Source: Caproiciproducens galactitolivorans (lineage in GTDB: Bacteria; Bacillota; Clostridia; Oscillospirales; Acutalibacteraceae). Taken from it: 64,000 bases of DNA. The stretch covers positions 124,001 to 188,000 of the forward strand of contig NZ_SRMQ01000003.1 in NCBI RefSeq assembly GCF_004768785.1. Reading direction: 5' to 3'. Below, piece by piece: positions 1-64,000 of this stretch. Numbering within the stretch: position 1 is the stretch's first letter; every line of letters begins with the position of its first letter. The position numbers and the translations under genes are program-made. The notes under the pieces were generated by a model. It worked only from the letters and a program-made list of their open reading frames with translations, made no database searches and was not told the origin of the DNA.

Positions 1-1
1 G

Positions 2-580
2 GAAAAAGAGAAAAAGAACACGAAGGAAAAACGCGCGATCGCCAAAAAAGCCTACGAGTACATCAATAACTCCGACACCGTTTTTATCGATGCCGGCTCC
101 ACAACGCTGGAATTGGTGCGCGAAATTAAGAACGGCAACAAACGCGATATTGTTGTGATTACCAACGCGCTGAATATTGCATTTGAACTTTTGGACGCTG
201 ACGACATTGAATTGGTCTTTATCGGCGGAAGCGTACGCCACAAAATCATGTCCTGCGTCGGCGGCTTTGCGGAAAACACGATTAACAGCCTGTGCATGGA
301 TAAGGCGTTTATCGGATGCAACAGCATTACGGTGGAAACGGGGATCACAACCCCGAACCTTTACGAAGCGCAGGTGAAGCAGTGCGTATTGAGAGCTGCG
401 CGGGAAACCATATTAATATCGGATTCTTCCAAATTTGGGCACACATCCATGGCACGGATTAGTCCGATTAAGAATATCACCAGGCTGATTACAGACAATC
501 GGATTCCCCAGCAGCTTCGGAACCAGATTGAAAGCACCGGGGTGGATTTGGTCGTGGTGGACCCCGGGGAAGACAGTTAA
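2..580 (+). CDS. DeoR-family transcriptional regulator, C-terminal part (5' end outside window)
   Basis: The reading frame is already open at base 2, so the N-terminal DNA-binding helix-turn-helix lies upstream of the window. What is visible is the DeoR C-terminal sensor (DeoRC) domain: an Ile-Ala-Lys-Lys-Ala helix, then the FIDAGSTT phosphate-loop motif, an ITNALNIA strand, a FIGG motif and a late SDSSKFG motif. All are typical of DeoR repressors that sense a phosphorylated sugar. It ends 14 nt before the DhaK-like gene and is clearly the first known member of the sugar operon that follows. By family knowledge it would repress the operon until a phosphorylated intermediate accumulates; the effector is unknown. 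Family assignment is secure, role inferred. Confidence 0.9.
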   Translation, partial: EKEKKNTKEKRAIAKKAYEYINNSDTVFIDAGSTTLELVREIKNGNKRDIVVITNALNIAFELLDADDIELVFIGGSVRHKIMSCVGGFAENTINSLCMDKAFIGCNSITVETGITTPNLYEAQVKQCVLRAARETILISDSSKFGHTSMARISPIKNITRLITDNRIPQQLRNQIESTGVDLVVVDPGEDS

Positions 581-594
581 GGGAGACATCGGCT

Positions 595-1599
595 TTGAAT
601 AAGATAATCAATCAACCGGAACAGATGATAAAGGAAATGATCGAAGGCTATATTGCTACCTGCCCCGATCTGTTCGAACCGCTTCCGGATTATAAGGGTA
701 TCCTGATGAAGCGGAAAAAGGACAAGGTATCCATTGTAACGGGCGGCGGCTCCGGAAACGAACCCTGGATCCTCGGTTATGTGGGCGAAGGGCTGGCAGA
801 TGGTGCGGCTTTGGGAAATGTGTATATCGCGCCGCCGGCGCGGGCTATTCTGAATGTGACCAAAGCGGTCAACCACGAAAAGGGCGTTATTTATATCTGT
901 ACGAACCATGCGGGCGACGTGCTGAACTTCGAATTGGTCGGCGAGCTTGCCCAACTGGACGGCATCGACACGCGCTGTGTGTTTGTTGCGGACGATATCA
1001 CAAGCGCGCCGAGGGAAAAGCAGGAAGAACGCCGCGGCGTGGCGGGCGTTGCGCTGGTGATGAAGGTTGCGGGCGGTGCTTGCGACGCGGGGCTTCCGCT
1101 GGATGAAGCCGTGCGCGTAATTCAGAAGGCCAACCGGAATACGTTTACGTTCAGCGTTACCACCTCGCCCGGATACCTGCCGAGCGGCAAGGCCATGTGC
1201 GAGCTGCCGGAGGGCTTCATCGAATACGGCATGGGCTTTAACGGCGAGCCGGGCGTGCTCCGCACGGGACTGAAACCGGCGGATGAAATCGCCGATACCA
1301 TGATGGATTATCTTCTGAAGGACTGCGGGGCTTGTGCCGGGGACGAAGTTGCCGTTATGGTGAACGGCTTTGGGTTTACCAGCCTGCTGGAGCTCTGCAT
1401 TGTAAACCGCAGAGTGGCGGAGATCCTGAAGGGCAAGGGCATCAAGGTGCACGACCTCTTTATTGATTCGCTGTTCTGTCCGCAGGGAACGGGCGGTTTC
1501 TCCATTTCCATTCTGAAAGTGGACGAGGAACTGAAACGTTATTATGATATGCCGGCGTATTCGCCATTCTTTAAAAAAAACAACCGCCCGCGCGGATGA
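595..1599 (+). CDS. DhaK-like dihydroxyacetone kinase subunit with both substrate histidines replaced by Asn
   Basis: This 334-residue protein aligns along its length with DhaK, the substrate-binding subunit of dihydroxyacetone kinases. The TTG start at 595 is preceded by GGGAG at 581-585. The family glycine loop reads GGGSGNEP, where DhaK has GGGSGHEP. The later loop reads GMGFNGEPG, where DhaK has His as the residue that binds the ketone covalently as a hemiaminal. The Asp of the NxxGDxLNFE motif is retained. Both His-to-Asn changes are seen directly; that they alter substrate or chemistry is inference from E. coli DhaK (His56 and His218). The fold motifs are otherwise intact and there is no frameshift, so this looks like a functional, diverged kinase subunit rather than a decaying gene. 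The partner DhaL is the next gene. Confidence 0.88.
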   Translation: MNKIINQPEQMIKEMIEGYIATCPDLFEPLPDYKGILMKRKKDKVSIVTGGGSGNEPWILGYVGEGLADGAALGNVYIAPPARAILNVTKAVNHEKGVIYICTNHAGDVLNFELVGELAQLDGIDTRCVFVADDITSAPREKQEERRGVAGVALVMKVAGGACDAGLPLDEAVRVIQKANRNTFTFSVTTSPGYLPSGKAMCELPEGFIEYGMGFNGEPGVLRTGLKPADEIADTMMDYLLKDCGACAGDEVAVMVNGFGFTSLLELCIVNRRVAEILKGKGIKVHDLFIDSLFCPQGTGGFSISILKVDEELKRYYDMPAYSPFFKKNNRPRG

Positions 1600-1632
1600 G
1601 CGGCGGCTGGGCCTGGTGAGGAGTGCTTGTGT

Positions 1633-2283
1633 ATGAATACATTGGATACGCGCCAGCTTAAAGATATGTTTCTTTTTGTGGCGCAAAGAGTAGTGGAGAG
1701 CGAAGATTTTTTAACGGAAATTGATTTGAAACTCGGCGACGGCGACCACGGCTTCGGCATGGCGCTTGGCTTCAAAGCGGTGCAGGAGGCTTTGAAGGAC
1801 AAGGAATTCGAAACAGTGGAAAATTTGTTTCAGGAAGTCGGCATGACGCTTCTGGATACAATGGGCGGTGCCTCGGGCGTGCTCTTTGGGACGATGTTTA
1901 TCAGCGGGATTGTCGGGCTTGAACCGCACAAGGAGGCCGACCTTGCGCTTCTGGCCGGTATTTACCGCCGTTCGCTGGAGGCTTTGAAAAGGAGAGGAAA
2001 GGCGCAGGTCGGCGACAAAACAATGGTGGATGCTTTCGAGCCGGCGGTTGTCGGGCTGGAGGAGGCGGCCGCGGAAAACGCGGATCTTCCGGCAGGACTG
2101 GCAATGGGGGCCGAATGCGCAAAAAAAGGGATGGAACACACACGGGACTGCGTGGCAAAATTCGGCCGCGCCAAATCCTACGGAACCAAAGCTCTCGGGC
2201 TGCAGGACGCGGGGGCAACCTCTGTCTGGATTATTTTCCAGGCAATGTCGGATTGGGCCTCAGAAAGGAAAGGATCCGAATAA
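1633..2283 (+). CDS. DhaL-type nucleotide-binding kinase subunit
   Basis: A 216-residue DhaL homologue, the ADP/ATP-Mg subunit that phosphorylates the substrate held by DhaK. It carries the Mg-binding LGDGDHGFGM motif near the N terminus, MGGASGVLFGT, GDKTMVDAFEP and a C-terminal GATSVW motif, all expected of an intact nucleotide site. I chose ATG at 1633 over the in-frame TTG at 1627 because GTGAGGAG at 1616-1623 is correctly spaced for the ATG. No DhaM phosphotransferase subunit is visible, so the phosphoryl donor (ATP or a PTS protein encoded elsewhere) cannot be told from this window. It pairs with the Asn-variant DhaK directly upstream. Confidence 0.9.
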   Translation: MNTLDTRQLKDMFLFVAQRVVESEDFLTEIDLKLGDGDHGFGMALGFKAVQEALKDKEFETVENLFQEVGMTLLDTMGGASGVLFGTMFISGIVGLEPHKEADLALLAGIYRRSLEALKRRGKAQVGDKTMVDAFEPAVVGLEEAAAENADLPAGLAMGAECAKKGMEHTRDCVAKFGRAKSYGTKALGLQDAGATSVWIIFQAMSDWASERKGSE

Positions 2284-2309
2284 ATACATAGACAAGGTGG
2301 GTACAAAAG

Positions 2310-3242
2310 ATGATAACCACACTTACGCTGAACCCGTGTATCGACAGAACCGTAACGGTTGACGGATTTGCCTATGGGGGAACCAATCATGTGGAGAATT
2401 TTCGGTGCGATGTTTCCGGAAAAGGCATCAACGTAAGCATCGCATTAAATAATATAGGGGAAGAAACGCGGTGCCTCGGCTTCAATTATGTGGGCGGCGG
2501 CTCCGTACTGACAGATTTCTTGAACCAGAAGAACATTTCAAACGAATTTTTAAATGTGGAGGGTTTGCTCCGTACCAATATAAAAATTTTTGATAAAAAG
2601 ACAAGTGTTATGAGTGAGCTGAACGAAAGCGGCCATTCCGTTACGCAGGATTGCGTTTCGGAGCTGGTGCGGCTGGTGGAGGAATATCTCCCCAAAACCA
2701 CGCTGCTCGTGCTGGACGGCAGCGTGCCGCCGGGCGTTCCGAAGGACATCTACAAAACCCTGACGGACAAGGCCCACAGCTTCGGCGTAAAAACCGTAAT
2801 CGACGCGTACGGCGAGCTGCTTTTGGAAGGCATTAAGGCCCGCCCCTACCTGATCAAGCCGAACAAGGACGAGCTGGAAGAGGCGTTTGGTGAAAAAATC
2901 GAATCCAGAAACGACGTGATCCGGATTTCCCGGAAAATTATTGCACAGGGCGTTACGCTGGTGTGTGTTTCCCTTGGGAAGAACGGCGCGATGCTGGTAA
3001 CAGAAAAGAAGGCGTATTTCTCCGCCGGTGCGGACATACCGGTCCGGGGCGTACAGGGCGCGGGCGATTCCCTCGTGGCGGGCATCTGCTACGCGATTGC
3101 GCGCGGGATGTCCTGCGCGGACATGCTCCGCTACGGCGTCGCTGTGGCGCACGGCTCGTTGATCATGGAGGGCACGCAGATGTGCACAAAAGAGAGCTTT
3201 GAAAAAATGCTGCCGCTGATTCGCGCGGAAGAAATTGAATGA
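2310..3242 (+). CDS. PfkB-family kinase, 1-phosphofructokinase / tagatose-6-phosphate kinase type
   Basis: A 310-residue PfkB kinase. The N terminus (TLTLNPCIDRT) and the GKGINVS motif place it in the FruK/LacC branch, which phosphorylates a sugar phosphate. The C-terminal QGAGDSLVAG motif supplies the catalytic Asp and anion hole. It sits between dhaL and a class II aldolase, so the simplest reading is that it makes a ketose bisphosphate for the aldolase to split. The exact substrate cannot be read from sequence. The upstream gap is 26 nt and the ribosome site is AAGGTGGG. Confidence 0.9.
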   Translation: MITTLTLNPCIDRTVTVDGFAYGGTNHVENFRCDVSGKGINVSIALNNIGEETRCLGFNYVGGGSVLTDFLNQKNISNEFLNVEGLLRTNIKIFDKKTSVMSELNESGHSVTQDCVSELVRLVEEYLPKTTLLVLDGSVPPGVPKDIYKTLTDKAHSFGVKTVIDAYGELLLEGIKARPYLIKPNKDELEEAFGEKIESRNDVIRISRKIIAQGVTLVCVSLGKNGAMLVTEKKAYFSAGADIPVRGVQGAGDSLVAGICYAIARGMSCADMLRYGVAVAHGSLIMEGTQMCTKESFEKMLPLIRAEEIE

Positions 3243-3273
3243 AATAGATAAGTTTTAGAATGGAGTCTTTAGA

Positions 3274-4125
3274 ATGCCATTAGTAACCACAAGGGAAATG
3301 CTGCTCAACGCAAAGCGCGGCGGTTACGCCGTGACCGCATTCAACATTGAAAACATGGAAATGGCGCAGATTGTTATCTGCACCGCGGCGGAGCTAAAAA
3401 GCCCCGTCATTATCCAGACAACCCCCGGCACAGTGAAATACGCCGGGATGGATATGCTTCGCGCGATGGTTGCGGTGGAGGCCGCGAAGGCGGATATCCC
3501 CGTCGCCATACACCTTGACCATGGCGACAGCTACGACCGCTGCATGGAAGCCCTTCGGGAAAAGTACACGTCCGTCATGATCGACGGCAGCAAGCTTCCC
3601 TATGAGGAAAACGTTGCCCTTACCAAATCCGTCGTAGAAGAAGCGAAAAAGCTCGGCATCGACGTGGAAGGCGAGCTCGGGACGGTTTCCGGCAAGGAAG
3701 ACACCCACGAGGTGAAAGCGAATGAACAGATTTATACTGACCCCGAACAGGCGAAGGACTTCGCCGAAAGAACCGGGGTGCGTTCCCTTGCGGTGGCAAT
3801 TGGCACCGCGCACGGTTTTTACAAGGGCGAGCCGAAGTTGGATTTTGACCGCCTGAAGAAGATTGTCGAGCTGGTCGACGTTCCGGTCGTGCTTCACGGC
3901 GCTTCCGGCGTCCCGGACGAAGCCGTCCGCCGCAGCATCGAGCTTGGCATCTGCAAGGTCAACTTTGCAACCGAGCTGCGCGCCGCTTTGACAAAGGGCG
4001 TTCGCGAGGCGCTTAAAGACGAAGGCGTTTATGACCCCAAGGTGTTCATGAACGCGGGCAAAAAATATGTTGCCGAAACCGTAAAGCATAAAATTGCAGT
4101 TTGCGGCTGCGGCAATAAAGCGTAA
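3274..4125 (+). CDS. Class II ketose-bisphosphate aldolase (FbaA/GatY/KbaY family)
   Basis: A 283-residue zinc aldolase. The zinc and catalytic motifs are present in order: HLDHGDS (Asp and His), a Glu-rich GELGTVSGKED segment, GTAHGFYKG (zinc His) and LHGASG (zinc His), then a phosphate-binding KVNFATELR segment. The family cleaves fructose- or tagatose-1,6-bisphosphate to dihydroxyacetone phosphate and an aldehyde. The GatY-like length and the position after a PfkB kinase favour a dedicated catabolic aldolase rather than the housekeeping enzyme. RBS GGAG at about 3263. Confidence 0.93.
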   Translation: MPLVTTREMLLNAKRGGYAVTAFNIENMEMAQIVICTAAELKSPVIIQTTPGTVKYAGMDMLRAMVAVEAAKADIPVAIHLDHGDSYDRCMEALREKYTSVMIDGSKLPYEENVALTKSVVEEAKKLGIDVEGELGTVSGKEDTHEVKANEQIYTDPEQAKDFAERTGVRSLAVAIGTAHGFYKGEPKLDFDRLKKIVELVDVPVVLHGASGVPDEAVRRSIELGICKVNFATELRAALTKGVREALKDEGVYDPKVFMNAGKKYVAETVKHKIAVCGCGNKA

Positions 4126-4179
4126 TCCGTCGAATTTGGAGAAAACTCCATTTTCATAAATTAATTAGGAGGATTTATC

Positions 4180-5163
4180 ATGAAAAGGTTTAGGAAAATT
4201 ATCAGCATGGTATTAGCAGTAGCAATGGTTGCGACACTTGCAGCTTGTTCCGGCCCCGGAACCAGCAGCAACAGCGCGGCAAGCGCGGCGGCAAGCGCAC
4301 CGGCGGAAAGCAAGGAAGCGGCCAAGAAGGACATCACCGTCGGCGTCAGCCTTTTGACCAGACAGCACGTGTTCTACAACAACATTGAGAACGCATTGAA
4401 CGAAAAAGCCAAAGAACTCGGCGTAAAGCTCATTGTTCAGGACGCCAACCAAGACGCCAGCAAACAGCTCAGCCAGGTTCAGGACTTCATTACACAAAAA
4501 GTTGACGCAATCATCCTCTGCCCGACAAACTCCGCAGGCAGCAAGTCCATGGTTGAACTTGCATCCAAAGCAAATATTCCGGTACTTACCATGGACGTTC
4601 CTTCCGACGGTGACACAGTCTGCCACGTTTCCACCGACAACTATAAGGGCGGCGAGCTGGCTGCAGAGTACCTTGTAAACAATGTCCTCAAGGATAAGAA
4701 GGGCAAGGCCGCAGTTATCACATATTCCGAAATCGAAGGTTGCGTAAACCGTGAAAAGGGCTTTACAGAGTGGATTGGCAAAAATGCTCCCGACATTAAG
4801 GTTGTCGATGTACAGAACTACTCCGGCGACCAGGCAAAAGCTGCTGACGTTATGCAGAACATGCTCCAGAAGCATGCCGATCTTGACGCTGTTTTCTGCG
4901 TAGGCGACCCGGCGGCTATGGGTGCTCTCTCTTCCATTAAATCCGCGAACAAAAAAGTGAAGATCATCGGCTTTGACGGCAACGCGGAAGGCATTGCCGA
5001 AATCAAAAAGCCCAACAGCCTCTGGATTGCAGACGTTGCGCAGGATCCTGCTGCAATCGGCGAAACCGCTCTTCAGGCTGCTGTTGACACTATAAACGGC
5101 AAGACTGTAGAAAAGAAGATTGCAATTTCTCCGTTCATGATCGATAAGACAAACGCAAAATAA
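4180..5163 (+). CDS. Ribose/galactose-type ABC transporter substrate-binding lipoprotein (RbsB-like)
   Basis: A 327-residue periplasmic-binding-protein type I lipoprotein. It has a basic N terminus, hydrophobic stretch and LAACSG lipobox with Cys at residue 23, then a Ser/Ala-rich linker to about residue 45. The binding fold follows, with motifs typical of RbsB (VGVSLLTRQHVFYNNIE, DANQDASKQ, the GFDGNAEG hinge segment). It would deliver a free sugar to the RbsA/RbsC complex encoded next. RBS TAGGAGGA is strong. Ligand specificity is unknown; the upstream kinases and aldolase suggest a ketose or a polyol-derived sugar. Confidence 0.93.
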   Translation: MKRFRKIISMVLAVAMVATLAACSGPGTSSNSAASAAASAPAESKEAAKKDITVGVSLLTRQHVFYNNIENALNEKAKELGVKLIVQDANQDASKQLSQVQDFITQKVDAIILCPTNSAGSKSMVELASKANIPVLTMDVPSDGDTVCHVSTDNYKGGELAAEYLVNNVLKDKKGKAAVITYSEIEGCVNREKGFTEWIGKNAPDIKVVDVQNYSGDQAKAADVMQNMLQKHADLDAVFCVGDPAAMGALSSIKSANKKVKIIGFDGNAEGIAEIKKPNSLWIADVAQDPAAIGETALQAAVDTINGKTVEKKIAISPFMIDKTNAK

Positions 5164-5218
5164 TTCCGGCTGCGGTAGTGGGGATGGGGAACCACCTGTC
5201 CCCATCCTTTTGCCGGAA
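5164..5218 (+). terminator. Intra-operon attenuating hairpin between binding protein and ATPase genes
   Basis: GGATGGGGA (5182-5190) pairs with TCCCCATCC (5199-5207), followed by TTTT, and an outer TTCCGGC/GCCGGAA pair lengthens the stem. It lies just after the binding-protein stop. A partial terminator here would give more binding protein than ATPase and permease, a common arrangement. Confidence 0.65.
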
Positions 5219-5327
5219 CATCGGTTCAACCCCTTCCCGCCGTGCCGTCCATTTCCGCGGGAGGCGCCGGGGCGGGTATCCGTAAGAACCGAAATGTTGA
5301 ATCAGTATATGGAAAGGAAGTATACAA

Positions 5328-6830
5328 ATGGGGCAGGAACCGATTATTAAGTTGTCCGGTATCAATAAATCCTTTCCCGGTGTGAAAGCATTGTCCGATA
5401 TATCAGTTGAATTTTATCCGGGTGAAGTCCATGCGCTTTTAGGTGAAAACGGAGCGGGAAAATCCACTTTGATAAAAATTATTGCCGGCGTATATCAGGC
5501 TGACACCGGAAGCCTGGAAGTCCATGGAAAGAAAGTTAATTTTAAAAATCCAAGAGAAGGCATTGCAAGCGGGATCAGCGTTATCCACCAGGAATTAAGC
5601 GTCATTCCCGATTTGACCGTTGCCGAAAATATTTTTCTGGGCCGCGAGCCAAGGCTAAACTCCGGTCTGCTTGATCGTAAAAAAATGAATACCGAAGCGC
5701 AGGGGATCCTTGATTCCATCGGCGTAAATATTAAAGCGAAATCCGTAATACGTGATCTGAATAACGCAGATAAGCAGATGGTGGAAATCGCGCGCGCTGT
5801 GTCGCAGGACAGCTCCGTTGTTATTATGGACGAGCCGACTTCTTCCCTTTCACAGCACGAAGTTGACGCGCTTTTTACCGTCATTGATAAATTGAAAAAA
5901 AATAATGTTTGCATTATTTATATATCGCACAGGCTCAAGGAAATCACAACCATATGCGACCGTATCACCGTCCTTCGCGACGGCACGCTGATTAAAACCG
6001 CGCCGCTTTCCGAAGTAAGCGAGGACGACATGATCACGTTGATGGTCGGCCGGCAGATGACCCAGTTCTACTACCGGGCCGACAGCGAAAGCGTAAAGGA
6101 CGAAGTTGTGCTGAAAGTCGAAAACCTTACCCGCGAGGGTGTGTTTGAAAATGTTTCCTTCGAGTTGCACAAGGGTGAAATTCTGGGCGTCGCCGGGTTG
6201 ATCGGCGCGGGCCGCACCGAGGTGATGCGCGCCGTGTTCGGCGCCGACGAATACAACAGCGGCAGGGTGACCGTTTTCGGCAAAGAAGTGCATTTCCGCT
6301 CCCCGCGCGAGGCGATTCACGCCGGGCTGGGGCTGATTCCGGAAGACCGCCGCGGGCAGGGGCTGCTGCTTGCGAAGTCGGTTAAGATGAACACCTCCCT
6401 TGCAAGTATTTATGAAAACTCCAATCACGGCATTATCAATGAAAAATGGGAAACCGATGTAGCGAAGGAATACATAAAACTCCTTCACACAAAAACGCCG
6501 AGCGAAATGGCGCTTGTGCAGAATCTGTCCGGCGGAAATCAGCAAAAGGTCGTTATTGCGAAATGGCTGGTCGCAAAGTCGAAAATCCTGATCATGGACG
6601 AGCCGACAAGAGGAATCGACGTAAACGCGAAAGCCGAAATCTACCTGCTGATGAAGGAATTTGTTGAAAACGGCGGAAGCATCATCATGGTATCGTCCGA
6701 AATGCCAGAGGTGCTCGGCGTTTCGAACCGGATTATGGTTATGGGCGAAGGCCGCGTTTCCGGATTCCTGGACAATCGAGATATCGGGGAAAAAGATATT
6801 ATGAAACTGGCCAGCATTCACGCTGGTTAA
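5328..6830 (+). CDS. Sugar ABC transporter ATP-binding protein (RbsA-like, two nucleotide-binding domains)
   Basis: A 500-residue tandem ABC ATPase of the ribose/xylose/galactose group. The first domain has Walker A GENGAGKST at residues 39-47 and Walker B VVIMDEPTSSLS. The second half has a degenerate Walker A (GLIGAGRTEV), a full signature LSGGNQQK and Walker B LIMDEPTRGID. One canonical and one degenerate site is the normal RbsA pattern. It powers sugar import with the permease that begins 17 nt downstream. RBS AAGGAAG. Confidence 0.95.
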   Translation: MGQEPIIKLSGINKSFPGVKALSDISVEFYPGEVHALLGENGAGKSTLIKIIAGVYQADTGSLEVHGKKVNFKNPREGIASGISVIHQELSVIPDLTVAENIFLGREPRLNSGLLDRKKMNTEAQGILDSIGVNIKAKSVIRDLNNADKQMVEIARAVSQDSSVVIMDEPTSSLSQHEVDALFTVIDKLKKNNVCIIYISHRLKEITTICDRITVLRDGTLIKTAPLSEVSEDDMITLMVGRQMTQFYYRADSESVKDEVVLKVENLTREGVFENVSFELHKGEILGVAGLIGAGRTEVMRAVFGADEYNSGRVTVFGKEVHFRSPREAIHAGLGLIPEDRRGQGLLLAKSVKMNTSLASIYENSNHGIINEKWETDVAKEYIKLLHTKTPSEMALVQNLSGGNQQKVVIAKWLVAKSKILIMDEPTRGIDVNAKAEIYLLMKEFVENGGSIIMVSSEMPEVLGVSNRIMVMGEGRVSGFLDNRDIGEKDIMKLASIHAG

Positions 6831-6847
6831 GCCGGGGGGATTATAGA

Positions 6848-7804
6848 ATGAAAAATCAATTAAATGTAAAGCGGATTGCGCATGATTATACCATGCCGAT
6901 CTTCCTGCTCTGTCTTTTTATCATTTCCATGATTTTCGTGCCGCGTTTTGCCGAAGTCGGGAACCTGATCAACGTATTAATGCAGATTACCATTAATGCG
7001 CTGATCGCAACCGGAATGACGTTCGTTATCCTGACCGGCGGCATCGACCTTTCGGTCGGCTCCGTAGCCGCCTTAACGGGCATTATTTCCTCCACCATTA
7101 TCAATACTATGCCGGACAGCGGCATTCCGATGAGCATTCTTGTTATTTTCGGCACCTCCGTTGTCATCGGTGGCATCTGCGGTGCGTTCAACGCGTTCAA
7201 CGTTTCCCAGCTGAAGGTTCCGCCGTTTGTGGCGACGCTCGCTATGATGAGTATTGCCAGGGGCCTTGCGTATGTGTTTACCAACGCGAAACCGGTTTTC
7301 GGCATGCCCGAAGCGTACAGCTGGATCGGCCTTGGCTACATCGGCATCATTCCGGTAATGGTTATTATCATGATTATTATTCTGGGCCTTGCCTATCTGA
7401 TTTTGAACCGCACCTGCTTCGGCCGCTATGTTTTCGCCGTCGGAAGCAGCGAGGATGTTTCCCAGTTAAGCGGAATCAACGTGAAGAAGATCAAAGCTTG
7501 GGTCTATATCCTCTGCGGGATTCTCTCCGCGCTGGCGGGCGCTGTGCTTTCTTCCCGCCTGCAGGCCGGTCAGCCGGCGGCCGCGAACGGCTATGAGCTG
7601 AACGCGATTGCGGCAGTCGCCATGGGCGGCACCAGCATGTCCGGCGGCCGCGGCGGTATTCTTCAGACCGTCGTCGGTTTGTGTGTCATCGGCATCATCA
7701 ATAACGCGCTCAGTCTGCTGGGCGTTTCCTCCTACTGGCAGACAATTGCTATGGGCGCGATTATTCTGGTTGCCGTTATCTTTGACCAAAACAAGAAAGA
7801 TTGA
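6848..7804 (+). CDS. Sugar ABC transporter permease (RbsC-like)
   Basis: A 318-residue membrane protein of the branched-chain/ribose permease family with about eight to ten hydrophobic segments. The TGGIDLSVG and GQPAAANGYELNAIAAVAMG motifs are hallmarks of RbsC-type permeases. It closes the operon, and a strong terminator lies 34 nt after the stop. It pairs with the RbsA-like ATPase and RbsB-like lipoprotein upstream. Confidence 0.95.
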   Translation: MKNQLNVKRIAHDYTMPIFLLCLFIISMIFVPRFAEVGNLINVLMQITINALIATGMTFVILTGGIDLSVGSVAALTGIISSTIINTMPDSGIPMSILVIFGTSVVIGGICGAFNAFNVSQLKVPPFVATLAMMSIARGLAYVFTNAKPVFGMPEAYSWIGLGYIGIIPVMVIIMIIILGLAYLILNRTCFGRYVFAVGSSEDVSQLSGINVKKIKAWVYILCGILSALAGAVLSSRLQAGQPAAANGYELNAIAAVAMGGTSMSGGRGGILQTVVGLCVIGIINNALSLLGVSSYWQTIAMGAIILVAVIFDQNKKD

Positions 7805-7837
7805 TAAAATTACGTTACTCTTCTAATTTCCTTATGG

Positions 7838-7872
7838 AAAGAGCCGTTCCGGAATCGCCGGAACGGCTCTTT
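7838..7872 (+). terminator. Operon terminator hairpin
   Basis: A perfect 15-bp stem, AAAGAGCCGTTCCGG against CCGGAACGGCTCTTT, with a five-base loop (aatcg). It lies directly after the permease and ends the 2-7804 operon. Confidence 0.85.
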
Positions 7873-8008
7873 CGCGCTTTGCTTTCGCTGTGCGCCTTTA
7901 ACGGCGGACGCCCCGGCAGGGCAGGCAGAGCGCCGGGGCACCCTGTGCTATGAAGAACCGAATCTCCGCGGGATGGAGATAAGTCGTACGCTGGGTTTGT
8001 GCTGTTTT

Positions 8009-8258
8009 TTCCCCGGCGGGTCAGAAACGCCGGGGAAGCCGGAAGCAACACTATATGGTTTCGCACACACCAAGGAATTGCAAGGAGTGTGAAAACGCTT
8101 ATTAAAGTCGGGAGGCGGAGGAAAATTGTCCTTGAGGCATAAGGATTCGATGGGATGGCGGAGCCCGCCGCCCGAGTGTAAGGCATAAAAAAACGCTGTA
8201 TATGGCCCCCAATGTCCATATACAACGCTACCTGCACAATGCGAAATTCGAAAATACC
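8009..8258 (-). repeat. Copy A of a ~240-nt structured intergenic repeat (inverted relative to copy B at 44971)
   Basis: Read on the minus strand, this sequence starts GGTATTTTCGAATTTCGC and matches the plus strand from 44971 over most of its length. A 17-base identical box, AATTTCGCATTGTGCAG, is followed by a 12-bp hairpin (8194-8205 with 8216-8227) and a T run. Further shared blocks follow, with a second hairpin of CACAC/GTGTG arms and a GAAAC-ATAT segment. Copy B keeps the first hairpin although several base pairs differ, which points to RNA structure rather than protein. A third hairpin, TTCCCCGGCG/CGCCGGGGAA, lies at 8009-8037. I do not recognise the family. Confidence 0.6.
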
Positions 8259-8260
8259 CC

Positions 8261-8289
8261 TGTACAAATCCGTAAACAGGAGGTATAAT
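8261..8289 (+). promoter_or_regulatory. Promoter for a candidate small RNA
   Basis: TGTACA (8261-8266), a 17-bp spacer, then a perfect TATAAT (8284-8289). Transcription would begin near 8296, in the folded segment that follows. Confidence 0.55.
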
Positions 8290-8292
8290 AGA

Positions 8293-8395
8293 ATACGCAA
8301 TGTGCTGATTTTATCAGTTGCGTATGGAGAGGGTTAGTCTCCGTATGCAGGGAGCAGGCGCGCCAACGCCTGTTCCTGCATTGCACTTTTATATT
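8293..8395 (+). ncRNA. Candidate ~100-nt structured RNA, family not recognised
   Basis: Three hairpins follow the promoter: ATACGCAA/TTGCGTAT (8293-8300 with 8318-8325, containing CTGA/TCAG); GGAGA/TCTCC (8326-8330 with 8338-8342); and a stable ~14-bp hairpin with one bulge (8346-8360 with 8367-8380), followed by a T-rich tail. GCGTAT at 8320 can instead pair with GTATGC at 8343, so two folds exclude each other. No open frame of note crosses it. It could be a free small RNA or a transcription-attenuating leader for the PP-loop gene 160 nt downstream. I could not match it to a riboswitch consensus I know. Confidence 0.4.
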
Positions 8396-8560
8396 TTTAT
8401 GCCTTATAGGCAAATTATACCTCTTTTATTCCAATAATGCAACAGGTAATTTACATGAAATTAAAAATATAGAAATATTTTACAAAAACCGCGCCCGGTT
8501 TTGCTTTTTCAGCCCCTCGGCGGGCGGAACGCATCGGGAACACAGGACAGGAGAAATGCC

Positions 8561-9391
8561 ATGGAATTCGCACAGCAGGCGGAAAGAAGCATTATTAAAA
8601 AATACCGCAGGGATATTTGGAATCCTTTTATCGCGGCGGTAAAGGACTACCGGCTGATACAGGAGGGTGACCGGATTGCGGTCTGCATTTCCGGCGGGAA
8701 GGATTCCATGCTGCTGGCGAAATGCATTCAGCACCTGCAAAAATACAGCGATTTCCCTTTCGAAGCCGAATACCTGGTGATGGACCCCGGCTACAACCCG
8801 GAAAACCGCCGCAAAATCGAAGAAAACGCAAGGGCGCTGGAAATACCCATCCGGATTTTCGAAACACGGATTTTCAATATCGTCAGCAAAATGGACCGCT
8901 CCCCCTGCTACCTTTGCGCCCGCATGCGCCGGGGGTATCTTTATAAGTACGCGCAGGAGCTGGGCTGCAATAAAATCGCGCTGGGGCATCATTTTGACGA
9001 CGTAATCGAAACGATTTTAATGAGCATGCTGTACGGCGCGCAGGTGCGCACCATGATGCCGAAGCTGCACAGCACGAATTTCCCCGGCATGGAGCTGATC
9101 CGCCCGCTTTATCAGGTGAAGGAGGCCGATATCATCGCGTGGCGGCGGTACAACGGGCTGGAGTTTATCCAATGCGCCTGCCGTTTTACGGAGGACGCCG
9201 CGCGGGAACACAGCGCGTCCAAGCGGCAGGAAATCAAGGATTTGATTGCGCAGCTGCGCAAAGTGAACCCGAATGTGGATAAAAACATCTTCCACAGCGT
9301 GGAAAGGATCAATCTGGAAACGGTGATCGGGTATTATAAAGGCAAGGAGAAGCACCATTTTCTGGATGATTACGACAATGCGGACGAATAG
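8561..9391 (+). CDS. TtcA-type PP-loop ATPase, tRNA thiolation/sulfur-transfer family
   Basis: A 276-residue protein with the PP-loop SGGKDS near residue 40, which binds ATP and adenylates the target base. It has a central CxxC (SPCYLCARMRRG) and a further Cys pair (QCAC) late in the protein, matching the [4Fe-4S]-dependent TtcA branch that makes 2-thiocytidine in tRNA. GHHFDDVIETILM is the second conserved ATP-loop motif. I chose ATG at 8561 because AGGAG lies at 8548-8552; a longer in-frame start at 8501 lacks such a site. Paralogues in Clostridia are often of unknown target, so exact tRNA position is uncertain. Confidence 0.85.
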   Translation: MEFAQQAERSIIKKYRRDIWNPFIAAVKDYRLIQEGDRIAVCISGGKDSMLLAKCIQHLQKYSDFPFEAEYLVMDPGYNPENRRKIEENARALEIPIRIFETRIFNIVSKMDRSPCYLCARMRRGYLYKYAQELGCNKIALGHHFDDVIETILMSMLYGAQVRTMMPKLHSTNFPGMELIRPLYQVKEADIIAWRRYNGLEFIQCACRFTEDAAREHSASKRQEIKDLIAQLRKVNPNVDKNIFHSVERINLETVIGYYKGKEKHHFLDDYDNADE

Positions 9392-9417
9392 CGCCGTCCG
9401 AAAAGGATAAAGAAACC

Positions 9418-9456
9418 AGCCCCGCCCTTTCCCAAGAAACGGGAGAGGACGGGGCT
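9418..9456. terminator. Bidirectional terminator between converging genes
   Basis: AGCCCCG (9418-9424) pairs with CGGGGCT (9450-9456), with inner CCCTTTCCC/GGGAGAGG pairing. T-rich sequence follows on both strands, so it can end both the PP-loop gene and the minus-strand isomerase operon. Confidence 0.75.
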
Positions 9457-9481
9457 TATTTAAAGGAAGGAATGAAATGAA

Positions 9482-10969
9482 TTAGGCAAACGGGTTTTCC
9501 GTTTTATACAGCATATTTTTCGGCTGGTTGAAGGAGATGTCCTCCAAGCCAAGATAACGGAAAAGGGTGAAAAGGGATTTGCCCACATGGCCGAACGCCA
9601 CCGCGCCGTGATGCGGGAAATGCTTTTCAATCAGCACATGGCGGTAGAACCTTCCCATTTCCGGAATCGCGAAGATACCGATACCGCCGAAGGAACGGGT
9701 TGCCACAGGGAGGATTTCGCCCTGGGCGATATAGGACGTCAGCCTTGCGTCGGAGGTGCTTTGCAGACGGAAGAATGTAATTTTCCCGGGCGCGATGTCG
9801 CCCTCCAGCGTGCCGCGCGTGAAGTCCGGTTTTTGCCCGTTTTCCAAAAGCCGGTTCTGGATGAGCTGGTATTTTACCGCGCCGTTGGAAAGCTTGCAAA
9901 ACGGCGTGTTGCCGCAGTGGAAGCCCATAAAGGTTTCTTCCGGCGCATAGCGGTACTTGCCCTTAATGTCCTCCTCATACAGGTCCTTCGGGACACTGTT
10001 GTTGATATCCAGCAGCGTGACCGCGTCCCCGGTGATGCAGGCGCCGATGTATTCGCTGACCGCACCGTAAATATCCACTTCGCAGGCAACCGGAATTCCT
10101 CTGGAAGCCAGGCGACTGTTCACATAGCAGGGCTCGAAGCCGAATTCCTTCGGGAACGCGGGCCAGCATTTGTCCGCGAAAACGACGTAGTCGCGGGAAC
10201 CCCTGTTTTGTTCCGCCCAGTCGAGAAGGGTCAGTTCGAACTGCGCCATGCGGGGAAGAAGGTCGGGATACTGGTTGCCCTTTGTCCCAAGCTCCTTCGC
10301 CATGTCGTCCACAATTCCCGGTATCCTTTTATCGCCCGCGTGCGCCCGGTAGGAAACGAGCAGGTCAAGCTCGGAATTTTCCTGGACTTCAATGCCGAGG
10401 TCGTAAAGCGGCTGAATCGGCGCGTTACAGGCGAAAAAGTCCTGCGGGCGCGGGCCAAAGGTAATGACTTTCAACGATTTCAGCCCGATGACGGCGCGGG
10501 CGACCGGGACAAAATCCTCAATCATTGCGGCGATGTCGTCCGCGGTGCCGACCGGGTATTCGGGGATAACCGCCGGCATATGGCGAAGGTTGAGGTTGTA
10601 GGAGCAATTCAGCATACCGCAGTATGCGTCGCCCCTCCCGTTAATCAGGTCTTTTCCGGTTTCCTCCGCGGCGGCGACATACATGACAGGACCGCGAAAG
10701 CGCTGGGCAATTTGAGTTTCCGGCGTTTCCGGCCCGAAGTTCCCGAGGAATACCACCAGCGCATTGCAGCCGGCGTTCTTGGCTTCTTCCACCGCCTTGA
10801 GCATATCCTGCTCGTTTTCCACAGTAGTTTTTGCTTCGTAAATTTTGCCGCCCCTTGCGGCGTAGCTTTCCGCAATTGCCTTTCTGCGCTTTTCCGACAA
10901 AGAGATGATAAAGCAGTCGCGGCTTACGGCAATCATGCCCAGCCGGACCTCCGGTATATTCTGTATCAT
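9482..10969 (-). CDS. L-fucose/D-arabinose isomerase-like sugar isomerase
   Basis: A 495-residue protein of the FucI/AraA-like ketol-isomerase superfamily. The C-terminal half shows the expected Mn ligands: Glu in PVACEVDIYGA, Asp in VTLLDINNS and a His in the HFPHHGAVAFGH segment. Typical N-terminal Rossmann strands (ALVVFLGNFGPETPE) precede them. The family interconverts aldoses and ketoses. It is the last gene of a LacI-DUF4867-kinase-isomerase operon, so its ketose product is most likely the FGGY kinase substrate. It is shorter than E. coli FucI (about 590 residues), which fits the FucI-like subgroup of unassigned substrate. Confidence 0.82.
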   Translation of the reverse strand: MIQNIPEVRLGMIAVSRDCFIISLSEKRRKAIAESYAARGGKIYEAKTTVENEQDMLKAVEEAKNAGCNALVVFLGNFGPETPETQIAQRFRGPVMYVAAAEETGKDLINGRGDAYCGMLNCSYNLNLRHMPAVIPEYPVGTADDIAAMIEDFVPVARAVIGLKSLKVITFGPRPQDFFACNAPIQPLYDLGIEVQENSELDLLVSYRAHAGDKRIPGIVDDMAKELGTKGNQYPDLLPRMAQFELTLLDWAEQNRGSRDYVVFADKCWPAFPKEFGFEPCYVNSRLASRGIPVACEVDIYGAVSEYIGACITGDAVTLLDINNSVPKDLYEEDIKGKYRYAPEETFMGFHCGNTPFCKLSNGAVKYQLIQNRLLENGQKPDFTRGTLEGDIAPGKITFFRLQSTSDARLTSYIAQGEILPVATRSFGGIGIFAIPEMGRFYRHVLIEKHFPHHGAVAFGHVGKSLFTLFRYLGLEDISFNQPKNMLYKTENPFA

Positions 10970-10993
10970 AAAAAAGGCCTCCTTAAAACCGAA

Positions 10994-12511
10994 TCATTTA
11001 AAGCTCCATTTCAAAGCCCCGTAAAATTTAGTGTATTTTTGATATTGTTCCTGATAAAGCGGTACATTTTCGGGAACGGGAAGCGTTTTGCTTTCCGGCT
11101 TGATCAACGGAACGGTTTCCTCAAGATTTTTCCAGATTCCCGCCGTAACCCCGGCCGCAAGCGCCGCGCCGAAGGAGCCGCCCTCCGCGCTGCCGTAAAC
11201 GGTGCGCACCGGAAGATTGAACACGTCGGCAAAAATCTGGCGCCAGAGGGGACTGTTTGCTCCGCCCCCCGCCAGCACGATTTCATCCGATACAATATCC
11301 ATATTTCCACCCATAATGAGGTCGTAAACCTGTTTCAGAGAGAAGGCTACGCCCTCCAGAACAGCGCGGGCAAAATGCCCCTTGCTGTGCCTTGAAGTTA
11401 AACCGAGGAACGCGCCCTTGGCGTTCGGGTCGTTGATCGGCGCGCGTTCGCCGGTCAGATACGGCAGAAAAATCAGGCCGTCCGCACCGGGGGGAACCGC
11501 CGCCGCCTTTTCGTCCAGCAGGCGGAACGCGCTTTTGCCCGTCTGCTTTGCTTTCTCCAGTTCATACTCCCCGAGCGCGCCGCGGAACCATTGGTAAGCG
11601 CCCGCGGCAGAAAGGGTAACACCCATCGCGTTATAGGAACCCGGCGCGTTGCCGCAGAAAACCTGAAGCATGCCGTCCGGATTCGGAAGGAAAGCCGGAA
11701 GCCCCATGGCCGCCACGCCCGAGGTGCCCAGCGTAATGCCGATGCGGCCGGGCTTGATCAGCCCCAACCCGGTTGTGGAAATAACGGCGTCCCCGCCGCC
11801 CCCCGCGACAACCGTCCCCTCCGGGATTCCGGTCAGCCCCGCGGCTTCCCTAGAAACATGCCCTACCGCGTCCGTGGATTCCACAACCTTCGGGAAAATA
11901 TCCGGATCCAATCCGATTTTGCGGATAAGATCCGTCGCCCATCTGCGTTCTTTCACGTTAAACAGACCGGTGCCGGAAGCATCGGAAACATCCGTTGCGA
12001 TTTCGCCGGAAAGCTTGAAGCGTATGTAATCCTTCGGGTTCAGAATAAACCGCGTTTTGTTGTAGTTTTCCGGCTCGTTTTCCTTCATCCAAAGGATTTT
12101 TCCGCCCGTATAGCCCGTAAGCATCCGGTTGTTGGTGATATCCAGCAGGCGTTCAAGCCCGCCCGCCGCTTCGGTGATTTCGTCGCACTGCTTTCCGGTA
12201 CGCTGGTCATTCCATAAAATAGCCCGGCGGACGACCTGCAAGTTCTCGTCCAGCGTGACCATGCCGTGCATTTGCCCGGAAAAGCCGACCGCGCAGATTT
12301 CCTTGCCGCCAAGCAGGGGGAGGATTCGCTTCAGTCCGTTCCGGACCCCTTTCCACCAGTCCTCCGGGTCCTGTTCGGACCATCCTTCCCGCAGTGTGTA
12401 GCAGGGGTATTCCTCCACAACGGATTGCAGGATTTCTCCCGTGTCGCTCAGCGCGAGAATTTTGCACCCGGAGGTGCCGACGTCCAGACCAAGTACGCAT
12501 TGATTTCCCAT
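10994..12511 (-). CDS. FGGY-family carbohydrate kinase, xylulokinase-like
   Basis: A 505-residue sugar kinase with the N-terminal phosphate loop LGLDVGTSGCK, the GFSGQMHGMV substrate motif of XylB, WNDQRT, the ITLGTSGV loop, and a C-terminal adenosine motif LAGGGANSPLWRQIFAD. These match xylulokinases best. ATG at 12511 is chosen because GGAGGC lies 5-10 nt upstream. A longer frame to 12616 has no ribosome site and would add residues unlike the family. It would phosphorylate the ketopentose or deoxyketose made by the neighbouring isomerase; with a FucI-like partner, D-ribulose or another ketose is as likely as D-xylulose. Confidence 0.88.
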   Translation of the reverse strand: MGNQCVLGLDVGTSGCKILALSDTGEILQSVVEEYPCYTLREGWSEQDPEDWWKGVRNGLKRILPLLGGKEICAVGFSGQMHGMVTLDENLQVVRRAILWNDQRTGKQCDEITEAAGGLERLLDITNNRMLTGYTGGKILWMKENEPENYNKTRFILNPKDYIRFKLSGEIATDVSDASGTGLFNVKERRWATDLIRKIGLDPDIFPKVVESTDAVGHVSREAAGLTGIPEGTVVAGGGGDAVISTTGLGLIKPGRIGITLGTSGVAAMGLPAFLPNPDGMLQVFCGNAPGSYNAMGVTLSAAGAYQWFRGALGEYELEKAKQTGKSAFRLLDEKAAAVPPGADGLIFLPYLTGERAPINDPNAKGAFLGLTSRHSKGHFARAVLEGVAFSLKQVYDLIMGGNMDIVSDEIVLAGGGANSPLWRQIFADVFNLPVRTVYGSAEGGSFGAALAAGVTAGIWKNLEETVPLIKPESKTLPVPENVPLYQEQYQKYTKFYGALKWSFK

Positions 12512-12531
12512 AACAAAGCCTCCGTTTCGAA

Positions 12532-13161
12532 TCAACTTACTGTAATATTCCATCCTTTCAGGCCCACATATGCGCCTTCTTTTTCCAGACCGGATTCCGG
12601 GTGCGCCACCAGCCATTTGTTTTTTGCAAAGAGGAGCTGGTCTTCAAATTCTCTTGCGGTGCGGGTTTCAAGCGGCAGATTGGTCCCCTTTGGAAGAACA
12701 ACCACATTGCGGAACCCGCCTTCCTCGGCGTTGCACGGTGCGTAATGCAGGGTGCCCGCGTAAATTTCAAATACGCAGCCGGCAGGAACCCGAAACGCTT
12801 CGATCAGCGAGGTATCGTACGTGTATGTTTTGGAATCGAGGTCGTTGCGGGAACCGGCCAGCAGAATTAGGTCCGAAACGGCGATATTGATTTCCGAGGT
12901 GCGGTGGTATTCCACCGCGTTCAGCTTCACGTTGCTGCCGTTGCAGTAGCCCATCTGGAGCGGAAGCCCGCCGAAGCCGCGGTTTTCAAAATCCCGGAAG
13001 ATTTTCAGCTTTTCCAGCTCCGGGTCGGAGGGAACGTAAATCGTATGGTTTTCCGGCAGCGGGGTGTCCGCCATCTTTTGCAGAAGCTCGCTGCAGTCAT
13101 AGCCCTTTAAAATCTGGCCGTACTGAAAAAAACGTTCACTCTGAACAGGATAAATCGTCAT
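12532..13161 (-). CDS. DUF4867-family protein
   Basis: A 209-residue cytosolic protein with cupin-like features: short strands, YHRTSEINIA, a Pro-Ala-Gly-Cys turn and a late TLHYAPC motif. It resembles the DUF4867 group that often sits with sugar isomerases and FGGY kinases. No activity is established that I know of. A possible role as a sugar epimerase, mutarotase or lyase-like cupin is speculation. ATG 13161 has GGAAAGG upstream; the gene starts 22 nt after the LacI stop and ends 20 nt before the kinase, so it is co-transcribed. Confidence 0.7.
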   Translation of the reverse strand: MTIYPVQSERFFQYGQILKGYDCSELLQKMADTPLPENHTIYVPSDPELEKLKIFRDFENRGFGGLPLQMGYCNGSNVKLNAVEYHRTSEINIAVSDLILLAGSRNDLDSKTYTYDTSLIEAFRVPAGCVFEIYAGTLHYAPCNAEEGGFRNVVVLPKGTNLPLETRTAREFEDQLLFAKNKWLVAHPESGLEKEGAYVGLKGWNITVS

Positions 13162-13183
13162 AATGAAATTCCTTTCCAATGCG

Positions 13184-14242
13184 TTATTGAAAATTCCCCC
13201 GTCGAGGGGGATGCGGTTCAATATTTTCTCTGATTTTAATAACGGTGTCCGTAAAGTAATGGGCCTTTTTGGGTTTTGTTCCGTTCACAAAATAGTCGTA
13301 TAGGATTTTAACGGATTCATACCCCTGCTTGAAGGGCTCCTGACAGATTGTTGCCGCGATCACGTTTTCAAGCACCAGTTCCCGCGTGGCGGGCACGTCG
13401 TCGAACGTAAGGACGGTGGGTTTGTTTTCCTGCCCTAGTTCCTTCACCGCGCAGCAGGCCCCGGCAACACCGGCGGCTGTTATATAAACGCAGTTCACCT
13501 GTTTGTGCTTTTCCAGCGCGTCGCGTGTGCGGGTATAGGCGGTGCCGTCGTCATCCATGGATTCGACCACATCGGCAACGTGGAACCGGATATTCCGGTC
13601 CTTCAGCGCCTGGATGAATCCGTCAATCCGCTGGTTGTGTCCCTGCATTTTCAGCGACCCTGTGATAATTAGGGCTTCCAGCGGCTCGTTTTGGATTAGG
13701 GCCAGAAGGCCCGCGGCGGCTCTCCCGCTTTCCGTATAGTTGCACCCCACATAGCAAAGGCGGTTTGTGTTGCTCACATCGGAGTTGACAGATACTACGG
13801 GAATCCCCTTTTCAATAAAATTGTTCAGCGTTTCCTGAACCTCGGGGACATCTACTGTTGACACGCAGAGGGCAGATACGTTTTTCTCCGCCAGTTCCTT
13901 TATGGCGCGGATGTGCTCGGCTGGATCAAATCCCTTAACCTGCGCGAATTCCAGCGATACGCCGAAATCGTGTAGCTCCCGTTCCGCCTGCTTGAAACCG
14001 CAAATGACGTCGGAATAAAAGGGGTTGTCAATTGCGGGTAGCATGCAGCCGATTTTCATTGGCTTTTTCAGTCCCGCCAAAACCTTACCCGCCCGGTTGG
14101 GCTTGTAATCCATCTCGACGATGAGCTGTTTGATTCTCTGTTCCACTTCTGGCTTTACACCGCCCCGTCCGTTGATCACCCGGTCAACCGTTCCCCGGGA
14201 AACCCCCGCTGCGCGGGCAATGTCTTTTATGGTAGCCGACAT
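13184..14242 (-). CDS. LacI-family transcriptional regulator of the isomerase/kinase operon
   Basis: A 352-residue LacI/PurR repressor. The N-terminal helix-turn-helix reads ATIKDIARAAGVSRGTVDRV, followed by the hinge and a periplasmic-binding-protein-type effector domain. ATG 14242 is chosen because the HTH begins at residue 3 and AGGGTGG precedes it; upstream in-frame starts would place operator DNA inside the gene. Two copies of the palindrome it most likely binds lie in its own 5' region, so it would autoregulate and control the three genes behind it. The effector is probably the operon's sugar. Confidence 0.92.
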   Translation of the reverse strand: MSATIKDIARAAGVSRGTVDRVINGRGGVKPEVEQRIKQLIVEMDYKPNRAGKVLAGLKKPMKIGCMLPAIDNPFYSDVICGFKQAERELHDFGVSLEFAQVKGFDPAEHIRAIKELAEKNVSALCVSTVDVPEVQETLNNFIEKGIPVVSVNSDVSNTNRLCYVGCNYTESGRAAAGLLALIQNEPLEALIITGSLKMQGHNQRIDGFIQALKDRNIRFHVADVVESMDDDGTAYTRTRDALEKHKQVNCVYITAAGVAGACCAVKELGQENKPTVLTFDDVPATRELVLENVIAATICQEPFKQGYESVKILYDYFVNGTKPKKAHYFTDTVIKIRENIEPHPPRRGNFQ

Positions 14243-14256
14243 GTTTTTCCACCCTT

Positions 14257-14272
14257 TCGTGCACGAGCACAT
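14257..14272. promoter_or_regulatory. LacI operator copy 2
   Basis: TCGTGCACGAGCACAT differs at two of 16 positions from the perfect palindrome at 14308. It lies just upstream of the lacI ribosome site, in the transcribed leader. Confidence 0.65.
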
Positions 14273-14307
14273 AATGCCGCAAATAAAAATTACTAAATAT
14301 AATTCTT

Positions 14308-14323
14308 TTGTGCACGAGCACAA
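14308..14323. promoter_or_regulatory. LacI operator copy 1
   Basis: TTGTGCACGAGCACAA has six-base arms TTGTGC/GCACAA around ACGA. It falls about 8-23 nt after the predicted transcription start, a position where bound repressor blocks elongation or promoter clearance. The two copies are 51 bp apart centre to centre, close to five helical turns, so looping or cooperative binding is possible. Confidence 0.75.
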
Positions 14324-14337
14324 CAAACTTTACATAT

Positions 14338-14366
14338 AGTATAGCCCAACGGATTTGAATTGTCAA
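14338..14366 (-). promoter_or_regulatory. Promoter of the LacI-DUF4867-kinase-isomerase operon
   Basis: On the minus strand, TTGACA (14361-14366), a 17-bp spacer, then TATACT (14338-14343). This is near-consensus sigma-A spacing, with the two operators directly downstream. Confidence 0.75.
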
Positions 14367-14646
14367 TATTTATAAATTTGTTTTTAAGTATGCTGTTTTT
14401 ATGTATAAAAAGCGGAGGCGCATAGCGACGTTCCCACCCGCGGCAGGTTGAGCCTTGTCTTTTTTGGGAATCACCGGAAAGGGTTCCCGGCGCAGGAACA
14501 ATCCGGGACTCTCCCTGCGCTTTGGGGTGGCTAAGTATGCGGAATGTTACCCCAGACTCTGCAAACTTTCAAGTTTTCCATTGATTTGAAGCCTTCCGCT
14601 GGAGGAGTACCGCAAACGGCGCAGGAAAACGGCGTACTGTCGTCCC
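14367..14646. other. Intergenic stretch with no recognised feature
   Basis: Between the LacI promoter and the 3' end of the response-regulator gene I find no convincing open frame, RNA or terminator. Base composition rises toward the GC level of genes past about 14400, so a decayed remnant is possible. Confidence 0.4.
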
Positions 14647-15972
14647 TTATCCTCGTACTGCCGGCGAAGCGGGGGAAAGGAAGCCGCCCGAAAGCGGATT
14701 TCCCCCTGTCGGTTCGGAATCCTTTTCGTGGAAATTTTTTTGCCTGTATTCGAAGGGTGTCATCCCCGTGCTCTTTTTAAACAGGACGCTGAAATATTGG
14801 GAATTGGTGTACCCCACGTATTCCGCAACCATATACACCTTTAAGTCGGTGGATTTCAAAAGCTCCTTTGCTTTTGCGATCCGGATTTTCGTAATATAGT
14901 CGATAATATTGATCTGACAGTACTTTTTGAACAAGGAGCTGAGGTAATTGGGAGTCAGGTGCACCTCTTTGGCAATCACGTTCAGCGAAAGCTGCTGGTT
15001 CCCGAAATTCTCCTCCACATACTGCTTGATGGTTTTTAAAACCATATACTGCGAGTTCCAGGTATCGGGATGCTCGGAATAATACGAAAGCTTCCGATGG
15101 CTGCTGTCCGGATATTCGATATTCTGAAGCAGCGCCTGCGCCGCCTCCTGATACGATTGCGCGATTTTCTCCAGCCCGGTGTAAAAATTCCCGACGCCCG
15201 CGCAGATGGAGACGTTCAGCACCTTCTCGATTCCCTGGATCACGGAGAGAATATCTTCTTCCGCGGGCACCGTATCGGCATTTAGAAGCACGTTGAGCTG
15301 CTCTTTCAGAATAAACCCGTAACCCTTGCGGTTTTCATTTTTAATGCAGTCGACAAACAGGCTGCCGTACTGCTCGCACAGCTCTTCGTTTTTCCAGAAA
15401 ACAGCGCCTGTTTCATTTTGCCCGGCGGTAATCTGGAAGCAGATAATCTGGAAACCGGGACTAGTAAAGTCCAGCTTGGCTTGGCGCATCAGCTGCCGGA
15501 TTTTCCACTCGTCATACGGCTGCTGCACCAGCACTTGAAAAAAGTGGTTTTTTAGAAGCTGGGAGCTTCTTTGAAGAATATCCCGGTTGTATTTTACTTT
15601 ATCGTATTCCGAAGCCGCCTTTTTCACCGCTGCCAGGATCATATCGTTGTTCTCGTACTTCATGACATAATCGCACACTTTAAAGCTCAGCGCTTTTTTG
15701 GCGTATTCAAAATCGTTGTATGCGGTGAGCAATACGATTTTTATATTGGGGTAAAGATGGTAAATCGCTTCCGAAAGCTGAATTCCGTCCATAAACGGCA
15801 TTTTGATGTCTGTCAGTACGATCTGCGGAAGCGCGGTTTCCAGCATTGCCATGCATTCCCTTCCGTTGGAAGCCGTCCCGACCACCTCGATCCCGTTGCC
15901 GCGCCAATCAATATTTTTTTCAATACCAGTTCTAAGGATTTCGTCATCGTCCACAATCAATAGCCTGTGCAT
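14647..15972 (-). CDS. YesN-type response regulator with AraC-family DNA-binding domain
   Basis: A 441-residue two-component regulator. The N-terminal receiver shows DDDE at residues 8-11, the phospho-acceptor Asp55 in LTDIKMP and the conserved Thr and Lys positions (LLTAYNDFEYA, VMKYE). A middle region of about 200 residues is followed by two AraC helix-turn-helix motifs at the C terminus (LSLNVIAKEVHLTPNYLSSL, VAEYVGYTNSQYFSVLFKK). Its start overlaps the kinase stop by 29 nt, implying coupled translation. The neighbouring CUT1 transporter is the likely target, by analogy with YesMN/LytTR-type carbohydrate systems in Firmicutes. Confidence 0.92.
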   Translation of the reverse strand: MHRLLIVDDDEILRTGIEKNIDWRGNGIEVVGTASNGRECMAMLETALPQIVLTDIKMPFMDGIQLSEAIYHLYPNIKIVLLTAYNDFEYAKKALSFKVCDYVMKYENNDMILAAVKKAASEYDKVKYNRDILQRSSQLLKNHFFQVLVQQPYDEWKIRQLMRQAKLDFTSPGFQIICFQITAGQNETGAVFWKNEELCEQYGSLFVDCIKNENRKGYGFILKEQLNVLLNADTVPAEEDILSVIQGIEKVLNVSICAGVGNFYTGLEKIAQSYQEAAQALLQNIEYPDSSHRKLSYYSEHPDTWNSQYMVLKTIKQYVEENFGNQQLSLNVIAKEVHLTPNYLSSLFKKYCQINIIDYITKIRIAKAKELLKSTDLKVYMVAEYVGYTNSQYFSVLFKKSTGMTPFEYRQKNFHEKDSEPTGGNPLSGGFLSPASPAVRG

Positions 15973-17779
15973 TATCTTCCACCTCCGATATCCATGGTAT
16001 TTTAATCGTTACCTGCGTGTAAACGTCAACCGCGCTTTCAATTTCCAGCGACGCGCTGCTTCCGAAGTACAGCTTCAGGCGCTGGCTTACATTCCGGATT
16101 CCGAAGTTTTTAAAGCTTTCCTTCCCGTCCCCGGCCAGAGACCGCCTCAGCGAGGAAAGCTGCTCCGGGGTCATGCCAACCCCGTCGTCGTAAATTTGAA
16201 AGACGGCGGTTTCCCCTTCCTTCCTTCCAGTCAAGATGATGGTGCCCTTTCCTTCCTTTGCTTTGATTCCATGGTAAACGGCGTTTTCGATAATGGGCTG
16301 GAGCGTAAGCTTGAGGATTTTCGCGGATAAAAGGTCCTCGTCGATTTCAATATTGTAGTCAAAATCCTTGTTGTACCGCATTTGCAGGATGCTCAGGTAG
16401 TGTTCCACATGCTCGGCTTCTTCCCAGACGGTTATGATTTCGCGTCCGTCGCTAATGCCGATGCGGTAGAAGTTTTCCAGCGCCGCGCACATTTTCCCCG
16501 CCTGCTCCATATCCCCCAATGCCACTAGATGCCGGATGGAAGCCAGCGTGTTGTAGAGGAAATGCGGTTTTATCTGGGCTTGCAGCGCCAAAAGCTCGAC
16601 TTTTGATTTTTGAATCTGTTCCTGCTTTACCTGTTCCAGCAAATTGTTCACCGACTGCCTTAAGCTGGACAGCCCCGCCGCAAGCGTCCCGATTTCATTT
16701 TCGGACGGGAAACCGTCAAACAGGTCGACTTGGTCGTCCCCGTTTTCAAAACGCTTCACCCGGCTGGACAATGCGGTGATCGGCTTGGCAATGCTTTCCG
16801 CAAACAAATTGCACAATACGGTATAAATACAGATGATAAACAGGATGATCAGCATCAGCACATAACGGAATTTGCTGAAAATGGCCACGTAGTCCCTTTC
16901 GGGCGCCACCGCTGCGATCATCCAGCCGTTTGTTTCCAGCTTACGGTAGGATACGGACAGCAAATGGTTTTTTGTGCCTACACATTCAAACGAGCCGCTG
17001 CGCGATTTTTTTGCCTGGAGGGCACGCAGATCCTGTGCCTTCAGCCGATATTCAGCACCGCTGTTTTGGGGCATCATAAAGCCGTCGTTGCTGACTAGCA
17101 TGAGATAGCCGTGCTCGCTGATTTTTGCGTTTTCAATCGCGCGAAGGAAATAGGACGGCTTTAAATTGAACACGACAACGGCTTTCTTTTCCGTATGCTC
17201 GTTCCCGATATTCCGTATGACGGACAGGACGTTTTCCCCGTCCGGCGTTTTGAATACCTCGTCCTTATGCAGGTTCCGCCAGTAATAGCCGTAAGGGGAG
17301 CCTTTGTAGGTTTCAAACCATTTTTTCATGTCCAGCGAATTGTCGGCCGGGGACAGATCCTTGTACACCTGTACGAGCGTGCCGCCATTCGTGCGGAAAT
17401 ACAAGGAATGGATTACTTCGTTATACGTGTAATAAATGTTGTCCATATAGCGGTAGCAGGCAATAATATCGTTGAATTTATTGCTTTTTGAAGCCTCATC
17501 GTAATTGTCGATAATCAGGTTGCCCGCGGGTGTGCTGTCGCAGAATTTGGATAGCTGGCTGAATATGGTAAAAAGCTTGTCGTCCAGAATGCTGGCCGTA
17601 TGAAAAAGCGTGCTTTCAATCTGGTAGGCCGCGTTGCTTTTCACCTGAACCAGTTCAAATATGTAGGAGCAGATTCCGATCGTAATTAAAATGACGACGG
17701 TAACGGGTAAAAACAGGACGATCATTTGGCGCTTCAACGGTTTCCGCGACACGAATTCCGATATTTTTTTCAGAAACAA
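15944..17779 (-). CDS. YesM-type sensor histidine kinase
   Basis: A 611-residue membrane kinase. A first membrane segment near residues 18-40, an extracellular sensor of about 240 residues and a second segment (VLMLIILFIICIYTVLCNLF) frame the input domain. A HAMP linker follows, then the His_kinase motif AQIKPHFLYNTL with the phospho-His near residue 404, and an ATPase domain with QPIIENAVYHG and DDGVGM. TTG at 17779 is used because GAGGG lies just upstream and the first membrane helix follows. It probably senses an oligosaccharide or its loaded binding protein; the adjacent importer makes a pectic or arabinan fragment plausible. Confidence 0.92.
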   Translation of the reverse strand: MFLKKISEFVSRKPLKRQMIVLFLPVTVVILITIGICSYIFELVQVKSNAAYQIESTLFHTASILDDKLFTIFSQLSKFCDSTPAGNLIIDNYDEASKSNKFNDIIACYRYMDNIYYTYNEVIHSLYFRTNGGTLVQVYKDLSPADNSLDMKKWFETYKGSPYGYYWRNLHKDEVFKTPDGENVLSVIRNIGNEHTEKKAVVVFNLKPSYFLRAIENAKISEHGYLMLVSNDGFMMPQNSGAEYRLKAQDLRALQAKKSRSGSFECVGTKNHLLSVSYRKLETNGWMIAAVAPERDYVAIFSKFRYVLMLIILFIICIYTVLCNLFAESIAKPITALSSRVKRFENGDDQVDLFDGFPSENEIGTLAAGLSSLRQSVNNLLEQVKQEQIQKSKVELLALQAQIKPHFLYNTLASIRHLVALGDMEQAGKMCAALENFYRIGISDGREIITVWEEAEHVEHYLSILQMRYNKDFDYNIEIDEDLLSAKILKLTLQPIIENAVYHGIKAKEGKGTIILTGRKEGETAVFQIYDDGVGMTPEQLSSLRRSLAGDGKESFKNFGIRNVSQRLKLYFGSSASLEIESAVDVYTQVTIKIPWISEVEDNAQAIDCGR

Positions 17780-17999
17780 ATTCGTCCCTCTTTTCCAAAA
17801 AAATTCCGGTCGATAACGTTGGACGAACCCTCCGCGCAGACACCTTTTCCGGCTTGGCGGAGGAAAAATTTACACATTCTGTTTATAAAATAGTATAACA
17901 TATTTTTGCATTTCAAAAAACGAATTGGGAAAAGCGGACCGTCCTTTTTCATGCCCTGCATGCAAATCCCCGGAAGTAGAAAGGAAGGCTGTATATGGT

Positions 18000-18033
18000 G
18001 AAAAAGGGACGGGCTGCCGCCCCTCCCTTTTTC
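18000..18033 (-). terminator. Terminator after the CUT1 transporter operon
   Basis: GAAAAAGGGA (18000-18009) pairs with TCCCTTTTTC (18024-18033), with inner GGG/CCC pairing. The stem carries its own T run on both strands. It lies 22 nt beyond the binding-protein stop. Confidence 0.75.
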
Positions 18034-18055
18034 ATATGGTTTGTTATGAAATAAA

Positions 18056-19399
18056 TTATCCGTTCAGCGGCGCCAGATAATTCGAGCGTGCTTTTTCCAA
18101 AAGCTGTGCCCACTGGTCAAGCATGTCTTTTGCAGACATCTGCTTGGTCATAACCTTCTGAATGGAAGATTCCATCTGGCTCTGAACATTGGCGTATGCA
18201 GGCATGTAGTATGGAGTGTCGTTGAATTTAACGTCGTTGGAGTTCAAAAGATCAACGCCGACCTTCATATACTGGGTATCCTTAAAGAAGCTGTTTTGGG
18301 CGGCTTTCTTGTTGGCCGGAATTTCGCCGTAAAGCTTGCAATATTCCGTATTTACTTCTTCGCTCAAATACAGCGTGATAACCTTCCACACGGCGTCCTT
18401 GTTCTTTGAAGAGGAGGACATAGACAAGCCCAGCGGCATAAGTCCCGGATGGAGCACATAGCCCTTTTCGCTCTTCGGGAAACGGGCTGCCTGGAATTTG
18501 GACGTATCGTTGTTGAACGCTTTCGCCATGGATGCGCCGGAACCCAGATTGTGAACCACGATACCGGCTTTGTCCGACTGGAACGCGTTGGCAAGCTCTG
18601 TCCAGCCCTTTGTAAGGTCGTCCTGCGCGGTATCGACGTTATAGCAGCCGAGGTACTTGTTCAAAAATTCGACATGCTTCGGGTCATTGATCGTCGCCTT
18701 ACCGTCCGGTGTGAAATAGTGGTCAATACCGGAGTAGGAGTACATCAGCATCTCCAGGGTGTTGGCGCTGCCGCCGCCGCCGCGGATAGCAAGCCCGTAA
18801 CGGGATTTGCTCTTGTCGGTCATTTTATGTACAGCCGAGAAAAAGTCGGGCCAGGTTTCCGGCGTTTTCATGCCGGCTTCCTTCAGCCAGTCCGGACGGA
18901 CCCACATGTTCCAAGTCTGCGAGCTGTAAGGCAGAGCGTAAAGGCCCTTGCCGCGGGGATCATACGTTTTGTTCGCTTTGATCAGCTCTTCGTTGATTTC
19001 GCCCTTGTCCTTCCATTTTTCAAAGTAGGGAGTAAGGTCCTGATAATAGCCGTTTGTCACAAGCGCGGGGCGGAAATCGTTCGTAATGTCCGGCGCGGTT
19101 CCCGCCTGGATGGCTACGTCCAGCTTCTGGCGGTAATCCTGCAGGTTGCCCGGAACGCCGAGGAATTCCAGCTGGATGTCCGGATAGGTTTCGGACACTT
19201 TTTTGGTGAAATAGTCGAAGAACTTTTGCCTGTCCGCAGAAACGGAAGCGCCCCAGAAGGTAACGACCGTCTTGCCGGATGTTTTCTGCTGGCCTTCCGC
19301 GCCGCTCGACGTGGAAGCCTGCTGACCGTTGCCACAGCCGGTAACTACCGTGCTAAATAGCATGGTAGCTGCCAGAATGGCAGAAATTGCCTTTTTCAT
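18056..19399 (-). CDS. CUT1-family oligosaccharide ABC transporter substrate-binding lipoprotein
   Basis: A 447-residue extracellular solute-binding protein (family 1). A lipobox (VVTGCGNG, Cys at residue 22) follows a signal peptide and precedes a Ser/Gly linker. The body has the family's TVVTFWG start, NDFRP, LPYSSQTWNMWVRPDWL and a QSDKAGIVVHNLG segment. ATG 19399 is chosen because GGAGGAG lies directly upstream; an in-frame TTG at 19414 overlaps that site. It is the third gene of permease-permease-binding protein. No ATPase is encoded here; CUT1 systems commonly share a MsmK-type ATPase from elsewhere. Confidence 0.93.
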   Translation of the reverse strand: MKKAISAILAATMLFSTVVTGCGNGQQASTSSGAEGQQKTSGKTVVTFWGASVSADRQKFFDYFTKKVSETYPDIQLEFLGVPGNLQDYRQKLDVAIQAGTAPDITNDFRPALVTNGYYQDLTPYFEKWKDKGEINEELIKANKTYDPRGKGLYALPYSSQTWNMWVRPDWLKEAGMKTPETWPDFFSAVHKMTDKSKSRYGLAIRGGGGSANTLEMLMYSYSGIDHYFTPDGKATINDPKHVEFLNKYLGCYNVDTAQDDLTKGWTELANAFQSDKAGIVVHNLGSGASMAKAFNNDTSKFQAARFPKSEKGYVLHPGLMPLGLSMSSSSKNKDAVWKVITLYLSEEVNTEYCKLYGEIPANKKAAQNSFFKDTQYMKVGVDLLNSNDVKFNDTPYYMPAYANVQSQMESSIQKVMTKQMSAKDMLDQWAQLLEKARSNYLAPLNG

Positions 19400-19440
19400 A
19401 AAATACTCCTCCAATTAAAAATTATATTTTTGATTCAGCA

Positions 19441-20289
19441 CTAGCCCTTTACGGCGCCAGAGCTCAATCCGGAGATCAAGTGTTTCTGAATGAACGCGAA
19501 GAGGATTACCGGCGGGATCAGCGCAATGATGCTTCCCGCGGCCAGCGCCGGGTAATTGACGCTGTACTGCCCGATCATAAATTTAAGGCCGACCGGGATG
19601 GTGTACTTGGCATTAGTTTGAATCATTGTAAAACCGACGACAAATTCGTTCCAGCAGCCGATAAACGCAAACGCGCTGACCGCCACAATGCCGGGAAGGA
19701 GCATCGGAATCAGGATTTTAAACATGATTGTGGCGCGGCCCGCCCCGTCAATGCTTGCCGCCTCGTCGATTTCCTTTGGAATCCCGTTGACAAAGCTGCG
19801 CATTAAAAGGGTGTTGAACGGCGTTTGCAGTACGATATTGAAAACGATCAACGCCCATGGGGTGTCGATCAGGTGCATGTTTTTAAAAACGGAAAACAGC
19901 GGGATGATGAATAGAATAACCGGCATCATCTGTGTGCCCAGCAAAAACATGGTAAAAAACTTCTTTCCCTTAAAGCGGTACCGGCTTAGCGAGTAAGCGT
20001 TGCAAATGCAGAAAATGATAATGAAAACAACCGATATGCCGGAAACCATCAGGCTGTTCAGGAAATAGGTTCCGAAATGGCTTTCCTGCCACACATAGCT
20101 GTAATTTTCAAAATTCAGCGCGTTCGGCAGATACCGTACCGTTGGGGACAAAAATTCCTGCTGCGTCTTAAAGGAAGTCGACAGCGCCCACAGGAACGGG
20201 ATCAGGACGCAGGTTAAAATAATCGCAATGGGGATGTAAAGCAGGAAAGTCCGGGCCAGAATGTTTTTTATGCGGATTTTCTTCTTCAT
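19441..20289 (-). CDS. CUT1-family ABC transporter permease (MalG-like)
   Basis: A 282-residue membrane protein with six predicted helices. The ATPase-docking EAA loop reads GIPKEIDEAASIDGAG, and the C terminus is the typical QKHLISGLSSGAVKG of MalG-type subunits. Its start overlaps the stop of the upstream permease by 4 nt (ATGA), so the two are translationally coupled. It forms the membrane channel with that protein. Confidence 0.95.
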   Translation of the reverse strand: MKKKIRIKNILARTFLLYIPIAIILTCVLIPFLWALSTSFKTQQEFLSPTVRYLPNALNFENYSYVWQESHFGTYFLNSLMVSGISVVFIIIFCICNAYSLSRYRFKGKKFFTMFLLGTQMMPVILFIIPLFSVFKNMHLIDTPWALIVFNIVLQTPFNTLLMRSFVNGIPKEIDEAASIDGAGRATIMFKILIPMLLPGIVAVSAFAFIGCWNEFVVGFTMIQTNAKYTIPVGLKFMIGQYSVNYPALAAGSIIALIPPVILFAFIQKHLISGLSSGAVKG

Positions 20290-21224
20290 GCGTCCTCACC
20301 TCCGTAACCGCTGATTTTTATGTATAGTGCGGCAAACAGCATCAGGAAAAGGAAGGAGACGACGCCGATTGCCGAGCCGTAGCCGTAATTGCCCTGTATA
20401 ATCGCCGTCTTCATCATGTAAATCGGCAGCGTCGTGGTTTGATCCATCGGTCCGCCGTTCGTCATGGTGAAGATCATATCAATCGAGTTGAATTCCCAGA
20501 TCGCGCGGAGCAGGGTGGCAAAGATGATGCTTTCCTTTAAGAATGGCAAAGTAATATAAATCAAATTCCTTACCGCGCCGCAGCCGTCAATCGCGCTGGA
20601 TTCATAAATATCTTCGGGAATGCTTTGCAGAGAAGCAAGGAGCGTGATGGCAAAGAACGGAATGCCCCTCCACAGTTCCGCTACGATAATTGCCGCGAAA
20701 AACGTGCGGTTATCCGCCAGCCAGGCGATGTGCCCCTTCAGAATGCCCATCCGGATAAGAAGGTCGTTAAACAAACCGCTGTTCTGGTCATACATCAGCG
20801 ACCACAGCATGGTGATTAAAACACCCGAAACGGCCCACGGAACCAGCGATATGGCTCTTACGACCCCGCGGCCGCGGAATTTCGCGTTGAGGATTAGTGC
20901 GACAATCAGACCCAGCAGAAGCTGAAACACCACCTGCAGCAGAACCCATTTGAAAGTGATTCCAATGGATGAAAAAAAGAGGGGATCGTCTGTGAACAGT
21001 TTGACAAAATTGGAAATTCCGGCAAACCCGTCCATAAACGGATTGGTAAGGTCATAATTCTGGAAGCTGAGATAGAAAACGCGGAAAATCGGATAAACCA
21101 TAACAAGCAGAATGAGTATTGCCGTCGGCGCGATAAGCAGATAAGGGAAAACTTTATCGCTTATCCTTCGCCCGCGTTTTTCTACAGGCGGTTTGGTGGC
21201 CAGCACCCCTGGGCTACTTTTCAT
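20286..21224 (-). CDS. CUT1-family ABC transporter permease (MalF/UgpA-like)
   Basis: A 312-residue permease with six predicted helices after a basic N-terminal segment. The EAA loop reads SIPEDIYESSAIDGCG. It is the first gene of the transporter operon, with a good promoter and a candidate LacI operator directly upstream. The substrate is not determined by sequence; genes on both sides point to pectin-derived oligosaccharides. Confidence 0.95.
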   Translation of the reverse strand: MKSSPGVLATKPPVEKRGRRISDKVFPYLLIAPTAILILLVMVYPIFRVFYLSFQNYDLTNPFMDGFAGISNFVKLFTDDPLFFSSIGITFKWVLLQVVFQLLLGLIVALILNAKFRGRGVVRAISLVPWAVSGVLITMLWSLMYDQNSGLFNDLLIRMGILKGHIAWLADNRTFFAAIIVAELWRGIPFFAITLLASLQSIPEDIYESSAIDGCGAVRNLIYITLPFLKESIIFATLLRAIWEFNSIDMIFTMTNGGPMDQTTTLPIYMMKTAIIQGNYGYGSAIGVVSFLFLMLFAALYIKISGYGGEDA

Positions 21225-21282
21225 AGAAGTTCCTCCTAAACAAAGTTGATAGATTCTTTTGGTTTATGTCTTTGTTTTTATC

Positions 21283-21311
21283 ATTATAGTAAAATTTGTA
21301 AGCCCTTCCAA
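21283..21311 (-). promoter_or_regulatory. Promoter of the CUT1 transporter operon
   Basis: On the minus strand TTGGAA (21306-21311), a 17-bp spacer, then a perfect TATAAT (21283-21288), about 60 nt upstream of the first permease. Confidence 0.7.
21296..21311. promoter_or_regulatory. Candidate LacI (galacturonate regulator) operator over the transporter promoter
   Basis: TTGTAAGCCCTTCCAA matches 13 of 16 bases of the palindrome TTGTAAGTGCTTACAA found at the uxaB promoter. It covers the -35 element and half the spacer, an ideal place for repression. The match is imperfect, so regulation of this promoter is inference. Confidence 0.5.
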
Positions 21312-21387
21312 TAAGGATTTTTCTATTGTTTTGTTTGTTTTTTTACGATCACGATTTTTAAATTCCTGCGGATTTTTTTCTGAACGC

Positions 21388-22023
21388 TTAAAAAGCTCTC
21401 TTAGCTCTGGCTTTTGCCTTTGCCGCCAAAACTTCTATTTGCATAAAGTTGCCGTTTTCCAGCAGCTTGCCGGGGACAATCCAGCTTCCGCCGCAGCAAA
21501 GGACATTCGGAAGCGCAAGGTAGCTTTGCAGATTCTCCTCGCTGATTCCGCCGGTCGGCATAAACCACATTTCCGGGTAGGGGCCGGACAGCGCTTTCAG
21601 CATTCTTACGCCGCCGATCACTTCCGCCGGAAACAGCTTGACGGCTTTCAGCCCTTTGCGGATGCAGAACTCAATTTCGGAGGGGGTAGCGCAGCCCGGG
21701 ATGACCTCAACCGCATGCGCAAGGCACCAGTCGATGACGCCGGGATTGCTTCCCGGGCTAATGATTGCCTTCGCCCCGGCCGCGACGGCCTGCTTCGCCT
21801 GCGCTTCGGTAAGGATCGTTCCGGCGCACACGCAGATATCCGGCACTTCTTCTGCTATCCGGCGGATGGCGTCCGCAGCCTGTTCGGTGCGGAATGTGAT
21901 TTCCGCCGCGGGGATACCGCCCTTTTGTAGTGCCCTTGCCATATCGGCGGCTTTTGCCGCGTCCTGGATTTTCACAACTGGGACAATTCCAATTTCGTAA
22001 AGCTTGTCAAATAGGGTTTTCAT
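21388..22023 (-). CDS. eda: 2-dehydro-3-deoxy-phosphogluconate (KDPG) aldolase
   Basis: A 211-residue class I aldolase that splits KDPG to pyruvate and glyceraldehyde-3-phosphate. The general-acid/base Glu is in PAAEITFRT and the Schiff-base Lys in KAVKLFPAEVIGG, with phosphate-binding PTGGI and GGSW loops. ATG 22023 overlaps the kdgK stop in an ATGA, fixing the start. A longer frame upstream is only the shadow of kdgK. It is the final step of the galacturonate pathway in this operon. Confidence 0.95.
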   Translation of the reverse strand: MKTLFDKLYEIGIVPVVKIQDAAKAADMARALQKGGIPAAEITFRTEQAADAIRRIAEEVPDICVCAGTILTEAQAKQAVAAGAKAIISPGSNPGVIDWCLAHAVEVIPGCATPSEIEFCIRKGLKAVKLFPAEVIGGVRMLKALSGPYPEMWFMPTGGISEENLQSYLALPNVLCCGGSWIVPGKLLENGNFMQIEVLAAKAKARAKRAF

Positions 22024-22985
22024 TTTCCGCCTCCTGTCTTTTTCAACGCGTGGGTTCGCATGAACGCGTTCAGCTTCACGCGGGTGGGGAGCCCCTCGTT
22101 GTCCCCCTCGCTCTGAAGCTGCATGGTTCCGATCGCGTTCCCGCGAAGGACGGCATCTATGAGCGAAAGGCCTTCGTTGACCGCGCTCAGAATCCCCGCA
22201 GCGAATCCGTCCCCTGCGCCGACCGTATCGACAATCCGCTCTTCCTGGTAAGTGGGGCATGTAAAGCTCTCCTTCCCGTTTGCCGCATACGCGCCGTCCT
22301 TCCCGATTTTCACAATGACGTTTTTTACCCCTCTGGAAAGGTAATACTCTGCAATCGCCTCGGGGCTGCTGCTTTGCATCATGATTTCGGCTTCTTTTAC
22401 GCCGGGGAGAAAATAATCCGACTGTTCAGCAATGCGGTTCATAATGGAAACCATTGTTTCGCGGTTCGGCCAAAGCTGCGGGCGGATATTCGGGTCAAAG
22501 GAAATCATCGTCCGGTTTTCCTTCGCCTTTTGGATCAGGTAAAAAGAAGCGTCGCGCGCCGTTTCCGAAAGCGCAGGGAGAATGCCCGTTATATGTAAAA
22601 TCCCATACTTTGAAAAATCGATTTTATCAATGTCCTCCCGGCTGATGGTAGAGGCTGCCGAGTTTTTCCGGAAGTAAAAAATATCCGGGTCGCCTTTTTT
22701 CGCCTTGCCTTTCAGCATAAATCCGGTTGGCCTGTCGTCCGTCCAGGAAAGAAGGTCCGTTGCAATCGCATTTTCTTCCATGAGGCGCACAATCCGTTTT
22801 CCAAGGGGGTCGTTGCCGAGCTTTGTCAGGTATCCGACTTCATGCCCCAGCCTGGAAAGCCCCACCGCAACATTGAATTCCGCCCCGGCAACCGCGGCGG
22901 AAAAAGTAGAAACTGCTTCCAAGGGCCCTTCTTCCTTTGCAATAAACAAGCCCATCGGTTCCCCTGCCAGCATGATTTTCTTCAT
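22020..22985 (-). CDS. kdgK: 2-keto-3-deoxygluconate kinase
   Basis: A 321-residue PfkB kinase, the step before Eda. It has the KdgK-like N terminus (GEPMGLFIA), the substrate glycine motif AGAEFNVAVGLSRLG, the SFDPNIRPQLWP motif typical of KDG kinases, and the catalytic DTVGAGDGFAAG. RBS GGAGG is 6-10 nt upstream of ATG 22985. It lies 38 nt after uxaA and overlaps eda by 4 nt. Confidence 0.93.
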   Translation of the reverse strand: MKKIMLAGEPMGLFIAKEEGPLEAVSTFSAAVAGAEFNVAVGLSRLGHEVGYLTKLGNDPLGKRIVRLMEENAIATDLLSWTDDRPTGFMLKGKAKKGDPDIFYFRKNSAASTISREDIDKIDFSKYGILHITGILPALSETARDASFYLIQKAKENRTMISFDPNIRPQLWPNRETMVSIMNRIAEQSDYFLPGVKEAEIMMQSSSPEAIAEYYLSRGVKNVIVKIGKDGAYAANGKESFTCPTYQEERIVDTVGAGDGFAAGILSAVNEGLSLIDAVLRGNAIGTMQLQSEGDNEGLPTRVKLNAFMRTHALKKTGGGK

Positions 22986-23023
22986 TCCATAACCTCCACA
23001 TTCCGCTTTTTAAAAGCGTTATT

Positions 23024-24508
23024 TCACAGCGTAACGCCGTCTTTGAAAATGGCCAGCTCCCGCTTGTCAAGAGCTTCGGATTTGGTCCGAACCGTCCCTG
23101 CGGCTATGGATAGGACGAGCTCGAAAAGCTCCTGCGACAGCGCGGGAAGGGATTCCCCCGAAAGCAGCCTGCCCGCGTCGAAGTCAATCCAATGGCTCTT
23201 GTGGGCGGCCAGCGCGGAATTGCTCGCTATTTTCACCGTCGGGACCGGGCAGCCGAAGGGTGTGCCGCGTCCGGTTGTAAACAGAATCAAATTTGCGCCG
23301 CTGGCGGCTAGCGCACAGGCGGCGACAAGGTCGTTGCCCGGACCCTGCAGCAGATTCAGCCCGTGCCGTTCCACGCGCTCCCCGTAGTCCAGAACATCCT
23401 CCACCGGCGCGGAACCCGCTTTCTGCACACAGCCGAGCGATTTGTCCTCTAGCGTGGTGATGCCGCCCGCTTTATTTCCGGGCGACGGGTTTTCGTCCAC
23501 CTTTTGGCCGTAACGCTTAAAATAGCTTTTAAAACCGTTAATTAAAGAAACGGTCTTTTCAAAGACTTCCTCATTGCGGCAGCGCTGCATCAGAATCTGC
23601 TCCGCGCCGAACATTTCCGGCACCTCGGTGAGAAGCGTCGTTCCTCCCTGCGAAACGAGAAGGTCGGAAAAAGCCCCGGTCACGGCATTGGCGGTAATGC
23701 CGGAGAATCCGTCCGAACCGCCGCATTTTAACCCTACTACCAACTCGTTCGCGCCGAAAGGCTCCCGCCGGAATTCCCGCGCGTAGCGGCAAAGCTCCCC
23801 GACCAGCTTCGTACCGGCCTCCACCTCGTCCACGCAGTCTTGGCAGATTAGAAATTTTACGCGGTCCGCGTTGTAATTGCCGAGAACCTTTTTCATTTTG
23901 GCAATGCTGTTATTTTCACAGCCCAAGCCCAGCACCAGCACGCCGGCGGCGTTCGGATGGTTGATCAGGCCGCATAGGATTTTCTGCGTATTGCGCTGGT
24001 CGTCCCCGAGCTGCGAGCATCCGTAGGGATGGCTGTAGCTGAAGATTCCGTCGATTTCGGGGGAAAGGAATTTTTGCGCGTGATCCTCAATTTGCTTTGC
24101 CACGGCGTTCACGCAGCCGACCGTCGGGATAATCCATACCTCGTTGCGGATGCCAACCCGCCCGTTCTCCCGACGGTAGCCCAAAAAGGGAGCGGCGGGC
24201 ATTTTCGCCAGCTCTTTAAAATCAGGCTGATATCGGTATTCGAGCAGATTTCCCAGCCGGGATTTCACATTATGGGTATGAACCCATGCCCCTTGCGCAA
24301 TGGGTACCGAAGCCGAGCCGATCGGGAACCTGTATTTGATAACGGGGGCCCCCTGCGGAATTTCCGCCAGCGCGATCTTATGCCCCGCAGGGATGGTTTC
24401 CGACGCGGCAATTTTGAAACCGCTGGCGAAGACGCAGTCCCCTTTTTTCAATTCATGCAGAGCCACCGCGACGTTGTCGTCCTTGTGGATACGGATACTG
24501 TCTTCCAT
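23024..24508 (-). CDS. uxaA: Altronate dehydratase
   Basis: A 494-residue UxaA: an N-terminal SAF domain (residues 1-95; DNVAVALHELKKGD, PAGHKIAL), then the GD_AH catalytic region with GYRRENGRVGIRN, GCSQLGDD, LGLGCENN, and KCGGSDGFSGITANAV. It converts D-altronate to 2-keto-3-deoxygluconate in an iron-dependent reaction. It starts 2 nt after the uxaB stop, so the two are translationally coupled. The length matches E. coli UxaA. Confidence 0.96.
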   Translation of the reverse strand: MEDSIRIHKDDNVAVALHELKKGDCVFASGFKIAASETIPAGHKIALAEIPQGAPVIKYRFPIGSASVPIAQGAWVHTHNVKSRLGNLLEYRYQPDFKELAKMPAAPFLGYRRENGRVGIRNEVWIIPTVGCVNAVAKQIEDHAQKFLSPEIDGIFSYSHPYGCSQLGDDQRNTQKILCGLINHPNAAGVLVLGLGCENNSIAKMKKVLGNYNADRVKFLICQDCVDEVEAGTKLVGELCRYAREFRREPFGANELVVGLKCGGSDGFSGITANAVTGAFSDLLVSQGGTTLLTEVPEMFGAEQILMQRCRNEEVFEKTVSLINGFKSYFKRYGQKVDENPSPGNKAGGITTLEDKSLGCVQKAGSAPVEDVLDYGERVERHGLNLLQGPGNDLVAACALAASGANLILFTTGRGTPFGCPVPTVKIASNSALAAHKSHWIDFDAGRLLSGESLPALSQELFELVLSIAAGTVRTKSEALDKRELAIFKDGVTL

Positions 24509-24510
24509 CG

Positions 24511-25980
24511 TTACCCCTCACTCGAAAGAACGTGTTCCATGGCCTTTGCCATGCCTTTTTCCAGTATGTCGGAAAGATAGCCGCAGACCATTTCCTCAAA
24601 CCGGTTGTACTCTGTAAGGTTTTCCCCCCAGAAGGATGTTTCGGACGCGAACGCCCGCACAAATTCATTTACCGGTTTCCTGCTATTGCACCGGAAGAAA
24701 TTTAATACGCTTTCGTCGTCGTGGATTTCATAGCTTTCCCCGTTTCGGCGGCCGATCAGCGCGTGCTCTTTCCACTCGTCCGATTGGTAGAATGCCATTA
24801 GGGCGGCGAACGAAAAGGTCAGGAGCTTCGGCGGTTTCCCCGCTGCCCGGTATTGATCTTTAAAGGTCGGCAGGATGCGGGCTTTCCACTTGGAAACGGA
24901 GTTGAGGGAAATAGAAAGGAGCGCGTGGTCCACAAACGGATTGTCGAACCGCTCAAATACGGACTGGGCGAAAGCGACTGCTTCCTCGTGGGGGAGCTTT
25001 ACCGTCGGTACAATTTCCTCAAGCACAACCTGTTCCATAAATTTGCGGATCAGCGGGTCGTGCATGCACTCGCGGACAATGTTCCTGCCCATTAAATAAC
25101 CGGCCAGAACCGTTGCGGTGTGGGCGCCGTTTAATATCCGCACCTTCCGCTCGCGGTAGGGTTTTTGGTTTTCTGTAAAGACAACCGGCAGCCCGGCCTT
25201 CGGAAAGGGTAGGCGTTCTGAAATGTCCTTCGGGCCTTCAATCACCCACAGTCCGAAGGGCTCCGCCGTATCCAGCAGCTCGTCTTGGTAGCCGAGCTTT
25301 TCACAGATTTGTTCCGCTTCACCCTTCGGATAGCCGGTAACAATGCGATCCACCAGCGTGGAACAGAACACGCAGGAGTTTTGAAGCCAGTCTTTAAATT
25401 CCGGCTTCAGTTCCCACTGCGCCGCATATTGTAAAACGCATTCCTTCAGTTTCCTGCCGTTGTTTTCAATCAGCTCCACCGGCAGGATAACCAGCCCTTT
25501 TTCCGCGGAGCCCGAAAAAGTATGGAAACGCTCGTACAGGAACCGGGTCAGCTTTCCGGGATAGGAAGACTGCGGCGCCATGTCGAACCGATCCGACGGG
25601 TCATAGGCGATGCCGGCTTCCGTTGTGTTGGACACGACGAATTCCAGGGAATCCAGGCGCGCCAGTTCCAGAAAGGACGCGAAATCCTCATAGCAGTCCA
25701 CGCAGCGTGAAATACTGGTGATCACGCGGTTTTCAACATAGGCTTCCCCGTTCTTCCTGCCGCGCAGCGACACGGTGTAAAGATTTTTCTGCTTTTGAAA
25801 CCGCTCCAGGCTGCCGAACGGAATCGGCTTTACAACTGCGATATTCCCGTTGAAAACACCCAACGCATTGGCAACGTCCGTCATATAGTCAACAAACGCC
25901 CTTAAAAAATTTCCTTCTCCGAATTGAACGATTTTGATCGGGCGCTCGACCGGTTGATACAGTTCTTCTATTCTTTTCAA
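24511..25980 (-). CDS. uxaB: Tagaturonate reductase (altronate oxidoreductase)
   Basis: A 489-residue polyol/mannitol-dehydrogenase-type oxidoreductase. The N-terminal KIVQFGEGNFLRAF binds NAD(H). VSNTTEAGI, and the catalytic Lys region RILNGAHTATVLAGYLMG, mark the UxaB branch, which reduces D-tagaturonate to D-altronate. The TTG start at 25980 has AAGGGGG upstream. It is the first gene of uxaB-uxaA-kdgK-eda, with operator and promoter in the divergent region next to the LacI gene. Confidence 0.95.
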   Translation of the reverse strand: MKRIEELYQPVERPIKIVQFGEGNFLRAFVDYMTDVANALGVFNGNIAVVKPIPFGSLERFQKQKNLYTVSLRGRKNGEAYVENRVITSISRCVDCYEDFASFLELARLDSLEFVVSNTTEAGIAYDPSDRFDMAPQSSYPGKLTRFLYERFHTFSGSAEKGLVILPVELIENNGRKLKECVLQYAAQWELKPEFKDWLQNSCVFCSTLVDRIVTGYPKGEAEQICEKLGYQDELLDTAEPFGLWVIEGPKDISERLPFPKAGLPVVFTENQKPYRERKVRILNGAHTATVLAGYLMGRNIVRECMHDPLIRKFMEQVVLEEIVPTVKLPHEEAVAFAQSVFERFDNPFVDHALLSISLNSVSKWKARILPTFKDQYRAAGKPPKLLTFSFAALMAFYQSDEWKEHALIGRRNGESYEIHDDESVLNFFRCNSRKPVNEFVRAFASETSFWGENLTEYNRFEEMVCGYLSDILEKGMAKAMEHVLSSEG

Positions 25981-26033
25981 AAGATTTCCCCCTTTAATAG
26001 TTTCTCGCGAGGATGAAATGGGCTTTCGGCTAA

Positions 26034-26049
26034 TTGTAAGTGCTTACAA
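26034..26049. promoter_or_regulatory. LacI operator at the uxaB promoter
   Basis: TTGTAAGTGCTTACAA is a near-perfect palindrome (TTGTAAG/CTTACAA) that sits at the predicted transcription start of the uxaB operon, immediately downstream of its -10 box. Confidence 0.8.
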
Positions 26050-26055
26050 TTTTTC

Positions 26056-26083
26056 ATTGTATCATTCGTTTTGAAAAAGTCAA
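26056..26083 (-). promoter_or_regulatory. Promoter of the uxaB-uxaA-kdgK-eda operon
   Basis: On the minus strand TTGACT (26078-26083), a 16-bp spacer, then TACAAT (26056-26061). Confidence 0.7.
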
Positions 26084-26130
26084 CAACTTTCTAAATTTTT
26101 ATTTTTTTTGCGTAATTTTTCCGAAAACAA

Positions 26131-26158
26131 TTGTATATTTCAAAAAATCCATTATAAT
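26131..26158 (+). promoter_or_regulatory. Promoter of the lacI-uxaC operon
   Basis: TTGTAT (26131-26136), a 16-bp spacer, then TATAAT (26153-26158). The operator begins 5 nt beyond. Confidence 0.7.
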
Positions 26159-26162
26159 ATAT

Positions 26163-26178
26163 TTGAAAGTGCTTACAA
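26163..26178. promoter_or_regulatory. LacI operator at its own promoter
   Basis: TTGAAAGTGCTTACAA matches the uxaB operator at 15 of 16 positions and covers the predicted transcription start, so the regulator most likely represses itself and uxaC. Confidence 0.78.
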
Positions 26179-26191
26179 CGGAGAGATGAAT

Positions 26192-27199
26192 ATGAATATT
26201 TATGATATCGCAAAGCGCAGCGGCGTTTCCATTGCGACGGTGTCGCGCGTGTTGAACGGCGGGAAAAATGTCAGCGCCAAAACCAAGGAAAAGGTTCTGG
26301 CGGTTATGAAGGAAGAAGGCTATACGCCGAATATTTTCGCGCGCGGCCTTGGGCTAAATTCCATAAAAATGGTTGGTATCCTGTGTACGGACGTTTCCGA
26401 CATCTATTATGCAAAGGCGGTGTCCCTTGTGGAAAGCTGCCTGCGCGCGCACGGGCTGGACGTTTTGCTTTGCTGCACCGGGAACCAGCTTGAAAATAAG
26501 AAGAAATACCTGAAGCTCCTTCTTCAGAAAAGGGTGGACGCCGTGGTCCTCATCGGCTCTGCATTTAAGGAAGATACAGACAACTCCCATATTGAGGAGG
26601 CCGCAAAGCAGGTTCCCGTCGTGATTATCAACGGGCTTGTGGATTTGCCCGGGGTGATCTGCGTGCTGTGCGATGATAAAAATGCCATGATGAAAAATAC
26701 CAGCCTGCTCCACAGCTGCGGCTGCGAACGAATTCTGTACCTGTACGACATCCTTACCTACAGCGGAAGGCAGAAATTAAACGGCTTCCGCGAGGGGTGC
26801 CTGGCTTTTGGCTGCGAACATCCGGAAAATTTAACCATAAAGGTTCCTAAAAACATTGAGGGAACCCGGGAGAAGGTACGAAGCCTGCTCCAAGACGGCG
26901 TACGCTTTGACGCAGTTATCGCTTCGGAAGATATCATTGCCATTGGGGCCCAAAAAGCGCTGGCGGAACAAAATCTTTCCCTGCCGATCATTGGCTTTAA
27001 CAACTCCGTTTTTGCGCAGAGCGCCACACCCGCGCTCACCAGCGTGGACAGCATGCTCGACACGCTGTGCCCAACCGCAGTTAATCTTTTGATGGATTTT
27101 ATACAGGGAAAACCGATTTCCAATCGCGTAATGATTTCTTCCAGACTAGTTGAAAGAGATACTTTTTCAACCGAAACGAGAGGAAATGTTGAAAAATGA
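26192..27199 (+). CDS. LacI-family regulator of galacturonate catabolism
   Basis: A 335-residue LacI/GalR repressor with an N-terminal helix-turn-helix (NIYDIAKRSGVSIATVSRVL) and a full effector-binding domain. ATG 26192 is preferred to ATG 26186 because GGAG at 26180-26183 is correctly spaced only for the former. The stop overlaps the uxaC start by 4 nt. Matching palindromes at its own and the uxaB promoter identify these as its operators. By analogy with KdgR/UxuR-type LacI proteins the inducer may be galacturonate, tagaturonate or KDG, which is inference. Confidence 0.92.
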   Translation: MNIYDIAKRSGVSIATVSRVLNGGKNVSAKTKEKVLAVMKEEGYTPNIFARGLGLNSIKMVGILCTDVSDIYYAKAVSLVESCLRAHGLDVLLCCTGNQLENKKKYLKLLLQKRVDAVVLIGSAFKEDTDNSHIEEAAKQVPVVIINGLVDLPGVICVLCDDKNAMMKNTSLLHSCGCERILYLYDILTYSGRQKLNGFREGCLAFGCEHPENLTIKVPKNIEGTREKVRSLLQDGVRFDAVIASEDIIAIGAQKALAEQNLSLPIIGFNNSVFAQSATPALTSVDSMLDTLCPTAVNLLMDFIQGKPISNRVMISSRLVERDTFSTETRGNVEK

Positions 27200-28590
27200 A
27201 AGCTTTTATGGATAAAGATTTTTTATTATCGAACGAAACAGCAAAAACCTTGTTTCACGAATATGCGGAACAAATGCCGATCATCGATTACCATTGCCAT
27301 ATACCCCCGCAGGAGATTGCGCAGGACCGTAAATTTCACAATATTACCGAGGTCTGGCTTGGGGGCGACCATTATAAATGGCGGATGATCCGCTCGAACG
27401 GCATCGACGAGGAGAAAATAACCGGTTCCGCTTCGGATCGGGAAAAATTCCAAATGTTTGCCGAGGCTTTGCCCAAGGCGATCGGCAACCCGCTTTATCA
27501 CTGGACGCACCTTGAGCTGCAGCGCTATTTCGGCTACCATGGCGAGCTCAACGGCGAGACTGCCGAAACCGTATGGAATTTATGCAACGAAAAGCTGAAA
27601 AGCCTCAGCGTGCGGAAAATTATTGAATCCTCCCGCGTGGAGACCATCGTTACAACGGACGATCCGGCGGACGACCTGCGCTGGCACAAGGCCATCCGCG
27701 AAGACGCTTCCTGCAAAGTGAAGGTCCTTCCGGCGTGGCGGCCGGACAAAATTATGAACATTGGAAAACCGGATTTTGCGGAATATGTAAAAGTGCTGTC
27801 TGAAGCTTCGAATACGGAAATCCGCAGCATGGACGACGTTTATTCCGCTCTTTCCGGCCGGCTTGCCTTTTTCCACAGCATGGGCTGCCGCGCGAGCGAC
27901 CATGGGCTGGATGCCATTCTATACCGCCCGGCCGAAGGGGAAAGGGTGCAGGAGATTTTTGAAAGGGGTTTAGCCGGGGAACCGCTTTCACAGGAGGAAA
28001 TCGATTCGTATAAATATGCCGTCCTGTCTTTTCTTGCCCGCGAATACGCAAAGCGCGGCTGGGTGATGCAACTGCATTACGGCGCGCTGCGTGACGCGAA
28101 CACCCCGATGTATAAAAAGATGGGGCCGGATACCGGTTTTGACTGTATCGGAGCTTCCGGAGACGCGAAACAGATTGCCGCCTTCCTGAACGATTTGAAC
28201 TCCTCTAATACGCTTCCGAAAACGGTTCTGTATTCCCTGAATCCAAACGACAACGCCATGCTGGACACTATCATCGGATGTTTTCAGGGAACCGAGGCCG
28301 CCGGAAAAATCCAGCACGGCGCGGCGTGGTGGTTCAACGATACCAAGCATGGAATGGAAGCGCAGATGATAAGCCTTGCCAGCCTTTCCCTTCTGGGGAA
28401 TTTTATCGGAATGCTTACCGATTCGCGCAGTTTCCTTTCCTATACCCGCCACGAGTACTTCCGCCGCATCCTCTGCAATTTAATCGGCGGCTGGGTGGAA
28501 AACGGGGAAGTGCCCTGCAATCTTCCTGCCCTTGGGAAGCTGGTGCAGGATATCTCCTACAATAACGTAAAAAAGTACTTCGGCTTTTAA
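27196..28590 (+). CDS. uxaC: Glucuronate/galacturonate isomerase
   Basis: A 464-residue uronate isomerase of the amidohydrolase superfamily. The metal-binding IIDYHCHIPPQEIAQD motif is near residues 32-46. WLGGDHYKWRMIRSNGI, TTDDPADDL, MQLHYGALRDANTPM and DTIIGCFQG follow as in UxaC. It isomerises D-galacturonate to D-tagaturonate (and D-glucuronate to fructuronate), the first cytosolic step of the pathway. The ATGA overlap with the regulator gene fixes the start. No uxuA/uxuB genes are seen, so the window supports galacturonate use specifically. Confidence 0.96.
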   Translation: MKAFMDKDFLLSNETAKTLFHEYAEQMPIIDYHCHIPPQEIAQDRKFHNITEVWLGGDHYKWRMIRSNGIDEEKITGSASDREKFQMFAEALPKAIGNPLYHWTHLELQRYFGYHGELNGETAETVWNLCNEKLKSLSVRKIIESSRVETIVTTDDPADDLRWHKAIREDASCKVKVLPAWRPDKIMNIGKPDFAEYVKVLSEASNTEIRSMDDVYSALSGRLAFFHSMGCRASDHGLDAILYRPAEGERVQEIFERGLAGEPLSQEEIDSYKYAVLSFLAREYAKRGWVMQLHYGALRDANTPMYKKMGPDTGFDCIGASGDAKQIAAFLNDLNSSNTLPKTVLYSLNPNDNAMLDTIIGCFQGTEAAGKIQHGAAWWFNDTKHGMEAQMISLASLSLLGNFIGMLTDSRSFLSYTRHEYFRRILCNLIGGWVENGEVPCNLPALGKLVQDISYNNVKKYFGF

Positions 28591-28654
28591 ATTTAAAAAT
28601 ACCACGGGGGTTGCTGGTTGCGGCAAAACCCCCTGTTCATAAGGAGCAATCGGC

Positions 28655-30229
28655 GTGAAAAAGATTAAAAACCCCATCCTGCGCGGATTTTATCCAGACC
28701 CTTCCATTCTGCGGGTGGGAAGCGACTACTACCTTGCCACTTCCACTTTTGAATGGTTCCCGGGCGTCACACTACTGCATTCCCGCGACCTTGAAAACTG
28801 GGAGACCATCGAGCCGCCCCTTTCGGACGATTCCGTTCTGGATTTGAGAGGAATCGATACCTCCTGCGGCATATGGGCGCCCAACCTGTCTTACAGCAAC
28901 GGCATTTATTACCTTCTTTACACAATCGTCTATACCGACCGGTCCCGCTTTAAGGACACGCACAATTTCCTCATTACCGCGTCCGATATCCACGGCCCGT
29001 GGTCAAAGCCGGTCTATTTAAACTGTTCCGGGTTTGACCCGTCCCTGTTTCACGACGATGACGGGAAAATGTGGCTGGTCAATATGACGATTGACCAGCG
29101 CGCCTACCGGAAGCGTTTCGGCGGCGTCGTGCTGCAGGAATACAGCCACGAAAAAAGGGGGTTGACCGGGCCGGTTTATAAAGTGTTCGAAGGAACGCAG
29201 CTCGGAAAAACGGAAGGCCCCAACCTATATAAGCATAACGGCTTTTATTATTTGCTCTGCGCGGAGGGCGGCACGGAATTCGGGCACTGCTGTACGGTTG
29301 CGCGCAGCAAAACCATCTTCGGGCCTTATGAAGTGCACCCGCAGAACCCGATTTTGTCCTCCAAGGGAGCGGAAAATTACCCCATCCAGCGCGCCGGGCA
29401 CGGTTCGTTGGTGGAAACAGAGGACCACCGGTGGCTTATGTTCCATCTGTGTTCGCGCCCGCTGGACGGTTACAGCATACTGGGGCGTGAAACGGCGGTT
29501 CAAAATATCGAATGGACAAACGACGGCTGGTTCTATATTCCCGGAGCGGAAAACAAGCTCCCGCTTACGGAATTTAAGGTTCCCGACCTGCCCGTCTTTT
29601 CGGTGCAGGATCCGCCCGTGCGGGAGGACTTCGACGGCCCTAAACTGCCGCGCGCGTTTTTAACGCTCCGCGAGTCTGCCCAAAGCTGCGGCATCAGCCT
29701 TACGGAGCGGAAGGGCTATGTGCGGATCCGCGGTGGGAATTCCCTTTGCTCAAAGTATCGGCAGGGGCTGCTTGCCCGCCGGTTGCAAAGCCTGCATTGC
29801 ACAATCGGCACCAGCGTGGAATTTACGCCGCGCAGTTTTCACCATATGGCCGGTTTGGTATGCTATTATAATTACGACAACTATCATTACGCCAAAATCA
29901 GCTATGACGAAACCGCGGGCAAAAGCGTTTCCATAACGTCGGTGGATAACCGGACGGTAACGGAAACCGAGCCGGTTCCCGTTCCGGAGGACGGCCCCGT
30001 CTATCTCCGGGCAGCGATCGACGGTGCGGCCCTCCAGTTTTCTTACTCCGTTGACGGCGAACAGTATCAAAAGCTGGGGCCTGTCCTCAACATGCGGGTC
30101 CTTTCGGATGAACATGTAGACGGAAACGGCTTCACCGGAGCTATGGTCGGAATCTGCTGCCAGGATTTACGCGGCGACGGCGTTTTTTCCGATTTTGACT
30201 GGTTCGATTACCAGCAGGCGGATTCATGA
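28655..30229 (+). CDS. GH43 beta-xylosidase / alpha-L-arabinofuranosidase
   Basis: A 524-residue glycoside hydrolase family 43 enzyme. The N-terminal five-bladed propeller starts NPILRGFYPDPSILRVG, with the catalytic base Asp in YPDPS, a transition-state Asp in GFDPSLFHDDDGK and the acid Glu in GKTEGPNLYK. A C-terminal beta-sandwich (about residues 325-520) is the GH43_C2 domain of XynB-type xylosidases. There is no signal peptide, so it acts on imported oligosaccharides. GTG 28655 has AAGGAG at 28641-28646. It follows uxaC by 64 nt and probably trims xylose or arabinose from pectin side chains. Confidence 0.93.
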   Translation: MKKIKNPILRGFYPDPSILRVGSDYYLATSTFEWFPGVTLLHSRDLENWETIEPPLSDDSVLDLRGIDTSCGIWAPNLSYSNGIYYLLYTIVYTDRSRFKDTHNFLITASDIHGPWSKPVYLNCSGFDPSLFHDDDGKMWLVNMTIDQRAYRKRFGGVVLQEYSHEKRGLTGPVYKVFEGTQLGKTEGPNLYKHNGFYYLLCAEGGTEFGHCCTVARSKTIFGPYEVHPQNPILSSKGAENYPIQRAGHGSLVETEDHRWLMFHLCSRPLDGYSILGRETAVQNIEWTNDGWFYIPGAENKLPLTEFKVPDLPVFSVQDPPVREDFDGPKLPRAFLTLRESAQSCGISLTERKGYVRIRGGNSLCSKYRQGLLARRLQSLHCTIGTSVEFTPRSFHHMAGLVCYYNYDNYHYAKISYDETAGKSVSITSVDNRTVTETEPVPVPEDGPVYLRAAIDGAALQFSYSVDGEQYQKLGPVLNMRVLSDEHVDGNGFTGAMVGICCQDLRGDGVFSDFDWFDYQQADS

Positions 30230-30250
30230 TTCGTATAGAAGTTAGCCAAA

Positions 30251-30295
30251 GCAAAAGGGCCGGAAGCCGATATCTCGGCTTTCCGGTCCTTTTGC
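30251..30295. terminator. Bidirectional terminator between GH43 and GH28 genes
   Basis: GCAAAAGGGCCGGAAGCCGA pairs with TCGGCTTTCCGGTCCTTTTGC around a TATC loop, with T runs in the arm. It ends the plus-strand GH43 gene and can serve the converging minus-strand pectinase. Confidence 0.8.
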
Positions 30296-30389
30296 TGTAA
30301 TTTGCCCCGGCTTTTGCGGGGGAGGGGCAAAAACATCTATTTTATCTAAGAAGAACGCAGGATAAAATTTGGAAACCTTTCCAAAAAGG

Positions 30390-32975
30390 TTATGCAATAT
30401 TCACGATACATTGGAGCGCCGCCCTTTGGGACGGGAGCGTACAATAAACGCCGCTACTTGTTTTTGTGGTTCCAATTGCTTTTACCGTAACAAAATAATT
30501 GTTTCCTCTTTTTACAATACTGGAGATGCTCAGGACATTTCCGTTCCCAACCGTAAAGACCGGGTTCAGATCCGGATTTTCCGCCGTGAATTTCATAACG
30601 TAGGATTTGCCGCTGTTCAGGGCAAACGGAGCGTTTGTGTCGGAGTAAATCCCGTTCAGGCGGCCTGTTGCGGTAAAGGAAGTGGTTTCACCGTTGGCGG
30701 CTGTGGTTGTAATAACAGCCGTACCGGGCCCCACATTCGTAATTTTGTAAAGGTAACCGCCGTCAACTTTTTTTTCAAAGATAACCGAAACGGCGGACGG
30801 ATTGGAGGAAACCGCGGTTGGCACCTGCGAGTTGTCTGTTTTCACAAGATAGAAATAGGTTTTATTCGCCTTGAACGAATACGGCTTGGTTGTATCGCTT
30901 TTCAGTACGCGGGGCGCCTTGGTTTCTTTTGGAGTCCCGGAAGCCGGGCCGGTTTCCCGGTAAGACGTGCCGCCGTGCTTTTTTGAATGATTACGTTTTG
31001 CTTTTTTATTGCTGTCTTTGTTCTTGTCCTTATCGTCCGGAGTTCTTTCTTCGTTTTCGTTGGTAATGAGAATGTTATTGCAATGGGTAAGGTTTTCCGC
31101 CGCCCATGGATCCTTGACGCCTTCAAAAATTACATTCTCAAAGCTGCTGTCTTCCAGATAGTCGATTTCTGGCGCTCTGGTATTTTTAAACCGGATGTTT
31201 TTAAAGTGAAGGTTGTAACAGGCCTTAAACTCGATTCCGGCGGCCTTAACATCCTCTTCGTCGTGGCTTCCATCAACGATAATCCCGTGGGTGGTTGTGC
31301 CGTTTACCGAACAGTTGTAAATATCGAAATTGCGGAATACGGGCCAGCCGATCTTTTGGATTTCGCCCGGATAATTGGTCGTGAAAATGAATGGGCAGCC
31401 GTCCATCTGATAGCCGATGGTATTTCCGTCCACCTTGCCATGCACCAGATTGGTCAGGTTCCGCATAGCAGTATCGCGGAAAACCACATGGTTTACGCCG
31501 CCGCCGGAGCCCGGCTTCGACTTGCAGCGCAGGCCGTCGCTGGTTCCCACCAGGATATTGTCTTCTGCCATAACATTGTCGATATCACGGGTTGTCCCGC
31601 TGCCGAACGCCACGCCGCCGTGGCCGCGCGCAATGTAGTTATTGAATATCCATGCGCTTCCGGAAAGCGGGTCGTTTCCGCTTCCCGCGTTCATGACGAT
31701 ATTATCGTCGCCCGAATTTACCACGTTATTCAGCGCGGTGAAGCCCTGGAAGCGCGCAACATTGATGCAGTCGCCGTTATTGATGTTGAAGGACTGCGTA
31801 ATCAGGCCGTTTACAACGTAATTGTCTACATAGGACATGCCCAGAACGGAGTTGCTGGGGTTTTTCAGCGTAAGGCCGTTGCCGACGTAAATATTGCTGA
31901 CCTGGCGGCCCTCCACCAGCTGGGACCTTGTTCCGTAAGCGGTTTTTGGGTCCATTCCAAGATCAATTGCCATTTTATACTGGTTCGCGGCTAAAATGCC
32001 GTTTTCCAGAATGGTATCGGGATTGCTGGTTTTGGACTGGATCATATCGCCTTTGCTGTACTCCACGTCGGGCGACGAGTCCTCCAGCTTCCAGCCCTGC
32101 CCGTCGATTACGCCTTTGCCGACAAGCCGGACATTCGCAACGCGCTTTTTGGTGCTGCTGCCGAAGCTGATGAACGGGTCGAATTTCTTCGGGAATTTTG
32201 CTTTTTTATCGCCTTTATCCATTTTCTCCTTTGCGTCCAGATAGTTCTGTCCGCCGCAGTCCATGGGATCGGTGGAAGAAATCAGCGTTCCGTCCACGCG
32301 GAAGGTCATATCTTCGTGAAGCTTCAGGGAACCGGAAAGGAATTTCCCCCCTTCGGGTAGCAATACCGTCCCGCCCTTGGGGCAGTCGTCAATCGCTTTC
32401 TGAATCGCGGCGGTGCAGACTGTTTCCCCGGTCTTGTCCGCGTTGTAGCCCGCGGAAGTTACGTCGATTACAGTTGGCTTTTCCAAGGTGGTCGCGTCCG
32501 TTGTGTACTTTCCGCCCAGATCCTTTTCCTTTCCGTCCTTCATGACCGCTTTGACCGTAAACGTATAATCCGTTTTCGGGCTTAACCCGGTCACCATGTA
32601 ATTGTGGAAGTTGATTCGGGTCGCGTCGGTGTTCTCTTTATCCTGATAGAACCGGTCGAAGAAAACCTGCGCGGGTGAATTTTTGTTTTTGCTCGCTCTT
32701 CCAATTTTTTTGCCGTTCGCATATACGGAATAATCCTGGATATCCGCGTAATTTTCCGGCTTGCTCCACACCAAAGTCAAGCTTTGATCGTCAACGGACA
32801 GCGGGATCACGCTGAGGCCGTCGCTTACACGCGATTCCATGATCGGGCCGGAATCCTCCCGCCTGCCGGAGTCCTTCGAGTCCTTTACTTCCGCGAAGGC
32901 GTCCGTTTGAACGGCGGGAGCCGCACTCAATGCCATGGCTGCTGCTAAAATGAGTGCCAAAACCTTTTTTCCCAT
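30390..32975 (-). CDS. Secreted GH28 polygalacturonase-like protein with C-terminal tandem module
   Basis: An 861-residue exported protein. It has a signal peptide (residues 1-29, ending AFAEV), a fibronectin-III-like domain (about 55-160) and a GH28 right-handed beta-helix (about 165-640). The helix carries the family residues: Asp in NGDCIN, GDDNI, GHGGV, and RCK in place of the usual RIK. A charged Lys/Asp-rich linker (about 645-690) leads to two C-terminal repeats (691-771 and 776-861) like those in the 2290-residue pectinase and the surface protein at 52884. The start at 32975 has GAGGAGG upstream. It would hydrolyse polygalacturonan outside the cell. It is a divergent paralogue of the N-terminal half of the neighbouring giant enzyme. 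Confidence 0.88.
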   Translation of the reverse strand: MGKKVLALILAAAMALSAAPAVQTDAFAEVKDSKDSGRREDSGPIMESRVSDGLSVIPLSVDDQSLTLVWSKPENYADIQDYSVYANGKKIGRASKNKNSPAQVFFDRFYQDKENTDATRINFHNYMVTGLSPKTDYTFTVKAVMKDGKEKDLGGKYTTDATTLEKPTVIDVTSAGYNADKTGETVCTAAIQKAIDDCPKGGTVLLPEGGKFLSGSLKLHEDMTFRVDGTLISSTDPMDCGGQNYLDAKEKMDKGDKKAKFPKKFDPFISFGSSTKKRVANVRLVGKGVIDGQGWKLEDSSPDVEYSKGDMIQSKTSNPDTILENGILAANQYKMAIDLGMDPKTAYGTRSQLVEGRQVSNIYVGNGLTLKNPSNSVLGMSYVDNYVVNGLITQSFNINNGDCINVARFQGFTALNNVVNSGDDNIVMNAGSGNDPLSGSAWIFNNYIARGHGGVAFGSGTTRDIDNVMAEDNILVGTSDGLRCKSKPGSGGGVNHVVFRDTAMRNLTNLVHGKVDGNTIGYQMDGCPFIFTTNYPGEIQKIGWPVFRNFDIYNCSVNGTTTHGIIVDGSHDEEDVKAAGIEFKACYNLHFKNIRFKNTRAPEIDYLEDSSFENVIFEGVKDPWAAENLTHCNNILITNENEERTPDDKDKNKDSNKKAKRNHSKKHGGTSYRETGPASGTPKETKAPRVLKSDTTKPYSFKANKTYFYLVKTDNSQVPTAVSSNPSAVSVIFEKKVDGGYLYKITNVGPGTAVITTTAANGETTSFTATGRLNGIYSDTNAPFALNSGKSYVMKFTAENPDLNPVFTVGNGNVLSISSIVKRGNNYFVTVKAIGTTKTSSGVYCTLPSQRAALQCIVNIA

Positions 32976-33000
32976 TCATATCCTCCTCAATTTATTCAGT

Positions 33001-33038
33001 TTATACAAAAGTATAATTTGAAAGCACGCGTCAGTAAA
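33001..33038 (-). promoter_or_regulatory. Promoter of the GH28 gene overlapping a palindrome
   Basis: On the minus strand TTTACT (33033-33038), a 17-bp spacer, then TATACT (33010-33015). The -10 lies inside the perfect inverted repeat TTATAC-AAAA-GTATAA (33001-33016), a candidate protein site. Confidence 0.5.
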
Positions 33039-33436
33039 TTTGTTTTTTTATCATAATTGTTTGTTTTTCTTGTTTTTTGTCTTGATTTTTATTCCAAATA
33101 GACAATTTTAAATGTGGGCGCCGCGGAATGAAGCGCTTTCTCCTTAGGCAAGGCAAAAAACAAAGCCGTCTAAAGGGATCATAATAAAACAAACTGGAAT
33201 CGTAAATTTGCTTATTTAAATTAAAATTTTAAACTTTATACTGGATTTTAGAGTATTTTTCCATTTGTTTACCAAATATTAGGAAGAAAATGGTAAAAAA
33301 CCCCACGACGACCGGCGGCTTTTTTGCCGTCTCCCTTAGGAGGTGAGAGGGAGGCTTCTTTATTTGAAGAGGAAAAGCCCTTGGGGCGATGCGAAAATGA
33401 AAAAACAGGCAACTTCATTTTGAGAGGAGAGTATTG
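33039..33436. other. Divergent regulatory region between the two pectinase genes
   Basis: AT-rich upstream DNA with no open frame. TATACT at 33237-33242 is a possible -10 for the plus-strand giant gene, leaving a leader of about 190 nt. The leader contains the inverted repeat CTCCCT/AGGGAG (about 33330-33352) shortly before the ribosome site. No clear copy of the TTGTAAGTGCTTACAA operator is present. Confidence 0.4.
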
Positions 33437-33438
33437 TA

Positions 33439-36400
33439 TTGATCTGGCAAAAATATGCGCCCAAAAAGCTGCTTTCTTTTCTACTGGCTTTAACAATCCT
33501 GTTTGGCATGATTGTTACCGGTGTTCCGTCGGAGGCTTCCGCAAAAGCGGCTACGGCGGAAAAAGGAATCCAGTTTCCGACGGTAACCCCGAAGGGGCTT
33601 GCGGTTTTACCATTGTCTTTGGAAGACAAAAAGCTTACGCTTGTGTGGAGCAAACCTGAAAATGATACGAATATCCAATACTATAATATCTATGAAAATA
33701 ATCGGTTGATCGGGCAGTCCGACCAAAACAAGGAAGCCCTGTCACAGAAATTTTTCGATAAATTTTACAGTACTCCCGCAAATTCCGATATGGTGAGAGT
33801 CTCCATGCACAACTATATTGTTACGGGGCTCCGCGCGGAAACGCAGTACCGTTTTGCGGTAAAAGCGGTGGATAAAAGCGGAAAGGAAATCCAGTTGGAT
33901 TCCAAATATGAAACGGAAGTAAAGACAAAGAAAACGCCGAAAATCATCAACATCAAGGACAGCGGTTATGGCGCGGTCGGCGATGGAACCAAGGTGAATA
34001 CGAAGGCGATTCAAAAAGCGATCGACGACTGCCCCGAAGGGGGAGTCGTGCGGATTCCGGAAGGAATCTTTAAAAGCGGTTCTCTTTACCTGAAAAGCGA
34101 TATGACGCTGGAAGTGGAGGGCACCCTTCTGGGTTCCGAAAATGCGGACGATTACCCTTACAGCAACCCGAAGGCTGTAAGCAAAGCCGCAGCGCTTATC
34201 AACAGTAAGGGCAAAACCGGCGAAAACATCCGCATTGTCGGCAAGGGAGTCATCGACGGAAACGGATGGAAGGAGGATTCCTCGGCAAACGACCCGGACC
34301 ATTTCTTCGTGTCGAAGGAAAGCAGCCAGAAAACAGTAGAGAAAAACGGCGTGCTTGCGGCCTCCCAATACCAAAAAGCCCTGCGCAACTACGGCTTTTC
34401 AGAAAGTGACGCCTACAGCACGCGCTCTAATCTGATCGAAATGAGGGGGATTAACCATCTTTACATCGGCGACGGGCTTACGCTGAAAAACCCTGCCCAG
34501 CATACGGAAATAAACGGCGGTTGTAACGACGTTGTTTTAAACAGCGTGAAGCTGGAAACTTTCAACTGCAATAACGGCGACGGTACCGGCCTTTCCGGCG
34601 GTAAGGGGCTGGTTGTTTTAAACAGCGTGCTAGACACCGGCGACGACAATATTGCGTTTAACGCGGGCCGCGGCAAGGCAGACACCCAAAAAGCGCCCAC
34701 CTCGGATATTTGGATCTTTAACAACTATTTCAAGCGCGGCCACGGCGCGGTGGTCTGCGGAAGCCATACTGCCGCATGGATAGAAAAAATCCTTGCCGAG
34801 GACAATGTCCTGAACGGAACGGGAACTGGGCTTCGCTGCAAAACCAGCAAGGGAACGGGCGGCGGCGCACGAAACATCGTGTTCCGGGACACCGCAATGA
34901 GGAACCTTACCGACAACGGCGGGCAGCCGTTCATCTTCACAAGCAACTATAACGGCGGTACCATCAGCGACCCGGCGGAAGAAGCACCAGCGTTCCAGAA
35001 TATCCTGGTGCAGAACTGCTCCGTTGACAGCGCAAAGAGCAGTGCAATTTACGTGGAAGGCCTGCCGGAAAAAAGCCATAATCAAATTCAATTTAGAAAT
35101 GTTATCTTTAAAAATACAAAACCGGCAAGCATCCGCTATTTTGAAAACGGCTTGTTTGAAAACGTTGTGTTCGATTCCCATATTAAGGATCCATGGGATA
35201 TTCAGAATGCAAACGGTTTGAAATTTACCGGAAAAACAACGATGACCGATGTTTCGAAAAACGCGGCACAGCCGCCTGTTTGGAAATCCGGCGCCGCCTT
35301 AAAGACAACCAACGTAAGCAATGACACCGTAAGCCTGTATTGGCAGGAAAGCGACGCTTCCGACAACACCGGCGTCGTTCAGTACATTGTTTACCAGAAC
35401 GGCGCACCCGTGGCTGTGCTTCCCGCAGGGCAGAACAACTACACCGCCGTGCGGCTGAAGCCTTCCACCAAATACAGATTTAAGGTAGAAGCGGCGGACG
35501 CGACCGGAGCGGCCTCTTCAAACGGTCCTTCGGCGGAGGTAACCACAACCGAACTGCCGGCCGAACGGTTTTACGCACCGCAGAACCTGCGCACAGCGCC
35601 CGCTTCCACCGGGAGTAATTCGACCGTACTGGTTTGGGAAAAGCCGAAAAATTATTCCAAGGTTACGGATTACGCAGTTTATTGCAACGGGCAGCTGATC
35701 GGCACGACCCGTTATACATACTTTAAAGCAAGCGGGCTCAAACCGGATACCAAGTATACGTTTACCGTAAAGGCCCGCAAAAAAGAGGGCTTTGAATCCC
35801 CTTCCAGCAACGCCGCCACTATCCATATGCTGCCGGAAGGCAAGGTATATAATGTTAAGGATTACGGCGCAAAAGGCGACGGAAAGGCAAAAGACACCCA
35901 AGCGATCCAAAAGGCAATCGACACCTGCCCGGCCGACGGAACCGTATACCTTCCGGCCGGCGTTTACTTGAGTGGCGCGCTGAACCTTCACAGCAACATG
36001 ACATTTTATGTGGACGCGGGTGCGCAGCTAAAGCCCAGCACGGACCTAAAGGACTATCCCTTCACCAGCGCAAGGCACGATATAGAGGATATTTACCGCC
36101 CGAACGACCCGTTCAAGGGTAACCCGGCGTTTGCAAGCCTGCTCAACGCGGGCACCATGGACAATAAGAAGGGTGCGACGACGCACAATATCCGGATCCT
36201 CGGCCCCGGCACCATCGGGGACGAAGACAACGGCCTGAAGCTGCGCGAGGAATACGAAAAGTACTGTGCGGAGCGGTACAAGAAGATTGCCGAGACCGGC
36301 GTCAGCCAGGAAGACATTCAAAAGAAATACCATATCGGCGGCGGCAGCCTGATCAGCCTGAAAAACTGCGGCAACGTCTATATGGACGGGCTCCATATCC

Positions 36401-39400
36401 GCAACGGCATGATGTGGACGATTGTGCCGGTTTACTGCGATGACATTACCGCTTACGGGCTGGATATCAACACAACGGTGCACAACGGCGACGGGTTTGA
36501 CCCGAATTCCGCAACAAACACCTACATTCTTGGCACGCAGTTTTCAACCGGCGACGACTGCAGCGCCATTAAATCCGGAAAGGACAAGGAAGGGCGCGAT
36601 ATCGGCCGCCCGTCCCATCACATTTACTACCGCGGTTGTGTGTTCCATGCCGGCCACGGCGGCCTTACCATCGGCAGCGAAATGTCGGGCGGCATCAGCG
36701 ACATTTTTGCAGAGGACTGCACGCTTGTCCCGGTCGACGTGCAAAACGGAGCGGTCAACCCCGGTGTCCGCGTGAAAGTCAGCCCTTCGCGCGGCGGGTA
36801 TATCCGCAACCTTCAGCTGAGGGATTCCGTCTGCAACAAAATATCGGTTATCACCAATTACGACAAGCAGAAGGGCGCTGCCCCGGGCGTACCGCTTCCG
36901 GATATTTCGAATTTCCAGTTTACTAACGCCAAAGCACCCAACAGCACCACAAACGGAAACAATATATTGGATTTAAACGGTTCCGATTTCGGAAAATCGT
37001 CCTCTTACCTGCGGAACCTGCAGTTTACCAACTGCGATTTCCACCACGCAAGCTTGAATACCTGCCAGAATATCTTCTTCAACAACTGCCGGTTTGCACA
37101 GCCTTCCACAAAAGCAAACTGCGTGAACGTGCAGGAAGGGGTCCAGAATACGGAGGATGACATAAAACCGAGGGATATCAGCGAAGACTTTGAGGGCTGT
37201 GAAGCGGGTGCGGCTCTACCCGAAAACTGGACCTTAAACAGCAATCCCGCCGGAAAAGCGGAAATCAAGACCGAAAATGGGAACCATTATCTTTCTGCAA
37301 CCGATACCGGTCCGGGCTATGTGACGGTAACCAACCGCTTCGCCCCCCAGTCCGGCGATGTAACGGTGAAATTCCGTTTCCGTTTCCCGTCCCTGTCGTC
37401 CGCCGCGGGCAACAGCATATTCGCGTTAAAGGACGCGGGCAACAAGGTGATCGCGCAATTCCCGTTGCAGGTTTCGGGAAATACCGCCAGCCTTGCAAAG
37501 GAAAAGCGAAATACCGACCGCGAAAAAGCCCCGGTCGTTCCGGAGGTGAAGGGCGACGAATGGTATACGCTTAAAATCGTCCTCCACACGGACACCAAGA
37601 AGACGGAGGTATACAATGGGGAGGAAAGGGTCGCCTTTTCGGATTCCGCCTATGAAGGGTATTACGACCCGGCGGCGGGGTTCCCCTCCGTTTTTGAATT
37701 CCACTCGCCGAACAACAACAAAGACACGGTTGTGATGGATGTGGACGATTTTTCACTCTCCTACGTGAAAACACTGCAAAAAATACCCGGGCTGCAAATT
37801 AAGGCCACGAGGAATTTTATTGCCGACAAAAACGGCAGACTCCCGCTTCAGGCGGAAGTTTCTCCGGACGACGCGGCGGATAAGTCCGTAAGCTGGTCGG
37901 TAAAAAATCCGGATTTCTCCGATACCAATATCGCTAAAATCGATCATAACGGCGTGGTGACTGCGGTTCAAAACGGTTCCTGCATCGCGGTGGCGACCTT
38001 GAATTGCGACAAGGCCATCCTCGGCGTTCTGCCGTTGACCATCACCGGGCAGGACAGCGAACAGGGGGTTGCAAAGGCCAATGTTTCAACCGCTGTTGGA
38101 AAGGCCCCGGTCCTGCCGGAGTATGTGTACCTGAATTACAGCGACGGGTCCGTCGTGCCTTACCGCGTGGCGTGGGATGCCGTTAGCCCTGCGCAGTACA
38201 ACCGGGCCGGAACCTTCCAGGTTTCGGGTACGGTCAAGGATACGGGGAGAAGGGTGCAGGCCGCCGTTACGGTGGAAACCCGCAAAATCCACCATGTGCC
38301 GCTCGTTTCCGTAAAAGCGGCGGTTGGAAAGCTGCCCCTGCCGGCCTCTGTTCCGATCGTGTACAACGACGGCACAAAAGCGAACCTTCCGGTTACATGG
38401 GATGCGGTCAACAGCCAACTGTACAGCCGCATCAACATTCCCGGCTTCTCCGTAACGGGGAAAATCAAGGGCACAAGTTGCACGGCAACCGCGCACGTGT
38501 CGGTTCTGCCCACGATTGTGCCGAACGTTTCCCCCATCGTCGTGGCACAAGACGGAACCGGGGATTTCCGGACAATCGGGGAAGCCATCCGCTCTATTCC
38601 GGCAAAGAACCCGAAACGACGCGTTGTGTTTATTAAAAACGGAATCTACGACGAAAAGCTCGTTGTGGACCGCCCCTACATCACTCTTGCGGGGGAAAGC
38701 GCGGACGGAACCCGCGTCACGTACGACGACAGTCCCATGAAGGAGGACGAAAACGGCAAGCCCCTTGGTACGTTTAATGATTTTACCTTACAAGTTACGG
38801 GGAGCGATTTTACTGCGCAGGATTTAACGGTGGAAAACGCTGCCGGATCCACGGTGGGGCAGTGCGTCGCGGTTGATTTAAACGCCGACCGAGCCCGCTT
38901 CACAAACTGCCGCCTGCTCGGCTATCAAGACACTCTGCTGACGCGCAACGGCACCAGTTCCTCAAGCGGCAACGTACCCGATCAGCAGACCTCGCACGTT
39001 TACCGCTCCTACTTTAACAAGTGCTTTATTTCCGGATCGGTGGACTTTATCTTCGGCCCTGGAAAGGCCGTATTCGATGACTGCGAAATTCATTCGCGCT
39101 TAGGCGGCTATATCACCGCAGCTTCCACCCCGGCGGAACAGGATTACGGTTATGTTTTCCTGAACTGTAAGCTGACCGGGGAAGCCTTGCTGAAAAAGAA
39201 CCCGTCCGTAAAGCTTGGCCGTCCGTGGCGGCCTTACTCCGCCGTGTCTTACATCAACTGCGCCATGGACCTCCACATCAGCTCGTTCGGCTGGGACAAC
39301 TGGGGCAAAAACGAAAACGAAGCGACCGCCCGCTACTCCGAATACAATTCGGTGGATTTAAACGGCAAACCGCTGGATCTGAGCAAGCGTGCGCCCTGGG

Positions 39401-40311
39401 CGAAGCTGCTTACACAGCAGGAAGCCCAGACTTACACAATCGCAGGAATTCTTTCCGGAGACGACCGTTGGGATCCGACAAAGATTTCGGTTCCCAGCAG
39501 CACCTCCGGTAGCGGTGATTTCAGCAAGCTGCAAAGATTGGTCGGCGAATGTGAAAAGATTCAAAAGGGAAATTACACCGAGTCGAGCTGGAACAGCTTC
39601 CTCAGCGCACTAGATTTCGCAAAATCCGTTCTGAATAATAAAGAAGAGGAGCAAAGCGAGATCGACGCGGCGGCGGAAGCCCTGCTCTCCACGAAAAACG
39701 GATTAACCGCACAGGGCGGCGGCTCGCACCGCTCCGGCCACAAGCCGGGCAATACCGCAAACAAGCCGGATCCTTCCTCGCCCGCCCCGGCAAAAAAATT
39801 AAAAAGCGACACGACCGCTCCGTACCGGTTCCGCGGAAACAGCACGTATTTCTATAAAATTACAACGTCGGACAGCGTTCCCCCGAAAGGCGTTTCCACC
39901 AATCCGTCGGCGGTAACCGTCGAGTTTGTGAAGAAGCTTCCCGATGGGTATCTGTACCGGATTGTCCAGGTCGGCGACGGCAGCGCAACCATTGTTACGA
40001 CGGCCGCGAACGGGGATACCACCTCTTTTACCGTGCATTCGGACGACTGCGGCGGGCTGATTTCCGACACGCCTTACCGGTACCGGATAAAGGAGGACGC
40101 TTCCTATCAGTTTAAATTCACGTTGACTGCGGTGGACAAAGTCCCGGTATTCACCACCGGCGACAGCAAAGTCGTGCAAACAGTTTCCGTATTCAAACAG
40201 GGAAACGCCTATTACGTCAAGGTAAAGGCGGCCGGTAAGGGAAGCACCGGGATTTACGTAACGGTACCGGGACAAACGCCGCTGTGCAAGTGTGTCCTTA
40301 CCGTTCCTTAA
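33439..40311 (+). CDS. Giant secreted multidomain pectinase: two GH28 domains plus pectin methylesterase
   Basis: A 2290-residue exported protein. The TTG start at 33439 follows GAGAGGAGAG and begins a signal peptide (to about residue 37). Domains in order: an FnIII-like domain (55-160); GH28 domain 1 (170-604; NGDG 378, GDD 401, GHG 434, RCK 466); two FnIII domains (614-705, 711-798); GH28 domain 2 of exo-polygalacturonosidase type (801-1232; NGDGFD 1016, GDD 1038, GHGG 1073, RVK 1111); a concanavalin-like jelly-roll (1245-1445); a Big_2 domain (1448-1537); two Big_4-like repeats (1543-1614, 1618-1691); a CE8 pectinesterase (1700-2014; Gln 1829 in GYQDTLL, Asp 1869 in SVDFIFG, Arg 1928 in LGRPWR); a FIVAR-like helical domain (2025-2090); and two C-terminal repeats (2119-2290). 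All catalytic residues are present. It would demethylate and depolymerise pectin in one chain. Confidence 0.93.
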   Translation: MIWQKYAPKKLLSFLLALTILFGMIVTGVPSEASAKAATAEKGIQFPTVTPKGLAVLPLSLEDKKLTLVWSKPENDTNIQYYNIYENNRLIGQSDQNKEALSQKFFDKFYSTPANSDMVRVSMHNYIVTGLRAETQYRFAVKAVDKSGKEIQLDSKYETEVKTKKTPKIINIKDSGYGAVGDGTKVNTKAIQKAIDDCPEGGVVRIPEGIFKSGSLYLKSDMTLEVEGTLLGSENADDYPYSNPKAVSKAAALINSKGKTGENIRIVGKGVIDGNGWKEDSSANDPDHFFVSKESSQKTVEKNGVLAASQYQKALRNYGFSESDAYSTRSNLIEMRGINHLYIGDGLTLKNPAQHTEINGGCNDVVLNSVKLETFNCNNGDGTGLSGGKGLVVLNSVLDTGDDNIAFNAGRGKADTQKAPTSDIWIFNNYFKRGHGAVVCGSHTAAWIEKILAEDNVLNGTGTGLRCKTSKGTGGGARNIVFRDTAMRNLTDNGGQPFIFTSNYNGGTISDPAEEAPAFQNILVQNCSVDSAKSSAIYVEGLPEKSHNQIQFRNVIFKNTKPASIRYFENGLFENVVFDSHIKDPWDIQNANGLKFTGKTTMTDVSKNAAQPPVWKSGAALKTTNVSNDTVSLYWQESDASDNTGVVQYIVYQNGAPVAVLPAGQNNYTAVRLKPSTKYRFKVEAADATGAASSNGPSAEVTTTELPAERFYAPQNLRTAPASTGSNSTVLVWEKPKNYSKVTDYAVYCNGQLIGTTRYTYFKASGLKPDTKYTFTVKARKKEGFESPSSNAATIHMLPEGKVYNVKDYGAKGDGKAKDTQAIQKAIDTCPADGTVYLPAGVYLSGALNLHSNMTFYVDAGAQLKPSTDLKDYPFTSARHDIEDIYRPNDPFKGNPAFASLLNAGTMDNKKGATTHNIRILGPGTIGDEDNGLKLREEYEKYCAERYKKIAETGVSQEDIQKKYHIGGGSLISLKNCGNVYMDGLHIRNGMMWTIVPVYCDDITAYGLDINTTVHNGDGFDPNSATNTYILGTQFSTGDDCSAIKSGKDKEGRDIGRPSHHIYYRGCVFHAGHGGLTIGSEMSGGISDIFAEDCTLVPVDVQNGAVNPGVRVKVSPSRGGYIRNLQLRDSVCNKISVITNYDKQKGAAPGVPLPDISNFQFTNAKAPNSTTNGNNILDLNGSDFGKSSSYLRNLQFTNCDFHHASLNTCQNIFFNNCRFAQPSTKANCVNVQEGVQNTEDDIKPRDISEDFEGCEAGAALPENWTLNSNPAGKAEIKTENGNHYLSATDTGPGYVTVTNRFAPQSGDVTVKFRFRFPSLSSAAGNSIFALKDAGNKVIAQFPLQVSGNTASLAKEKRNTDREKAPVVPEVKGDEWYTLKIVLHTDTKKTEVYNGEERVAFSDSAYEGYYDPAAGFPSVFEFHSPNNNKDTVVMDVDDFSLSYVKTLQKIPGLQIKATRNFIADKNGRLPLQAEVSPDDAADKSVSWSVKNPDFSDTNIAKIDHNGVVTAVQNGSCIAVATLNCDKAILGVLPLTITGQDSEQGVAKANVSTAVGKAPVLPEYVYLNYSDGSVVPYRVAWDAVSPAQYNRAGTFQVSGTVKDTGRRVQAAVTVETRKIHHVPLVSVKAAVGKLPLPASVPIVYNDGTKANLPVTWDAVNSQLYSRINIPGFSVTGKIKGTSCTATAHVSVLPTIVPNVSPIVVAQDGTGDFRTIGEAIRSIPAKNPKRRVVFIKNGIYDEKLVVDRPYITLAGESADGTRVTYDDSPMKEDENGKPLGTFNDFTLQVTGSDFTAQDLTVENAAGSTVGQCVAVDLNADRARFTNCRLLGYQDTLLTRNGTSSSSGNVPDQQTSHVYRSYFNKCFISGSVDFIFGPGKAVFDDCEIHSRLGGYITAASTPAEQDYGYVFLNCKLTGEALLKKNPSVKLGRPWRPYSAVSYINCAMDLHISSFGWDNWGKNENEATARYSEYNSVDLNGKPLDLSKRAPWAKLLTQQEAQTYTIAGILSGDDRWDPTKISVPSSTSGSGDFSKLQRLVGECEKIQKGNYTESSWNSFLSALDFAKSVLNNKEEEQSEIDAAAEALLSTKNGLTAQGGGSHRSGHKPGNTANKPDPSSPAPAKKLKSDTTAPYRFRGNSTYFYKITTSDSVPPKGVSTNPSAVTVEFVKKLPDGYLYRIVQVGDGSATIVTTAANGDTTSFTVHSDDCGGLISDTPYRYRIKEDASYQFKFTLTAVDKVPVFTTGDSKVVQTVSVFKQGNAYYVKVKAAGKGSTGIYVTVPGQTPLCKCVLTVP

Positions 40312-40358
40312 CCAGATTGCATCGTCGTTCCAAATAAAACGAGCCCCCTCCTGTGAAA

Positions 40359-40397
40359 GCAAAATGCCGCCCGGGGTTTTCCGGACGGCATTTTTGC
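40359..40397. terminator. Bidirectional terminator between the giant pectinase and cadA
   Basis: GCAAAATGCCGCCCGG (40359-40374) pairs with CCGGACGGCATTTTTGC (40381-40397). T runs lie in both orientations, and the flanking genes converge. Confidence 0.8.
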
Positions 40398-40440
40398 GCC
40401 GCAAACGGCGCTTTTAGAAAAGCGGATATGATTTCGTATT

Positions 40441-42777
40441 TTATTCTTCGTTTTTTATTCGCGAGGCGCGGATGGCGTTCAGCACCGCGAGAATCGCGAC
40501 GCCGACGTCCCCGAAAACAGCCGCCCACATGGTGGCGATTCCAAAAGCTGCCAGGATCAGAATCAAGAGCTTTACGCCAAGGGCGAAAACGATGTTCTGC
40601 CATACGATCCGCCGCGTCTTTTTCGCAATTCGGATGGCGGTGACCAGCTTGGATGGTTCATCCGTCATCAGCACCACGTCGGCGGCTTCGATTGCCGCGT
40701 CGGAGCCCAGGCCGCCCATGGCCACGCCGACATCCGCACGGGCCAGAACCGGGGCGTCGTTGATCCCGTCGCCCACGAACACCAGCTTGCCGCCCTTTGC
40801 GGCCTGGCTGCACAGCTTTTCCATCTGCTTGACCTTCTGCTGGGGAAGAAGCTCTGTGTAAACCTCGTCAAGTCCAAGCCCGCGAGCCGCTTCTTCGCCG
40901 GACTTTTTGCTGTCGCCGGTCAGCATGACCGTCCGGCGGACACCCGCGGCTTTCAGTTCCCGGATGGCCCGCGCGCTGTCCGGCTTCACCTCGTCGTTAA
41001 TCATGATCAGCCCGGCAAACGCGCCGTCAACGGCAAGATATACGGCGGTTCCCGCTGCGCCGGATGCCGGATGCCGGATGTTTTCCGCGTCCATCAGCCT
41101 GCTGTTCCCGGCAAGCACGGTTTTTCCGTTTACCTTTACCCGTATGCCTTTTCCCGGGAGTTCCTCGTAATCCGCAAGCTGCAAAGCATCCGGCTCCTTT
41201 TGATAGGCTTCCCGGATGGAAACGGCAATCGGGTGGCTGGAATGGAGCTCCGCATGTGCGGCGTAATACAGGATATCACCTTCGCTCCAGCCCTCTTCCG
41301 GCTGAATCTGTGTTACCTTGAAGTTCCCTTTTGTGAGTGTGCCAGTCTTATCAAATACAACGGTATCCACATGGTTGAGAGCTTCCAGATAGTTGCTCCC
41401 TTTAATCAGCACGCCGTTTTTGGACGCGCCGCCGATTCCGCCAAAAAAGCTGAGCGGAATGGAAATGACCAGCGCGCAGGGGCAGGAAACAACTAAGAAG
41501 GTCAGCGCGCGGTTTATCCACTGAGAAAGGGGCGCACCCGGGAGGAAGAGCGGAGGAAGAACCGCCAGCGCAACGGCGGCGAACACCACAGCGGGTGTAT
41601 AGTACCGCGCAAATTTCGTAATAAAGTTTTCTGCGGGCGCTTTCTGGCTGCTTGCGTTCTGCACCAGGTCGAGTATTTTCGTAACCGTGGATTCCCCGAA
41701 TTCCTTCGTTACTTCCACCGTCAGTAGGCCGCTTTTGTTTACGGAGCCGGAGAGAATCTCGCTTCCCGGTTCCACATCGCGCGGAAAGGATTCGCCGGTT
41801 AACGCAGCGGTATCTACGGAGGAAACGCCTTCCACGACCTTTCCGTCCAGCGGAACCTTTTCGCCGGGGCGGACCAGAATCCGATCACCGATTGCGACTT
41901 CCTCGGGGGAAACCCTCCGCACTTCCCCGCCGGTTTTCAGATTGGCGTAGTCCGGGCGGATATCCATCAGGGCGGAGATGGATTTGCGGGAGCGGTCAAC
42001 CGCCATATCCTGAAAGAATTCGCCGACCTGATAGAACAGCATAACGGCTACGGCCTCCGCATATTCGCCGATTGCAAACGCACCGACAGCCGCAACTGCC
42101 ATTAGGAAGTTTTCGTCGAAAACCTGCCCTCTCGCAATGTTTCTTAATGCCTTCAGCACCACCTCGCCGCCGATCAGCACAAAGCTGAGGAGGAACACCG
42201 AAAACTCCGCCGTATGCGGGAGCGGGACAGCCATGCCGACGGCGAACAGGACCGCGCCGATCAGCATGCTAATCCTGTGAAGGGTGCGTTTCCCAGCGCC
42301 CGTTTCCACGGTTTTGCCGGTGTAGGAAATTTCCACGTCCGGCTCTATTTCCCGAATGATTTGGGAAGCCTGCCGGACAAGGAGCGGGAGTTTCGCCTTT
42401 TCCGCCGCTTCTATCGTAAGCTTTTGGGTAGCAAAGTCAAGGCGGGCCGATTCCACGCCGTCCATTCCCTGGATGGCGGTTTCAATTTTTTTGGCGCAGT
42501 CGGCGCAGTTCAGCCCGAGCAAATACAGGGCTCGCTTCCCGGGTTCGGGAATGTCGCGCTCCTTCAGCTCGATATCCGAATCATGCCGCTTAGCAATGCT
42601 TTCCGCCTGTTCGGCGACCGTTTCCGGCGCGGCATGGTTTGTAAGTTCAATTGTCAATAATTTTGATGCAAAATCAACGTTCGCCTTTGCCACTCCGTCC
42701 AGACAGCAAATTTCCTTTTCGATTTTCGCCGCACAATGTCCGCAGCAAAGCCCTTCGAGCTCGTATTGTTTCTTCAT
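40441..42777 (-). CDS. cadA: Heavy-metal P1B-type ATPase (Cd/Zn/Pb efflux)
   Basis: A 778-residue P1B ATPase. Two N-terminal HMA metal-binding domains carry CxxC pairs (LCCGHCAAK near residue 10, GLNCADCAKK near residue 90). Membrane helices follow from about 170, with the ALTGES actuator motif, the CPCALVIS ion-binding helix, the phosphorylated Asp in DKTGTLTKG (near residue 475), SSHPIA and VGDGINDAPVLA. CPC with this spacing is typical of Zn/Cd/Pb exporters (CadA/ZntA); copper ATPases also carry CPC, so metal choice leans on the CadC partner next door. It has its own promoter with a CadC-type operator. Confidence 0.93.
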   Translation of the reverse strand: MKKQYELEGLCCGHCAAKIEKEICCLDGVAKANVDFASKLLTIELTNHAAPETVAEQAESIAKRHDSDIELKERDIPEPGKRALYLLGLNCADCAKKIETAIQGMDGVESARLDFATQKLTIEAAEKAKLPLLVRQASQIIREIEPDVEISYTGKTVETGAGKRTLHRISMLIGAVLFAVGMAVPLPHTAEFSVFLLSFVLIGGEVVLKALRNIARGQVFDENFLMAVAAVGAFAIGEYAEAVAVMLFYQVGEFFQDMAVDRSRKSISALMDIRPDYANLKTGGEVRRVSPEEVAIGDRILVRPGEKVPLDGKVVEGVSSVDTAALTGESFPRDVEPGSEILSGSVNKSGLLTVEVTKEFGESTVTKILDLVQNASSQKAPAENFITKFARYYTPAVVFAAVALAVLPPLFLPGAPLSQWINRALTFLVVSCPCALVISIPLSFFGGIGGASKNGVLIKGSNYLEALNHVDTVVFDKTGTLTKGNFKVTQIQPEEGWSEGDILYYAAHAELHSSHPIAVSIREAYQKEPDALQLADYEELPGKGIRVKVNGKTVLAGNSRLMDAENIRHPASGAAGTAVYLAVDGAFAGLIMINDEVKPDSARAIRELKAAGVRRTVMLTGDSKKSGEEAARGLGLDEVYTELLPQQKVKQMEKLCSQAAKGGKLVFVGDGINDAPVLARADVGVAMGGLGSDAAIEAADVVLMTDEPSKLVTAIRIAKKTRRIVWQNIVFALGVKLLILILAAFGIATMWAAVFGDVGVAILAVLNAIRASRIKNEE

Positions 42778-42810
42778 AAGCGCCCCCGTCTCCAGTCTTT
42801 TTTTACTCTT

Positions 42811-42839
42811 ATAATATGATTAATTGAGCAATTGATCAA
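42811..42839 (-). promoter_or_regulatory. cadA promoter with overlapping CadC-type operator
   Basis: On the minus strand TTGATC (42834-42839), 17 bp, then TATTAT (42811-42816). TTGAGCAATTGATCAA (42824-42839), a palindrome with one mispaired base pair, overlaps the -35 and spacer, so a bound ArsR/SmtB repressor would block RNA polymerase until metal is present. Confidence 0.65.
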
Positions 42840-42855
42840 CTGTTTAAGAAAAATT

Positions 42856-43221
42856 TTATTCCGTCACATGGGCCAAACCTTGGTCAAAAATGGTTTTTAC
42901 ATGCTCGTCGTCAAGGGAATAGTAAACCACTTTGCCGTCCCTGCGGTTTTTGATCAGCTTGGACTGCTTTAAAACGCGAAGCTGATGGGAAATCGCGGAT
43001 TTCGTCATGCCGAGAAGCGCGGCGATGTCGCAGACGCACATCTCGGAATGGAATAGTGCACAGAGTATTTTTACCCGGGTTGAATCCCCGAACACCTTGA
43101 ACAGATCCGCAAGGTCCAGAAGGTTTTCTTCGTCCGGCATATGTCGGCGGACTTCGGCGACAACATCCTCGTGGATAACGGAACAGTCGCATTTATCAAT
43201 TTCCGGAATATACGAATTCAT
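42856..43221 (-). CDS. cadC: ArsR/SmtB-family metal-sensing repressor
   Basis: A 121-residue winged-helix repressor. The N terminus carries Cys11 and Cys13 (KCDCSVIHED) and helix alpha-3 carries MCVCD, the four-cysteine site used by CadC to bind Cd, Pb or Zn. The recognition helix is MTKSAISHQLRVLKQ, and the dimer helix is at the C terminus. It lies just upstream of cadA in the same direction and has its own palindromic site, so autoregulation is likely. It is the standard partner of a Cd/Zn P-type ATPase. Confidence 0.92.
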   Translation of the reverse strand: MNSYIPEIDKCDCSVIHEDVVAEVRRHMPDEENLLDLADLFKVFGDSTRVKILCALFHSEMCVCDIAALLGMTKSAISHQLRVLKQSKLIKNRRDGKVVYYSLDDEHVKTIFDQGLAHVTE

Positions 43222-43247
43222 TGCAGCCTGCCTTCTTTCAATTGCAT

Positions 43248-43275
43248 AGTTGATTATCTGTTCAACTGTATTATA
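43248..43275 (-). promoter_or_regulatory. cadC -10 box and operator
   Basis: Minus-strand TATAAT (43270-43275) is followed by the inverted repeat AGTTGA-ttatctgt-TCAACT (43248-43267) at the transcription start. It resembles the site at cadA in its TTGA/TCAA core. Confidence 0.6.
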
Positions 43276-43447
43276 CCTCTTTTTTCGAGAATGTCAATCC
43301 GTTTTACCGGTATTTCTCAAAATTTTTGCCGGCAAGGGTTGTTTGGGCGTTTTCCCGCTTAATGGAATTTGCGTTTCCGGAAAACGGGAAAGCCGGTGTT
43401 CGGCAGTCCCGCTGAACCGGCGGGCGCGCATTTTTAGGCGCAGGGTG

Positions 43448-43476
43448 TTCCTTTTCCGGATATTTCCGTGTATAAT
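43448..43476 (+). promoter_or_regulatory. Possible brnQ promoter
   Basis: A perfect TATAAT at 43471-43476 lies 70 nt upstream of the brnQ start. The -35 at 17 bp (TTCCTT) is poor, so an activator or extended -10 use is possible. The rest of 43276-43545 contains no recognised feature. Confidence 0.4.
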
Positions 43477-43545
43477 GATACATGTTTTGCGGCTGATCAA
43501 CCGTTCAGCCCTTTTACCTTATTATAGTTGGAGGAAGTACAGCGA

Positions 43546-44907
43546 TTGGAAGAGAAGAAGCGTTTATCACCATCATCTTATATTTTTATCGGCTCTATGC
43601 TTTTCGGATTGTTTTTCGGTGCCGGGAATCTGATTTTCCCCGTACACATGGGGCAGGAAGCGGGAAGCTCCGTTTTTGCGGCGGCGGCAGGATTTTTAAC
43701 AACCGCCATCGGTCTGCCGTTTTTGGGAATTGTGGCGATCGGCGTATCCGGCAGCAACGGCCTGTTTGACCTTGCGAGCCGCGTACATCCGGCATTCGGC
43801 TACGCGATGACCGTTTTGCTCTACCTGACCATCGGCCCGTTCTTCGCCCTGCCGAGAACCGCTACTGTATCCTATGAAATCGGGTTTACCCCGTTCATTC
43901 CGGAAAACCGGCAGGCGTTGGGACTTGCCTGCTTTACGGTTCTTTTTTTCGTCGCCGCCCTGTTTTTCGCCCTGCGGCCGAATAAAATCCTGACTTGGGT
44001 CGGCAAAATTCTGAACCCGCTGTTCCTTGCCTTTCTTGCGGTTTTAATTGTCGTCAGCTTTGTAAAGCCCATGGGCGACCCCGCGTCGGCGCAGGTGCAG
44101 AATGCCTACGCGTCGGCGCCCTTCTTTAAGGGATTTACTGAGGGCTATAACACCATGGACGCGTTGGCTTCCCTTGCGTTCGGCATTATCGTTGTGCAGG
44201 CGCTGCGCGGACTTGGCGTAAACAGCCCGAAAAGCATTGCTGTGGGCACCCTTAAATCCGGCTTCGTCAGCGTGCTTTTGATGGGCGTGATCTATGGCTG
44301 CCTGGCTTATATCGGCGCGTCCAGCATGGGAAAGCTGGCGCTTTCGGAAAACGGTGGCATTGCCCTAGCGCAGATCGCCCGCTATTATTTCGGAAGCTGG
44401 GGCACAGTCCTTCTGGCGGTAATAGTGACGCTCGCCTGCCTGAAAACCGCGGTGGGGCTGATTACTGCCTGCTCGAAAACATTTTTTGAGCTTTTCCCGG
44501 GATTTTTGGGGTATAACGCGTATGCCGTTGTATTCACAGTAGTGTCCTGCTTGATCGCCAATATTGGGCTGACGCAGATTATTTCGTACTCTATCCCGGT
44601 TCTGATGTTCCTTTATCCTTTGGCAATCGCGCTGATTCTTCTGGCGCTCCTTTCGCCGCTGATCAAGGGCCGCCGGTGCGTCTATCTTCTGACAGTAGCC
44701 TTTACGCTGGTTGATGCGGTCGCGGACTTTCTGAACGCATTTCCAAAAGAGGCAGCGTCCCTGCCTGCCGTACAGGGTTTCCTGCGGCTTTTCAAAGATT
44801 TCATACCCTTTTTCAATATCGGTATGGGATGGATTTTCCCCATGCTGGCTGGGCTGGCGCTCGGCTTCCTTTTCAGCTTTGCCAGATCGCACAGCAAGGC
44901 GGCTTAA
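43546..44907 (+). CDS. brnQ: Branched-chain amino acid transport carrier (LIVCS family)
   Basis: A 453-residue membrane carrier with about twelve hydrophobic segments. The N-terminal motif IGSMLFGLFFGAGNLIFPVHMG is diagnostic for BrnQ Na+-coupled leucine/isoleucine/valine carriers. I prefer the TTG at 43546 because GGAGGAAG at 43530-43537 is well spaced for it; a TTG at 43528 would precede that site. It stands alone with a terminator after it. Confidence 0.93.
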   Translation: MEEKKRLSPSSYIFIGSMLFGLFFGAGNLIFPVHMGQEAGSSVFAAAAGFLTTAIGLPFLGIVAIGVSGSNGLFDLASRVHPAFGYAMTVLLYLTIGPFFALPRTATVSYEIGFTPFIPENRQALGLACFTVLFFVAALFFALRPNKILTWVGKILNPLFLAFLAVLIVVSFVKPMGDPASAQVQNAYASAPFFKGFTEGYNTMDALASLAFGIIVVQALRGLGVNSPKSIAVGTLKSGFVSVLLMGVIYGCLAYIGASSMGKLALSENGGIALAQIARYYFGSWGTVLLAVIVTLACLKTAVGLITACSKTFFELFPGFLGYNAYAVVFTVVSCLIANIGLTQIISYSIPVLMFLYPLAIALILLALLSPLIKGRRCVYLLTVAFTLVDAVADFLNAFPKEAASLPAVQGFLRLFKDFIPFFNIGMGWIFPMLAGLALGFLFSFARSHSKAA

Positions 44908-44927
44908 ACCGCAGCATATAAACCGAA

Positions 44928-44965
44928 AAAAGGAACCGCGCCGAATTTTCGGCGTGGTTCCTTTT
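44928..44965 (+). terminator. brnQ terminator
   Basis: AAAAGGAACCGCGCCGAA pairs with TTCGGCGTGGTTCCTTTT around a two-base turn, 20 nt past the brnQ stop. Copy B of the repeat begins 5 nt later. Confidence 0.85.
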
Positions 44966-44970
44966 ATAGA

Positions 44971-45195
44971 GGTACTTTTGAATTTCGCATTGTGCAGTAG
45001 CATTATATATGGACGAAGAATCCGTGTACAACGTTTTTTGCCTTACAATCGGGCAGCGGCACCGTATCCAATTCGGATCCTTTTGCCCTAGGCTCAATTT
45101 TTCCCCGCCCGACTGAAAGCACCTTGTTCACACTCTTGGTGTGTATGAAACAATATCTCCAGCGTTCGCCCGATTTCTTTATTCCCGGAGAATCG
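44971..45195 (+). repeat. Copy B of the ~240-nt structured intergenic repeat
   Basis: It begins GGTACTTTTGAATTTCGC and shares the AATTTCGCATTGTGCAG box with the minus strand of 8009-8258. The first hairpin (about 45001-45014 with 45021-45034) keeps pairing although bases differ from copy A, with G-T wobbles replacing Watson-Crick pairs, and ends in a T run (GTTTTTTG). The second hairpin is a short CACAC-tcttg-GTGTG where copy A has a longer loop. Both copies lie directly outside genes. No common long reading frame exists. It could be an RNA gene family or a non-autonomous mobile element. Confidence 0.6.
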
Positions 45196-45279
45196 CGGCT
45201 TTCCTTTTTATCAGTCTTGCGGCGTGCTTCATCACCGGAGTAGCTATATAGAAGGATTTTTATTTTAAATAGAATATTT

Positions 45280-46293
45280 TTATCGGACTTCCTGTATTAC
45301 TTTTTCGGCAAACTGGGTGTTTACGATTTTGTCATACGGTACGTTTTGTTTCAGCTCGCCCGCCTGCGACATCACCGTTTGCAGAAGGGCGAATTCCTCT
45401 TTCCGCAGAACGGGGTCGGGGCTCCACACGCCGATGTTCTTATAGCGCTTTGCAACCGTTGTCAGCAAGTTCACATCCGCCGCCGGGAAGGATGGCGCAA
45501 TCGTTTTTGCGATTTCCTCCGGGCTGTGTGAAGCAACCCACAATTGCCCGCGGTACACCGCGCGCGTAAATTTTTCGATTAATACGGGATTTCTTTCGAT
45601 AAAGCTCTTTTTAGCAAAATAGCCGGTGTAGGAAATTTTTCCGCTTTCCTTGCCGATGGAAGCGACAATGCTGCCCTTGCCCTGCGCTTCCAGCATGGAA
45701 GCCGTCGGTTCGAACAGGGTAACGTAGTCCCCTGTGCCGTTCGCGAACGCGGTTGCCATCAGGGCGAATTGGATGCTGTCGTCCAGCTTCACGTCCTTTG
45801 CCGGGTCCAGCCCGTTTTTGCGGATGACGTACTGCAGGGTCATGTACGGCACGCCGCCCTTGCGTCCCGGAAGGACGCTTTTGCCGCGGATTTTTTTCCA
45901 TGTAAAATTCGGATCGGGCTTGCGTGCGACCAGGAACGAACCGTCGCGCTGGGTCAGCAGTGCGAAAATCTGCGTGCTGTCCGCCTTGCCCTCATTGTAA
46001 ACATAGATGGATGCCTCCGGCCCGGCAAAGCCGATTTCGGCGTTGTTCGAAAGCACCGTAGACATCACCTTGTCGGTTCCCTCCGCGGTGGTAAGCGTCA
46101 GGTCGATGCCTTCATCGGCAAAATAGCCCAGATTGATCGCCGCGTACTGCGGCGCGTAAAAGACCGAGTGCGTCACTTCACAGACGCGGACCGTATCCGC
46201 CTCTTTCTTACCGTTTTTTTTGCACCCGGCGGTCACCGCCAGCAGCAGGGCGAGGCTCAGCGCGGCGGCGGTAATGGAGAGCAGTTTCTTCAT
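45280..46293 (-). CDS. NMT1/SsuA-type ABC transporter substrate-binding lipoprotein
   Basis: A 337-residue lipoprotein with a signal peptide and TAGCKK lipobox (Cys24). The fold starts with HSVFYAPQYAAINLGYFADEGIDLTL, the motif of NMT1/ThiY/SsuA-like binding proteins for small sulfonates, nitrate-like anions, thiamine precursors or riboflavin. An AEIGFAGPEASI segment and GTGDYVTLFEP follow. It is the third gene of an ATPase-permease-binding protein operon. No riboswitch I can recognise precedes the operon, so the ligand is undetermined. Confidence 0.9.
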   Translation of the reverse strand: MKKLLSITAAALSLALLLAVTAGCKKNGKKEADTVRVCEVTHSVFYAPQYAAINLGYFADEGIDLTLTTAEGTDKVMSTVLSNNAEIGFAGPEASIYVYNEGKADSTQIFALLTQRDGSFLVARKPDPNFTWKKIRGKSVLPGRKGGVPYMTLQYVIRKNGLDPAKDVKLDDSIQFALMATAFANGTGDYVTLFEPTASMLEAQGKGSIVASIGKESGKISYTGYFAKKSFIERNPVLIEKFTRAVYRGQLWVASHSPEEIAKTIAPSFPAADVNLLTTVAKRYKNIGVWSPDPVLRKEEFALLQTVMSQAGELKQNVPYDKIVNTQFAEKVIQEVR

Positions 46294-46327
46294 GTTTTTA
46301 CCCCTTTCTGAAAGGAAGTTTCCCGTT

Positions 46328-47134
46328 TTAGTGTCCGTACCATTTTAAAACCAGCTTTTGCAGGAGCGCCACTGCCTCGTACATCAGCGCGGCAACGATG
46401 GAAAGAATGATGACGCTGGCCATGACGAGATCCAGCTTGAAAACCTGCCCGCCGTACACAATCAGATACCCCAGCCCCGCCTTGGAAACAAGGAATTCCC
46501 CCGCGATCACGCCGACCAGCGACAGCCCGATATTGATCTTCAGGGAATTGAACAGGGTGGAAATATTGTAGGGGAAGACGATTTTTGTAAAGATCTGCCG
46601 TTTGTTCGCGCCGAACGTGGCGGCCATGCGGATATATTCCCGGTTGGTGCCGCGGAAGCCGTTGAGCATTTCCAGTACGGTGACGATCAGCGAAATGGCG
46701 AGCGCCATAAACACAATGGCCCGGGTGCCGGCGCCCACAAGAACGATGATTACAGGGCCGAGCGCGATTTTCGGCAGGCTGTTCAGCACCACCAGATACG
46801 GTTCGCTTACCTTGGAGATAAAGCTGCTCCACCACAGGATGACCGCCAGCAGGGTTCCGAACACAACGCCCAGCAGGAATCCCGCCAGCGTTTCGTAAAC
46901 CGTAATGCCGACATGCATGAACAGGTCGTTCTGCGCCATGGCGAGGAAGGTGTTCCAGATGCGGGAGGGCTGGCTTAAAATAAAGCTGTCGATCAGCCCG
47001 AACCGGGCGGAAAGCTCCCAGATGACGTTAAATACGACCAAAATTCCGATCCTGCACAAGTGGATCTGCCATTTCCTGCGTGTCTTCTTTTTCAGGTATT
47101 GAATTCGTTCCGGAGAGGCCGGTATTGGTTTCAT
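46328..47134 (-). CDS. SsuC/ThiX-type ABC transporter permease
   Basis: A 268-residue permease with about six helices. The EAA loop appears as NGFRGTNREYIRMAATFGANKRQ, typical of the taurine/sulfonate/HMP permease family (BPD_transp_1). Its start lies 107 nt inside the upstream ATPase gene in another frame, and the first membrane helix (from about residue 27) is partly encoded in the overlap, so a later start would remove it. A weak ribosome site (GGAAAGAG) precedes ATG 47134. It forms the channel of this importer. Confidence 0.88.
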   Translation of the reverse strand: MKPIPASPERIQYLKKKTRRKWQIHLCRIGILVVFNVIWELSARFGLIDSFILSQPSRIWNTFLAMAQNDLFMHVGITVYETLAGFLLGVVFGTLLAVILWWSSFISKVSEPYLVVLNSLPKIALGPVIIVLVGAGTRAIVFMALAISLIVTVLEMLNGFRGTNREYIRMAATFGANKRQIFTKIVFPYNISTLFNSLKINIGLSLVGVIAGEFLVSKAGLGYLIVYGGQVFKLDLVMASVIILSIVAALMYEAVALLQKLVLKWYGH

Positions 47135-47891
47135 TGGATGACAGCTCTTTCCATATATGATCGAAGTATGTTCTGAATTTTGGATTGTTTCTGCAATTCA
47201 GCGGCGTACGGTTCGGGTCTTCAAAATCAATATCCAGTATTTCTTGAACAACGGCGGGGCGGGCGCTCAGAATCACTATCCGGTCGCCCATGCTGATGCT
47301 TTCGGGGATGTCATGGGTTACCATCACCGTTGTGATCTTTTCCTTTTTCAAAATTCGGTAAACGTCTTCGGTAACGGTCAGGCGCGTCTGGTAATCCAGC
47401 GCGGAAAAGGCTTCGTCCAGCAGCAGAATGTCGGGGCTAATCGCCAGCGTGCGGATCAGCGCCGCCCTTTGCCGCATTCCGCCCGAAAGCTGGGCGGGGG
47501 ATTTGTCGCGGAACTCATACAGGCCGTAATTTTTCAAAAGGTTTACCGCCCGCTCTTTGGTTTCCGGCGTAAGCATTTTCCGCACCTCCAGGCCGAACAG
47601 CACGTTTTTGTAAATCGTGCGCCAGTCTAGAAGGTTGTCGCGCTGGAGCATGTAACCGATATGCGGCGAAGTTCCCGAGATTTTCTCCCCGTTTACGAAC
47701 ACTTCCCCTGCCGTTGGCTTCATCAGCCCGGCGATAATGGAAAGCAGGGTGGATTTCCCGCAGCCGCTCGGCCCCACGATGCTGACGAATTGCCCCTTTT
47801 GAACGGAAAAGCTGATATTTTTCAGCGCGATGGTTTCCCCGTTGTCCGATTGATACGTTTCCATAATATCCCGCACTTCCAGCACGTCCAT
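47028..47891 (-). CDS. SsuB/TauB-type ABC transporter ATPase with C-terminal extension
   Basis: A 287-residue ABC ATPase with Walker A VGPSGCGKST, Q-loop MLQRDNLLDWRT, signature LSGGMRQRAAL, Walker B ILLLDEAFSALD and switch VTHDIPESI. The usual end of this family is soon after FDHIWKEL. Here about 35 extra residues run on through the start of the permease gene in a different frame. The extension looks like read-through after loss of an older stop rather than a folded domain. It is the first gene of the importer operon. Confidence 0.93.
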   Translation of the reverse strand: MDVLEVRDIMETYQSDNGETIALKNISFSVQKGQFVSIVGPSGCGKSTLLSIIAGLMKPTAGEVFVNGEKISGTSPHIGYMLQRDNLLDWRTIYKNVLFGLEVRKMLTPETKERAVNLLKNYGLYEFRDKSPAQLSGGMRQRAALIRTLAISPDILLLDEAFSALDYQTRLTVTEDVYRILKKEKITTVMVTHDIPESISMGDRIVILSARPAVVQEILDIDFEDPNRTPLNCRNNPKFRTYFDHIWKELSSNETNTGLSGTNSIPEKEDTQEMADPLVQDRNFGRI

Positions 47892-48227
47892 CGCAGCACC
47901 CCCTCGCTTTTTTCGGTTCCATTGTCCGGCGGCAGGCTTTCAGAGAATTCCCTGCAATTATAAAATATGTTCAAAACTGCGTTTTGTGAGGAGATAAAAT
48001 TTTAAAGCCGCAGATTCGGGCGGCAATCCCCCGTGCCCGGAAATCCCCGAATACCCTTTCGATACACGCTTGCCATGTGGTTTCATCAGTGCTCCCCGCC
48101 GGAAACAAAGGGCTAAAGGAAACCCGCGCGCAGGTTCAGCCTGCCGCAGGGAAAATGGAATTGAAACCGGCAATTTAAAAATAGAAAAGTTTTTGTTGCA
48201 AATTCTTTTCTTTATTGTCTTTTTATA
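47892..48227. other. Upstream region of the SsuABC-type operon
   Basis: Minus-strand TATAAT lies at about 47954-47959 without a good -35. I looked for thiamine, FMN and cobalamin riboswitch cores and saw none. No gene is apparent. Confidence 0.35.
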
Positions 48228-48510
48228 TTGTCGAATAACAGAAAAAGGCTATACTTATCCGTACGTTTCGCCGCTACGGGCTGCAGCGCATACAGTAGGG
48301 AAAAGGCCGGGGGTGCGGATGATTCCGTAGCGCCTGTTTCCGGGCCGGTTATTAATGTTGATGGGAAAGAGGAGTATGCGCAGCTTACGAAAGCAAAGAG
48401 CGAGTTTCAGAAGGGCGACGGGGCTGGCGCCCTATGCGATCCAAATTATAGACGGCGGGTTGAACCAGAATAAGCTTCCCATTATCGTAGTAAGGATGGC
48501 GGGCGGCTGA
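48228..48510 (+). pseudogene. Possible decayed small lipoprotein-like gene
   Basis: One frame encodes a lipobox-like ATGCSAY followed by an Asp/Lys-rich stretch with VINVDGKEEYAQLTKAKSEF. After a shift of frame near 48425 the sequence continues as YAIQIIDGGLNQNKLPIIVV and stops at 48510. The two pieces read like one small exported protein broken by a frameshift. There is no good start or ribosome site. I do not recognise the family, and chance cannot be excluded. Confidence 0.25.
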
Positions 48511-48546
48511 CCAGAATGGAGTTCCGGCCCTCGGACAAGGCTTTAG

Positions 48547-49950
<1,404 letters not shown>

Positions 49951-49970
49951 TCATAAAAATATTAAAAGAG

Positions 49971-50012
49971 AAAACCTGCGAACCGGATACAACCGGCATC
50001 TGCGGTTTTTTT
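49971..50012 (+). terminator. Enolase terminator
   Basis: AAAACC and CCGG arms pair with CCGG and GGTTTT, interrupted by small bulges, followed by TTTTTTT. The remaining 50013-50350 is AT-rich upstream DNA of the chemoreceptor with TATAAT at 50279-50284 but no well-spaced -35. Confidence 0.6.
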
Positions 50013-50350
50013 CGGGTGAAATCGGTTTTGGGGCCGCGCAAATCCGGTTCCTGCCTTTTGTCTTTTATCCTGCCAAACGCCGCCCGGTTCAGCGGCCCCA
50101 TTGGTATGCAAAGTGATTTTTGCCCTGCCAGCCAGCGCGAAGCGCGGAATGAAAGAAGAATTTCTTTTCGGAAAAATAGCCGGATCTTTTTTCATTAAAA
50201 GCAGAAAACAAATACCTGATTTAACCAATTTTCGGTTTTATTTTGCTTCTTTTTCAAAATTTTGACCTTCAAACTTATTATAATGTGACTGGATATTGTA
50301 ATAGGCTAAACTTGCAGCAAACATTTTAGAAAGGAAGGAAAAATGCATCG

Positions 50351-51631
50351 ATGTTAAAGAACATGAAACTGAGAAGGAAATTGTTGATTGCTTTTCTTAC
50401 CGTGACGATAATTTCCAGCATTGGAAGCGTATACAGTATCTTCCAGACGAAGAGGCTCGGCCAGTCGGCACAGATGATGGATCCGTCAAATTTGAAACTA
50501 GCGATTATTATCCAGGGTGCTACGTTGTTTGTTTCCTTTATTGTATCCGTGCTGCTTGCCTTGTATTTGTCTAAGGAAATGGGCAAACGGATTAATGAGG
50601 TAACGAACGCGGCGAAGAGAATGGCGGATGGGGATTTAAGCGTAACGATTTCCGACCACTCTGAGGATGAAATCGGCCAGCTTGGCACCGCTTTGCAAGA
50701 AACCAACGCATATCTGAAGGCGTACATAACGGACTTAAGCGGGAATCTTGAGAAACTAGCGCAGGGGGATCTTCGCATGAAGCGCACCGTTGAATTTAAG
50801 GGCGATTTTCTTCCGCTTCAAGATGCGATGGTTCGGATTGTCTATTCGCTAAACGATATGCTTACCCGGCTTCGGGAGGTTGCGGAACAGGTTTCCGGGG
50901 GTTCCGACCAGGTGTCCACAAGCGCACAGGCATTGGCGCAGGGGGCTACCGAGCAGGCTAGCTCCATTGAGGAGCTTTCCTCAACAATTACGGAAATATC
51001 GGAAAACGTAAAGTTGAATGCGGACCATGCCGTAACCGCGAGCCAAAATGTAGGCAATGTGACGGCGGAACTGGAAAACAGCAACCGGCATATGCAGGAA
51101 ATGCTGGGGGCCATGAGTAAGATCAGCAGTTCTTCCAACGAAATCAGCAAGATTATCAAAACCATTGAGGACATTGCTTTCCAAACCAATATTCTGGCGT
51201 TAAACGCTGCCGTGGAAGCCGCAAGAGCGGGCACGGCCGGGAAAGGCTTCTCTGTTGTGGCGGATGAAGTCAGAAACCTGGCGAGCAAAAGTGCGGACGC
51301 GGCAAAGGAGACAACCAGACTTATCCAGCACTCCATTGAAGAGGTGCAAAGCGGGATGAAGATTGCCGACAACACCGCGGAAGCGCTGCAAAAAGTTGTG
51401 AAGGAAACGGAGGAAGCGGCGGATAAGGTCGAGAAGATCGCACAGATTTCCGAGCAGCAGGCAAGCTCGATTAACCAGATCACCATGAGCATCGACCAGA
51501 TTTCCAGTGTGATTCAGACCAATTCGGCAACCTCGGAAGAATGTGCAGCGGCGAGCGAAGAACTTTCCGGTCAGGCAGAAACCATGAAAGAACTGGCCCA
51601 AAGGTTCAAATTGAGGAATGAAATAGTATAA
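50351..51631 (+). CDS. Methyl-accepting chemotaxis protein without an external sensor domain
   Basis: A 426-residue chemoreceptor. Two membrane segments (about residues 9-28 and 43-66) are separated by only about 14 residues, so there is no ligand-binding domain outside the membrane. A HAMP domain (about 67-125) and the long signalling coiled coil follow, with the conserved hairpin tip [17 protein letters not shown] and [14 protein letters not shown]. The cytoplasmic part is closely similar to the receptor at 56194. It may sense an internal or membrane signal, or work only in mixed arrays with other receptors. Confidence 0.93.
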
Positions 51632-51640
51632 AAGAAAACA

Positions 51641-51671
51641 AGAAGCAGGCCGGATTTTCCGGGCTGCTTCT
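51641..51671 (+). terminator. Chemoreceptor terminator
   Basis: AGAAGCAG-CCGGA pairs with TCCGG-CTGCTTCT around TTT, just after the stop. The 51672-51855 stretch has no convincing gene. Confidence 0.7.
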
Positions 51672-51855
51672 ATTGCATGGTGCAGAGCAAAGCAGATTAA
51701 AACCCCGCACGCCTGCCGCCGAACTTGCGCAACTATGGTGTCCAAATCAGGCGCGCAAGAGGAAGATTTCATTGCAATTATGGGCATACGGATTTTAAAG
51801 TCGATATCGACAGCTATATTTTCCAGCGTTTTTGATAAGCATTTAGAAATAAAGC

Positions 51856-51901
51856 AAAAACCGCATTAGGAAGCCAGAAATGGCTATCTAATGCGGTTTT
51901 T
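51856..51901 (-). terminator. tRNA-Arg terminator
   Basis: AAAAACCGCATTAG pairs with CTAATGCGGTTTTT, with an inner AGCCA/TGGCT pair. On the minus strand it lies 11 nt beyond the tRNA 3' end. Confidence 0.8.
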
Positions 51902-51912
51902 CAAATTTTTTC

Positions 51913-51989
51913 TGGCGCGCTCGGAGGGACTCGAACCCGCGACCTCTTGATTCGTAGTCAAGCACTCTATCCAGCTGAGCTACGAGCGC
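51913..51989 (-). tRNA. tRNA-Arg (anticodon ACG)
   Basis: A 77-nt tRNA with encoded CCA. The acceptor GCGCTCG pairs with CGAGCGC, the D arm contains AGCTCAGCTGGATAGAGT, the anticodon stem is CTTGA/TCAAG with loop CTACGAA, and the T arm contains GGTTCGAGTCC. ACG (A34 normally edited to inosine) reads CGU, CGC and CGA arginine codons. Confidence 0.98.
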
Positions 51990-51996
51990 AATTTTC

Positions 51997-52014
51997 GCTG
52001 TCACAATTGACAGC
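51997..52014. promoter_or_regulatory. Palindrome in the tRNA-Arg leader
   Basis: GCTGTCA-caat-TGACAGC is a perfect 7-4-7 inverted repeat filling the predicted first 18 nt of the precursor tRNA, between the promoter and the mature 5' end. Confidence 0.5.
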
Positions 52015-52020
52015 TTAACT

Positions 52021-52049
52021 ATTATATTCGATATGTTCGAAAAAGTCAA
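52021..52049 (-). promoter_or_regulatory. tRNA-Arg promoter
   Basis: On the minus strand TTGACT (52044-52049), 17 bp, then TATAAT (52021-52026). Confidence 0.8.
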
Positions 52050-52431
52050 GCTTTTTTCTTGGGATCGCGGCTGTTTTACAGAATTTTCTGCATTTTTTGC
52101 CTTGGCGTCTGAAAAGTACAAATAAAAACGCGGTTGGCACATCCCGGCTGGAAATCGGGAATATATTTATTTTATTGCATAAAAGGAATTTGTCAACAGC
52201 AGGTTGTAAATACAATCATCTCGTTTCCGGCTAAAAGGTTTGGCAGGAAAGATTTTATAATTCCTTTGGAAGTATTTTACGAATGCTTTCCCGGCCAGAT
52301 TCAGATTTTTCTAAATAAATAATATTATTTTGTATATTTATCCAATAAGAAATTAAAAAATTATTTGGAAAAAATCTTTCTAAAATATGGTAAAATTATA
52401 TAGAAATTACTGGAAATAGTACAGTATATTA

Positions 52432-52459
52432 TTGACACAACACAAAAATATTATATAAT
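52432..52459 (+). promoter_or_regulatory. Consensus promoter of the surface-protein gene
   Basis: Perfect TTGACA (52432-52437), a 16-bp spacer and perfect TATAAT (52454-52459) in very AT-rich DNA. It is the strongest-looking promoter in the window. Confidence 0.8.
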
Positions 52460-52465
52460 GAGCAC

Positions 52466-52883
52466 AGCACAAAGTGGAATAATTTGTTGGATTTTTTTAA
52501 TAAAATTTGCAGAAAGAGGTATCGTTATACATTTATGCCAAAAGGGAACATACGGTCCCGTAAAAATGCATTATAGGATTTTTATATCGGTTATGCTCAA
52601 TGGCAGGATACCGGCGCTGCAGCTTTTTGTCCGGTTGAGATTTATTTCGTAAGCAGGGTCAAACCGCCGCGGTGTACAGGGCGCGGTATGGATTTTGGGT
52701 GTGCGTCTTGTTCTAGCTATTCGAATCTGTGCAAGCTTTGTTAACGCCTATGGCGAGTATGTATGTTTTCATTCTCATAGCACATGCAAATACGTACAAC
52801 TAACCATTTAAGGGACAAAAAGGTTTAAAATCCGCAGAAAAGTTATTTCACGGTGCTTATTTTAATTAAGGAGGACAAACAGG
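52466..52883 (+). other. Long (~418 nt) untranslated leader of the surface-protein mRNA
   Basis: The stretch between the consensus promoter and the AAGGAGG ribosome site (52868-52874) has no credible gene; a short frame at 52458-52652 lacks a ribosome site. Long leaders that stabilise mRNA are known for S-layer genes in other bacteria. I see no named riboswitch in it. Confidence 0.5.
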
Positions 52884-55631
52884 ATGAAAAAAATCACAGG
52901 AAAAGTTGTTTCGCTTGTGCTTGCGTTAGCGCTTGTCGTTTCCAGCTTTTCAGTCAGCTTCGCTCAAGCGTCCACCAAGACGATGTCCGGAGTGATCACC
53001 GACACGAACGAAGATGCGATTTATCTCGTTAACGGCGGTGCGGTAACCACAGCGAACCTCACAGATTTTCTGCTTAGCAGAGGCAGCAATTTTAAATTTG
53101 AGACAGTCGATCACCATACTGTTACAGACGAGAAAATCAACGCAATTTCTCATATATCGGGTGATAAGCTTGTTTCATTAAGTGTGAACAGTTCTACGGA
53201 TGTAGCTACGCTCAAACTGAAGAGTAGCTCCGCTTCCGGTAAGGAAGTTATTTCTGTTCTTTACGAAGGCAGCTATACCGACGAAGACGGCAATGACTAT
53301 ACGGTTAAGGCGAGACGCGACCTGACGGTATATGTTTATGACAAGGATCAGATCGTATACGGCGAGTATGATCCCAATTATGCCACAAAGGATTCCGGTA
53401 CAGGCTTCGATGATTTCGAAACATTTGCGCAGACCGCCAACAGCACGAAGACCCTTGGTATCTACAGGGTAGTGCCGGCCGCCACTTCTGCTTTAGCTAC
53501 ATACCTTCCGGCAGACTTAACGACGGCAACCTCCGGAATCACGGACAAGAATGCTTACAGCTTCAGCATTACCGGCACGGATGTTCATGTTTCGGTAGTC
53601 AACGCAACTTCTACATTCACACAGTTCCCGGTAGCTACGATCGGTAAAAGTTTTGAGATTGACAAGTATACAAAGGACGCTTCCACCGGCAATGTAACTG
53701 TTACCGTTAAGAAGCTTGTTGCAAGTGGTTCAACCTACAAAGCTTCTACTGATTCTGACGATAAGTATACTCTGAAAACAAAGATTGAAAAGAAATGCGA
53801 CGTTGCAACCGTTTTACCGGGCAGTACTACATTCTCCATCTCCAAGACAGACGGCAAGAGTGTTCTGACAGGCGACGCAACTTCTGCTTCTGCAGTTGTA
53901 ACAGATTGCGAAGTCGTATTCCCGGCCGGCACCACCAGCGTTTCCGTCAATGAAAACACCAATGTAAAGAAGATTTCCGGCACAGTCGGCACTCTTACAA
54001 TTGGCGATGCGAACGTTGGCTCCATTGATATTGACAATGGTACCGTAAACGTAACAGACGGTAAAGTCGGCAACATTACAACCGACGGTGCACCCGTTGC
54101 CGCAGGCGACGATTCTGTTCTGGTCAGTGGCGGTAAGGTTGGCAACATCGATGTAACGGATGTGGATAATGACACAGACAGCAACGTAACGGTTAACGCC
54201 GGTACAGTCGGAACCATCGATGCGGACGGCACCGTAACGGTTGCTGCAACAGATGCGGACACTCCTGTTGTTACAGGCAAGATTACTGCCCCGACGATTT
54301 CCCTGTTCTCCGATGAAGCGAAAGTTACGGTTGCTGGCGTTAAGGCAAGTGCCGACGGTACCATCACCTTCCTGGGCAATGATACGAATGTCAGCGCAAT
54401 TGACTTTGATTACCGCGAAACTACATTGAACCTCGGCGACGAAGACAATGCCTTCACAGGCAAAATCCCGGCTCCGACCAATGCGGAAAACGGCAAAATT
54501 GATACAACAAACGAAGACACCAATGCAACCGTCAGCGGCACGGTAAAGATCGATACCATTTCTTTGGATTCCGATACCAATCTTGCTTTTGACGGCGCTG
54601 TAACAGCTGAGACAATTGAAGGCGACGGTGCAATGAAGATTGCTGCCGGCAAGCTGTATGTTTCCAGCAGCGCTTCCGGCGTTACCCTGAAGCTTTCCGA
54701 CAAAACGCTCGTTCCCGGCACAGTAGTATTCAAGGCGGATGCCGACGCGGTTGACGTTGACAGCTTCGATACCTACGGCTTTACTCTTACAAAGAGCGCA
54801 GGCTCTGCGGTTGATACCTTTAAGATTGATGCCCTTTCCTTCGCGGGTATCGCAATCAACAAGGATGCCTCCAGCATTGCGAAGGGCTATTCCGAAACAT
54901 TCACAGCTTCCGCTTATCCGGGCGGCACATCCCTCCCGAGCGGCTGCACAATCCAGTGGACGCTTGACGGCGGCAGCAGCGATGTCTTTACATTAACTTC
55001 TTCCGGCAATACCGCAACGGTTAAGGTAAACAGCATTGATTCTACCTTTGCATCCGAGAACAAAACCACATTGACTGCAACCCTTTATGATGAAGATGGG
55101 TATGAGCTCGACGATTACGCGCCGGCGAAGTGCGAAATCACAGCGATTGAGGTTCCGGAGGCTGTTTCCGACACAAATGCGGACATGTCCATTTCTAAGG
55201 GCGCAAGCTATCAGATGAAAGTCACTTCCGCAACGGTTCCGGTTGTTACAGCCGGCACAGGCGGCGTCGTTTCCATCGCGCTTGTTTCCAAAAATGGCAA
55301 TGACTACTTCTACAAGTTTACTGCAAATGGCTCCGTAGGTGCTGCTACCGGCATTTACCTCAACGGAAAGAAGATCTTTGTTGCTACTGTAAAAGCGCCT
55401 GCTTTCACAAGTGATACAACAATGAACCTGACCGTTAAGGGCGCTTATCAGTTCCAAATTACGTCTGCGGAAGCTCCGACTGTCTGTGTTGGATCCGCTG
55501 CCTTTAAGCTGAATCTCGTTTCCAAAAACGGCAACAATTATTTCTACAAGATTACATCCGATAGCGCAAAAGGCACACAGGCTGGAATTTATGTAAACGG
55601 CACCAGGATTTTCGTTGCTACTGTTGGTTAA
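52884..55631 (+). CDS. Abundant secreted surface (S-layer-like) protein with C-terminal tandem module
   Basis: A 915-residue exported protein with a clear signal peptide (residues 1-30, SFAQA cleavage region). The N-terminal third is beta-rich and unassigned. The middle (about 320-590) is a low-complexity array of Gly/Asp/Val/Thr turns such as GTVNVTDGKVGNI and VGTIDADGTV, resembling a solenoid or beta-helix. A Big-like domain (about 650-755) follows, then two C-terminal repeats (762-837, 842-915) shared with both pectinases. No SLH, LPXTG, GW or dockerin motif is present. The consensus promoter, long leader and near-perfect AAGGAGG site imply very high expression. I infer an S-layer or matrix protein; no family is recognised for the body. 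Confidence 0.75.
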   Translation: MKKITGKVVSLVLALALVVSSFSVSFAQASTKTMSGVITDTNEDAIYLVNGGAVTTANLTDFLLSRGSNFKFETVDHHTVTDEKINAISHISGDKLVSLSVNSSTDVATLKLKSSSASGKEVISVLYEGSYTDEDGNDYTVKARRDLTVYVYDKDQIVYGEYDPNYATKDSGTGFDDFETFAQTANSTKTLGIYRVVPAATSALATYLPADLTTATSGITDKNAYSFSITGTDVHVSVVNATSTFTQFPVATIGKSFEIDKYTKDASTGNVTVTVKKLVASGSTYKASTDSDDKYTLKTKIEKKCDVATVLPGSTTFSISKTDGKSVLTGDATSASAVVTDCEVVFPAGTTSVSVNENTNVKKISGTVGTLTIGDANVGSIDIDNGTVNVTDGKVGNITTDGAPVAAGDDSVLVSGGKVGNIDVTDVDNDTDSNVTVNAGTVGTIDADGTVTVAATDADTPVVTGKITAPTISLFSDEAKVTVAGVKASADGTITFLGNDTNVSAIDFDYRETTLNLGDEDNAFTGKIPAPTNAENGKIDTTNEDTNATVSGTVKIDTISLDSDTNLAFDGAVTAETIEGDGAMKIAAGKLYVSSSASGVTLKLSDKTLVPGTVVFKADADAVDVDSFDTYGFTLTKSAGSAVDTFKIDALSFAGIAINKDASSIAKGYSETFTASAYPGGTSLPSGCTIQWTLDGGSSDVFTLTSSGNTATVKVNSIDSTFASENKTTLTATLYDEDGYELDDYAPAKCEITAIEVPEAVSDTNADMSISKGASYQMKVTSATVPVVTAGTGGVVSIALVSKNGNDYFYKFTANGSVGAATGIYLNGKKIFVATVKAPAFTSDTTMNLTVKGAYQFQITSAEAPTVCVGSAAFKLNLVSKNGNNYFYKITSDSAKGTQAGIYVNGTRIFVATVG

Positions 55632-55714
55632 GATGCGTAACCAATAAGCACAGCGGAATGTAAATTACGTTCTTTCCTACTTCTATAAAATAGTTCGTTG
55701 TATTTGCGTGGCGG

Positions 55715-55749
55715 CGACCCGGGCAAAAGCCCGGGTCGTTGTTTTTTTT
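55715..55749 (+). terminator. Terminator of the surface-protein gene
   Basis: Perfect 10-bp stem CGACCCGGGC/GCCCGGGTCG with an AAAA loop, followed by TTG and eight Ts. Confidence 0.95.
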
Positions 55750-56193
55750 CATAGGGCATGCCCGCTCCGACCCTGTCCCTTCTATGGAAGGCTGTAGCCC
55801 TTTAAAACATAGCAGGCGAAGAGCGGTCACGATAGCTGGTCTTGTTGGCACGCAGAAAAAGGGGAACGGCTGCACGCGAATCCGTATCCATGGGCAGGTT
55901 TCTTGTTCTTCCTGTGGATGAGCGGGTTTGCAGGACGGTTTTGAGGGAGCCTGCAAGCTTCACGTGACAGCCGTTCCATCGTTATATACGCAGGGAAGAT
56001 CGGTTTCTTTGCGATTTTCTGCCGGGATAGAAGAAGTACGCAGCGGAAATTCCCGCTGCGTACTTCCATAAAGGATGGGGATTTGCTGCCTTATAAGGAA
56101 CGCCCCTTCGCCCTTGGGAGGGTTTGAATTTGCGAAGAAAAGGGGGTCAACCGGCAGCCAAAAAGTTATGAGAAGGTCTTGTAGGCAATAGGA
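55750..56193. other. Intergenic stretch with a strong hairpin
   Basis: No gene is apparent. A perfect 14-bp stem GAAGTACGCAGCGG/CCGCTGCGTACTTC with a six-base loop lies at 56033-56066. On the minus strand it is followed by TTCTATC, so it may terminate the chemoreceptor mRNA about 130 nt after the stop. A second, looser pair GGAACGGCTG (55862) and CAGCCGTTCC (55969) brackets about 100 nt between. Confidence 0.45.
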
Positions 56194-58269
56194 TCAGTAT
56201 TTCTCCGCGATGTCGTTTACCGGCAGCGGATTGCCTGCCGCGGGAGTATCGCCGGCGGCGGGTTTCAGCTTGAACTTCGAAACAAGGGATTTCAGCGACT
56301 GCGCTTGTCCGTTCAGTTCTTCGCTGGAAGCCGCGCTCTCTTCCGAAGTAGCGGAATTGGTCTGAACAACCGCAGAAATCTGATCGATTCCCGTAGTTAC
56401 TTCGCCGATGGAAACAGATTGGTCTCTCGATGCTTTCGAGATTTCGTCAACCAGTTGAACGGACTTGGACGCGCTTTCATAAATTGCGGTCAGAGCCTGT
56501 GCGGTTTCATCCGCAATTTTTGTGCCCTTTTGTACGGAATTTACGGTATTCTCAATTAAAACGGTTGTATTTTCTGCGGCCTCTGCACTCTTGCTGGCAA
56601 GATTTCTTACCTCGTCTGCGACGACGGCGAAGCCCTTCCCCGCAGAGCCTGCGCGCGCCGCTTCTACCGCAGCGTTCAGCGCGAGAATATTTGTCTGGAA
56701 GGCGATATCCTGAATTGTTTTAATAATTTTGCTGATTTCATTGGAAGATCTGCTCATTTCCGCCATGGCTTCCATAAGGCTCTGCATATGCTCGTTTCCG
56801 CGCTGCAATTCGGCGGCGGCTTCGCTGGAAATACGGCTTGCGTTGGCTGCGTTGTCCGCAGTTTGCCGAACCTGATTCGAAATTTCGGTGATCGAAGCGG
56901 ACAGTTGCTGAATGGAGCTGGCCTGCTCCGTCGCGCCCTGTGCAAGAGCCTGCGCGGCGCTTGCTACCTGGTCGGAGCCGCTTGCCACCTGCTCTGCGGA
57001 GCTGGTGATGCTTTCAAAGGTTTTTACAAGGGTGAATTTGATGTTTTCTAGCGAGGTCTTGATTTTGGAAAATTCGCCAACGTAATCACAGCGAAGTTCG
57101 AAAACTAGGTTTCCAACGGCAATTTGATCCAAAACCGCGGATACCTCGTCAATATATTGAATGTATTGCTTCAGCCGGTCGACGGTTCTGGAAATCGCGT
57201 CTGCCACCATGCTGGTTTCGTCGGAAGATTGAATATTGACTTCTACGTCCAGATTGCCGTCCGCGATTTCGCTCGCTGCGACGGTAAGCTTTTTAAGCGG
57301 CGTAACAATGCTTTTCGAAACCAGCGCGAGAATCGCAACCAACAAAAGAAGGGCGGCGATAAAGATGATGAATACGGAAGTCTGCGCCGCGTCGTAGGAG
57401 GATTGGAACTCTTTTTCGGGCAGTCCGGTCGCGATAGTCCAGCCTGTGTCGCCTACGGGCGATACGTACCCGTAATTCGTGCTGTTCATAGCCGTGTATG
57501 TAATCGCGCCCGCTGTTTTGTTCTGAATCGCGGTAATGATGTTTTTGGACATTCCGGATTCCGAAACATTCTTATTCATAAGATTCTTGTCCGGATGGTA
57601 AATCAATTGGCCTGCACCTGTGGTCAGAATATAGAACCCGGTGTTTCCGAGCTTGTAGCCCTGCACCATGGAATACAAATGGTCGAGGCTGATATTTAGG
57701 GCGGCGACTCCGATTAGGTTTTTCGTTCCCTGCTGATACACCGGCGCGACGACGCTCACAATCAAAGTGTTCCCTGCAGCTTCCTGGTAGGGTTCGGTAA
57801 GGATTACAGTCGACTTTTTAAGCATTTCCTTGTACCACGACCGCTCCGTAATCTTCCAGTCGGCGGCGGAAACGGCCCCGTCGGAGCGGATAAACTGGCT
57901 GGAATCAAGGTCTGCAATCCAGGAAACGACAATATTGTCCGGGTCGGACTTCTGCACATTGTCCAAGCTGCGCTTGATCACGGGAAAGTTTTCCACCGAA
58001 GAAAGAGGGTTGCCCGGAGCTGTCTTGAGAAAAGCGTCCTCTAACTGGGCGTTTGCGGCCATCTGTCGGGCAACTTCAATGTATTTTGAGAAATAATTGT
58101 TTACCTGGTATGAAGCCGCTTGGGATTGCGCGGTGAGCTGTTTGTTTGTCAGGTCGGTGACCGACTGCTTTACACTATTTAAAACGATGGCATCCGTTAT
58201 ACAAAAAATAATGGCTGCCGGAATAGCGATGAATACCAGCATCTTTCGCAGTAAGCTTTTTTTCTTCAT
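56194..58269 (-). CDS. Methyl-accepting chemotaxis protein with dCache sensor domain
   Basis: A 691-residue chemoreceptor. A first membrane helix (about 12-32) and a second (about 283-303) frame a 250-residue external double-Cache sensor that includes [33 protein letters not shown] and VVAPVYQ, the usual site for amino acids or small organic ligands. HAMP (about 304-356) and the methyl-accepting coiled coil with tip [17 protein letters not shown] follow. The ATG at 58269 has AGAGAGG upstream. Its cytoplasmic domain is closely related to the sensorless receptor at 50351, so the two probably share an array. Confidence 0.94.
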
Positions 58270-58583
58270 CTTCCAACGTTCCTCTCTTTTTTCGATCCGA
58301 TCCGATTTGAATCTAGCAATTTCTTGGAATTTCTTGCTTTTTACAGTTATCGTCTGATTTTATAAAAACATTAGTATAGAAAACAGGAAGATGAATTATT
58401 TTTAATAAAAAAACAAGAATTGCTTTATGAAATTTGACAAAGCCTTTTTAATTGGGTAGCGAAAAAAAGAAAATATTTTTTTGGAATATTTATGTCCGCA
58501 AAGTATGGAAATTTTCCCAAAATGTGTTAAAATAATGTCAAAGTAGATCGGAGAAACTGATCTTGGAACAGGAGGATTTCATT
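58270..58583. other. Divergent upstream region of the chemoreceptor and ECF genes
   Basis: AT-rich. Plus-strand TAAAAT at 58528-58533 is a possible -10 for the ECF gene with a weak -35. A small GATC-bounded hairpin (about 58547-58563) lies just before its ribosome site. No gene or named riboswitch is seen. Confidence 0.35.
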
Positions 58584-59186
58584 ATGACTGCAATTGCGCA
58601 AAAACGTTTTTCAACAAAAACGCTTACGGTTACCGCCGTAATGGTCGCGCTGACCTTGATTTTGGCGTTCACTCCTATCGGAATGATCCGCCTGCCGCTG
58701 GTCAGCATCACCATAGCGCACGTTCCAGCTATTATTGCCGCGCTGGTGCTGGGGCTTTCCGAAGGCTTCGTCGTGGCGCTGACATTCGGCTTTTCCAGCC
58801 TTTTTCTGGCAATTAGTGCGCCGGGCTCCATACTGGATCCGTTTTTTGTGAACCCCCTAATATCGGTGCTGCCCAGAGCGCTGATTCCGGTAACAGCGTA
58901 CTTTACGTATAAGGGGCTGCACAAGGCGTTGAAAAACCTGCGTCAAGGGGAAAACATCGCCATCATCGTCGCGGCGGCGGTCGGGAACCTTACCAACACG
59001 TTCGGCGTTTATTTCATGCTGTACATAATTTATGCCCAGCAGATTTTCGAAAAATCAGGACAACCCGCGCTGAGCCTGATTATTACGGCGATTTCAACGA
59101 CGACGCTTTACAAAACGATCGGCATAATTCTGATTACATTACCGGTTGTGAAGGCTCTTCAGCGCTTTCAGCGTTCTGGTCGGTGA
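58584..59186 (+). CDS. ECF transporter substrate-specific (S) component
   Basis: A 200-residue membrane protein with about six helices of the ECF S-component family. The segment ITIAHVPAIIAALVLGLSEGFVVALTFGFSSL matches the group that includes pantothenate and folate S-components. ATG 58584 is used because AGGAGG lies 8-13 nt upstream; the TTG at 58563 precedes that site. No EcfA ATPases or EcfT are in the window, so it would use a shared energy-coupling module from elsewhere. The vitamin carried is unknown. Its 3' end overlaps the convergent amylase gene by 53 nt. Confidence 0.85.
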   Translation: MTAIAQKRFSTKTLTVTAVMVALTLILAFTPIGMIRLPLVSITIAHVPAIIAALVLGLSEGFVVALTFGFSSLFLAISAPGSILDPFFVNPLISVLPRALIPVTAYFTYKGLHKALKNLRQGENIAIIVAAAVGNLTNTFGVYFMLYIIYAQQIFEKSGQPALSLIITAISTTTLYKTIGIILITLPVVKALQRFQRSGR

Positions 59187-61047
59187 CCGGTTTTTCTTTC
59201 AGACGCAGGAGGGTGCAGCTTTCCGGTTCCAGAAAAAGCGCGTTGTTTGTGTCGGGCGCCGGGCCGATTAACGGCTCCGCGTACCGCCATTCGTATGGTA
59301 CGGAGATACTGCGGCCTTCCGTGCCCGCGTTTAGTGCGCAGAGGAGGCTGTCGTTTTCGTCCTTCCGGATATACGCAAGGCAGTGGTCAATGGAAACGAG
59401 CGGATGGAAGGAGCCTTCCTTTAAGCAGGAGCAGGCACCGCGGATTGCGCCGAGTTTCCGGTACCATTCGATCAGCTCCGTTTCCTCGTTGCCCCACGGG
59501 TAGCACGCGCGGTTGAACGGGTCGCGGTAGCCCTCCATCCCGGCTTCATCGCCGTAATAAATGCAGGGTACGCCGGGCAGGGTGAACTGCATCAAAGAAG
59601 CAAGGCGCATCATCCGGAGCCCGCGCTTGCGGCGCTCCTTGGAAAGGTGGGTGGCGCTCTGCCAGCGGCGCCCGTGCCCGCCCAGCGGTTCGCCCGCAAG
59701 AACGGTTAGCGCGCGTTCGGTGTCATGGGTGCCGATATGGTTCATCAAAAGCCGGATTACCTGCGGTGGGTAGTTTTCCAGCACCGTCAGAATAATTTCC
59801 ATCATATCGGCGGGGTTTGCGCCCGTAAGGAAACCGAGAATCGCGTTTCGGAATGGGTAATTCATGACGCTGTCAAGCTGATTGCCCCAGAAATACCGGC
59901 GCCTTTTCCCGTACGCCATTTTATTGGAGGCGTCTTCCCAGACTTCGCCCAGAATCAACGCGTTGTTGTCGCGGGTTTTTACCGCGATGCGCAGCCGCTC
60001 AATAAACGCGTCGGGAAGCTCATCGGCAACGTCCAGCCGCCAGCCGGTCGCGCCCAAATTAAGCCATTTTTTAACAATGCCGTCGCGACCGTTGATGTAC
60101 TCATTGTACTGCGGGTTCAGTTCGTTCACGCTCGGCAACGTGACGAAATTCCACCAGCATTCGTACTGGTCGGGCCAACTGTGGAAGGTGTACCACGGAA
60201 AATAGGGCGAATTTTTGGAATTGTACGCGCCTTTTTCCGCGTAGCGGTTATGCCGGTTAAAATAAACGCTGTCGCTTCCGGTGTGATTGAAAACGCCGTC
60301 CAGAATCACGCGGATTCCCATTCGGCGCGCAGCGGTGCAAAGGCGCGAAAAATCTTTCTCGTCCCCCAAAAGCGGGTCGATTTTGGAGTAGTCTGCGGTA
60401 TCGTAACGGTGGTTGGAATGCGATTCAAAAATCGGATTCAGGTAGATGCAGGTTACACCGAGGGATTTCAGGTAGCCGAGCTTTTCCTCGATCCCGCAAA
60501 GGTCGCCGCCGAAATAATCGCTGTTTGTGATTTTTCCGTCTTCGTCCGGCTCCCAGTCGGGCGTTTCGTTCCAGTTTTCGTGCAGTTTGCGGTCGGCGGG
60601 CACGCCGGTTTTCGGTTTGTCCGAACGGGCGAAGCGGTCAGGGAAAATCTGGTACATAATGCCGCCGGCAAGCCAGTCGGGGGTCTTGAAGTTCCGGTCG
60701 TAAACGGAAAGCTGCCACACGCGGGCGGACTCTTGAAGAATCCCTTCGCCGCCGAAGCCGCGCGTCATTTTCAGCGTTCCGCGCCAGGTGTCCACGCTGA
60801 ACCAATAGAAATACAGCCCAGGCTCACTAGGGCAGAAATGGCATTCCCACCATTCGTAATTGTCGCCGTTCATTCCGCACCAGAACATGCCGAGGACCTG
60901 TTCCCCGCCGGTCTGGTCGTTCCGCACAATCAGGCGCGCAGCGCTGCAATGCAGGTCGCGGGGCATAGTGATTTTAAAATGAACAGGAATCCCGTTTTGA
61001 ACCGCCCCGGTGGGGCAGCGGTATACCGGATTACGGGAATTAAACAT
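59134..61047 (-). CDS. GH13 neopullulanase/cyclomaltodextrinase-like alpha-glucan hydrolase
   Basis: A 637-residue cytosolic enzyme. An N-terminal CBM34-like beta-sandwich (about 1-110) precedes the GH13 barrel. Catalytic motifs are VFNHTGSDS (region I), GWRLDVADE (nucleophile Asp near 335), LGEVWED (acid Glu near 367) and MNHIGTHDTE (near 438). The lack of a signal peptide and the neighbouring glycogen phosphorylase suggest it debranches or trims stored or imported alpha-glucan. ATG 61047 has GGAGG upstream; a longer frame to 61083 lacks it. It is downstream of glgP with a terminator between. Confidence 0.92.
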   Translation of the reverse strand: MFNSRNPVYRCPTGAVQNGIPVHFKITMPRDLHCSAARLIVRNDQTGGEQVLGMFWCGMNGDNYEWWECHFCPSEPGLYFYWFSVDTWRGTLKMTRGFGGEGILQESARVWQLSVYDRNFKTPDWLAGGIMYQIFPDRFARSDKPKTGVPADRKLHENWNETPDWEPDEDGKITNSDYFGGDLCGIEEKLGYLKSLGVTCIYLNPIFESHSNHRYDTADYSKIDPLLGDEKDFSRLCTAARRMGIRVILDGVFNHTGSDSVYFNRHNRYAEKGAYNSKNSPYFPWYTFHSWPDQYECWWNFVTLPSVNELNPQYNEYINGRDGIVKKWLNLGATGWRLDVADELPDAFIERLRIAVKTRDNNALILGEVWEDASNKMAYGKRRRYFWGNQLDSVMNYPFRNAILGFLTGANPADMMEIILTVLENYPPQVIRLLMNHIGTHDTERALTVLAGEPLGGHGRRWQSATHLSKERRKRGLRMMRLASLMQFTLPGVPCIYYGDEAGMEGYRDPFNRACYPWGNEETELIEWYRKLGAIRGACSCLKEGSFHPLVSIDHCLAYIRKDENDSLLCALNAGTEGRSISVPYEWRYAEPLIGPAPDTNNALFLEPESCTLLRLKEKPVTDQNAESAEEPSQPVM

Positions 61048-61068
61048 GAAAATTCCTCCAAGCGAATC

Positions 61069-61097
61069 AAAAGGGCGGGCCAAAACCCGCCCTTTTT
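61069..61097 (-). terminator. Terminator between glgP and the GH13 gene
   Basis: AAAAGGGCGGG pairs with CCCGCCCTTTT around ccaaaa. On the minus strand the stem ends in TTTTGATT, so it should end or attenuate glgP transcription before the GH13 gene. Confidence 0.7.
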
Positions 61098-61146
61098 AGA
61101 ATACCCATTTTTTGAGAATGTCATACCGGCCGTCTGCGGAACAGGT

Positions 61147-63585
61147 TTACTTCCGAGCAGAGGAGTGTTTTGCGGCCCCTTTCTCCGGTACGGGCTCGGC
61201 GTTCCAGATTTGGCTGGCGTATTCCCGTATTGCGCGGTCGGCGGCGAAGCGCCCCGCGTTTGCAGTATTGATCAGGCACATGCGGCTCCAGGTGCACCGG
61301 TCACCGTAAAGGGTTTCCGCTTTTTTCTGCGCCCGCGCGTAGGAATCAAAGTCGGCGAGTACCATGTAGGGGTCGATGTTCAGAAGCGAATCGGCGATAT
61401 CGCTGAAGGATACGCCCGAAAAGCCCCCGTTGAGCGCGTCTACCGCTTTCCGGATAACCGGATTGCTGTTAAAGAACGTGCGGGGATTGTAATTGCGCTT
61501 TAATGCCTCTACCTCCGGAGTAGTCATGCCGAACAGGATGATGTTGTCGTCCCCGACGGAGTCATGGATTTCCACATTCGCGCCGTCGAGCGTGCCGATG
61601 GTTACCGCACCGTTAATCATGAATTTCATATTGCTTGTTCCGGAGGCCTCGGTTCCCGCAAGGGAAATCTGCTCGCTCAGGTCGGCGGCGGGAATCATCA
61701 ACTCGGCGAGGGATACGCGGTAATCCTCTAGAAAGATTACCTTCATTTTCTTGTTGACCAGCGGGTCGTTGTTAATGGTATTGCCAAGGTTGACAATGAA
61801 GCGGATCATCTGCTTTGCGAAGTAGTAGCCCGGTGCTGCCTTTGCGCCGAAAATATAGGTGTGCGGGGTGAAATCCTCGCCCGGGTTCTCCCGCAGGCGC
61901 TGGTAAACGGAAAGGATGTGCAGTGCGTTAAGGTGCTGGCGCTTGTATTCGTGCATGCGCTTGACCTGCATATCGAAAATCGAATCCGGGTCCAGCGAAA
62001 GATTCAGTTCCTTTTTTACATAATTGGAAAGGCGGACCTTGTTTCCGCGCTTGATCTCCGCCATCTTTTTCAAAACAGCGGCGTCGTCCTGGAATTTTTT
62101 CAGCTTTTCAAGCTCCTGCGCGTTGTGGATATAGCCGTCCCCGATCAGGTCGGTAATCAGCGCCGCGAGCGACGGGTTCGCCTGATTCAGCCAGCGGCGG
62201 TGCGCAATGCCGTTTGTCACATTGGTGAACTTTTCCGGAAGCTCGGTGTAAAAATCGTGGAAAACCCGGTCTTTTAAGATGTCGCTGTGAAGCTGGGAAA
62301 CGCCGTTCACGCTGTGACAGCTTGCCACGGCGAGGTTCGCCATTTTCACATAGCCGTCGTTCAGCGGCGCCATGCGGCCCACCTTGTAGCCGTCCACGCC
62401 GCGCTCGTGCATTTGGGCGCAGAAGCGGCGGTTGATTTCCTCAATGATCTGGTAAATACGGGGCAGGCGCGATTTGAACAGCTCGACGTTCCAGCATTCG
62501 AGCGCTTCGTTCATCACCGTATGGTTGGTGTAGGCGATTGTCCGGGTTACAATATCCCAGGCCGCGTCCCAGCCGTAGCCGCATTCGTCCAGCATAATGC
62601 GCATCATTTCTGGAATGGCCAGTACGGGGTGCGTGTCATTCAGATGGATGGCGACTAAATCCGGCAGGTTGTCAAGCGTGCTGTACCGGAACAGGTGGCG
62701 GCGGATGATGTCCTGTATGGTTGCGGAAACCAGGAAATACTGCTGGGAAAGCCGCAGGCTCTTGCCTTCCAAATGGTTATCCTCAGGGTAGAGAACCTTC
62801 GTGATGACTTCCGCCATGGCGTTCTGTTCCATGGCGCGCAGATAATTGCCGGAGTTGAACAGCTTCATGTCAAATTCGGGGGAGCATGCCGCCCAGACGC
62901 GCAGGCGGCTGATGCCGCGCCCGTCCATGCCAGACACATACATGTCGTACGGCACGGCGAGAACCTTTGTGTAATCCTTGTGGTTAACCACATGGTACTG
63001 GTTGTACCAGTATTCCTCAATATGTCCGTTGAAGTGGACTTCCACGCTCTTTTCCGGAACGGCCTGCATCCAGATTTTCCCGCCGGGTAGCCAGAAATCC
63101 GGCAGCTCGGTCTGCCACCCGTCCACCAGCTTTTGGCGGAAGATGCCGTATTCATAGCGGAGCGAATAGCCTGTCGCGGGGTAGCCCTGCGTGGCAAGGC
63201 CGTCCAGGAAGCAGGCGGCAAGCCTGCCAAGGCCACCGTTGCCAAGGCCCGCGTCCGGCTCCTGGTCGTAAAGCGCGTCAAGCTTCAGTCCCATTTCACT
63301 CAGAGCGGTGCGGTAGTCTTCCTCAATGCCGAGGTTGTAAAGATTGTTCCGCAGGGAACGGCCAAGGAGAAATTCCATGCAGAGGTAATAGATCTGTTTG
63401 GCGTGGCTTTTTTCGGCTTGTGCCATAAACTCGCTGCGTCCCCTTGCCATCAGGTCACGGACGGTCAGCGCAACGGCTTTGTAGCATTGTTCGTCTGTCG
63501 CATTTTCAAGGCTTACGCCGAAAACACGGTCCAATGTGGTTTCGATTGTTTCTTTAATCTTGCCGATCGGCTGCTTGTAGTTCAT
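61147..63585 (-). CDS. glgP: Glycogen/maltodextrin phosphorylase
   Basis: An 812-residue GT35 phosphorylase that releases glucose-1-phosphate from alpha-1,4-glucan with pyridoxal phosphate. It shows YLCMEFLLGRSLRNNLYNLG, GNGGLGRLAACFLDGLAT, VAIHLNDTHPVLAIPE and the PLP Lys in EASGTSNMKFMINGA (near residue 653). The length and order match bacterial GlgP. ATG 63585 follows GGAGG. It has its own promoter upstream. Confidence 0.97.
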   Translation of the reverse strand: MNYKQPIGKIKETIETTLDRVFGVSLENATDEQCYKAVALTVRDLMARGRSEFMAQAEKSHAKQIYYLCMEFLLGRSLRNNLYNLGIEEDYRTALSEMGLKLDALYDQEPDAGLGNGGLGRLAACFLDGLATQGYPATGYSLRYEYGIFRQKLVDGWQTELPDFWLPGGKIWMQAVPEKSVEVHFNGHIEEYWYNQYHVVNHKDYTKVLAVPYDMYVSGMDGRGISRLRVWAACSPEFDMKLFNSGNYLRAMEQNAMAEVITKVLYPEDNHLEGKSLRLSQQYFLVSATIQDIIRRHLFRYSTLDNLPDLVAIHLNDTHPVLAIPEMMRIMLDECGYGWDAAWDIVTRTIAYTNHTVMNEALECWNVELFKSRLPRIYQIIEEINRRFCAQMHERGVDGYKVGRMAPLNDGYVKMANLAVASCHSVNGVSQLHSDILKDRVFHDFYTELPEKFTNVTNGIAHRRWLNQANPSLAALITDLIGDGYIHNAQELEKLKKFQDDAAVLKKMAEIKRGNKVRLSNYVKKELNLSLDPDSIFDMQVKRMHEYKRQHLNALHILSVYQRLRENPGEDFTPHTYIFGAKAAPGYYFAKQMIRFIVNLGNTINNDPLVNKKMKVIFLEDYRVSLAELMIPAADLSEQISLAGTEASGTSNMKFMINGAVTIGTLDGANVEIHDSVGDDNIILFGMTTPEVEALKRNYNPRTFFNSNPVIRKAVDALNGGFSGVSFSDIADSLLNIDPYMVLADFDSYARAQKKAETLYGDRCTWSRMCLINTANAGRFAADRAIREYASQIWNAEPVPEKGAAKHSSARK

Positions 63586-63642
63586 AAACCGTCCTCCAAA
63601 GGCGGGATAGCACCGTGTATTACGATGCCCCGAATATCAATA

Positions 63643-63666
63643 TATTATCTTGAATATTATCTTGAC
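63643..63666. repeat. Tandem 12-mer in the glgP leader
   Basis: TATTATCTTGAA is present twice in direct succession (last base differs), within the predicted glgP 5' untranslated region. Confidence 0.5.
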
Positions 63667-63706
63667 CTGTTTTCATTCGGAAAATGCAATTCATCAAGTT
63701 GTGTAT

Positions 63707-63735
63707 ATTATATACCAATAATCCTTTATTTTCAA
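63707..63735 (-). promoter_or_regulatory. glgP promoter
   Basis: On the minus strand TTGAAA (63730-63735), 17 bp, then TATAAT (63707-63712). The leader would be about 115 nt. Confidence 0.7.
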
Positions 63736-64000
63736 GAATAATAGGCGGTTGTCACCCTTTTCTTTAAAAACGGCCGTTTTTAAAGGCTGAGCGCAGTTTT
63801 CGGGATTTTAAGATAAAAAAGGATTCCACTTTTTATTACCATGTATTTTTTTCAATAATTTGTGCACTATACACAAAACTGAACTTTTTTATAAATAGCA
63901 GAAGGAGTTTTGCCGTCAAAACAAACAGTTTACAGAATTCGCCAAAAAACGCTCTTAAAAACAGAGTGTAAAAAATCCGTAAAGACCTTTCATCTTATTA
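63736..64000. other. Window end, no confirmed gene
   Basis: AT-rich DNA. A frame open to the window edge begins at TTG 63910, but AAGGAG at 63902-63907 is too close to that TTG, so whether a gene begins here cannot be judged. Confidence 0.25.

Follow-up and report, generated by a model that had tools for sequence, protein, structure and literature searches.

A predicted Ig-like module at the C-termini of secreted enzymes and phage-type endolysins is a probable cell-wall-binding domain of one bacterial family

In a 64,000-nucleotide stretch of the Caproiciproducens galactitolivorans genome (contig NZ_SRMQ01000003.1, positions 124,001 to 188,000; the whole stretch is called the window below), two pectinases and one surface-type protein end in a pair of repeats, each of about 75-85 residues, and the locus thereby raises the question of what these terminal repeats are and what they do. 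A sequence-only reading of the window had described them as a tandem module shared by the three proteins, and had proposed that it attaches them to the cell surface or to each other. The carriers and their repeats, in window coordinates, with domain E-values from a profile built outside this genome, are as follows.

30390..32975, minus strand: secreted polygalacturonase of 861 aa with a hydrophobic N-terminus, fn3 (Pfam E 2.7e-9) and GH28 (E 3.6e-15), and the module pair at its C-terminus.
30663..30899, minus strand: type I module of the 30390-32975 protein; E 2.2e-13, placed on the type I branch of the tree.
30393..30644, minus strand: type II module of the 30390-32975 protein, by the tree; E 6.7e-24, reaching the stop codon.
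33439..40311, plus strand: multi-enzyme pectinase of 2290 aa with a TTG start; GH28 in two stretches, fn3, Big_4, pectinesterase and FIVAR by Pfam, and the module pair at its C-terminus.
39805..40041, plus strand: type I module of the 33439-40311 protein, its end approximate; E 6.4e-14; first beta-sandwich in the AlphaFold2 model of the pair.
40063..40308, plus strand: type II module of the 33439-40311 protein; E 9.3e-23, reaching the stop codon; its predicted model matches the SbsC Ig-like domain (Z 11.3, rmsd 2.0, 82 aligned).
52884..55631, plus strand: 915-aa protein of surface type; its N-terminus is hydrophobic, no Pfam family passes its cut-off, and the genome holds two module-ended paralogues elsewhere.
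55167..55394, plus strand: type II module, first copy, of the 52884 protein; E 1.8e-19; modelled as a single domain by AlphaFold2 (mean pLDDT 95.3).
55410..55628, plus strand: type II module, second copy, of the 52884 protein; E 2.4e-16, reaching the stop codon.

The genes near the pectinases encode UxaC, an altronate/galactarate dehydratase, a mannitol-type dehydrogenase, a LacI regulator, a GH43 enzyme and an ABC permease, a neighbourhood that suggests a galacturonate-use locus.

To avoid circularity, the hidden Markov model used for detection was built from 140 modules taken entirely from other genomes and from viral contigs, and was run on the 490 open reading frames of at least 60 residues found in the six frames of the window. 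Three of the 490 were matched, at six places which are the six repeats (domain E-values 2.2e-13 to 6.7e-24); shuffled frames, 9800 in all, gave no match. In addition, a BLAST search with the 52884 protein alone found the second repeat of each pectinase (E 3.5e-9 and 2.5e-5). This recovered, with a profile from outside the genome, the same three proteins with two terminal repeats each that had been picked out by eye, and the limits given then were correct to within a few residues: the repeats start with Ser-Asp-Thr at 30899 and 30644 (minus strand), at 39805 and 40063, and at 55167 and 55410, and the last repeat of each pair extends to the stop codon in all three proteins.

When the modules were compared with Pfam and NCBIfam, no family passed its cut-off, the exception being the PilX C-terminal family (PF13681) in a multi-copy 747-aa protein of the same genome, where the total score was 31.1 against a cut-off of 27 bits (E 3.3e-7), with no stretch passing alone and the best stretch 26 residues long. 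Among the 22 module sequences of the genome, the same family matched two below cut-off (best E 0.0041) and Choline_bind_1 (PF01473) one, also below cut-off (E 0.13). Further sub-cut-off Pfam matches were to LtfC, touching the module of the 2290-aa protein (E 0.027), to WZC_N, touching that of the 915-aa protein (E 0.026), and to ChW (PF07538, E 0.27), in this case outside the module, in the 2290-aa protein (residues 1946-1962). Up to E 1, SLH (PF00395) was absent from the Pfam matches of the three window proteins and the 22 module sequences, Dockerin (PF00404) from those of the three window proteins, and LysM, SPOR, CW_7, PG_binding_1 and SH3_3 from those of the 22 modules; CWB2 (PF04122) had no profile match in the window proteins or the modules. 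Big_2 (PF02368) matched none of the 22 module sequences up to E 1, and its match in the 2290-aa protein (residues 1466-1514) lies outside the module. Inspection by eye found no LPXTG motif with membrane helix and charged tail in the three window proteins, all of which end at the module's last strand. The earlier exclusion of SLH, dockerin and LPXTG thus agrees with the profiles and with the way in which the proteins end.

Other libraries gave little more. PHROGs matched the 22 module sequences weakly, at best through a phage structural protein that has an Ig domain (2 of 22, best E 0.0064); the module tandem of one phage contig (L152) had no match in the phages collection; and a search of solved structures by sequence returned nothing below E 0.16, with titin as the best match. 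In the libraries searched, the modules matched no known anchoring family over cut-off and reached no known carbohydrate-binding family; a match of either kind had been named beforehand as one that would count against a common attachment module. Judged by such comparisons, the family appears to be unnamed in the libraries searched here.

Structure prediction, which the same reading had put forward as a check, gave an Ig-like fold. In the AlphaFold2 model of the 39805-40308 pair both domains are all-beta (mean pLDDT 88.9, pTM 0.58), the 55167-55394 copy is modelled as a seven-stranded all-beta domain (pLDDT 95.3, pTM 0.79), and structural matches place these predicted models among seven-stranded Ig-like beta-sandwiches. 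The type II half of the pair matched the Ig-like domain of the S-layer protein SbsC at the values listed above, with 20% identity, and the type I half matched the Big_2 domain of a Big_2-CBM56 structure (7r3t_B; Z 10.2, rmsd 2.0, 73 aligned); several further structures lie within 1 Z of these best scores, and unrelated Ig-like folds score near the best. For the single domain at 55167-55394 the best match, an Ig domain of phage SU10 (Z 9.5, rmsd 1.8, 69 aligned), was tied with SbsC (Z 9.1, rmsd 2.1, 73 aligned); Foldseek alone returned no match for this domain at E <= 0.001. Among the folds that the structure searches listed, filamin is also one of the nearest, beside the SbsC, phage-tail and Big_2 Ig domains. 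A common Ig-like fold does not by itself demonstrate function. Big_2 is a common spacer fold, the Ig domains of SbsC and Big_2 are lattice or spacer parts, and the nearest Ig folds (SbsC, phage tail, filamin, Big_2) are not known to bind walls.

The six repeats are not of one kind. A tree was made from 83 short copies, in which many forks are open and some long branches meet; it splits 10 rows from the other 73 with a starred support of 97/90. This smaller branch holds eight type I copies, labelled as such by motif, together with two unlabelled divergent ones, and the type I copies include the first repeat of each pectinase, that of one lysozyme from the same genome, and those of other proteins. 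In both pectinases a type I copy is followed by a terminal type II copy, and the 52884 protein closes with two different type II copies. On a fork that is open, the second pectinase repeats cluster with those of GH25 lysozymes, and the two repeats of the 52884 protein fall into two groups built of copies from 52884-like proteins of the genus; by these groupings, the pectinase tails resemble lysozyme tails more than they resemble the tail of the surface protein. Read with its many open forks, the tree rules out a fixed, conserved tandem, since it gives type I plus II in one case and II plus II in the other. The tandem common to the three proteins therefore holds at the level of the wider family and fails as a fixed unit, because the repeats of the pectinases belong to different paralogous types. 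What we are dealing with is a family of single Ig-like modules, present in one to about eight copies per protein, and not one tandem unit.

The C. galactitolivorans genome carries 22 module copies in nine proteins, namely the three window proteins, two paralogues of the 915-aa protein, a 748-residue reading frame filled for the most part by module copies, two Big_2-GH25 lysozymes, which are host wall hydrolases, and an 1155-aa protein that also has DUF4430 and Big_4. In eight of the nine, 0-1 residues lie between the last copy and the stop; the ninth has a 12-residue tail. Among 60 genomes near the window (this one included), 10 were positive, all of them in the window's genus, where they make up 10 of 11 genomes. 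Wider samples, which overlap and each contain the genome of the window, gave 32 of 398 genomes and 9 of 135 genera for the family, 5 of 295 genomes for the order (one of them weak and outside the family), 3 of 391 for the class and 2 of 398 for the phylum, the last two sets wholly within the family. Two of the nine genera rest on weak matches only, in one genome each (G861 and G913, E about 1e-6), and by eye the second of these sits inside an SH3-rich protein. Going by sequence, the samples searched so far place the module almost exclusively in a single bacterial family and the phages of that family.

A collection of named genomes gave 217 relatives, of which the best 80 (73 loci) were kept, a cut that leaves weaker relatives elsewhere unseen; these 80 all come from four records, two named Anaeromassilibacillus, one Clostridia bacterium UC5.1-1E11 and one Clostridium sp. 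D33t1_170424_F3. In Anaeromassilibacillus senegalensis 101 matches are spread over some 95 reading frames (rows sharing a frame were counted by hand). The loci of the four Anaeromassilibacillus-type records contain 112 distinct module-bearing frames, 110 of them single-copy; of the 111 with a stop, 109 have it within 0-2 residues of the model's end. In a set of 24 large proteins from these records, FIVAR repeats occur in all 24, F5/8 type C in 7, GH2 in up to 6, alpha-amylase in 2 and GH3 in 2. Carriers include enzymes of unlike activity: pectinases, GH25 lysozymes, alpha-amylases, GH3 and GH2 proteins.

The module also ends phage-type lytic enzymes. In the IMG/VR contigs L152-L155 (one enzyme) and L157/L158, a GH25 lysozyme ends in two modules; PHROGs identify the enzymes of L153, L157 and L158 as endolysins, the first and last of them with tail genes nearby. 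Anaeromassilibacillus An250 encodes an Amidase_2 endolysin with one module, upstream of a haemolysin-type gene and downstream of a tail-type gene from which two frames without assigned function separate it. A further genome, G233, encodes a GH25 endolysin bearing a single module; behind it lie two small genes that match holins (one at E 0.0014, with a better score for a family of unknown function, the other at E 5.3e-6), and a scan of ten proteins there recognised no structural phage gene. The modules of the An250 and G233 endolysins are sisters in the tree (100/99) despite their different catalytic domains, as expected if the binding part is swapped as a unit. The N-termini of seven such lytic enzymes are weakly hydrophobic, with a best 15-residue mean of at most 1.15 against 2.5-2.7 in two window proteins, an internal Met being taken as the start for L210. 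Altogether, 13 viral contigs carry a module-bearing lytic enzyme, one of them partial, which amounts to fewer independent enzymes than contigs, given that L208-L210 are 88-100% identical to the An250 query and that L222 and L223 look alike. Some IMG/VR contigs are probably bacterial, for example L150, which encodes an alpha-amylase, and a share of the viral set may come from prophages or bacteria.

What stands in the place of the module in related endolysins was read from viral relatives of both enzyme kinds. Among 19 relatives of the amidase endolysin, five have the module (identity to the query is 88-100% for three, and the other two are alike), seven have a SPOR-like tail, confirmed by Pfam on L211 and L217, three have short tails, three are distant and one is unreadable. 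Of 13 relatives of the L153 GH25 enzyme, 10 could be read: three end in the module, three in other wall-binding types (CW_7 with LysM, two LysM, and PG_binding_1 with SH3_3) and four in tails that were not assigned, the LysM- or PG_binding-bearing relatives being just 26-37% identical to the L153 enzyme in the catalytic part. These tails indicate that the module stands in the position of wall-binding domains: it occupies the binding-domain end of endolysins and lysozymes, where relatives carry known wall-binding domains.

Taken together, the data make it probable, on sequence grounds, that this is a single-domain, Ig-like, non-covalent cell-wall-binding module, which the hosts would use for display and their phages for lysis. 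A C-terminal grip on the bacterial wall is the likeliest role because phage wall-cutting enzymes also end in the module, and a wall-binding domain is the simplest account of the exchange among endolysins, of the C-terminal place on two host lysozymes and of the presence on enzymes with unlike substrates. From this we infer binding to the wall, a ligand in it, and surface display as the purpose of the pectinase modules. Secreted carriers would be exported through an N-terminal signal peptide and then fold; the C-terminal module or modules, often set behind a flexible or helical spacer (a Ser/Gly/Pro linker or FIVAR repeats), would stick to a wall component common to these bacteria, either peptidoglycan or a wall polysaccharide; and pectinases, lysozymes and the 52884-type protein would be held on the surface in this way. 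Phages would employ the same module at the C-terminus of their endolysins, as the part that binds. Among the points that count against this reading are the roles of the nearest folds, the sortases of these genomes, and, in the genome of the window, the carrier with a 12-residue tail and the frame filled mostly by copies.

Of the alternatives, the one that fares best is a module that associates with itself, as in an S-layer lattice: enzymes would dock by module-module contacts on a layer of the 52884-type protein, and endolysins would grip the same layer. The 52884 protein and its two paralogues in the genome are all module-tailed, the SbsC S-layer domain is among the nearest solved folds (Z 11.3 for one model, 9.1 for another), and Ig arrays form the S-layer of Deinococcus, as described in PMC10120038. 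A lattice role keeps some standing because Ig domains of S-layers, phages and spacers are the closest in fold. Against it, 110 of the 112 frames in the four Anaeromassilibacillus-type genomes are single-copy, and in G233 (99% complete) the only copy found is on the GH25 endolysin itself, as searched with one profile, by which more distant copies could be missed. The lattice is thus unlikely in our judgement, and of the two kinds of attachment first proposed, that to the surface is favoured by the C-terminal and endolysin positions, which are sequence evidence, and that of the proteins to each other fits less well because of the lone G233 copy.

Even less probable is an inert structural cap or spacer, in which Ig-like domains stabilise or extend secreted enzymes without a ligand. 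The match of type I copies to the Big_2 domain of 7r3t_B (Z 10.2, rmsd 2.0, 73 aligned) would suit a spacer, but the module's extreme C-terminal position would not, and in related endolysins the same place is taken by SPOR, LysM, CW_7 or PG_binding. A carbohydrate module for the substrate, for example pectin, is very improbable: two of the three window carriers are indeed pectinases in a galacturonate-use locus, yet the module is also the C-terminal part of amylase, GH2, GH3, lysozyme and amidase proteins and of phage-type endolysins, and such variety among carriers makes a substrate-binding role hard to hold. We give equally little credence to a C-terminal sorting signal for a dedicated secretion or attachment machine, of the kind that the Bacteroidota type IX C-terminal domain provides; most carriers end at the last beta-strand and one genome has about 95 such frames, but copies also occur in tandem arrays, and on phage-type endolysins whose N-termini are not signal-like.

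Returning to wall binding, the preferred reading, the other anchors of these genomes are relevant. Among nine genomes, SLH was found in four, with one reading frame each, and CWB2 in none, which makes both too rare to be the main anchors there; sortases were present in all nine, so a second anchoring route exists. A bolder proposal, towards which we are slightly less than evenly inclined, is that the family has an anchoring code of its own, in which an Ig-like module and a wall ligand shared across the family, not yet described, do for about 95 A. senegalensis frames the work done elsewhere by SLH, LPXTG or dockerin, and which phages have copied for at least two kinds of endolysin. If the wall-binding reading is true, it would identify the likely anchor for many enzymes that these anaerobes secrete (101 matches in one genome), make their surface proteins predictable from sequence, and supply binding domains and display tags suited to this host family.

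How does the module compare with known systems? With LysM, SPOR, CW_7, PG_binding_1 and SH3_3 (PF01476, PF05036, PF08230, PF01471, PF08239) it shares the C-terminal place after GH25 or Amidase_2, and it is unlike them in having no match to their profiles up to E 1 and in being predicted as an Ig-like sandwich of about 75-85 residues. SbsC and Big_2 have the predicted fold in common with it (Z 11.3 and 10.2), whereas in Pfam none of the 22 sequences matches Big_2. SLH and CWB2 attach many different secreted proteins per cell to the wall non-covalently, according to a 2018 review (PMC5817068). The module resembles them in ending many unlike secreted proteins of one cell, with attachment predicted from sequence, and differs in matching neither profile in genomes where SLH is rare and CWB2 occurs in none of nine. 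Elsewhere, a dockerin-based system is reported for Limousia (PMC12997984). Table 1 of the 2018 review lists LPXTG, LysM, WXL, SH3 types, SPOR, CW-7, PGB1/2, CWB1/2, SLH and ChW as wall-attachment domains, and none of these table entries is described there as Ig-like (PMC5817068); an Ig-like sandwich would join that list if the wall-binding reading is true. A literature search found no description of this module in titles and the starts of abstracts. Binding to the wall is a function of a known kind; what appears to be new is the sequence family, and that an Ig-like sandwich should serve this function.

In the window's own genome (G000), the module can constitute almost an entire protein. The chain of one 747-aa protein consists nearly entirely of 7-8 module copies, three of which are nearly identical to one another, and its N-terminus is hydrophobic. 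Other genomes of the same genus encode frames of 749-786 residues with at least two module copies. The same genome also encodes a paralogue, with three modules, of the window's 915-aa surface-type protein (the 52884 protein).

L013:5739-7982 (G000 contig C2), multi-module protein, 747 aa (748-residue open frame)
L014:4969-9148, three-module paralogue of the 52884 protein and the adjoining gene

The product of this adjoining gene resembles an RsgI-type anti-sigma factor, a hint that expression may be under sensing control. In another genus, a protein in a 994-residue frame (L196, genome G978) that has modules at its end resembles, by eye, the 52884 protein, so that this type of surface protein may predate the window's genus.

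In the Anaeromassilibacillus-type genomes, an alignment of 24 proteins (L077-L126) showed that they have a long C-terminal stretch of roughly 450 residues in common, running from a beta-rich region through several FIVAR repeats, a Ser/Gly linker and a short Ala/Val-rich segment to the module. Across the loci of these genomes (L077-L149), the cysteine of a YCFK motif is present in 108 of 115 module copies and a second, close to the last strand, in 102 of the 115; the two could form a disulphide. In the window's module copies, the cysteines are not conserved as a pair.

Among the viral-contig records, three (L150, L151 and L156) carry module proteins other than lysins, that of L150 being an alpha-amylase in which at least three module copies are complete, and are possibly bacterial DNA sorted as viral. 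Two further contigs, whose endolysins end in the module, each carry a reverse transcriptase gene (phrog_1423 in PHROGs), located upstream of the one for the endolysin.

L158:5546-7079, locus with the reverse transcriptase gene
L157:324-1379, locus with the reverse transcriptase gene

In L158, a tail fibre assembly gene sits between the reverse transcriptase and endolysin genes, and the arrangement in both contigs looks like a diversity-generating retroelement.
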